A DNA stretch of 32,166 nt from NCBI GenBank assembly GCA_004356985.1, contig SMXQ01000156.1:1-32166 (forward strand), written 5' to 3'. Below are positions 1 through 32,166 of this stretch, in pieces. The position numbers were made by a program, and so were the translations under genes. The notes below the pieces were generated by a model. It was not told the DNA's origin. It saw only the letters and a program-made list of their open reading frames with translations, and ran no database searches. The DNA comes from Alphaproteobacteria bacterium. Its GTDB lineage: Bacteria; Pseudomonadota; Alphaproteobacteria; SMXQ01. The stretch's first letter is position 1; every line of letters starts with the position of its first letter.

Positions 1-1
1 G

Positions 2-811
2 ATCATTTCGTCGATGGACTATTACCAGCGAAAGCTTCTCGCCAACCGCTATCGCCAGGGCCGTGTTTTTCTATGCGGCGATAGCGCCCGTCAATTGACC
101 CCCCAGGGTAATTTTGGCATGAATACCGGGCTGGGCGACGCGGTGGACCTGGCATGGAAGCTCCAGGGCGTGATCGAGGGATGGGGCGGTCCCGGCCTGC
201 TTGACTCCTACCAAGCCGAGCGGCGGCCCATCGGCGACCGCAACGTCAATGCCGCCACGGTCAATTTCCAGCGCATGCACGAATTTACGGTCAGGCCCGA
301 GATTTGCGACGAAACCCCGGCCGGGGAGGAAGCCCGGCGTGTTGCATCGGCGGCCATCGAAAAGACCAAGCACCGGCTCACCCAGGGGGTACAGGTCGGC
401 TACATCTACGAGGATTCCCCGATCTGTGTCGCCGACGGCACGCCGCCGCCGGCCGACGATCTCCGCACCTATAGGCCGACGACCTACCCCGGCGCGCGCG
501 CCCCTCATGTCTGGATCGAAGACGGAAAATCGGTGATCGATCTCTTCTGGCCGGGGTTCACCCTGCTCAGACTCGGCCCCCATGCCCCCGAGGCTGAGGG
601 CTTTGCCGATGCCGCCCGGGCCTGTGGCCTGCCTTTCGCGGTTCATGCCTTTGATTTGCCGGAGCTCACGCAAATGTATCAGCGCTGCCTCGTCCTGGTG
701 CGCCCCGACGGCCATGTGGCATGGCGCGGGGATAGCCCGCCGGCCGATTATCGGGCCGTCATCGACCGCGTGCGGGGCATGACGCCACCGGTGAAGGGCG
801 CCGCCGCCTGA
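2..811 (+). CDS. FAD-dependent aromatic-ring monooxygenase, C-terminal half (5' truncated by window edge)
   Basis: The frame is open from base 2, so the gene enters from outside the window and the ATG at 14 is probably internal. About 269 codons are visible, roughly half of the usual 530-600 residue length of the PheA/TfdB/MhpA class of flavin hydroxylases. The visible part has the second FAD-binding segment (GDSARQLTPQGNFGMNTG, then LGDAVDLAWKL) and the YQAERRPI stretch that follows it. Its last ~100 residues resemble the thioredoxin-like C-terminal domain of this family, with LVRPDGHVAWRG near the end. Such enzymes hydroxylate phenolic or other aromatic substrates with NAD(P)H and O2; the substrate cannot be told here. 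The usual His after GD(A/S)A is Arg and the following GG is altered, which may mark a divergent subgroup. It converges on a minus-strand gene 18 bp away. Confidence 0.85.
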   Translation: MISSMDYYQRKLLANRYRQGRVFLCGDSARQLTPQGNFGMNTGLGDAVDLAWKLQGVIEGWGGPGLLDSYQAERRPIGDRNVNAATVNFQRMHEFTVRPEICDETPAGEEARRVASAAIEKTKHRLTQGVQVGYIYEDSPICVADGTPPPADDLRTYRPTTYPGARAPHVWIEDGKSVIDLFWPGFTLLRLGPHAPEAEGFADAARACGLPFAVHAFDLPELTQMYQRCLVLVRPDGHVAWRGDSPPADYRAVIDRVRGMTPPVKGAAA

Positions 812-829
812 GCGCGGCGAATTTCGGGC

Positions 830-1291
830 CTACTTCTCCTGGAGGAGGGCTTGGCCTTCGGTCGGCTCGGCCTGGTGTTCGCTGTCGCCTTTAAGGATGA
901 CGGCGCGGCTATGCTCGGTGTTGGGGGCGCAGGCATCCATGCACAGCATGCGATCCTCGATCCGGAAATTATCCCAGTAGAGCTTTTCCAGGTGGCTCAG
1001 GATGCGCCAGTATTTCCCGTCCTCGATGCCCCAGGGCCGCCGCGAGGGCTGTCCCAAATTGTGGCCGATCACGGCCACCATGGTTTTGTCGTCGATGTAG
1101 TAATGCCATGACCGCCAATAAGGCTTGCCGCCACGGATACGCATTTCGCTGACGGTATTGCCGGTGATCAGGGCCTTGACCTCTTCGGCACTGAGTCGGG
1201 TGCCGTCGGGGGGCAGTTCAACCTGCTCCACCTGGTCGGGATTCTCGTTATAGGTCAGGATATCGCGGGTTAAACACCGAATCGCGGGCAT
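830..1291 (-). CDS. conserved hypothetical protein, DUF995-like pattern
   Basis: This encodes 153 residues with no signal peptide or membrane segment. I do not recognise the family with certainty. The middle, with SAEEVKALITGNTVSEMRI, an aromatic WRSWHYYIDD stretch, a GIEDGKYWRI segment and a Cys-containing end (DRMLCMDACAP), recalls small beta-rich proteins of the DUF995 type, where a GNT motif precedes strands ending in GxWxxxG and a cysteine. The start is well supported: GGAAGGAGG lies six bases upstream of the ATG. It follows the TctC-like gene on the same strand after 63 bp containing a hairpin, so the two may be co-transcribed. No function is proposed. Confidence 0.7.
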   Translation of the reverse strand: MPAIRCLTRDILTYNENPDQVEQVELPPDGTRLSAEEVKALITGNTVSEMRIRGGKPYWRSWHYYIDDKTMVAVIGHNLGQPSRRPWGIEDGKYWRILSHLEKLYWDNFRIEDRMLCMDACAPNTEHSRAVILKGDSEHQAEPTEGQALLQEK

Positions 1292-1314
1292 GGCCGCCTC
1301 CTTCCATCGCCGCG

Positions 1315-1335
1315 CCCCGGCTCGACCGGCCGGGG
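1315..1335 (-). other. GC-rich intercistronic hairpin
   Basis: CCCCGGC at 1315-1321 and GCCGGGG at 1329-1335 form a perfect 7-bp stem with a 7-base loop, between the TctC-like gene and the downstream small gene. No T-run follows on the minus strand, so it is more likely a processing or attenuation hairpin, or a weak terminator, than a standard intrinsic terminator. Confidence 0.4.
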
Positions 1336-1354
1336 GCGGACGTTCTTATTGTGA

Positions 1355-2644
1355 TCAGGGACAGACGATGGTCTTGGCAAAACTGTCGTCGCCTTCATAG
1401 GTGATTTTACAGGTCATGCCGACCTTGATGGCGCTGCGGTCGGCTTTCTTGCCGCCGACCCGGACCAAGGTTGTGCGTCCGTGGACCTTGGCCCGGACCG
1501 CTTTGCCCTTGTCCTTGAAATAGATCGCCATGCGGCGGCCCTTGGCGCGGATCTTGACGATCTTGCCATCGACGACCTGAAAGGACGCGGCCCGCATCTC
1601 GACCTTGCCTCTCGGCTGGCGCAGTTTGGTGATGCGCGCGATCAGCCTGGGCGGGGTGGCATAGGCTTTTTTGATCAAGGCATCCAACCGGGAGGCATCG
1701 ACCGGGATGATCAGGCGCTTGGATTTTTTCGCATCCCCAAGGTAGCCCTTGTCCCTTACGGTGCGGTTGAACGCCTGGCGCAGCACCGCGACCCGCGCTT
1801 TGGGCACGCCGGGGCCCGTCATGTAGGGCCGGCCGAAGGTGTTGACGCTGAACAACAGGGCGAGGATCGCCCGATCATCCGCGTTCTTCGCCAAGTCGAG
1901 CACCATGGGCACGTCGGGAAGATCGGGACTCTTTTCTAAATTCATCTGGAACAGGATGTTGACCTTCTTGTCCTCGAGCCATTGTTTCCGCCGGGTCTTC
2001 AGGCCTTGCCAGGAATAAATCACCCGGCCCTGCAACTCGCCCCGCTCCATGGCGAGGTCCACCTCCGATCCGCCGGGATAGCCGGCGACGACCTTGAATT
2101 TCATGCCGAACATATTGCCCAGCATGTGGGGCATCCAAGCCAGGATCGAGGTCGGCGCCGTGGCCCCCACGATCAGCTCCTTACTAAACAGGTCTTGATA
2201 TTTCTCGATGCCCGAAGTGTGCCAAGCCACCGCGACGATGGGATCCTCGTTGGCGCTGCCGATCCAATTGAACTTGCGCGGATCGTATTTCGCGCGGGAT
2301 TTTTTGCCCTCGAACAGGGGGTCGAAGATCGCATCGCGCTGCATGGTGCCAAGAAAGGTGCCGTCCTGGGGGGCCACGTTGTAAAGGAAGCCTGCTGCCC
2401 TGCGGCTGCCGGCGCCCGGCATGTTCTTGGCCACGATTTTCGGCTTGCCGGGAATAAAGCGGCCCATATGCCGGGTCAGCAGCCGGGCATAAGTGTCATA
2501 ACCGCCGCCGGGGCTGGTGCCGATCAGCATGGTCATGGTCTTGCCCTTGAAGAATTCGGCGGCGGACGCGCCGCCGGCGACGAGGAGCACGCCGCACATA
2601 GCGGCGAGCGCAAGGCATTTCACCCTGGATGCTGTCGTGTTCAA
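1355..2644 (-). CDS. TctC/Bug-type solute-binding protein with extra C-terminal domain
   Basis: This is a periplasmic substrate-binding protein of the tripartite tricarboxylate transporter (TctC/Bug) superfamily, which captures carboxylates or other small organics. I choose the TTG at 2644 as start because GGGAGG lies a few bases upstream and the protein then begins with a compact signal peptide (charged n-region, hydrophobic core, ASA cleavage near residue 28). Longer in-frame starts at 2662 and 2701 would put about 6-19 residues before it. The mature protein starts with a typical segment (AEFFKGKTMTMLIGTSPGGG) and has the KNMPGAGS motif of the binding site. Family members are usually 320-330 residues; this one is 429. 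Residues ~345-429 are a basic extra module ending VGMTCKITYEGDDSFAKTIV with two cysteines. No TctA or TctB membrane component is in view, so it is an orphan here. Confidence 0.82.
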   Translation of the reverse strand: MNTTASRVKCLALAAMCGVLLVAGGASAAEFFKGKTMTMLIGTSPGGGYDTYARLLTRHMGRFIPGKPKIVAKNMPGAGSRRAAGFLYNVAPQDGTFLGTMQRDAIFDPLFEGKKSRAKYDPRKFNWIGSANEDPIVAVAWHTSGIEKYQDLFSKELIVGATAPTSILAWMPHMLGNMFGMKFKVVAGYPGGSEVDLAMERGELQGRVIYSWQGLKTRRKQWLEDKKVNILFQMNLEKSPDLPDVPMVLDLAKNADDRAILALLFSVNTFGRPYMTGPGVPKARVAVLRQAFNRTVRDKGYLGDAKKSKRLIIPVDASRLDALIKKAYATPPRLIARITKLRQPRGKVEMRAASFQVVDGKIVKIRAKGRRMAIYFKDKGKAVRAKVHGRTTLVRVGGKKADRSAIKVGMTCKITYEGDDSFAKTIVCP

Positions 2645-2933
2645 TGATCCCTCCCTGACCATGCATCGGGTCGTGGCCCCGATTGCGTTGACGACGCCCA
2701 TGGGCGCGATCGAACCAGATTCGGTCGCCGCCGATCCTGCCCGGCCCGATCCTGCCCGGACAGCGTCAGCTTAGGCCGCCATCGGACGAAATGGAACCAT
2801 TTGACCGCGTTGATTTCGCACCTTGGCCCGGCGCCCCTGCTCGATTGCCCTCCCTTCCGCGCCGTGATAGAGATGCGCCGCGCCCCGGCGGCCATGCCGC
2901 GGGGCTTGGTTCATTCTGACGGCGGCGCCATCG
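2645..2933. other. divergent intergenic region with a short tandem repeat
   Basis: This 289-bp gap lies between the divergent TctC-like and antiporter genes. It should hold both promoters, but I see no convincing -35/-10 pair. A 12-bp direct repeat, GATCCTGCCCGG, occurs at 2733-2744 and 2748-2759 (15-bp period). Nothing else was recognised. Confidence 0.5.
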
Positions 2934-3902
2934 GTGATCACGACACTGGAAATTCTCGGCGGTTTCGTCCTTCTCCTGTTCGGCGCGGAATTCCTGGTGC
3001 GCGGCGCCGTGGCGCTGGCCCGGCGCCTCGATGTCTCGCCCATGGTCATCGGCATGACCATCGTCGCCTACGGCACCACCGCGCCGGAACTGGTGGTCAG
3101 CGTCGAGGCGGCGCTCGGCGGCGTGCCCGGCATCGCCGTCGGCAACGTGGTGGGCTCCAATATCGCCAACATCCTGTTGATCCTGGGGGCGGCCTCCCTG
3201 GTGCATCCCATCCTGTGCACGCCAAGGCTCATCTACCGCGACTCGTCGGTGATGCTGGGCGCCGCGTTCCTGTTCGTCGGCCTGGCCCTGACCGGCACCA
3301 TCAGCCGCACCCAGGGCATCGTGATGATCGCCGCCATCGTTTGTTATTCACTTTACACCTACTGGGCCGAGCGGCGGCGCGGCCAGACCAAGGATATCCT
3401 TGAAAAAGAGGCCGAGGAGTTCAGCGAAGGGCCGCGATCGGTCTGGCTGGCGCTGTTGGCGGTGATCGGCGGCATCGTCTCGGTGGTGGTGGGCGCGCGC
3501 ATCCTGATTTCCGGGGCGCTGACGGCGGCGCGGTACTTCGGCGTCGGCGACGAGGTGATCGGCCTGACCCTGGTAGCGGTCGGGACCTCGCTGCCGGAAC
3601 TGGCCACCGCCATGGTGGCCGCCTGGCGGCGCCATACCGACGTCGCCATCGGCAACGTCATCGGCGCCAATATTTACAACGTGCTGGCCATCATGGGCGT
3701 GGTCTCGATCATCTCGCCGCTGGAAATCCCGGAACAGATCGGGCGCTTCGACATCTGGTTCATGCTGGCGGTGACCCTCGCCCTGCTGGTGGCGGTGGTG
3801 GCGTTCAAGGGCGTCACCCGCGGCGTCGGCGGCGTGTTCCTCGGCGCCTACGCGCTCTACCTGATGCTGCAGTATTACGGCCTCAGGGCGATCGGACTCT
3901 AG
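2934..3902 (+). CDS. calcium/sodium antiporter family (CaCA, YrbG-like) membrane protein
   Basis: This 322-residue inner-membrane protein has about ten hydrophobic segments arranged as two homologous halves joined by a charged loop (around residues 145-170, rich in Lys and Glu). Each half carries the alpha-repeat signature of the cation/Ca2+ exchanger superfamily: YGTTAPEL followed by GNVVGSNIANIL in the first, and VGTSLPELATA followed by GNVIGANIYNVL in the second. The length fits the YrbG family. Such proteins exchange Na+ or H+ for Ca2+ or other cations; the ion here is not determined. The start is GTG at 2934 with a weak ribosome site. It appears monocistronic; the next gene starts 46 bp later with an unrelated role. 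Confidence 0.9.
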   Translation: MITTLEILGGFVLLLFGAEFLVRGAVALARRLDVSPMVIGMTIVAYGTTAPELVVSVEAALGGVPGIAVGNVVGSNIANILLILGAASLVHPILCTPRLIYRDSSVMLGAAFLFVGLALTGTISRTQGIVMIAAIVCYSLYTYWAERRRGQTKDILEKEAEEFSEGPRSVWLALLAVIGGIVSVVVGARILISGALTAARYFGVGDEVIGLTLVAVGTSLPELATAMVAAWRRHTDVAIGNVIGANIYNVLAIMGVVSIISPLEIPEQIGRFDIWFMLAVTLALLVAVVAFKGVTRGVGGVFLGAYALYLMLQYYGLRAIGL

Positions 3903-3948
3903 GCGCTGCGGCCTTGAATTGGCCGCCGCATTTGGCCATTCTCCCGCC

Positions 3949-4713
3949 ATGACCGCGCAACCGAGAAACGCCCTTGTCACCGGCGGCGCCCACCGCATCG
4001 GCCGGGCCATAAGCCTGGGCTTGGCGGGCGCGGGTTATGGCGTTTGCATCCACCACCACGCCTCGGCCGCCGCCGCCCGGTCCCTGGCCGGCGAAATCAC
4101 CGCCCAAGGGGGCCGTGCCGAGGCGATCGCGGCCGACCTCTCCAAGGAAGCCGAGAGCGCCCAGTTGATCGCCCGCGCCGGCGATGCCATCGGCCCGCTG
4201 GACGTGCTGGTCAACAACGCCGCGCGGTTCGAGCGCGACGAGATCGACAGCGCGACGCGCGACAGCTGGGACCGTCACATGGAAGTGAACCTGCGCGCGC
4301 CCTTCGTCCTGATCCAGGCATTCGCCGGCGCGCTGCCGGAAGATGTCGCCGGCAACGTGGTGAACATCGTCGACCAACGGGTGCGGAACCTGACCCCCCA
4401 CTTCCTCAGCTACACGCTGTCCAAAGCGGGCCTTTGGACCCTCACCCGCACCCTTGCCCTGGCGCTGGCGCCGGGCGTGCGCGTCAACGCCATTGCCCCG
4501 GGGCCGGTGCTGGCGAGCCCGCGCCAAAGCGCCGATAGCTTCCGGCGCCAGGCGGAGGCGACGCCGTTGGGCCGCGCTGTGACCCCCGAAGAGGTCGCCA
4601 AGGGCGTCCTTTTCGTGCTGGAGGCCGGCGCCCTCACCGGGCAGATGATCACCCTCGATTCGGGACAGCATCTCCACTGGGCGGCGCCCGGCAGCCCGGA
4701 GACCGAAGAATGA
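3949..4713 (+). CDS. pteridine-reductase-like short-chain dehydrogenase (FolM/PTR1 type)
   Basis: This is a classical SDR of 254 residues with the Rossmann cofactor motif (TGGAHRIGRAI, residues 11-21), NNA at 89-91 and YxxxK at Y155/K159. The usual catalytic Ser before the Tyr is replaced by Asp (NIVDQRV, D142). That Asp-Tyr-Lys set, together with the HRIGR-type cofactor loop in place of the common Gly-rich one, is characteristic of PTR1 and E. coli FolM, which reduce dihydropterins and dihydrofolate with NADPH. The next gene is folB, which supports a role in tetrahydrofolate or tetrahydromonapterin metabolism. ATG at 3949 is preferred over an in-frame TTG at 3919 because the cofactor motif then begins about ten residues from the N-terminus. 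The substrate is inferred. Confidence 0.85.
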   Translation: MTAQPRNALVTGGAHRIGRAISLGLAGAGYGVCIHHHASAAAARSLAGEITAQGGRAEAIAADLSKEAESAQLIARAGDAIGPLDVLVNNAARFERDEIDSATRDSWDRHMEVNLRAPFVLIQAFAGALPEDVAGNVVNIVDQRVRNLTPHFLSYTLSKAGLWTLTRTLALALAPGVRVNAIAPGPVLASPRQSADSFRRQAEATPLGRAVTPEEVAKGVLFVLEAGALTGQMITLDSGQHLHWAAPGSPETEE

Positions 4714-4827
4714 CGGCCCGGTCCGGGAGGCCGGCCGCCGGCATTGCTAAACGCCCATCGACCGGCTCCGGTCCCATGGTGTATAAAGGCGCGGCCCCTT
4801 CACCGACGCTTTGTTTGGCGAGTTCCG

Positions 4828-5253
4828 ATGCCTAGAAATTCCAAGGTTCAACCGCTTCGTCCGCCGCCCAGTATCACGCCCGGGCCCGACGGAATCCGCA
4901 AGGTGTTCATCAAGGACATGGTCGGCGCTTGCGCGCTCGGCATCCACCGGCACGAAAAAGAGGCCCGCCAGCGGGTCCGGATCAATATAGAGCTTTCGGT
5001 CATCGACATGGGACCGCCGCCGGACGATCACATTCACCAGGTCGTCTGCTACGAGGATGTCGCGGACGATGTCCGCCGCCTTTTGGATGGGTCTCATATC
5101 CACCTGGTCGAGACCCTGGCCGAGAGCATCGCGGTGGCGTGTTTCAAGGACGAACGCGTGGTGGCCGTGCGCGTCCGGGTGGACAAGCTCGACGTCTTCG
5201 ACGATGCCGAAAGCGCCGGGATAGAAATTTCAAGAATTCGCTCAAGTCACTGA
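4828..5253 (+). CDS. folB: dihydroneopterin aldolase family protein
   Basis: FolB converts 7,8-dihydroneopterin to 6-hydroxymethyl-7,8-dihydropterin and glycolaldehyde in folate synthesis. From the ATG at 4828 the protein is 141 residues, with a ~22-residue Pro-rich N-terminal extension before the usual start of the fold (RKVFIKDMVG). The expected active-site residues are present: Glu in GIHRHEKEARQ (E43), the substrate-site Tyr in CYEDVADDV (Y75) and the catalytic Lys in VRVDKLDVF (K120). It lies 114 bp after the pteridine-reductase-like SDR on the same strand. folK and folP are not next to it. Confidence 0.88.
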   Translation: MPRNSKVQPLRPPPSITPGPDGIRKVFIKDMVGACALGIHRHEKEARQRVRINIELSVIDMGPPPDDHIHQVVCYEDVADDVRRLLDGSHIHLVETLAESIAVACFKDERVVAVRVRVDKLDVFDDAESAGIEISRIRSSH

Positions 5254-5638
5254 ATTCCCGTACAAAGCCTGGCAACAACCAGCGCTGGGAAGGCCCCGAA
5301 AGTGTCTATTAGCACGGCGAATCAAGGCCAAGTTGTACACAAGTTTACCTGGAACGATTAAAAGGTAACCACGCTCCTGGCTAAAATACCTATCATCATC
5401 TTGATAAGCCTTGACAAATTATTTTTGATTTAAATTCAATATGTTATAAAAACTGCCTATTTTTTCGGCAAACCGGTCACGGTGTAAGGGTCTCTAAGGT
5501 CCGACGCGCGATCCGTATCTTTATCCACAAGCTTTTCCACAGGTTCGGTGGATAGTCCCTGAGGGTTTTCGAGCGGCCGCCGTGGTCGCCACGCCGGGAC
5601 CCATTGACGCCGAACCCTGAGGCTTCAAAATACCGCCC
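5254..5638. other. long intergenic region upstream of uvrC with AT-rich patch and DnaA boxes
   Basis: This 385-bp gap contains no recognisable gene. Its middle (about 5399-5470) is strikingly AT-rich against the GC-rich surroundings and includes TTGACA at 5411 and ATAAAAA near 5446, but no good -10 at the right spacing from TTGACA. Fifty bases further on are two DnaA-box-like 9-mers, and a weaker one sits at 5333. The region must also supply the promoter of uvrC. Confidence 0.6.
5521..5541 (+). promoter_or_regulatory. pair of DnaA-box-like sites
   Basis: TTATCCACA at 5521-5529 is a perfect match to the consensus DnaA box. TTTTCCACA at 5533-5541 differs from it at one position and has the same orientation, three bases away. 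A third, weaker 9-mer (TTGTACACA) is at 5333-5341. The tandem arrangement next to an AT-rich segment suggests DnaA binding, either as promoter control or as part of an origin. Binding is not shown. Confidence 0.5.
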
Positions 5639-7534
5639 ATGGCCAAGGACAACACCGATCGCAAGGCGACGACGACGCCCACCCGGCGCCAAGGGGCGGA
5701 ACTGATCCGGGCCGAGCTCGCCACCCTGCCTCATCGCCCCGGCGTCTACCGCATGATCGACGCCAAGGGCGACGTGCTTTACGTGGGCAAGGCCAAGAAC
5801 CTGCGCCGACGCCTGTCCGCCTATCGGCGGCCGGACCGGCTCGGCGCCCGCATGGCCCGCGTGGTGGCGGCGACCCGGGCGCTAGAAATCGTCACCACGC
5901 GCACCGAGGCCGAGGCGTTGTTGCTGGAAAGCAATCTGATCAAGCGGCTCAAGCCGCGTTACAACGTGCTGCTTCGGGACGACAAGTCTTTCCCGTTCAT
6001 CATGATCACCCGCGACCATGAATGGCCGCAGATCACCAAGCACCGCGGCGCCCGGCAACCGGACCGGGAATATTTCGGCCCCTTCGCCTCGGCCGGGGCG
6101 GTTAACGCGACCCTGGCCCAATTGGCCCGCGCCTTTCCCCTGCGTTCGTGTTCCGACGCCATCTTCGAGAGCCGGACGCGGCCCTGCCTGCAATACCAGA
6201 TCAAGCGCTGCACCGCGCCCTGCGTCGGCCGCATCGCACGTGAGGACTATCTCTCCATGGTCGACGAGGTGCGCGAATTCCTGCGCGGCAAGAGCCGCGC
6301 CATCCAGGACCGGCTGGTGGACAGGATGCGCGCGGCGAGCGATGCGCTGGATTTCGAGGCGGCCACCGTCTACCGCGACCGCATTCAGGCCTTGACCCGC
6401 ATCCAGGGCCACCAGGACATCAATCTAGCTAACCTGGGAGACGCCGACGTCATCGCGCTCTACCGCTCGGGCGACGCGTGCTGCGTCCAGGTGTTCTTTT
6501 TCCGCGCCGGCCAGAATTTCGGCAACCGCGCCTATTTCCCGGTCGTTCCCCGGCAAACCGACGATGACGATATTCTGGAGAGCTTCATCGGCCAGTTCTA
6601 CGCCCACCATATGCCGCCGTCCCTGGTGCTCTTGAACGCGCCGATCCCCAACCCCGGCCTGGTGGCCGAGGCGCTGGGGCTCAGGGCCAAACGCAAGGTG
6701 ACCCTGTCGGTGCCGCGGCGCGGTTCCCGCAAGGCGGCGGTCGCCCAGGCCGCGGCCAATGCCGAGCAGGCGCTGGCCCGCAGGCTCGCCGAGAACGCCT
6801 CCCAACGGCGGCTGCTGGACGGGGTGGCCGAGGTCTTCGCCCTGGCGGAAACGCCGCGACGGATCGAGGCCTATGACATCAGCCATATGGGCGGCACCGG
6901 CGCCGTCGGCGCCATGGTGGTGGCCGGACCCGACGGCTTCATCAAAAACGCCTACCGCAAATACAATATCCGCGACGACGCGGGCACCTTGGCGCCGGGC
7001 GACGATTACGGCATGTTGCGCGAGGTGTTGATGCGCCGATTCTCCCGGGCGTTGAAGGATGAGGCGCGCAACGTCCCCGGCCAATGGCCCGACTTGTTGC
7101 TGATCGACGGCGGCCGAGGGCAACTCACCGTCGCCGAGCAAGTGTTCGCCGACCTCGGCATCGACGGCGTGGCGCTGGCGGCCATCGCCAAGGGGTCCGA
7201 CCGCAACGCCGGCAGGGAGCGCTTTTTCCTGCCGGGACGCCCGCCCTTCAGCCTGGATTCCCGCCATCCGGTGCTCTACTTCCTGCAACGGCTGCGCGAC
7301 GAGGCCCACCGTTTCGCCATCGGCGGCCACCGGGCCAAGCGGTCGCGCGCCATTTCCCGGTCCGAGCTCGACAAGATCCCGGGCATCGGCAGTGCCCGCA
7401 AGCGGGCGCTGCTCAATCATTTCGGCGCCGCCCGGGCGGTCGAGGATGCCGCCATCGAAGACCTTGCCAAGGTGGAGGGCATCTCCGGAACGGTCGCCCA
7501 ACGCATCTATGATCACTTCCACGAAGTCCCATAG
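5639..7534 (+). CDS. uvrC: excinuclease ABC subunit C
   Basis: UvrC makes both incisions around a lesion during nucleotide excision repair, acting with UvrA and UvrB. The protein is 631 residues, normal for the family. It has an N-terminal GIY-YIG nuclease domain (PGVYRM at 34-39, LYVGKAKNLRRR at 47-58, Glu-rich helix after residue 88), a cysteine-rich segment (RPCLQYQIKRCTAPCVG), a UvrB-interacting helix pair around residue 240, the RNase H-like second nuclease (IEAYDISHMGGTGAVGAMVV and LLLIDGGRGQL, then HRFAIGGHR), and tandem helix-hairpin-helix motifs at the end (IPGIGSARKRALL, VEGISGTVAQRI). The ATG has no strong ribosome site. pgsA, moaD and moaE follow on the same strand. Confidence 0.97.
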   Translation: MAKDNTDRKATTTPTRRQGAELIRAELATLPHRPGVYRMIDAKGDVLYVGKAKNLRRRLSAYRRPDRLGARMARVVAATRALEIVTTRTEAEALLLESNLIKRLKPRYNVLLRDDKSFPFIMITRDHEWPQITKHRGARQPDREYFGPFASAGAVNATLAQLARAFPLRSCSDAIFESRTRPCLQYQIKRCTAPCVGRIAREDYLSMVDEVREFLRGKSRAIQDRLVDRMRAASDALDFEAATVYRDRIQALTRIQGHQDINLANLGDADVIALYRSGDACCVQVFFFRAGQNFGNRAYFPVVPRQTDDDDILESFIGQFYAHHMPPSLVLLNAPIPNPGLVAEALGLRAKRKVTLSVPRRGSRKAAVAQAAANAEQALARRLAENASQRRLLDGVAEVFALAETPRRIEAYDISHMGGTGAVGAMVVAGPDGFIKNAYRKYNIRDDAGTLAPGDDYGMLREVLMRRFSRALKDEARNVPGQWPDLLLIDGGRGQLTVAEQVFADLGIDGVALAAIAKGSDRNAGRERFFLPGRPPFSLDSRHPVLYFLQRLRDEAHRFAIGGHRAKRSRAISRSELDKIPGIGSARKRALLNHFGAARAVEDAAIEDLAKVEGISGTVAQRIYDHFHEVP

Positions 7535-7594
7535 GACGGTAAGCTACGGCGAATGCGTGCCCCCCGGGCCGCGCCTCGCAAGCGGTTCAAAGCC

Positions 7595-8257
7595 ATGGTG
7601 ACCACCCTCCCCAATCTTCTTACCCTGTCGCGCATCGGCGTGATCCCCCTTTTGGTGGGCGCGTTCCTGCTCGATAAACCGCTCGCCAATTGGCTCGCCT
7701 TCGCCCTGTTCACGGCGGCGGGGCTCACCGACTTTCTCGACGGTTATCTGGCCCGGTCCTGGGACCAGGTGACCCGTTTCGGCCGCTTTCTCGACCCCGT
7801 GGCCGACAAGATCATGGTGGCGGCGGTGTTGTTCATGATGGTGGCGCGGGACTGGATCACCGGCTGGCTGGTCCTGGCCGCGCTGGTCATCCTGATCAGG
7901 GAGATCCTGGTGTCCGGGCTCAGGGAGTTTCTCGCCGAGATCAATATCGGCGTGCCGGTGAGCCGGCTGGCGAAATGGAAGACCGCCCTTCAGATGATCG
8001 CCGTCGCCCTGCTTCTTCTGGAGGATGCGGGCCCGCCTGCCTTGATGGTGCGCGACATTGGCACCTGGGGGCTGTGGATCGCCGCCGGGCTCACCCTGAT
8101 CACCGGTTACGATTACCTGCGGGTCGGCATCGTCCATTTGACCGAGCCCGGCGAACCGGTCGGCGACGGGGACCGCGCCACCACCACCGGGGAACCCGGC
8201 GAAGGCGATGGCGATGGATCGGACCAAAAGCAACCGGGCCAGGGGGGTGGCGAGTGA
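7595..8257 (+). CDS. pgsA: CDP-diacylglycerol-glycerol-3-phosphate 3-phosphatidyltransferase
   Basis: PgsA makes phosphatidylglycerol phosphate, the committed step to phosphatidylglycerol and cardiolipin, in the inner membrane. The CDP-alcohol phosphatidyltransferase motif is complete: D46-x2-D49-G50-x2-A53-R54-x8-G63-x3-D67-x3-D71. Several membrane segments surround it. The start is taken as ATG 7595 (MVTTLPNLLTLSRI), the usual N-terminus; an upstream in-frame ATG at 7553 would add a basic leader of 14 residues. The last ~35 residues form an unusual hydrophilic Gly/Asp/Glu-rich tail. Its TGA overlaps the GTG of moaD (GTGA), which indicates translational coupling. Confidence 0.94.
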   Translation: MVTTLPNLLTLSRIGVIPLLVGAFLLDKPLANWLAFALFTAAGLTDFLDGYLARSWDQVTRFGRFLDPVADKIMVAAVLFMMVARDWITGWLVLAALVILIREILVSGLREFLAEINIGVPVSRLAKWKTALQMIAVALLLLEDAGPPALMVRDIGTWGLWIAAGLTLITGYDYLRVGIVHLTEPGEPVGDGDRATTTGEPGEGDGDGSDQKQPGQGGGE

Positions 8258-8505
8258 AATTACTCTATTTCGCCTGGCTCAGGACCCGCATCGGCCGCGC
8301 CGAGGAAGAGGTCGACCCGCCCACCGACGTGGCCAACGTGGAAGACCTTCTGCGCTGGCTCCAGGGACGCGGCGCGGGTTATGCCGAAGCGCTGGCACGG
8401 CCCGATCTGGTGCGGGTCGCCGTCAACCAGGAATTCGCCGCCCGCGACACACCGGTCGCCCGCGACGACGAAGTGGCGCTGTTTCCACCGGTGACCGGCG
8501 GCTGA
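8254..8505 (+). CDS. moaD: molybdopterin synthase small subunit (sulfur carrier)
   Basis: MoaD is the ubiquitin-like sulfur carrier that donates sulfur to precursor Z in the molybdopterin synthase complex with MoaE. The protein is 83 residues, starts at GTG 8254 inside the pgsA stop codon, begins with the expected beta strand (KLLYFAWLRTRIG) and ends in the essential C-terminal Gly-Gly (FPPVTGG), which MoeB-type enzymes adenylate. moaE follows after 14 bp, so both subunits are made together. moaA, moaC and moeB are not in view. Confidence 0.94.
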   Translation: MKLLYFAWLRTRIGRAEEEVDPPTDVANVEDLLRWLQGRGAGYAEALARPDLVRVAVNQEFAARDTPVARDDEVALFPPVTGG

Positions 8506-8519
8506 CCAGGGAGGATGGG

Positions 8520-8993
8520 GTGGCGATCCGCGTCCAGGAAGACGATTTCGACATCGGCGCCGAGATCAAGGCGCTGACCCTGGGCCGAACCGAGATCGGC
8601 GGCGTCGCCAGCTTTGTCGGCCTGGTCCGGGATTTCGTCGATCCCGGCGCCGGCCAAGAGCCAACCGCCATCCGCGGCATGACCCTGGAACACTACCCCG
8701 GGATGACCGAAAAGATGTTGTCACGCATCGAAGACGAAGCCAACCGGCGCTGGACCCTGGACGCCACCCTGATCATCCACCGGGTCGGCGCCTTGGCCCC
8801 CGGTGACAACATCGTCCTGGTGGTCTGTGCCGCGGCCCATCGCCAAGACGCCTTGCAGGCGTGCTCCTTCCTGATCGACTGGCTCAAGACCCAGGCCCCG
8901 TTCTGGAAAAGCGAGAGCACCGCGGCGGGCGAACAATGGGTCAAGGCCAAGGAAAGCGACGATGCCCTCGCCGCCCGCTGGCAAAAGACTTAA
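8520..8993 (+). CDS. moaE: molybdopterin synthase catalytic subunit
   Basis: MoaE is the large subunit of molybdopterin synthase, which with thiocarboxylated MoaD turns cyclic pyranopterin monophosphate into molybdopterin. From the GTG at 8520 it is 157 residues. GGGAGG lies five bases upstream and supports this start; the nearby ATG at 8515 is out of frame. Family features are the early GGVASFVGLVRD segment, LEHYPGM, the HRVGALAPGD stretch, and the two active-site lysines in LKTQAPFWKSE (K123 and K130, equivalent to K119 and K126 of E. coli). It ends the uvrC-pgsA-moaD-moaE group and converges on ilvE. Confidence 0.95.
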   Translation: MAIRVQEDDFDIGAEIKALTLGRTEIGGVASFVGLVRDFVDPGAGQEPTAIRGMTLEHYPGMTEKMLSRIEDEANRRWTLDATLIIHRVGALAPGDNIVLVVCAAAHRQDALQACSFLIDWLKTQAPFWKSESTAAGEQWVKAKESDDALAARWQKT

Positions 8994-9061
8994 GGCAACG
9001 GGGCAATTTCCGGGAATTTTCACCCATTCGATGGGCGGCCTGGGGCGCCGGAAAGGCCCGC

Positions 9062-9964
9062 TCAGGCGGCCGACGAGGCTTTATCATTGCCGGCGGCACG
9101 CACCAACTTGTCGTAATCCCCGATCAGCGCCCGGGTGATGTCGCCGACGGTGAAGATTTGGCCGTCAATCTCGCCCACCGGGGTCACTTCGGCGGCGGTT
9201 CCGGTCAGGAAAACCTCTTGGGTGCGGGCCAGTTCCTCGGGCGCGATATGGCGTTCCACCACCTCGTACCCGCGGGCGCGGGCCAGTTCCATGACCGTGC
9301 GCCGGGTGATGCCGTCGAGGAAACAATCGGGCAGCGGGGTATGGATCACCCCGTCCTGAACAAGGAAGATATTGGCGCCCGTCGACTCCGAGACGTATCC
9401 CCGGTAATCCAGCATCAAGGCGTCATGATAGCCCGCCGCCTCGGCCTCATGCTTGGCCAGGGTACAGATCATGTAGAGCCCGGCAGCCTTGGAATTGGTG
9501 GGCGCGGTGTCGGGCGCCGGCCGCCGCCAGATCGAGGTCTTGAGGCGAATCCCCTTGAGCCGATCCTCGGGATTGAAATAAGACGGCCATTCCCAGGCGG
9601 CGATGGCGACATGGATTTGGGTGTGCTGGGCGGACACCGCCATCATCTCGGAACCGCGCCAGGCCACCGGGCGAACATAGGCATCCACAAGGCCCTGGGT
9701 GGCGACCACCAGGTTGCACGCCTCATCGATGGCCTCGACGCTGTAGGGAATTTCGAACCCCAGAACGCGCGCCGAATTCACCAGGCGCTCGGTATGCTCG
9801 CGCAGCTTGAAAATGGCGCCGCCATAGACCCGTTCGCCTTCGAACACGCAGGACGCGTAATGCAGCCCGTGGTTCAATACATGCAAGCGAGATTCCCGCC
9901 ACGGCACCAATTCGCCGTTATACCAGATGACTCCATCGCGGTCGTCGAAGGGCATGAGCGCCAT
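9062..9964 (-). CDS. ilvE: branched-chain amino-acid aminotransferase
   Basis: IlvE is a fold-type IV, PLP-dependent aminotransferase that makes the last step of leucine, isoleucine and valine synthesis and the first step of their breakdown. The 300-residue protein has the early HVLNHGLHYASCVFEGERVY block, the PLP lysine in TNSKAAGLY (K159), the glutamate that contacts the pyridine nitrogen in YVSESTGANIF (E193), and the LDGITRRTV and FLTGTAAEVTPV segments. The start could be ATG 9964 or the ATG three codons in; no strong ribosome site distinguishes them. It diverges from the MarR-type regulator across 78 bp, an arrangement often seen for ilvE and petP-like genes in alphaproteobacteria. Confidence 0.95.
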   Translation of the reverse strand: MALMPFDDRDGVIWYNGELVPWRESRLHVLNHGLHYASCVFEGERVYGGAIFKLREHTERLVNSARVLGFEIPYSVEAIDEACNLVVATQGLVDAYVRPVAWRGSEMMAVSAQHTQIHVAIAAWEWPSYFNPEDRLKGIRLKTSIWRRPAPDTAPTNSKAAGLYMICTLAKHEAEAAGYHDALMLDYRGYVSESTGANIFLVQDGVIHTPLPDCFLDGITRRTVMELARARGYEVVERHIAPEELARTQEVFLTGTAAEVTPVGEIDGQIFTVGDITRALIGDYDKLVRAAGNDKASSAA

Positions 9965-10009
9965 GAGCCAATACTTTCAAAGGCTTACGAGGGTTTAGAA
10001 AGAACGTTG

Positions 10010-10043
10010 CGTTGACTAGCATTTGCGATCATATATGTCAACG
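10010..10043. promoter_or_regulatory. inverted repeat in the ilvE/MarR divergent promoter region
   Basis: CGTTGAC (10010-10016) and GTCAACG (10037-10043) form a perfect 7-bp inverted repeat with a 27-bp offset, ending at the GTG of the MarR gene. Each arm also contains a TTGAC(A/T) hexamer pointing into the opposite gene, so the repeat could overlay two divergent -35 elements. Autoregulation by the MarR protein is a reasonable guess. The -10 matches are poor. Confidence 0.35.
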
Positions 10044-10591
10044 TGACTGACTTAAAATCAGGTTTCAATCCCTTGTTCCTGCGCGAGGAAGACCTCCGCG
10101 AGGGCATGGAGCTGTTGTTTTTCGCCTACCGGGACTTCCTCGAGGAAGCCGACCTGGTGCTGGCCCGCCACAAACTGGGCCGCGCCCATCACCGGGCGCT
10201 GTATTTCATCGGCCAGCACCCCGCCATCACCGTCTCGGGGCTGCTCAAGCTGCTCAGGATCACCAAGCAGAGCCTGTCGCGGGTGCTCGCCGACCTGGTG
10301 GCGCTCGGCATGATCGAACAGACGCCGGGCCTTCGCGACCGGCGTCAGCGCCATCTCGCCCTCACCGCCAAGGGGATCGAGGTGGAGCGGGACCTGACCG
10401 CCCAGCAACGCGCGCTGCTGGCCCGCGCCTATCGCCAGGCGGGGGCCGAAGCGGTGGACGGCTTCCGCAAGGTATTGTTGGGCCTGATCACCGAAGGGGA
10501 CCGCAGGGCACTGATGGCGCGCCGGGACCAGGCGGCGGAAACCGGCCAACCCGTAGCGGCGCGCGCGGGGGTCGGACGCGCCGGGCTTTGA
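10043..10591 (+). CDS. petP: MarR-family transcriptional regulator, PetP-like
   Basis: This is a 182-residue winged-helix dimeric regulator of the MarR family. The DNA-binding region spans roughly residues 40-125: GRAHHRALYFIGQHP, then the helix-turn-helix VSGLLKLLRITKQSLSRVL and the wing with its conserved DRRQRHLALT. The sequence and the following response regulator match my recollection of Rhodobacter capsulatus PetP-PetR, whose genes lie upstream of the bc1 operon. The GTG start at 10043 has no clear ribosome site and may be leaderless. The last ~20 residues are an Ala/Arg-rich tail. The response regulator starts 17 bp after its stop. What it senses or controls here is unknown; the petP name is by similarity and position. 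Confidence 0.82.
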   Translation: MTDLKSGFNPLFLREEDLREGMELLFFAYRDFLEEADLVLARHKLGRAHHRALYFIGQHPAITVSGLLKLLRITKQSLSRVLADLVALGMIEQTPGLRDRRQRHLALTAKGIEVERDLTAQQRALLARAYRQAGAEAVDGFRKVLLGLITEGDRRALMARRDQAAETGQPVAARAGVGRAGL

Positions 10592-10608
10592 GGCCGACGG
10601 GATTCGCC

Positions 10609-11322
10609 ATGCCGCCCCTTGACCGCCAAGCCCAGATCGACCTCACCACCGATCCCCATATCCTGGTGGTGGATGACGACCGCCGCTTGCGCCAGCTCCT
10701 GAGCCGCTATCTCGTGGAAAACGGATTCCGGGTGACCACCGCGGCCGACGCCGCCCAGGCGCGGGCCAGGATGCTGGGGCTGGAATTCGATCTCCTGGTG
10801 CTGGATCTGATGATGCCGGGGGAAAGCGGTCTCGACTTCGCCCAGTCCCTGCGCGGTAAAGGTGCGGTGCCCATCTTGATGCTCACCGCCATGGGCGAGA
10901 CCGAAGACCGAATCAAGGGCCTGGAGCACGGCGCCGACGACTACCTGCCCAAGCCCTTCGAGCCGCGCGAATTGGTTCTCCGGATATTGCGCATCCTGGA
11001 ACGCGCCGAGCCGCACCCGGCGGCCGTCCGGTCGGTGACTTTCGGCGACTGCCGTTTCGACCTGGGACGCGATGAACTGACCCGTGGCGGCCAGTTGGTG
11101 CACCTGACGACCACCGAAGCCAGTCTCCTCCGGTCCCTGGCGCGGCGCGCCGGCGAGCCCCTCGACCGCGAGGCGCTGCGCCGGGCCAGCGGCGAGGCCG
11201 GGTCCAGCCGTTCCATCGACGTCCAGGTGACCCGCCTGCGCCGCAAGATCGAGCCCGACCCGAAGATCCCCCGCTACCTCTGTACGGTGCGCGGCAAGGG
11301 CTATGTGCTGAGACCGGATTGA
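10609..11322 (+). CDS. petR: OmpR-family response regulator, PetR-like
   Basis: This is a 237-residue two-component DNA-binding regulator. The receiver domain has the acidic pair in VVDDDRRLR (22-24), the phosphorylated Asp in LVLDLMMPGESG (D66), the signalling Thr in LTAMGE (T93) and the conserved Lys in LPKPF (K115). The C-terminal winged helix of the OmpR type includes LTTTEASLLRSL, SIDVQVTRLRRKIE and a final VRGKGYVL. I chose ATG 10609; a TTG at 10588 overlapping the MarR stop would add seven residues. The kinase gene begins 10 bp after its stop. Identification as PetR rests on similarity and on the MarR partner; the HK next door is the likely phosphodonor. Confidence 0.9.
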   Translation: MPPLDRQAQIDLTTDPHILVVDDDRRLRQLLSRYLVENGFRVTTAADAAQARARMLGLEFDLLVLDLMMPGESGLDFAQSLRGKGAVPILMLTAMGETEDRIKGLEHGADDYLPKPFEPRELVLRILRILERAEPHPAAVRSVTFGDCRFDLGRDELTRGGQLVHLTTTEASLLRSLARRAGEPLDREALRRASGEAGSSRSIDVQVTRLRRKIEPDPKIPRYLCTVRGKGYVLRPD

Positions 11323-11332
11323 GGCGGCGGCG

Positions 11333-12658
11333 ATGTTTTCCATCGGCAAATTGTTCAAACGGGTATTGCCCCAGACCCTGTTGGGGCGCTCGCTGCTGAT
11401 CATCGTTTCCCCCTTGATCCTGCTGCAGATCTTTTCGACCTGGGTCTTCTTCGAGCGTCACTGGGACACCGTTGCAATCCGGCTGGCGCGCGGGCTCGCC
11501 GGCGATATTGCCGCCACCATGGTGCTGCTGCGCGAGAATCCCGGACCCAAGGGACGCGAGGCCGCCTTCACCTTCGCCACTACCCATTTTCAGGTCCGCG
11601 GCTCGTTCAAGGAAAAGGCGATCCTGAAGAACGCGACGCCGCGGCCCAATGCCGGGCGCCTGGAGCGGGTGCTCCGCAAGGCGCTGTCCGACCGCACCAA
11701 GCGTCCTTTGGTGATCGACGCCGATTCGTTCGACCGCGACGTGATCATCGACATTCAACTCCCCGACGGCGTGCTCCACCTGATCGCCCCGCGCAAACGC
11801 CTGTTTACGTCCACCACCTATCTGTTCATCGGCCTGATGGTGGGAAGCTCGCTGATCCTGTTCGCCGTCGCCATGGTCTTCATGCGCAATCAGATCCGCC
11901 CCATCCGGCGCCTTGCCGCCGCCGCCGACGCGCTGGGCAAGGGCCGCGACGTCGAAGTGTTCCGGCTCCAGGGCGCGACCGAGGTGCGCCAGGCGGCGAC
12001 CGCGTTCAACCGCATGCGGGACCGGCTCCAGCGGCAGGTGAGTCAACGCACCGAGATGCTGGCCGGGGTTTCCCACGACCTGCGCACGCCGCTGACCCGC
12101 ATGAAACTGCAGCTGGCGATGCTGGGGGACACGCCCAGCGCCCAGGAGCTCAAAGCCGATGTCGCCGAGATGGAACGCATGGTCGAGGGCTATCTCGCCT
12201 TCGCCCGGGGCGAAGGCAGCGAACCCGTGACCCGGACCAATCTGCGCGACTTGGTGGAGGACGTGGTGGCCGCCGCGCGTCGTGCCGGCAACATGGTCGA
12301 TTTCACGGCCGAGGGCGATTTGACCCTATCGGTCCGCAAGGAAGGCCTCAGGCGGTGCATTTCCAACCTGGTTTCCAACGCCACCCAGTACGGCACCCGC
12401 GCCGTGGTCAGCACCATCCGCAAGCCCGACTTCATCGAGTTGACCGTGGACGACGACGGGCCCGGCATCCCCGAGAAGATGCATGAAACCGTTTTCCGGC
12501 CGTTCGCCCGGCTCGATCAGTCGCGCAACGTCGAGACCGGAGGCGTCGGATTGGGGCTCACCATCGCCCGCGACATGGTCCATGCCCATGGCGGCGAGAT
12601 CGCCTTGAGCGACTCGCCGCTGGGCGGCCTGCGGGCGCGCATCCGGTTGCCGGTGTAG
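11333..12658 (+). CDS. EnvZ-like membrane sensor histidine kinase
   Basis: This 441-residue inner-membrane kinase presumably phosphorylates the PetR-like regulator encoded 10 bp upstream. It has a transmembrane segment at about 19-38, a periplasmic domain of ~120 residues with no family I recognise, a second transmembrane segment at about 163-184, HAMP at 185-237, the phospho-accepting His in GVSHDLRTPLTRMK (H248), and a HATPase domain with N-box (NLVSNATQYG, N349), G1 box (DDDGPGIP) and G2 box (GGVGLGLTIAR). The dimerisation sequence AGVSHDLRTPLTRMKL is EnvZ-class. It ends the three-gene regulatory operon and converges on proC. Confidence 0.93.
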   Translation: MFSIGKLFKRVLPQTLLGRSLLIIVSPLILLQIFSTWVFFERHWDTVAIRLARGLAGDIAATMVLLRENPGPKGREAAFTFATTHFQVRGSFKEKAILKNATPRPNAGRLERVLRKALSDRTKRPLVIDADSFDRDVIIDIQLPDGVLHLIAPRKRLFTSTTYLFIGLMVGSSLILFAVAMVFMRNQIRPIRRLAAAADALGKGRDVEVFRLQGATEVRQAATAFNRMRDRLQRQVSQRTEMLAGVSHDLRTPLTRMKLQLAMLGDTPSAQELKADVAEMERMVEGYLAFARGEGSEPVTRTNLRDLVEDVVAAARRAGNMVDFTAEGDLTLSVRKEGLRRCISNLVSNATQYGTRAVVSTIRKPDFIELTVDDDGPGIPEKMHETVFRPFARLDQSRNVETGGVGLGLTIARDMVHAHGGEIALSDSPLGGLRARIRLPV

Positions 12659-12662
12659 CCCC

Positions 12663-12697
12663 GCTTCGCCGGCCCCTAGCGGCCGGGCAGCGAAAGC
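12663..12697. terminator. imperfect hairpin between convergent genes
   Basis: CGGCC (12670-12674) pairs with GGCCG (12681-12685), extended by GCTTCGC (12663-12669) against GCGAAAGC (12690-12697) with small bulges. It fills the 43-bp gap between the convergent kinase and proC genes. No T-run is present on either side, so termination activity is only plausible. Confidence 0.35.
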
Positions 12698-12701
12698 CCC
12701 T

Positions 12702-13526
12702 TCACCCCGCCAGTTCCCGGGAGCGCCGCGCCGCCGCTTGCACCGCGCGCACCATGAGCGCCTCAAGCCCGCCCGGGGCCATCAGCACCTCAAGCGCCGC
12801 GGCGGTGGTGCCGCCGGGAGAGGTGACCTGCTGGCGCAGGCGCGCCGCCGGCTCCGGCGAGAGGCGGGCGAGTTCCGCCGCCCCGGCGACGGTGGCCCGG
12901 GCCAGGCGCCCCGCCATGTCCTCTTCAAGGCCCGCCTCGCGGCCCGCCGCGGCCAGGCATTCGATCAGATAGAACACGTAGGCCGGCCCGGAGCCCGATA
13001 CCGCGGTCACCGCGTCCATCAGGGATTCATCGTCGAGCCAGACCACCTCGCCGACGGCGCCCATCAGATCGGCGCACAACGCCTTGCCCGCCGCCGCGAC
13101 GCGTTCGGTCGCGAACAGGGCGGTAATGCCGCGTCCGACCTGGGCCGGCGTGTTGGGCATGGCCCGGACAATCGCCGCCTCGGCGCCAAACAGCCCTTGG
13201 AAATAGGCCGTGGTCTTGCCCGCGGCGATGGAGAGAAACACCGTGCCGCCGCCGGCAAGCGCGCCATAGGCCGCGGCCTCGTCCATCACCTGGGGCTTGA
13301 TGGCGAGCAGCACGAGATCGGGCGCCGCGCCGCCGTCGAGGGCGGCATCGGCATCGGCCAGCACCCGCACCCCAAGCGGCGCCAATGCCGCCCGCGCGTC
13401 ACTGGCCGGTTCGACCACGGTGATCGCGTCGGGCCGGGCGATGGCCTTGTCCAGCCAGCCCCTGAGAAGCGCCGCGCCCATGCGCCCTCCACCCACCAGA
13501 AGGAGCCTGGGGCCAGCCTCGGTCAC
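12702..13526 (-). CDS. proC: pyrroline-5-carboxylate reductase
   Basis: ProC reduces pyrroline-5-carboxylate to proline with NAD(P)H, the last step of proline synthesis. The 274-residue protein has the N-terminal Rossmann motif LLVGGGRMGAALLRGW, the substrate loop VRAMPNTPAQVGRG, the MDAVTAVSGSGPAYVF helix and the C-terminal VTSPGGTTAAAL signature of the family. The start is GTG 13526, six bases after the stop of the YbjN-domain gene, so the two are in one transcript. A ubiK-like gene lies further upstream. Confidence 0.95.
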   Translation of the reverse strand: MTEAGPRLLLVGGGRMGAALLRGWLDKAIARPDAITVVEPASDARAALAPLGVRVLADADAALDGGAAPDLVLLAIKPQVMDEAAAYGALAGGGTVFLSIAAGKTTAYFQGLFGAEAAIVRAMPNTPAQVGRGITALFATERVAAAGKALCADLMGAVGEVVWLDDESLMDAVTAVSGSGPAYVFYLIECLAAAGREAGLEEDMAGRLARATVAGAAELARLSPEPAARLRQQVTSPGGTTAAALEVLMAPGGLEALMVRAVQAAARRSRELAG

Positions 13527-13532
13527 GACCGC

Positions 13533-14036
13533 TCAGGCCTCGCCGGCGGGGTCAATCAGGGCGCAGGCGATCGCATCCTCGACCGACTTGCCGCCCCAAA
13601 TAACGAATTGGAAAGCGGGATAGAAACGGTCGGATTCCGTTATGGCGATGTTCACCAGTTCCTCGATCTGCGCGTGGCTCGGGCCCGGGGTGCCGCGCAA
13701 CAGCACCGCATAGCGGAACATCGGCAGGCCGTCCTCGGGCGACAGGTCGAAATGGCCGAGCCAGAGGTTTTCGTTGATCTTCGCCAACAGGCCGCCGACC
13801 TCTCCACGCTTTGACTGGGGCACCCGCATGTCCAGCGCCAGAGAGAAGTGAATGGCCGCCGCCGCCTGGTGCCAGGCGAAGAACAGCCGGTAGTCGCACC
13901 AACGCCCGGCGACCTCCACGGCAAGCTCGTCATGGCCGACCCGCTGGTGGTTCCACTGGTTGGCGCCGATGACGTGCTCCACCAAATCGATGGGGTGGGC
14001 ATCATCGGTTTCCATCTGATACAAGGATTCGGTCAT
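13533..14036 (-). CDS. YbjN domain-containing protein
   Basis: This cytoplasmic protein of about 167 residues contains a YbjN (type III secretion chaperone-like) fold: an N-terminal Asp/His-rich helix, WCDYRLFFAWHQAAAAIHFSL in the middle, a LLAKINENLWLGHFDL segment and an IEELVNIAITESDRFYPAFQ helix. YbjN proteins influence motility and stress responses in E. coli, but their mechanism is unknown. The ATG at 14036 lies ten bases from a GAGG ribosome site; an in-frame GTG at 14042 is a possible alternative. proC follows after 6 bp. The proC partnership is common in alphaproteobacteria, with no accepted functional reason. Confidence 0.8.
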   Translation of the reverse strand: MTESLYQMETDDAHPIDLVEHVIGANQWNHQRVGHDELAVEVAGRWCDYRLFFAWHQAAAAIHFSLALDMRVPQSKRGEVGGLLAKINENLWLGHFDLSPEDGLPMFRYAVLLRGTPGPSHAQIEELVNIAITESDRFYPAFQFVIWGGKSVEDAIACALIDPAGEA

Positions 14037-14234
14037 CGCCACGCTGCCTCGAAAGTGGGATCGGTTACCATGGAGACGGCAGGACGCGGACCGTGAAAAC
14101 CCCCCTTACGGATGGGGAATATTTCGGCATTCCACGACATATTGTGTTCTAGCCCCTCCAAACCACTACAGGATGTAGGGTGCCAAAATCACTTCGCGAC
14201 CGCAAGGGGCGATTGGGCCTGTCTCGAAATTAGT

Positions 14235-14243
14235 TGTGGATAA
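14235..14243 (-). promoter_or_regulatory. isolated consensus DnaA box
   Basis: TGTGGATAA is the exact complement of the consensus TTATCCACA. It stands alone in the 222-bp gap between the ubiK-like and YbjN-domain genes, 16 bp past the end of the former. A single site may occur by chance, titrate DnaA, or influence the downstream promoter of ybjN. Confidence 0.35.
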
Positions 14244-14258
14244 GCGCCCGCGCCGGGT

Positions 14259-14609
14259 TCAGCCGCGACGGCGCCGGCCTCCGGCGGGGGTTGCCTTTTT
14301 GCCGGCGGCGGCGCGCGCCGGCTTGGCCGACGATTTGGCCGCGCCGCGTTTGGCCGGCGATTTTCGCGACCCCGCCGCCTCCAGCTTGGCCATCCGTGCT
14401 TGGAGGTCCTGGTTTTCCGTCCGCGCCTTGGCGGCCATCGCCTTGACCGCCTCGAACTCTTCCCGGGTCACCAAGCCTTCCCTGCCCATGACCGAGGTGA
14501 AGCGCTGCTTGAGAAGCTCCTCGGCCTCCTTGCGCATGCCGGCGGCGACGCCAAGGGCGCCCGCGGCGACGCGCGCGAGGTCATCGAGTATGGGATTTCG
14601 GGTCTGCAT
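14259..14609 (-). CDS. ubiK: accessory factor UbiK family protein (BMFP domain)
   Basis: This is a 116-residue membrane-fusogenic-type protein (BMFP). The first ~80 residues fit the family: ILDDLARVAAGALGVAAGMRKE, a short linker (GLVTREEFEAV) and a coiled coil with heptads to about residue 78. The rest is a Lys/Ala/Arg-rich tail (GGRRRRG at the end), common in alphaproteobacterial members. In E. coli, UbiK (YqiC) works with UbiJ in aerobic ubiquinone synthesis. GAAGGA eight bases before the ATG supports the start. A good promoter lies just upstream. Confidence 0.85.
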   Translation of the reverse strand: MQTRNPILDDLARVAAGALGVAAGMRKEAEELLKQRFTSVMGREGLVTREEFEAVKAMAAKARTENQDLQARMAKLEAAGSRKSPAKRGAAKSSAKPARAAAGKKATPAGGRRRRG

Positions 14610-14654
14610 GGGATCCGTCCTTCTCCCCTTATGGCCCCCCTTATGGCCCGCCCT

Positions 14655-14683
14655 ATTATGGGGCCTCGCCGCCGCGGCGGCAA
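14655..14683 (-). promoter_or_regulatory. sigma70-like promoter for the ubiK-like gene
   Basis: Read on the minus strand, TTGCCG (14678-14683) is followed by 17 bases and CATAAT (14655-14660). This matches the -35 at four and the -10 at five of six positions, 46 bp upstream of the ATG. The leader between them repeats GGGCCATAAGGG-like sequence twice. Confidence 0.5.
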
Positions 14684-14711
14684 CCGGGGCCGGGGTGCCG
14701 TCATCGCCGGT

Positions 14712-16322
14712 TCATTTTGGCGGCTGCTTGTTGGCCATCCGCGCCAGTTCCGCCCGTGCCCCGGTATAGACGACGAAATATTTGACGCGCAGTTTGATCG
14801 CCGAGCGTAAAAGCTCCTTGGCCTTGTCGCGATCACCGTGCATGAGATGGTCCTGGGCCACGAAATAGTAAGCTTCCGTGAGTTTCTCGCGGCGCTTCCG
14901 CTTGCTGCCCTTACCGGCCCGCTTTATCGCTTCGGCGCCGCTCATCCGGCCGAGGTACATCGACACCAGCGGCCCGGGCCATCTCCGGAGATCGAGCTTT
15001 TCGACCGCTTCGCGCAGCGCCGCCCGGCCATCGGCGCCGGCGCGTGAACGGGCAAGATGGAGCCACACCAGGCGGAAAAGGTCCTTGGGCAGCGCCCGCA
15101 CCGCCCGTTCCAGGTCCGGCACCGCGGCCCGGAAACGCCCCAGAAAAAAATTCGAGCGGCCGCGATTGAGATAGGCGGGCACGAAATCCGGCGTGAGACC
15201 AATCGCCGTGTCGAAATCGGCGAGGGCCAGGTCATGCTTTCCTTTCTTGCCGTGGGCCAGGCCCCGGCCGTAAAAGAAGACCCCCGTCCCCGGCTTGAGC
15301 CGGATGGCGGCGCTGAAATCCCTGATCGCCGCGTCGTGCCGGCCCCGCCGATAAAGGGCATGACCGCGACCGTACAAGACCTCGGCGGTGTTGGGCTTGA
15401 GGAGGAGGGATTCGCTGAAATCCTCGATCGCCTGGTTGAATTTACCCCTCTTGGAATGGGCCAGGCCGCGGTTGTAGTAGGCCGAGTGATCCTTCCGGTT
15501 CAGGGAAATGGCTTCGTTTAAATCCTCGATCGCCCAAGCCGGCTTACCCTTCGCGACATAGGCCAGGGCCCGGCTGCGATAAACCACCGCGGCCCGCGGC
15601 TTAAGACGAAGGGCGGAGTGGTAATCGGCGATGGCGCGGTCGAGTTCGCCCTTTTTGGCGTAGGCCTGCCCCCGGCGGTGCAGGACGGCGGCCGCCCCCG
15701 CATTGAGACCAAGGGACACGGTGTAATCTTCTATGGCGCGATCGATATCGCCCTTTTCGTCGTAGGCGATGCCCCGGTTGTAGAAGACCGAGGCGCTATG
15801 GGGGCGCAGGCGAAGGGCTTCGTTGTAATCGGTTATCGCCCGGTCCCATCGTCCCGCCTTGCCGAAAGCGACGCCCCGGCTTTGGAAGGCGGAAGCATCG
15901 CCCGGGTGGAGGCGGATAGCCTGGGAGAAGTCCCGGATCGCCAATTCGATCCGGTCCTTGGTCTTGGAGTAGATGAAGCCCCGGTTGAAATAGGCACGGG
16001 AATCGCGGGGGTTCAGGCGGATCGCCGCGCCGTAGTCCTGGATCGCCCGGTCGGTCTCGCCGCGATCGTCGAAGGCGTTGCCCCGAAGCATGAAAATAAC
16101 GGCGAGGTCCTTGCCACCGAAGCGGTTCGATTGGATGACCCGGGTGCAGGACGCGACCCTGGCGACGGGCTTGGCCCGGTGGTTTTGGCAATGCTTTATG
16201 TCCCGGTTCAAATCCCCCCAGGAGGGCGCTGCCGAAACCAGCACAGTAATCGCAATGAAGGCCGCACCGAATTTAATGAGCATGTCCCATGACCATGATA
16301 CGCAATGCTTTTCGTCGCCCAT
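14712..16322 (-). CDS. exported tetratricopeptide-repeat protein with about ten TPRs
   Basis: This 536-residue protein has an N-terminal signal sequence (LIKFGAAFIAITVLVSAAPS) and so should act in the periplasm or be membrane-anchored. From about residue 73 to 410 it has ten consecutive 34-residue TPRs, with units such as YYNRGLAHSKRGKFNQAIED. The C-terminal ~110 residues (WPGPLVSMYLGRMS, later EAYYFVAQDHLMHGDRDKAKELLRSA) match a C-terminal region found in many alphaproteobacterial TPR proteins related to NlpI. TPRs bind other proteins; the partner is unknown. The ATG at 16322 has AGGA six bases upstream; ATG 16283 would give a tighter signal peptide and remains possible. lgt is divergent. 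Confidence 0.85.
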   Translation of the reverse strand: MGDEKHCVSWSWDMLIKFGAAFIAITVLVSAAPSWGDLNRDIKHCQNHRAKPVARVASCTRVIQSNRFGGKDLAVIFMLRGNAFDDRGETDRAIQDYGAAIRLNPRDSRAYFNRGFIYSKTKDRIELAIRDFSQAIRLHPGDASAFQSRGVAFGKAGRWDRAITDYNEALRLRPHSASVFYNRGIAYDEKGDIDRAIEDYTVSLGLNAGAAAVLHRRGQAYAKKGELDRAIADYHSALRLKPRAAVVYRSRALAYVAKGKPAWAIEDLNEAISLNRKDHSAYYNRGLAHSKRGKFNQAIEDFSESLLLKPNTAEVLYGRGHALYRRGRHDAAIRDFSAAIRLKPGTGVFFYGRGLAHGKKGKHDLALADFDTAIGLTPDFVPAYLNRGRSNFFLGRFRAAVPDLERAVRALPKDLFRLVWLHLARSRAGADGRAALREAVEKLDLRRWPGPLVSMYLGRMSGAEAIKRAGKGSKRKRREKLTEAYYFVAQDHLMHGDRDKAKELLRSAIKLRVKYFVVYTGARAELARMANKQPPK

Positions 16323-16521
16323 TCAACTTCCTGTATCCACCATTTACGTTAATGATTCTTGACCTAATTAAAAAGGGCCGATTTCACCCTGGTCGAAGCC
16401 GCCCGCGCGCGGCTTGCCGGGGAATTGACCGGCCGATGGAAGATAGATTCCCTCTCGGGCTTGCGGGCGGCAAGGCGCGCTTCTATTCTCCCGGGGGTAA
16501 TTTCCGGAGTGGTCTCTACCC
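16323..16521. other. divergent intergenic region, TPR gene and lgt
   Basis: This 199-bp region should hold promoters for both flanking genes. An AT-rich stretch (about 16339-16375) includes TTGACC at 16359 on the plus strand, but the hexamer 17 bases beyond it (TTTCAC) is a poor -10. No other structure was recognised. Confidence 0.4.
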
Positions 16522-17352
16522 ATGCCCCCCTTGCTGGCCCTACCCTTTCCCACCATCGACCCGGTGATCGTGTCCCTCGGGCCGTTGGCCATCCGCTGGT
16601 ATGCGCTGTCTTACGTGGCCGGCCTGTTGATCGGATGGTGGCTCATGATGCGCCTCGCCGATCGCCCCCCGGCACCGGGCCAAGACCCCGTCGTGAGCCG
16701 GGCGATGGCCGACGATTTCCTGCTGTGGGCGACCTTGGGCGTGATCCTGGGCGGCCGGCTAGGCTACGCGCTTTTTTACAATTTCGCTTATTACCTCGAC
16801 GACCCGCTGCGAATTCTCGAGGTCTGGAAGGGCGGCATGTCGTTCCATGGCGGGCTCCTGGGCGTCACCATCGCCACCGTCCTTTTCGCGCGGCGGCGCA
16901 AAATTCCTGTCCTCGCCATGGGCGACCTGGTCTGCCTGGTCGCGCCCATCGGGCTGTTCTTCGGCCGCATCGCCAATTTCATCAACGGCGAACTTTACGG
17001 CCGGCCCAGCGACGTCCCATGGGCCATGGTGTTTCCCACCGACCCCTTGGGGCTGCCGCGCCATCCCAGCCAGCTCTACGAGGCGGCGCTGGAGGGGATC
17101 GTGCTATTGTTGATCCTGTTCCTGCTCGCCCGCTTCGCCCATGCCAGGGCGCGCCAGGGCCTGATTACCGGCGCCTTCTTTTTGGGCTATGCCTTCTTCC
17201 GCTCCCTCGCCGAGCTATTCCGGCAACCGGACGCCCATATCGGCTTTCTCACCGCCGCAACCACCATGGGGCAATGGCTGTCGGTGCCGGTTGCCGCCGC
17301 CGGGTTGGTGTTCATCTGGGTGGCGCTGACACGCCGCGCCGAGCGGTCGTGA
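16522..17352 (+). CDS. lgt: prolipoprotein diacylglyceryl transferase
   Basis: Lgt transfers diacylglycerol from phosphatidylglycerol to the lipobox cysteine of prolipoproteins, the first lipoprotein maturation step in the inner membrane. The 276-residue protein has seven or so membrane segments and the family signature GRIANFINGELYGRPSD (from residue 148), plus MSFHGGLLG with the conserved His (H109). The PG synthase gene pgsA is elsewhere in this window. The stop TGA overlaps the GTG of the next gene (GTGA), so the methyltransferase is translationally coupled, a common order in alphaproteobacteria. Confidence 0.97.
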   Translation: MPPLLALPFPTIDPVIVSLGPLAIRWYALSYVAGLLIGWWLMMRLADRPPAPGQDPVVSRAMADDFLLWATLGVILGGRLGYALFYNFAYYLDDPLRILEVWKGGMSFHGGLLGVTIATVLFARRRKIPVLAMGDLVCLVAPIGLFFGRIANFINGELYGRPSDVPWAMVFPTDPLGLPRHPSQLYEAALEGIVLLLILFLLARFAHARARQGLITGAFFLGYAFFRSLAELFRQPDAHIGFLTAATTMGQWLSVPVAAAGLVFIWVALTRRAERS

Positions 17353-18434
17353 CCCCCCTTGCCCGCGTCATCGCCGAGCAAATAGAGACCACGGGGCCGA
17401 TGCCGGTGGCCCGCTTCATGGAACTGGCGCTGAACCATCCCCAGTTCGGCTATTACCGGACCCGCGATCCCTTGGGCGCGGCCGGCGACTTCATCACGGC
17501 GCCGGAGACCAGCCAGATGTTCGGCGAGATGATCGGCCTCTGGAGCGCGGTGGCGTGGGAGGCTCTCGGCGCCCCCACCCCCTTCACCCTGGCCGAACTG
17601 GGGCCCGGCCACGGCACGCTGATGGCGGACGCACTGCGGGCCGGGCGCACCAAGCCCGGCTTTGTCGAGGCCGCCCGATTGCATCTTGTTGAAACCAGCC
17701 CGCGTTTGCGCGCCCGCCAGGCGGAAACCCTGGGCGGCTTCGATCCGGTGTTCCACGACGATGTGGCGGGCTTGCCCGACGGCCCGCTGATCGTGCTCGC
17801 CAATGAGTTTTTCGACGCCCTGCCGGTGCGCCAACTGGTCGCCACCGAGGGGGGGTGGGCCGAGCGCTGCATCGATCGCCAACCCGGCGGCGACGGCGGC
17901 TTCACCTTCACCATGGGGGACCAGGCCCCGGTGGCGGACCTGCCGCCCATTGCCGCCCCGGGGGCGGCGCCCGGCACCATCTTCGAAGTATCCCCCGCGG
18001 CCCAGGCCGTCGCCGGCGAACTCGGCGGCCGCTGCGCGCGCGCGCCGGGGGCGGTGTTGATCATCGATTACGGCCACGCGGCGGTGGCGATGGGGGAGAC
18101 CCTTCAGGCCGTGCGCGGGCACCGATATGCCGATCCCCTGTCCGATCCGGGCACCGCGGACCTGACCGCCCATGTCGATTTCGGCGCCCTTGGCCGGTGT
18201 GCGCGCGACGCCGGGGCCACCGTCTTCGGGCCCATCGGCCAAGGGCGGTTTCTCTTGTCGTTGGGGATCGCGGCGCGGGCGAAACGGCTGATGGCGGCGG
18301 CAAGCGCCCAACAGGCCGACGACATCGAGGCCGCGTTCCAGCGCTTGCTCGCGCCTTCGGAAATGGGCAATCTGTTCAAGGTGATGGCATTGGCCTCCCC
18401 GGACGCCGAAGCCCTGCCTGGATTTACCGCATAA
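17349..18434 (+). CDS. SAM-dependent methyltransferase, NDUFAF7/MidA family
   Basis: This 361-residue protein belongs to the DUF185/NDUFAF7 (MidA) family. It has the family block GDFITAPETSQMFGE (46-60), the SAM-binding loop LAELGPGHGTLM (from 81), LANEFFDALPVRQ, and an acidic DYGHA strand. The mitochondrial member dimethylates an arginine of complex I subunit NDUFS2. Whether the bacterial protein has that role is inference, although alphaproteobacteria carry the closest bacterial complex I. The start is GTG 17349, overlapping the lgt stop by four bases. A longer open frame continues upstream out of lgt's frame and is not coding there. pgeF follows after 18 bp. Confidence 0.9.
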   Translation: MTPLARVIAEQIETTGPMPVARFMELALNHPQFGYYRTRDPLGAAGDFITAPETSQMFGEMIGLWSAVAWEALGAPTPFTLAELGPGHGTLMADALRAGRTKPGFVEAARLHLVETSPRLRARQAETLGGFDPVFHDDVAGLPDGPLIVLANEFFDALPVRQLVATEGGWAERCIDRQPGGDGGFTFTMGDQAPVADLPPIAAPGAAPGTIFEVSPAAQAVAGELGGRCARAPGAVLIIDYGHAAVAMGETLQAVRGHRYADPLSDPGTADLTAHVDFGALGRCARDAGATVFGPIGQGRFLLSLGIAARAKRLMAAASAQQADDIEAAFQRLLAPSEMGNLFKVMALASPDAEALPGFTA

Positions 18435-18452
18435 CCGCTATCCCGCCACGCG

Positions 18453-19247
18453 ATGCCCATGGACCAATCCCTCCCCCCCGTCATCCGCGACCCCCGCCTG
18501 GACGCCCATGACGGCCTGGTTCATGGTTTCTTCAGCCGCGCGGGCGGGCTCAGCACCGGCATCTATGCCTCGCTCAACACCGGGCCGGGTTCCGCCGACA
18601 CGGCCGCCAATGTCGCCGCCAACCGCGACCGTGCCGGCGCCGCTCTCGGCCTCGGGCGGGGGCGCATCATCACCGCCCATCAAACCCATTCCGCCGACGT
18701 GGTGACGGTGGAGACCCCCTGGCAGATGGGCGCGGCGCCCCGCGCCGACGGGCTGGTCACCCGGGTGCCGGGGTGGGGCCTGGGGGTATTGGCCGCCGAC
18801 TGCGCCCCGGTCCTGTTGGCCGACAACGAAGCGCGCGTCATCGCCACGGTCCATGCCGGCTGGCGCGGCGCCCTGGCCGGCGTGATCCAGGCCACGGTCG
18901 ACGCCATGGTGGCGCTGGGCGCCCGGCCGCGCCGGCTCACCGCGGCCATCGGGCCCTGTATCGGCCAGCCCTCCTACGAGGTCGGCGCGGAATTCCCCGC
19001 GCCTTTCCTCGACCAAAATCCCGCCAACCAGGTTTTTTTTCGTGCAGCGCCCAGGGAAGCCCATTACCTTTTCGATCTGGGCGGCTTTGTCGCGGCGTGT
19101 CTGGTTCGCGCCGGGCTGAGGCCGGTGCCGCCGTCCACCCTGGACACCTGCGTCCTCAAGGACCGGTTTTTCAGTTACCGGCGTTCGGTCCTCGACGGCG
19201 AGCCCGATTATGGGCGCAACATATCGGTGATCGCGCTTTCGGAATGA
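18453..19247 (+). CDS. pgeF: multicopper-oxidase-like purine nucleoside phosphorylase / peptidoglycan editing factor PgeF
   Basis: The YfiH/LACC1/PgeF family contains a Zn-binding site and has been shown to act on adenosine and related nucleosides; in E. coli PgeF also prevents mis-incorporation of amino acids into peptidoglycan. The 264-residue protein has all family blocks: HGFFSRAGGLSTGIYASLN at the start, AHQTHSADVV (metal His H79), LAADCAPVLLAD (C117), TVHAGWRGALAG (H134) and AIGPCIGQPSYEVG. A second conserved cysteine block follows (STLDTCVLKDRFFSYRR). Which activity matters here cannot be told. It lies in the lgt-methyltransferase-pgeF-lipoprotein cluster. Confidence 0.92.
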   Translation: MPMDQSLPPVIRDPRLDAHDGLVHGFFSRAGGLSTGIYASLNTGPGSADTAANVAANRDRAGAALGLGRGRIITAHQTHSADVVTVETPWQMGAAPRADGLVTRVPGWGLGVLAADCAPVLLADNEARVIATVHAGWRGALAGVIQATVDAMVALGARPRRLTAAIGPCIGQPSYEVGAEFPAPFLDQNPANQVFFRAAPREAHYLFDLGGFVAACLVRAGLRPVPPSTLDTCVLKDRFFSYRRSVLDGEPDYGRNISVIALSE

Positions 19248-19306
19248 GCCCATGCCCCACATGATCCATTTCATCACCGCCCTGGTCCTTGGCCTCATGG
19301 TGAGCT

Positions 19307-20206
19307 GTGTTCTTATCTAGATTTATCTTACCCGCGCCGGCGGCGCGCTGGGCGGCCATGGTCGCCTGTCTTTCGGTGGCGGCCTGCGGCGCCCTGCCGC
19401 AGCCGTTTTCCCGTGATGGGGACGTCGACAACCCCTTGCTGGCGCCGGGTGCGCACGCCGGCATCAACGTCGTCACGGTGGCGGGAACGCCCCATGGCAA
19501 ATTGATTGCCAGGGAAGTCGCCCAGGCCTTCCGTGACGAGGACTTTGCCGCCCAGGCACAGCCCGGCCTGAGCGCCGGGTATACCCTGGTGGGCCGGGCC
19601 ACCATCGGGCCGGCCAAGATCAAGGCCAAAACCCGGGTACGGCTGCTCTGGCTGGTTCTCAATCTCCGGGGCCGGCCCGGCGGCATCCACCACCAGGAAC
19701 TCACGGTCGACCGCGCCGCCTGGGATCGGGCCGAGGCGCCTCTTTTCAAACGCCTGGCCCGGGACGCGGTCGCGGGCTTGGCGCCGCTGATCTCCGGCGC
19801 CCGCAACATCCCCGTCACCGAGACCCAGTCGATCACCGTCTTCGACGTCGACGGCGCCCCTGGGGACGGCCGCGTCGCCCTGCGCCGGTCGCTTGCCTTC
19901 GAGCTCAGGAAACTGGGTTACCGCGTCGCCGAATCCGTCGTCCGCGGCGCCACGCCCATGGTGATTCTGGGCGCCGTCAAGATCACCCCCGCCGACAAGG
20001 GCGCCACCCAGCGCGTCGAGATCACCTGGACGGTTCTGGCCGCCGGGGGCCGTGTCCTCGGCACCACCAAACAGATCAATCATGTGAAATCGGGTAGCCT
20101 TACCCGCTTTTGGGGCGTCACCGCGGCGCTGGCGGCGCGGGCCGCGGCGCCGGGAATCACCAAGATCATCGGCGGCGCGGCGACGGCCCCGCCCGCCGCG
20201 CCATAA
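19307..20206 (+). CDS. putative lipoprotein of unknown function
   Basis: This 299-residue protein starts with GTG 19307 and has a signal peptide ending in a lipobox (LSVAACGAL, lipidated Cys at 27), so it should be a lipoprotein processed by the Lgt encoded upstream. An in-frame stop lies two codons before the GTG, which fixes the start within a codon or two. The mature part appears mixed alpha/beta with two related halves: each has a segment like VARALRxEFxKxGY preceded by a short strand. That pattern recalls periplasmic proteins that bind another molecule, but I do not recognise the family. This gene is regularly found at this position (pgeF-lipoprotein-prs) in alphaproteobacteria. Confidence 0.75.
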
Positions 20207-20231
20207 TCACACCGCCGGCTCTAGACAGGCG

Positions 20232-20260
20232 TTGCCACGTCTTAGCCTCGCTGATAGAGT
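20232..20260 (+). promoter_or_regulatory. sigma70-like promoter for prs
   Basis: TTGCCA (20232-20237), a 17-base spacer and TAGAGT (20255-20260) match the consensus at five and four positions. The predicted start is about 75 bp before the prs ATG, and the leader holds a perfect 6-bp GC hairpin (CCGGGG at 20295, CCCCGG at 20304). Confidence 0.45.
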
Positions 20261-20342
20261 GCGCGCGCCCGGCGAGGGGGACGGCGGCGGGTCTCCGGGG
20301 CAACCCCGGCAGATGCCCAATTCGTTTTACTCAGGGCAAAAA

Positions 20343-21275
20343 ATGAAGCTGATTTCGTGTAATTCCAACCGGCCACTGGCGGAAGCCATGGGGGCGTGCC
20401 TCCGGATGCGCCTGACCCAAGCCGACGTGCGCCGATTCTCGGATATGGAGATCTACGTGGAGATCCTGGAGAACGTCCGCGGCGAGGACGTCTTCGTGAT
20501 CCAGTCCACGTCATTTCCCACCAACGACAACCTCATGGAATTGCTGATCATGCTGGACGCGCTGAAGCGCGGTTCGGCACGCCGCATTACCGCCGTTATC
20601 CCCTATTTCGGCTATGCCCGCCAAGACCGCAAGACGGCGCCCCGGGCCCCCATCTCGGCCAAACTCGTGGCCAACCTGATCACCACCGCCGGCGCCGACA
20701 GGGTTCTCACCCTGGATCTGCATGCCGGCCAGATACAGGGCTTTTTCGACATCCCGGTGGACAACCTCTATGCCGAGCCGGATTTTTCCAAGGATATCCG
20801 GTCCCGCTACGACGGCGAGCCGATCACCGTGGTGTCGCCGGACATCGGCGGCGTGCTGCGCGCCCGCGGCATGGCGCGGCGGCTCGATGCCGACCTGGCC
20901 ATCATCGACAAGCGCCGGGAAAGGGCGGGCGTATCGGAAGTCATGAATATCATCGGCGACGTCAAGGACCGTTGCTGCATCATGATCGACGACATCGTCG
21001 ATTCCGCGGGCACCTTGTGCAATGCCGCCCAGGCCCTGACCGAGGCCGGCGCCAAGAGCGTTGCCGCCTACGTGACCCACGGGGTGCTGTCCGGCGACGC
21101 GGTGGGGCGGGTGTCGGCCTCGTCCCTGGAAAAACTGGTGGTCACCGATTCGATCCTGGTGACCGAGGCGGTGCGGCTTTCCAATACCATCGAACAGCTC
21201 ACCATTGCCCCGTTGATGGCCGACGCCGTCAGCCGAATCAGCGACGAAAGCTCGATTTCCAGCCTGTTCGACTAA
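20343..21275 (+). CDS. prs: ribose-phosphate pyrophosphokinase
   Basis: Prs makes PRPP from ribose 5-phosphate and ATP, feeding purine, pyrimidine, histidine, tryptophan and NAD synthesis. From the ATG at 20343 the protein is 310 residues, typical of class I enzymes. It shows the ATP-site block [12 protein letters not shown] (87-98), [14 protein letters not shown] (D125), the VVSPDIGGV strand, the flexible loop with IIDKRRE (K190) and the PRPP-binding [11 protein letters not shown] (215-225). An in-frame extension upstream reads into the leader and is unlikely to be translated. rplY follows 105 bp later, and a lipoprotein gene precedes it. Confidence 0.96.
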
Positions 21276-21380
21276 AAATCGCATTCCGCACTGTTCAAAT
21301 CCGGCGATTTGCCGTATAGGAACCCGCGCAAACGCGACGGCACCCCTGGAGGCCGGCGCTCGAACCAGGAGACATGACCC

Positions 21381-22118
21381 ATGGCCGACGTCAATTCGCT
21401 CATCGCGCGCGCCAGGGACCGGGCCGGGAAGGGGGCCGCCCGGGCCATACGCCGCGAAGGATCCATCCCCGCCGTCATTTACGGCGGCAAGGAATCCCCC
21501 ATCATCATCTCTTTGGACACCAAGGGGCTCCACCGTCAGTTGGCGCAAACGGGGTTCTTCACCACGCTCACCGATATCGACCTCGACGGCACGGCGCACC
21601 GGGTATTGGCCCGCGACGTGCAATACCATCCGGTCACCGACCAGCCGATGCATGTGGACTTCCTGCGGGTTTCGGAAAGCACGCAAATCACCGTGGCGGT
21701 CCCGGTGGTGTTCGAGAACGAAGAGGAATGCCCGGGCCTGCGCCGGGGCGGCGTGCTCAACATCGTGCGCCACGAGGTGGAGGTCGTCTGCCGCGCCGAC
21801 GCCATCCCCCATGCGCTCATGGCCAACCTCGCCGAGCTCGAAATCGGCGACAGCATCCATATCTCCATGATCGGGCTTCCCGACGGGGTGGTGCCGACCA
21901 TCGCCGACCGCGACTTCACCGTGGCCACCATCGCCGCGCCCACGGTGGTGCGCGACGAGGCCCTTGAGGCCGCCGCCGCCGAGGGCGAGGAAGTCGAAGA
22001 GGGCGAAGAGGACATCGCCGCCGAAGGCGAAGAAGGTGCCAAGGCCGAAGGCGAAGAGGGCGCCGCCGCCGAAGGCGAAGAGAAGGGCGACAGCAAGGGC
22101 GGCGGCAAGGGCGCCTGA
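21381..22118 (+). CDS. rplY: 50S ribosomal protein bL25 (Ctc/TL5 type)
   Basis: This is the long form of bL25, which binds 5S rRNA and is associated with stress. The 245-residue protein has the N-terminal L25 domain (GKGAARAIRREGSIPAVIYG at 17-36) and the C-terminal TL5 beta domain (about 96-185, ending ADRDFTVATIAAP). It adds a ~50-residue Glu/Gly/Ala-rich tail built from three 8-residue repeats. AGGAG lies nine bases before the ATG. It is followed after 27 bp by pth, the usual bacterial partner. A candidate promoter between prs and rplY has TATAGG at 21315 but a weak -35. Confidence 0.96.
   Translation: MADVNSLIARARDRAGKGAARAIRREGSIPAVIYGGKESPIIISLDTKGLHRQLAQTGFFTTLTDIDLDGTAHRVLARDVQYHPVTDQPMHVDFLRVSESTQITVAVPVVFENEEECPGLRRGGVLNIVRHEVEVVCRADAIPHALMANLAELEIGDSIHISMIGLPDGVVPTIADRDFTVATIAAPTVVRDEALEAAAAEGEEVEEGEEDIAAEGEEGAKAEGEEGAAAEGEEKGDSKGGGKGA
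22020..22085 (+). repeat. three tandem 24-bp repeats in the acidic tail of rplY
   Basis: GCCGAAGGCGAAGA recurs at 22020, 22044 and 22068, giving a 24-bp period. The encoded unit is AEGEEG followed by two small or charged residues. The third unit is partly diverged. Confidence 0.8.
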
Positions 22119-22145
22119 GCCTCCCGGTTCCAGGGATCTTGAGCC

Positions 22146-22763
22146 ATGCATCTGCTGGTGGGGCTGGGCAACCCCGGCGCAAAGCACAGCCGCAACCGGC
22201 ATAACATCGGCTTCATGGCGGTGGACGAAATCGTCCGCCGCCATTCCTTTGGCCCCTGGCGCAAGCGCTTCGAGGGCCGATGCGCCGAAGGGAATTTCGA
22301 CGGCGAAAAGATCCTGGCCCTCAAGCCCGATACCTTCATGAACGAATCGGGACGCGCGGTGGGGGCGGCGGTGCGTTTCTACAAGCTCGAACCCGGCGAT
22401 CTCACCGTCATCCACGACGAGATCGACCTGGCGCCGGAAAAGGTGCGCTTCAAGTTGGGCGGCGGCCATGCCGGCCATAACGGAATCCGCGACATCGCCG
22501 CCCATATCGGCGCCGATTTCGCGCGGGTCAGGATCGGCGTCGGCCACCCCGGCTTGAAAGACCGGGTGACGGGCCACGTGCTCGACGATTTTTCCAAGGC
22601 GGAATTGCAATGGGTGGCGCCGCTGCTGGCGGCCATTGCCGAGGCCGCCCCGCGCCTGGCCGCGGGGGACGGCGCCGGGTTCTCCAATCGCCTGGCCATG
22701 ATCCTCGCGCCCAAGGAAGCCGAGCCGCCCGCCCAGCATCCCGGCGGCCGGGACTCCGGCTGA
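22146..22763 (+). CDS. pth: peptidyl-tRNA hydrolase
   Basis: Pth cleaves peptidyl-tRNAs released from stalled ribosomes. The 205-residue protein has all catalytic residues of the family: N9 (VGLGNPG), H19 (RHNIGF), N66 (TFMNESG), D91 (IHDEIDL) and N112 (GHNGIRD), with KLGGGHAGHNG between them. The C-terminal ~20 residues extend beyond the fold and are Pro/Ala-rich. Its stop overlaps the ATG of ychF by one base (TGATG), so the two are coupled. Confidence 0.97.
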   Translation: MHLLVGLGNPGAKHSRNRHNIGFMAVDEIVRRHSFGPWRKRFEGRCAEGNFDGEKILALKPDTFMNESGRAVGAAVRFYKLEPGDLTVIHDEIDLAPEKVRFKLGGGHAGHNGIRDIAAHIGADFARVRIGVGHPGLKDRVTGHVLDDFSKAELQWVAPLLAAIAEAAPRLAAGDGAGFSNRLAMILAPKEAEPPAQHPGGRDSG

Positions 22764-23863
22764 TGGGCTTCAACTGCGGCATCGTCGGGCTTCCCAACGT
22801 CGGCAAGTCGACGCTGTTCAACGCGTTGACCGCGACGGCGGCGGCCGACGCCGCGAATTACCCGTTCTGCACCATCGAACCCAATACCGGCCAGGTCACG
22901 GTACCCGATCCGCGCCTGGAGAAACTTGCCGCGCTGGCCGGCTCTGACCGCATCGTTCCCACCCATCTGGAGTTCGTCGATATCGCCGGCCTGGTGGCGG
23001 GCGCGAGCCGCGGCGAGGGCCTGGGCAACCAGTTCCTCGGCCATATCCGCGCGGTCGACGCCATCGTTCATGTGCTGCGGTGTTTCGAGGATGACGACGT
23101 CACCCATGTCGCCGGCTTGGTGGACCCGGTGGCCGACGCCCAGGTGGTCGACACCGAACTGATGCTGGCCGACCTCGAAAGCCTGGAACGGCGCGCCGAA
23201 GGGCTGACCAAACGGGCCCGGGGGGCGGACCGGGAGGCGGCGGCGACCCTGGCCCTCGCGGAGCGGGCGATCGCCGTCTTGAGGGACGGCACCCCGGCCC
23301 GCGCGCTGGACCTCGGGGCCCTGGAAAAGCCCCTCTTCCGCGCCCTGCAACTGCTGACCGCAAAACCGGTGCTCTATGTCTGCAACGTCGACGAGGGCGC
23401 GGCCAAGGGCGGCAATGCCATGACCGAGGCCGTCGCCGCCATGGCGGCGACCCAAGGTGCCGGGATGGTCATCATATCGGCGGCCATCGAGGCGGAGGTG
23501 GCCGAGCTTGGCGACGCCAAGGAGCGCGCCGCCTTCCTGGCCGAGATGGGGTTGGAGGAACCCGGGCTCAACCGCTTGATCCGCGAGGGCTACCGCCTTC
23601 TAGGCCTGATCACCTTTTTCACCGCCGCACCCAACGAAACCCGCGCCTGGACCGTGCCGGCGGGCACCCGGGCGCCCCAGGCGGCGGGGTGCATCCATAC
23701 CGATTTCGAACGCGGCTTCATCGCCGCCGACACCATCGGCTTCGACGATTACGTCGCCCTGGGCGGCGAACAGGCGGCCAAGGCAGCGGGCAAGATGCGC
23801 ACCGAGGGCAAGGATTACGTGCTTGCCGAGGCCGACGTCATCGAGTTCAAATTCAACGTCTGA
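22763..23863 (+). CDS. ychF: redox-regulated ATPase YchF (OLA1 family)
   Basis: YchF is an OBG-family P-loop protein that prefers ATP and binds ribosomes; it is linked to the oxidative-stress response. The 366-residue protein starts at the ATG overlapping the pth stop. It has the P-loop GLPNVGKST (9-17), the second switch DIAGLVAGASRGEGLGNQFL (from 73), the NVDE motif that replaces the GTPase NKxD (208-211), and a C-terminal TGS domain (GCIHTDFERGFIAAD, near 306-320). Confidence 0.97.
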   Translation: MGFNCGIVGLPNVGKSTLFNALTATAAADAANYPFCTIEPNTGQVTVPDPRLEKLAALAGSDRIVPTHLEFVDIAGLVAGASRGEGLGNQFLGHIRAVDAIVHVLRCFEDDDVTHVAGLVDPVADAQVVDTELMLADLESLERRAEGLTKRARGADREAAATLALAERAIAVLRDGTPARALDLGALEKPLFRALQLLTAKPVLYVCNVDEGAAKGGNAMTEAVAAMAATQGAGMVIISAAIEAEVAELGDAKERAAFLAEMGLEEPGLNRLIREGYRLLGLITFFTAAPNETRAWTVPAGTRAPQAAGCIHTDFERGFIAADTIGFDDYVALGGEQAAKAAGKMRTEGKDYVLAEADVIEFKFNV

Positions 23864-23879
23864 CGGTCCCGCCAGGCAA

Positions 23880-23908
23880 TTGCGCGGGCCGCGGCGAACC
23901 ACTACAAT
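23880..23908 (+). promoter_or_regulatory. sigma70-like promoter upstream of the dienelactone hydrolase
   Basis: TTGCGC (23880-23885) and TACAAT (23903-23908) are separated by exactly 17 bases. The -10 matches the consensus at five of six positions. It lies 84 bp before the ATG at 23992, so this gene is likely transcribed separately from ychF. Confidence 0.5.
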
Positions 23909-23991
23909 CGCCGGCGATTTCAAGCCCCGGCCGTGGCCCGGGACGCCAAACGTGTGATCGTTCCATCGATCGAAAACAGGGAGAACCCAAC

Positions 23992-24678
23992 ATGGGACAA
24001 AACGTGACACTGACCTCCGCCAACGGATTTGAGCTCGACGCCTACCGCGCCGACCCCGAGGGCACGCCCAAGGGCGCGGTGGTCATCATTCAGGAAATCT
24101 TCGGCGTCAACTCCCACATCAGGGAAGTCTGCGACGGCTACGCCGCCGACGGTTACGTCGCCATCGCACCGGCCCTGTTCGACCGGGTCGGCAAGGGGAT
24201 GGAGTTGGGCTACGATCCCGCATCCCAGGAAACCGGCAAGAGCACGCGGGGCCAACTCAATTGGGACGACTCCCTCGCCGACACGCAAGCCGCCGCCGAG
24301 GCGGTGCGGAATTCCGGCAAGGTCGCCGTCATCGGCTATTGCTTCGGCGGGTCGATCGCCTGGTTGGCGGCCACCCGGGGCGATTTCGACGCCGCGGTAT
24401 CGTATTACGGCGGCAATGCCGCAGACTTCGCCGACGAGAAGCCCAAATGCCCGATCATCTGCCATATCGGCACCGAGGACCGGGGCATCGGTTCGGAGAA
24501 GGTGGAAAAGATCAAATCGGCGCGGCCCGAAGTGCCGGTCTACCTGTACCAAGGCGCGGGCCACGGTTTCAATTGCGACCAACGCGGCTCATTCCATGAG
24601 GAAGCGGCCAAGACCGCGCGCCAGCGCACCCTCGACTTCCTGGCCGAGCACATCGCCTCCGAGACGGTGAGCGCTTAG
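23992..24678 (+). CDS. dienelactone hydrolase family protein
   Basis: This cytoplasmic alpha/beta hydrolase of 228 residues has the DLH catalytic set: nucleophile Cys in GYCFGGS (C117), Asp in GTEDRG (D163), His in GAGHGFNC (H191) and the Glu of QEIFGVN (E35) that tunes the cysteine. Classical members hydrolyse dienelactones in chlorocatechol breakdown. Many stand-alone chromosomal copies such as this one have no proven substrate, so the role is open. GGGAGAA lies upstream of the ATG. A promoter precedes it and a strong terminator follows. Confidence 0.92.
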   Translation: MGQNVTLTSANGFELDAYRADPEGTPKGAVVIIQEIFGVNSHIREVCDGYAADGYVAIAPALFDRVGKGMELGYDPASQETGKSTRGQLNWDDSLADTQAAAEAVRNSGKVAVIGYCFGGSIAWLAATRGDFDAAVSYYGGNAADFADEKPKCPIICHIGTEDRGIGSEKVEKIKSARPEVPVYLYQGAGHGFNCDQRGSFHEEAAKTARQRTLDFLAEHIASETVSA

Positions 24679-24700
24679 TCTTTTTGCATCATGCTTGGCC

Positions 24701-24738
24701 CGGCCGGCGGCCCGGTGGGCTTGCCGGCCGTAATTTTT
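24701..24738 (+). terminator. Rho-independent terminator of the dienelactone hydrolase gene
   Basis: CGGCCGGC (24701-24708) pairs with GCCGGCCG (24723-24730). An inner GCCC/GGGC stem (24710-24713 and 24717-24720) closes a three-base loop. TAATTTTT follows directly. This is a classical intrinsic terminator in the plus direction, 22 bp after the stop codon. Confidence 0.75.
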
Positions 24739-24754
24739 GGACCGCCGCCCGCCA

Positions 24755-25639
24755 TCACCCCCCAAGCACCCGCCCGGCGACGGCGTCGAGCCGCGCGCAC
24801 ACCGCCGGGTCGCGGACCTCGGGCGCCGTGATCAGCGCCTGGTCCAAGGCCCGGTGGCAGCCCTCGGGACAGGGATCCGGCGCGTCGGTCAAGGCCGGGG
24901 CCAGCGCGCCGATAAGCCCGCGGGCGGCATCGGCATTGGCCGCCATAATGGCCACCACGGCGTCCACGGTCACGTCCTCGTGGCCCTCACGCCAGCAATC
25001 GTAATCGGTGACCATGGCGATGGCGGCGTAGCACATCTCGGCCTCGCGGGCGAGCCGGGCCTCGGGCATATTGGTCATGCCGATGACCTGCGCCCCCCAG
25101 GACCGGTAAAGCTCCGATTCCGCCAGCGTCGAGAATTGCGGCCCTTCCATGGCAAGGTAGGTGCCGCCGCGCTTGGTCGGGATCCCCCGGGCCCGGGCCT
25201 CGGCCTCGACCATCGCCCCCAGCCGGGCGCAGACCGGGTGCGCCATGGAAACGTGGGCCACCATGCCGGTGCCGAAGAAGCTCGCCGGCCGGGCCACGGT
25301 GCGATCGATAAACTGATCGACGATGACGAAGGTGCCAGGCGCCAATTCCTCGTCGAGCGAGCCCACGGCGCTGATCGATAGAATCTCGGTGACCCCGGCA
25401 CGCTTCAGCGCATCGATGTTGGCGCGGTAATCGACGGCGCCGGGCGGGAGCCGGTGGCCGCGTCCGTGGCGCGGGCAGAACACCACCTTTTTGCCGCCGA
25501 TCCGGCCAAACAGGAAATCGTCGGAAGGCGTCCCGAAGGGGCTTTCCACCGCCCGCCAGCTGGTGTCGATCAGGCCCTCGATCTCATAGAGGCCGGACCC
25601 GCCGATGATGCCGAGAACGGAGTCCCTAATCGCCGCCAC
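24755..25639 (-). CDS. mtnP: S-methyl-5'-thioadenosine phosphorylase
   Basis: MtnP phosphorolyses methylthioadenosine, the by-product of polyamine synthesis and related SAM-using reactions, to adenine and methylthioribose 1-phosphate. From the GTG at 25639 the protein is 294 residues, with GGAGG six bases upstream. The phosphate-site loop (GIIGGSGLYE), FCPRHGRGHRLPPG, the MEGPQFST block and the base-specificity segment VTDYDCW are present. The Asp pair in TDYD indicates an adenine rather than a guanine/hypoxanthine enzyme. It follows petC by 28 bp on the same strand, so it may be part of the pet operon, a frequent order in alphaproteobacteria. Confidence 0.93.
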   Translation of the reverse strand: MAAIRDSVLGIIGGSGLYEIEGLIDTSWRAVESPFGTPSDDFLFGRIGGKKVVFCPRHGRGHRLPPGAVDYRANIDALKRAGVTEILSISAVGSLDEELAPGTFVIVDQFIDRTVARPASFFGTGMVAHVSMAHPVCARLGAMVEAEARARGIPTKRGGTYLAMEGPQFSTLAESELYRSWGAQVIGMTNMPEARLAREAEMCYAAIAMVTDYDCWREGHEDVTVDAVVAIMAANADAARGLIGALAPALTDAPDPCPEGCHRALDQALITAPEVRDPAVCARLDAVAGRVLGG

Positions 25640-25667
25640 GGGAGGCCTCCCTTCCTCATGCGGCCCC

Positions 25668-26468
25668 TTAGTGAAGATCGGACCAGATTTTGCGCTTGAG
25701 CGCATACAAAAGCGCCGTCAGCACGAGCAGGAAGAGGATCACGGACCGCCCCATGGACTTGCGCTCTTCCAGTTCAGGCTCCGCCGCCCAGGCCAGGAAG
25801 GTGGTCACGTCCTTGGCCATCTGCGCCACCGTGGCCTTGGTGCCGTCCTGGTACTCGACGGCATCGGCGGCAAGCGGCGGCACCATGGCGATCTGGGCGC
25901 CGGGGAAGTACTTGTTGTAGAACATGCCCTCGGCCAACTTCACGCCCTTGGGCGGCTCATCCTGGTAGTTCGTCAACAGCGCATAGAGGTAGTCGGCGCC
26001 ATGGGGGCGCGCCTTGGTCATCACCGAAAGGTCCGGCGGGAAGGCGCCGTTATTGGCGGCCCGGGCGGCATTCTCGTTGGGGAACGGGTTCTTGAACTTA
26101 TCAAAGGGCTTGCCCTTGCGGATGAACATCTCGCCGGCTTCGTTGGGGCCGCCCTGCATCTCCACGCTAGCGGCGATGGCCTTGACCTGGTCTTCGTTGT
26201 AGCCCAGCGCGGAGAGGTTTCGGTAGGCCACCTGGTTGAGCGAATGGCAGACCGAACAGACCTCCTTGTAGACCTGGAAGCCGCGTTGCTGCGCGGCCCG
26301 GTCGAAGGTCCCGAAGAGCCCATTGAAGGACCAGTCCTGGGCCTTGGGCTTGGGCGCCTCGGCAGACCACAGGGGGCCGGCAAGGGCGAACCCGAGGGCA
26401 AGGGCCCCGAAGGCAAGGGCCCATCGAGAAAGGACAGCGGCGCGGCAGGCCGGTTTGACGATCGTCAT
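25668..26468 (-). CDS. petC: cytochrome c1 of the bc1 complex
   Basis: Cytochrome c1 passes electrons from the Rieske protein to a soluble or membrane cytochrome c. The 266-residue precursor has a signal peptide (to about residue 36), the haem-binding CSVCH (C71, C74, H75), the axial Met in AQIAMVPPL (M195) and a C-terminal anchor helix (about 241-257, followed by basic residues). ATG 26468 has GGAG seven bases upstream and lies four bases past the petB stop; an in-frame GTG at 26483 overlapping petB is less likely. petA-petB-petC are in order on the minus strand. Confidence 0.96.
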   Translation of the reverse strand: MTIVKPACRAAVLSRWALAFGALALGFALAGPLWSAEAPKPKAQDWSFNGLFGTFDRAAQQRGFQVYKEVCSVCHSLNQVAYRNLSALGYNEDQVKAIAASVEMQGGPNEAGEMFIRKGKPFDKFKNPFPNENAARAANNGAFPPDLSVMTKARPHGADYLYALLTNYQDEPPKGVKLAEGMFYNKYFPGAQIAMVPPLAADAVEYQDGTKATVAQMAKDVTTFLAWAAEPELEERKSMGRSVILFLLVLTALLYALKRKIWSDLH

Positions 26469-26472
26469 GGGC

Positions 26473-27780
26473 TCACTCCCCACTCTCGCCGCGGTCCCTG
26501 AGCACCGGTTCGGAGATGCTTTCGGGCAGGGGCCTGGTTTTTTCGAATTTGGCCAACAAGGGCATCAGCACCAGGAAATAGGCGAAATAATACGCCGTGC
26601 CGATCCGGCCGATGATCAGCGGCCAGCCTTCGGGCTTGTTGGCGCCGACCCAGCCCAGCACCACGCAGACCACCACGAAGATCCAGAACAACTGCTTGGT
26701 GATGGGCCGGAACCTGGCCGAGCGCACCGGCGACCAGTCCAGCCACGGCAGGGCGAAGAGAATGAGGATGGAGCCGAACATGGCGATCACACCGGCCAGT
26801 TTCGCTTCCATCAGGACGATCCCGGTGAACGGAATGGCGATATCGGGCACCGATCGCAGGATCGCGTAGTACGGCAGAAGATACCATTCGGGCACGATTT
26901 CCAAAGGGGTCAGCAGCGGGTTGGCGGGCACGTAGTTCTCGGCCTCGCCCAAGGCGTTGGGGGCGAAGAACACGATGCCCATGTAAAAGATCAGGAAGAC
27001 GCCGAGCCCGTAGAGATCCTTGATGGTGTAATAGGGGTGGAAGGGGATCGAATCCTTGGCCGATTTGCGGTCGATGCCCAGCGGGTTGTTGGAGCCGTGG
27101 GTATGGAGGGCCCACAGGTGCAGGAAGACCACGCCGATGATGACGAAGGGCAGCAGGTAATGCAGCGAGAAGAAACGCTGCAAGGTCGGATTGCCGACCG
27201 AGAAACCGCCCCACAGCCAGGTCACGATGGCGTCGCCGATCAAGGGAATGGCCGAGAACAGGTTGGTGATGACCGTCGCGCCCCAGAAGCTCATCTGACC
27301 CCAAGGCAACACGTAACCCATGAACGAGGTCATCATCATCAGCAGCAGGATGACGATGCCGAGCCACCACAACAATTCCCGGGGCGGCTTGTAGGAGCCG
27401 AAATAGAGCCCCCGGAAGATATGGATATAGACCACCAGGAAGAACATCGAGGCGCCGTTCATATGCACGTAGCGGATCAGCCAACCGTAATTGACGTCGC
27501 GCATGATGCGTTCCACCGAATCGAAGGCATGATCGACGTGGGGCGTGTAGTTCATGGCCAGCACGATCCCCGTGACGATCATGATCACCAGCACGATTCC
27601 CGCCAGGGAACCGAAATTCCACCAGTAATTCAGGTTCTTCGGCGTCGGGTATTCATTGAGCTCATGCTCCATGAAAGTGAAGATGGGCATCCGGTAATCG
27701 ATCCAGTCCTTGGCCTGTTCGATGATGCCGGGTTTGCCCTTCGTCGACGATGCCGGGGGCGGCTCGCTGGGCGCGGTCAT
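26473..27780 (-). CDS. petB: cytochrome b of the bc1 complex
   Basis: This 435-residue integral membrane protein carries the two b haems and the quinol-oxidation and quinone-reduction sites. Its haem ligands are visible: H106 and H120 ([18 protein letters not shown]) and H207 and H221 (SLHYLL and [11 protein letters not shown]). The Qo-site PEWY is at 297-300. It is a single continuous gene, not split into b6 and subunit IV. About eight membrane helices are present and both ends are charged. petA is 14 bp upstream. Confidence 0.98.
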
Positions 27781-27794
27781 GGCGGTTCCTTAGG

Positions 27795-28358
27795 TTAGCC
27801 TATGCGCAGGGTGGTCTCGTTGAGAAAACTATACTCGGGCACCTCGAGGTTGTTGGGCGCCGGCCCCTTCCGGATGCGCCCGGAAACATCGTAATGGGAG
27901 CCATGGCAGGGGCAGAACCAGCCGCCGTAGTCTCCCCGGGGCTGTCCGGTTTTCTGGCCCAGCGGCACGCAACCGAGATGGGTGCAGATGCCGACCAAGA
28001 CCAGCCATTCGGCTTTCTTGACGCGGTCCTTGTCGGCTTGGGGATCGGGCATCTTGGCGCCGTCGTCGGCCCGGGCCTGTTTGATCCGTTCGGGCGTGCG
28101 GCGGTCGACAAAGACCGGCTTGCCGCGCCATTTCACGGTGATCCGCTGGCCCGGCTCGATGGCCTTGATGTCAAGCTCCACAGACGACAGCGCCAGGGTA
28201 TCGGCGGCCGGATTCCAGGTGTCGATAAGCGGCCACACGGCGAGACCGGCGCCGGCGGCCCCCACCGTGACGGTGGCCAAGGTCAGGAAATCCCTGCGCG
28301 TCTGGGAATCGTCGCCGGCCGGGCCTTGGGGGGCGGTGCCCTCTGCGGTTTGTGACAT
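27795..28358 (-). CDS. petA: ubiquinol-cytochrome c reductase iron-sulfur (Rieske) subunit
   Basis: The Rieske protein accepts electrons from ubiquinol in the bc1 complex. The 187-residue protein has an N-terminal Tat-type signal anchor (TRRDFLTLATVTVGAAGAG), and its C-terminal Rieske fold has the cluster ligands C125 and H127 (CTHLGC) and C149 and H152 (CPCHGSH), with the disulfide pair C130/C151. It is the first gene of the minus-strand pet operon and diverges from trmL across about 170 bp. Confidence 0.97.
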   Translation of the reverse strand: MSQTAEGTAPQGPAGDDSQTRRDFLTLATVTVGAAGAGLAVWPLIDTWNPAADTLALSSVELDIKAIEPGQRITVKWRGKPVFVDRRTPERIKQARADDGAKMPDPQADKDRVKKAEWLVLVGICTHLGCVPLGQKTGQPRGDYGGWFCPCHGSHYDVSGRIRKGPAPNNLEVPEYSFLNETTLRIG

Positions 28359-28528
28359 CTCTCAAATTCCCTTTCACGATCCACCCGGGGAGGCGGGGAC
28401 GGCACATCCACCGTCTCATGGGTGGCGTCGGTGGCTGAGGGTGTAATATAAAATCCACGGCAAGCAAAGTCCTATTCTGGCCGGGTAATACTCAATAATT
28501 CAATAATTCACGGCGAAAGGCCCTGGTG
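28359..28528. other. divergent regulatory region between petA and trmL
   Basis: This 170-bp gap should hold the petABC promoter. On the minus strand, TTGAAT (28498-28503), an 18-base spacer and CAGAAT (28474-28479) form a modest promoter candidate; a second AT-rich patch (ATATAAAAT at 28446) may be another -10. A direct repeat TCAATAAT occurs at 28492-28499 and 28500-28507, so it overlaps the -35. Confidence 0.3.
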
Positions 28529-29005
28529 ATGCGTGTCGCGCTTTTCCAGCCGGATATCCCGCAAAATGCCGGCGCCATCCTGCGGCTCTGCGCCTGCCTC
28601 GGCGTCGGGCTCGACATCATCGGGCCCGCCGGTTTCGTGCTCACCGACGCCAAGCTCCGGCGCGCCGGCCTGGATTACGCCGCCCACGCGGTGCTGACCG
28701 CCCACGACGGCTGGGCGGCCTTCACAGCCGCCTTGGCGCCCGACGGCCGCCTTGTGCTGCTGACCACCAGCGGCGATACCGATTACCGCGCCGCCGCCTA
28801 CCGCGCCGACGATATCTTGGTGCTGGGCCGGGAAAGCGCCGGCGTCCCCGATTTCGTCCACGAGGCCGCCCAATTGCGGCTCACTATCCCCTTGGCGGCG
28901 GGAATGCGCAGCCTTAATGTGGCGACGGCGGCGGCCATGGTGCTGGGCGAGGCCCTGCGCCAGACCGGCGGCTTTCCCGGCGACACTCCGGCGCACAGGC
29001 CGTGA
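28529..29005 (+). CDS. trmL: tRNA (cytidine/uridine(34)-2'-O)-methyltransferase
   Basis: TrmL methylates the 2'-OH of the wobble base in leucine tRNAs, using SAM. The 158-residue protein is a minimal SPOUT enzyme with ALFQPDIPQNAGAILRLCA near the start, GRESAGVPD (E102) and the C-terminal knot IPLAAGMRSLNVATAAAM (120-137). ATG 28529 is preferred over the GTG one codon upstream. It is followed 58 bp later by hemF. Confidence 0.92.
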   Translation: MRVALFQPDIPQNAGAILRLCACLGVGLDIIGPAGFVLTDAKLRRAGLDYAAHAVLTAHDGWAAFTAALAPDGRLVLLTTSGDTDYRAAAYRADDILVLGRESAGVPDFVHEAAQLRLTIPLAAGMRSLNVATAAAMVLGEALRQTGGFPGDTPAHRP

Positions 29006-29063
29006 AGGCCCGGGCTTGCGCCGCCCTTGAACAGGTTCACCACCGATCGGGAGAAATCGAGCC

Positions 29064-29957
29064 TTGGCCACCGACCCCGCACTTAGACAGGACACCGCGC
29101 GCCAATGGTTCCAAAGCCTGCGCGACCGCATCTGCGCCGCCTTCGAGCAATTGGAGGACGACCTCTCGGGCCCGGCGCTCAAGGCAGTGGGGGACGCGCC
29201 GGCGGGGCGGTTCGAACGCACCCCTTGGACCCGGGATGCCGCGGGCGGCGCCGGCGAAGGCGGCGGCGGCGTGATGGCGGTGATGCGCGGGCGCGTGTTC
29301 GAAAAGGTCGGCGTCAACGTGTCCACGGTCGAAGGCCGGTTCACGCCGGAATTCGCCGCCCAGTTTCCCGGCGCCCAGGAGGATCCCCGATTCTGGGCTT
29401 CGGGCATATCGCTGGTGGCCCATCTGCATTCGCCGCTGGCGCCCGCGGTTCATATGAACACGCGCCATATCGTGACCGCCAAATCCTGGTTCGGCGGCGG
29501 CGCCGACATCACCCCGATGTTTCCCGAATCCGACCATGCGCGGGCCGACGCGGCGCGCTTTCACGCGGCCCTCGAAGCCGCCTGCGACGGAGCCGATCCG
29601 GCCTATTACGAAAAATACAAGGCCTGGTGCGATAGCTATTTCTATCTGCCGCACCGCAATGAGCGCCGGGGGCTGGGCGGGATTTTCTATGACGACCTGG
29701 ACAGCGGCGACTGGGATGCCGACTTCGCCTTCACCAAAGCGGTGGGGGAGGCTTTTCTCGGCTGCTATCCGCCGCTGGTGGCGGGGCGCATGAACGCCGC
29801 CTGGACCGAGGCCGAGCGCCGTCAGCAACTGATCCGCCGGGGCCGCTATGTTGAATTCAATCTGCTTTACGACCGCGGCACCCAATTCGGACTCAAGACC
29901 GGCGGCAATACCGAAGCGATCCTGATGTCCCTGCCGCCCCAGGCGATCTGGCCTTAG
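29064..29957 (+). CDS. hemF: oxygen-dependent coproporphyrinogen III oxidase
   Basis: HemF carries out the O2-dependent oxidative decarboxylation of coproporphyrinogen III to protoporphyrinogen IX in haem synthesis. The 297-residue protein has the signature [13 protein letters not shown] (141-153) and [16 protein letters not shown] (197-212), with the conserved histidine blocks [20 protein letters not shown]. The start is TTG 29064, with GGGAGA about nine bases upstream; no in-frame ATG is near enough. The product is needed for the haems of cytochromes b and c1 encoded nearby, but no shared control is evident. A kinase gene follows on the same strand. Confidence 0.95.
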
Positions 29958-30069
29958 AGCATTTTCCGGCCCATTCGAAGCGCCGGACCGGAATAAGCCT
30001 TCGGCCGGGATACGGCGGCGAAATTAAGTCAATTTTTACGAATCCTCGGCATAGGTGTTTATTATTATT

Positions 30070-30096
30070 GCTTTTTCCCCTCGACCAGGGGAAAGC
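30070..30096 (+). other. stable hairpin upstream of the second kinase gene
   Basis: TTTCCCCT (30074-30081) and AGGGGAAA (30087-30094) form a perfect 8-bp stem with a 5-base loop, extended by GC at the outside. It stands 50 bp before the ATG at 30145. No T-run follows, so it is not a standard terminator; it could be in the leader RNA. Confidence 0.45.
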
Positions 30097-30144
30097 GGCG
30101 AAACGCGCCGGGGGGGCCTGGTCCAAGGATTGACGACCAAGGCC

Positions 30145-31680
30145 ATGCCGACGAAGATCGAATCTCACAGCTCTCCCAATGGGGTGCAACCGGCCGATTC
30201 CCTGACCCGCAAGTTCGCCGGGGGGGCGGGAATCATCATCATCCTGACCGCCGTCTTCCTGGTGCATATCCACCAGCGCGAAATCTCCGACCAGACCGAC
30301 CGCATCGCCGCCGAGACCAACCGCTACGTGATTCGGGCCCTGACCAACGGCCTTCTGGACAAGGCCATGCGGGTCTTCGACCTGGGCGTCATGGCCGACG
30401 AGCCGCGCCAATCCCACCCCGCCTACCGGGACCTGGATTCGGCGGTGCATACCTATCTTGCCGGCACGCCCATCCTCAAGGTCAAGATCTACGACACCGC
30501 CGGGCGGACCGTCTATTCAACCAACCCGGAAGAACTGGGGCAGGATTACAGCGCCAACCCCAGCTTCAAGGCGGCTCTCGCCGGCGGCGAACCCACCGAG
30601 CAAGAGTACCGGCGCCGGTTCACGGCGTGGTCCGGTCCGCGGCAGAATATCTGGTTGTTGTCGGGCCACATGCCGATGCTGGCGGGGCATGACCACGGGG
30701 CGGTGATCGGCGTGATCAAAATCTACCGCGACCTGACGTTGCTCCGGTCGTCCATCGAACGGCTATCCATGAACACCACCTTGGTCATCGCCGGCGCCTT
30801 CATGCTGCTGTTCGTCCTGCTTGTGACCATGGTTTGGCGCGCCGAGCGCAAAACCCAGGCGGAGCACGAAGCCAAGCTTTCCCTGGCCCGCGCCATGGCC
30901 CAGGCGGAAGCCACCGCCAGGGAAAAAACCCAGTTCCTCGCCAATATCAGCCACGAGCTCCGGACCCCTCTCAACGCCATCATCGGCTTCGCCGAAATCC
31001 TCGGCAATGAGATCATGGGCCCGCTGGGGCATGCCTCCTACAAGGAATACATCGACGACATCGGAAAGTCCGGCAGGCATCTGCTCAACATCATCAACGA
31101 GGTGCTCGATCTGGTGAAGGCCGAAAGCGGCACCATGGTCATCGACGCCAAGCCGACCGACGTGGTCTCGCTCGCCAACAGCGTGAGCCGCAGCTTGGCG
31201 CCCGAGGCGGCTAGTTTCGGCAATACACTGACGGTGGCGCCCATCGGTGAGATCGGCGTCATCGAGACCGACGCCGGCAAGCTCCGCCAGGTTCTGATCA
31301 ACATCGTCAACAACGGCCTGAAATTCACCCCCGAGGGGGGTGAGGTGCGCATCGAAATCCACCAGGATTCGGAAACCCGCGACCTGGTGATTCGCGTCAT
31401 CGATAACGGCATCGGCATGAGCGCGGACGACATCCCGATCGCCCAATCCGCCTTCGGCCAGGTCCAGAACGTGTTCACCCGCACCCATAAGGGAACCGGC
31501 TTGGGCCTGCCCCTGAGCCGGTGCTTCACGGAAATCCTGGGCGGCGCTTTTCGCATCGAAAGCAAGCCCCAGGCCGGCACCACGGTGACCATCACCCTGC
31601 CGGAAAAGCCCCCGCCCAAAGCGGCTTCCCCCGACGGAGAAGATGCCCAGTTTTTGGGGCCTTGTATCTCAAGGGCTTAG
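30145..31680 (+). CDS. sensor histidine kinase, PleC/DivJ-like catalytic core
   Basis: This 511-residue inner-membrane kinase has two transmembrane segments (about 27-43 and 211-231) and a ~165-residue external domain. That domain has a strand-rich core, LKVKIYDTAGRTVYSTN through VIGVIKIYRDLT, which resembles Cache/PDC small-molecule sensors. The core follows: a coiled coil, the phospho-His in FLANISHELRTPLNAIIGF (H270), the N-box IVNNGLKFTPEGG, the G1 box VIDNGIGM and the G2 box GTGLGLPLSRC. The catalytic sequence resembles alphaproteobacterial PleC and DivJ. No receiver domain or partner regulator is beside it, so it is an orphan. ATG 30145 was chosen; a GTG at 30055 would place the leader hairpin within the gene. 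Confidence 0.9.
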   Translation: MPTKIESHSSPNGVQPADSLTRKFAGGAGIIIILTAVFLVHIHQREISDQTDRIAAETNRYVIRALTNGLLDKAMRVFDLGVMADEPRQSHPAYRDLDSAVHTYLAGTPILKVKIYDTAGRTVYSTNPEELGQDYSANPSFKAALAGGEPTEQEYRRRFTAWSGPRQNIWLLSGHMPMLAGHDHGAVIGVIKIYRDLTLLRSSIERLSMNTTLVIAGAFMLLFVLLVTMVWRAERKTQAEHEAKLSLARAMAQAEATAREKTQFLANISHELRTPLNAIIGFAEILGNEIMGPLGHASYKEYIDDIGKSGRHLLNIINEVLDLVKAESGTMVIDAKPTDVVSLANSVSRSLAPEAASFGNTLTVAPIGEIGVIETDAGKLRQVLINIVNNGLKFTPEGGEVRIEIHQDSETRDLVIRVIDNGIGMSADDIPIAQSAFGQVQNVFTRTHKGTGLGLPLSRCFTEILGGAFRIESKPQAGTTVTITLPEKPPPKAASPDGEDAQFLGPCISRA

Positions 31681-31707
31681 GCCCCACCGCCTTCCAATGC
31701 GATGGCG

Positions 31708-31733
31708 TTACTGTACCAGTTTACTGTACCAGT
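31708..31733. repeat. perfect tandem 13-bp repeat
   Basis: TTACTGTACCAGT occurs at 31708-31720 and again, without spacing, at 31721-31733. Each copy contains the near-palindrome ACTGTACCAGT. The arrangement could be a pair of operator half-sites or a simple duplication. Confidence 0.8.
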
Positions 31734-31735
31734 TG

Positions 31736-31753
31736 CATGAACTTGAGTTCATG
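31736..31753. repeat. 18-bp hyphenated palindrome
   Basis: CATGAACT (31736-31743) and AGTTCATG (31746-31753) are exact inverted repeats separated by TG. The site begins two bases after the tandem 13-bp repeat. It could be a regulator-binding site; no T-run follows to make it a terminator. Confidence 0.75.
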
Positions 31754-32000
31754 TTGAACGCTCCCTTTGTCCCCCCAACCTACGTTGGATTTTTCAAATG
31801 GCCCTGGGGGCCACGTTGAGAGTCGCGAGACCATATTGGGTAGGGAGGTATAGGCGAGAGCCGACATGACTCTGTGGAACGCCTCTGAGGGCCGTTACCT
31901 GAGTCATATTCGTATGAGGGGAGCTGATCGGTGGCCGGTGGCCATTCAACCTTGATGTCTAATGCCCTGTCGTGACGTCCCCGATTGTGCTGTTAACCTA

Positions 32001-32028
32001 ATGTCTGCTTTTAGCCAAAAGCGGACAT
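32001..32028. repeat. hairpin of the dispersed intergenic repeat type
   Basis: ATGTCTGCTTTT (32001-32012) and AAAAGCGGACAT (32017-32028) form a 12-bp stem with one G-T pair and an AGCC loop. Read forward it encodes MSAFSQKRTY and read backward it includes VRFWLKADI. Both resemble the many short 'MSAxGQKRT' and 'VRFxPKADI' hypothetical peptides I recall from Rhizobiales genomes, which are products of dispersed repeats. Confidence 0.55.
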
Positions 32029-32166
32029 ACTGAAGGTCTAAGCCCTCGTCGGTTTTCTTCCCTGTCGTCGTTGGCGTGGGCGCCTCCGGAAAATCGCCAG
32101 CCCAAGCAAGAAGGCGTGACGGCGCGGAGAATGATGGTCCCTGCTCAGCCAGGCAACGCCAGTTCC

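Follow-up and report, generated by a model that had tools for sequence, protein, structure and literature searches.

The window, the whole stretch of 32,166 nucleotides that was analysed, corresponds to contig C75 in the draft assembly of an alphaproteobacterial genome (2.69 Mb, 90% complete). Direct reading of the sequence placed the end of folB at 5253 and the start of uvrC at 5639, leaving a gap of 385 bp. The uvrC gene (5639–7534, plus strand; TIGR00194, 555.9 bits against a cut-off of 285.45) is the usual downstream neighbour, within the class, of the element described here. As the first-pass annotation had claimed, the gap contains a consensus DnaA box (TTATCCACA, 5521–5529, plus strand), a box with one mismatch 3 bp further on the same strand (TTTTCCACA, 5533–5541), a third, distal box (TTGTACACA, 5333–5341, plus strand) and an AT-rich segment of about 70 bp. 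The latter (5383–5452, 80% A+T) surrounds an IHF-type site; no other 70-mer of the window is as rich in A+T, the overall content being 34.6%. This cluster proved to be real and strongly conserved, and it had been described incompletely: a fourth, inverted box (CTATCCACC, 5547–5555, minus strand) had been missed and was located by a geometry scan. The boxes starting at 5521, 5533 and 5547 are termed core boxes III, II and I, respectively, and the whole element spans 5333–5555 (223 bp). All offsets are given relative to the start of box III, the distal box thus lying 188 bp before the core. No Rfam match was obtained within 5200–5700 at E up to 1, and no terminator-like site was found.

The number of DnaA boxes is ordinary, the window having 7 one-mismatch boxes where 6.02 are expected and equally many being found in 32 of 100 shuffles; their arrangement is unusual. 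Box I is opposite to boxes II and III, and the three are spaced 9-3-9-5-9. Order, orientation and spacing are those read from the cores of DARS1 and DARS2, the DnaA-reactivating sequences (DARS) of E. coli K-12 (L110 and L111; DARS1 reads III-3 bp-II-5 bp-I). The two have been described as sharing a core in which three DnaA boxes stand at the same intervals and box I is opposite to II and III (PMC5742627, in excerpt). Boxes I and II of the window carry 2 and 1 mismatches to the DnaA box, and the core totals are 2 mismatches for DARS1, 3 for DARS2 and 3 for the window. Dinucleotide shuffling, performed 2000 times on the gap and 40 times on the whole window, never produced a score of 3 (best shuffle 8), and 100 mononucleotide shuffles of the window failed to give even a 6. 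Box I was present with at most 3 mismatches at its predicted place in 117 of 120 pattern matches, the background in nearby DNA being 2.6%. In its own genome (90% complete), the site of the window is the sole match to the core pattern.

By DNA comparison, the gap matched 6 of 41 genomes, its own included; a further weak match (L006, in genome G027) was rejected as AT-rich DNA near a tRNA-like sequence. The region upstream of uvrC carries the same element in all 11 genomes of the family, with a span from distal box to inverted box of 224 bp in nine and 225 bp in two of them, and of 228 bp in a genome of another family (G026); this span is nearly fixed despite diverged sequence between the boxes (alignment A1). 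A sequence-only model, R1, was built from these 12 elements, all alphaproteobacterial. With E-values up to 0.01, matches were obtained in 270 of 385 alphaproteobacterial genomes (198 of 277 genera), 6 of the 270 having supplied model sequences, and UvrC was encoded downstream at 28 of the 30 best loci. Genome G019 scores past this cut (E = 0.32) yet keeps the order SDR–folB–element–uvrC, which shows that genuine copies can be missed at this threshold. The core pattern derived from E. coli was present in 146 of 385 class members, backward-pattern controls being absent from the matches listed, and coincided with the R1 element in all five complete genomes in which both were placed (G177, G191, G308, G355 and G388). 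The element is not universal in the class: uvrC-upstream stretches of genomes lacking an R1 match had chance-level geometry in 14 of 16 cases (score 9–12) and an intermediate score of 6 in the other two.

The half of the element preceding the core was compared in alignment A3, which comprises 43 relatives picked from R1 matches and is therefore biased toward the model; R1 matches on the opposite strand (4 of 48) and the partial matches L056 and L057 were left out. Within A3, the core was present with at most 6 mismatches in 40 of 43 relatives, and a perfect TTNTNCACA box stood at the place of the distal box in 41. Consensus sequences for Fis and IHF were taken from PMC8682772 and PMC10380432, respectively (both in excerpt). 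The IHF-type site of the window (ATTCAATATGTTA, 5434–5446, plus strand, 87 bp before the core) has one mismatch to WATCAANNNNTTR, and at sequence level a site with at most one mismatch was found at −90 to −83 in 36 of 43 relatives; a gene for IHF alpha scored above cut-off in the window's own genome. A palindrome (GCCTATTTTTTCGGC, 5455–5469) follows 66 bp before the core. The window copy has one mismatch to the Fis consensus GNNYANNNNNTRNNC, which is perfect at −68 to −64 in 35 of 43 relatives.

Palindromic pairing was kept in 84.9% of cells at this site, compared with 20–42% when the pairing was slid, and the covariation score was reached by 38 of 500 shuffles, barely beyond chance. A hairpin or RNA reading was rejected on this score and on the Rfam result. 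Because the covariation barely exceeds the shuffles, the −66 palindrome is likelier to be a protein-binding dyad than a folded strand, and it points to a further regulator protein. A stand-alone Fis gene was not found in the genome of the window by a search for Fis-type helix-turn-helix domains, matches above cut-off being confined to reading frames of 472 and 548 aa. A reading frame of 178 aa on another contig (G000:C43:1532-1579) has a sub-threshold Fis-type match and is a candidate palindrome-binding protein.

DnaA boxes, an AT-rich segment and an IHF-type site sharing one intergenic region are also what a chromosomal origin would offer, and the first-pass annotation had proposed an oriC, with the AT-rich DNA between folB and uvrC as its unwinding element. 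Origins of the hemE type (Caulobacter, Rickettsia, Wolbachia) indeed hold all three, DnaA boxes, AT-rich sequence and an IHF site, within a single intergenic region (PMC1914354, in excerpt). They differ from the present locus in that hemE is far off here and that, in two relatives, the GC skew changes sign elsewhere than at the element. In the complete 3.94-Mb genome G177, the sampled skew changes from minus to plus near 0 Mb, with hemE at 37 kb, parS at 47 kb and the element at 3.19 Mb; in the complete genome G388 the turn falls within 1.45–1.56 Mb, parS lying at 1.484–1.488 Mb, hemE at 1.490 Mb and the element at 0.73 Mb. Cumulative skew had been named as the check for an origin, and in both relatives the sampled skew turns at parS/hemE, 0.75–0.8 Mb from the element, with no minimum at the element itself. 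In G355 the skew is weak and agrees with hemE; for Rhodospirillum centenum, a skew without strong inflection has been reported to point to dnaA (PMC2890560, in excerpt). The skew minimum of G206 lies somewhere within 1.6–1.95 Mb, which does not discriminate between the element (1.585 Mb) and hemE (1.789 Mb).

As positional markers, hemE and parS lay at most 30 kb apart (in the draft genome of the window: on the same contig) in 11 of 12 genomes with a parS match; in G163 their places disagree, and this genome was excluded from the distance statistics. In the window's own genome the two lie together on contig C53, not on C75. Across 12 complete genomes, the element is not beside the usual hemE/parAB markers, and its distance to hemE ranges from 0.095 to 0.636 of a half-chromosome (mean 0.43, SD 0.15). 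A spread this small has p = 0.0018 under uniform placement; since the genomes are related, non-uniform placement is only suggestive. A further point against an origin is that genomes of one non-alphaproteobacterial family can have as many as five R1 matches. The origin reading was dropped after the skew and the hemE/parS positions, and we regard it as very improbable. The element most likely lies outside oriC, a placement that for the window's own genome comes from contig and synteny only. The boxes themselves, whose conservation had been proposed as the second check, are strongly kept in relatives, as the distal box illustrates. The element also cautions that AT-rich clusters of DnaA boxes can be DARS and not origins. 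As a separate observation, 18 exact parS palindromes are scattered over the 2.75-Mb chromosome of G222 (contig C1), most other genomes searched having two.

The steady presence of uvrC downstream raises the question of DnaA-responsive control of uvrC transcription, upward or downward, as what the conservation reflects. A pattern of the palindrome plus box II matched at least 119 stretches of named genomes, and uvrC followed on the same strand in 64 of the first 80 of these loci. This figure and the UvrC counts at the best R1 loci fit such control, as do the position of E. coli DARS1 before uvrB and a report of DnaA control of uvrB (PMC6015884, in excerpt). The same 64 of 80 means that the element is not always tied to uvrC, and other genes take its place outside the class. 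A separate promoter-like site, TTGACG-16-CAAAAT (5604–5631, plus strand; a consensus match only), lies outside the element, 49 bp past the core, and the fixed 224-bp span and the inverted box exceed the needs of a promoter operator. Taken together, these points make uvrC control quite unlikely as the explanation of the conservation, although a DARS function and uvrC control can both be true. The promoter-like site ends 8 bp before the start of uvrC, and several family members have TTGAC...AAAATA at similar spacing, which points to a uvrC transcript with almost no leader.

Outside the class, same-layout elements adjoin unrelated genes. Non-alphaproteobacterial carriers among the matches listed include Thiomicrospira, Hydrogenovibrio, Acidithiobacillus and Curvibacter as well as Chitinimonas, Crenobacter, Geomonas and Mariprofundaceae; two loci labelled 'Acidobacteria' (L144) and 'Mycobacterium' (L164) were excluded, since their uvrC/SDR neighbours mark them as probable alphaproteobacteria. 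In beta- and gammaproteobacteria, related copies adjoin other genes. The gap from palindrome to box II was always 61–63 bp (81 matches in the first 80 of at least 119 loci), and outside the class the neighbours varied with the spacing unchanged. Of 398 genomes drawn from across the phylum, 279 had an R1 match, and 222 of these lie outside the class (weak matches included). Twelve best non-class loci were chosen, of which L338 was left unscanned (its match lies within the first 300 bases and was skipped); all 11 scanned loci had the core with 1–4 mismatches, and 8 of 11 had a perfect Fis-type palindrome at about −66. Changing neighbours combined with constant spacing suit a locus that acts on DnaA and not on one gene.

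Such a locus could also work like datA, in which an IHF-bent pair of DnaA boxes in the same direction hydrolyses or titrates DnaA-ATP; titration had been among the options of the first-pass annotation. The order DnaA box, IHF site, DnaA box, all in one direction, is shared by the element (distal box at −188, IHF-type site at −87, boxes III and II at 0 and +12) and by E. coli datA (boxes at L342:2245 and 2407, IHF site at 2310). The spacing of the flanking boxes differs, being 188 bp in the element and 162 bp in datA. The element also keeps a conserved inverted box I, which datA lacks, the essential datA boxes all having the same direction (PMC5742627, in excerpt), and a search of the datA stretch for the DARS geometry gave a score of 6 at best, compared with 3 in the window. 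A datA-like function is improbable on these grounds. The earlier suggestion of a DnaA-handling locus away from the origin came close, with the geometry favouring a DARS and not datA-like titration.

The element (5333–5555) is thus probably a DARS of the DARS2 type that recharges DnaA, a function read from architecture alone. When R1 was run on 6.2 kb of E. coli sequence, the DARS1 and DARS2 cores were the top two matches (16.0 and 11.8 bits). A non-core datA stretch received 10.4 bits, hardly below DARS2, so the R1 score alone is no proof of a link to DARS2, and the putative link rests on core geometry instead. Like the element, DARS2, located upstream of mutH, has the three-box core with inverted box I (9-3-9-5-9) and bears its regulatory half next to box III, with an IHF-type site at −87 and, at about −185 (−188 in the window), a distal DnaA box. 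Its best IHF-type matches lie at −87 and −71 and its Fis match at −125. The two differ in several respects: the neighbour is mutH in DARS2 and uvrC in the window, the IHF-type site is on the opposite strand, and the perfect Fis match at −125 contrasts with the Fis-consensus palindrome at −66. DARS2 is reported to span 455 bp (PMC5742627, in excerpt) compared with 223 bp for the element, and the genome of the window yielded no stand-alone Fis gene. DARS1, in the bioD–uvrB gap, has an identical core geometry and likewise sits beside a gene of nucleotide-excision repair. Its core is oriented oppositely relative to the uvr gene, and DARS1 works in vitro without an added factor (PMC5742627, in excerpt).

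At the E. coli DARS core, head-to-head DnaA contacts release ADP (PMC5742627, in excerpt). By analogy, DnaA would bind box II and inverted box I in a head-to-head arrangement, box III would contribute one more protomer, and the complex of ADP-DnaA on the element would release ADP as on E. coli DARS. The freed DnaA could then bind ATP and become able to start replication again. IHF would bend the DNA at −87 and bring the distal box (−188) and the binder of the palindrome near the core, and this approach may switch the site on or off. Binding of DnaA, of IHF and of a protein at the palindrome, the release of ADP and cell-cycle timing at the element are all inferred.

We know of no route from ADP-DnaA back to ATP-DnaA in alphaproteobacteria. 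A fixed-plan element in most alphaproteobacterial genera would offer a concrete, deletable site for tests of DnaA recycling. Sequences similar to DARS have been stated, citing earlier work, to be conserved in many proteobacterial species (PMC10380432, in excerpt), the DARS2 core has been called specific to gammaproteobacteria related to E. coli (PMC4245941, in excerpt), and DARS-like sites are reported for Vibrio cholerae (PMC6090056, in excerpt). Detailed descriptions in the literature found concern E. coli and related gammaproteobacteria only. No description of an alphaproteobacterial DARS was found in the literature searched, whose coverage mostly excluded subscription papers. DARS as a kind is already known; the uvrC-linked alphaproteobacterial form, with a Fis-like palindrome and no Fis gene found, appears undescribed in the literature searched.

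A possible, tentatively held scenario that may well prove wrong is that the last shared ancestor of alpha-, beta- and gammaproteobacteria already had a DARS with a fixed plan, comprising a distal DnaA box, an IHF site, a palindrome at −66 and an inverted three-box core. This DARS would have been kept beside uvrC in Fis-less alphaproteobacteria, where another protein would read the palindrome, and DARS1 and DARS2 of E. coli would be reduced or rearranged descendants. Under this scenario, the datA-like left arm may make the element a two-way DnaA switch.

Some further copies were noted in passing. In the non-alphaproteobacterial family f188 (G424 and others), many members have two to five R1 matches per genome, and several DARS-like sites may exist per chromosome. 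In a Conchiformibius metagenome-assembled genome (L166, 5170–5458), the interval between mutS and a NUDIX gene contains palindrome plus core in two tandem copies, 200 bp apart. DARS-type cores repeatedly adjoin DNA-repair genes (L110, L111, L007 and L166), namely uvrB and mutH in E. coli, uvrC in alphaproteobacteria and mutS in Conchiformibius.
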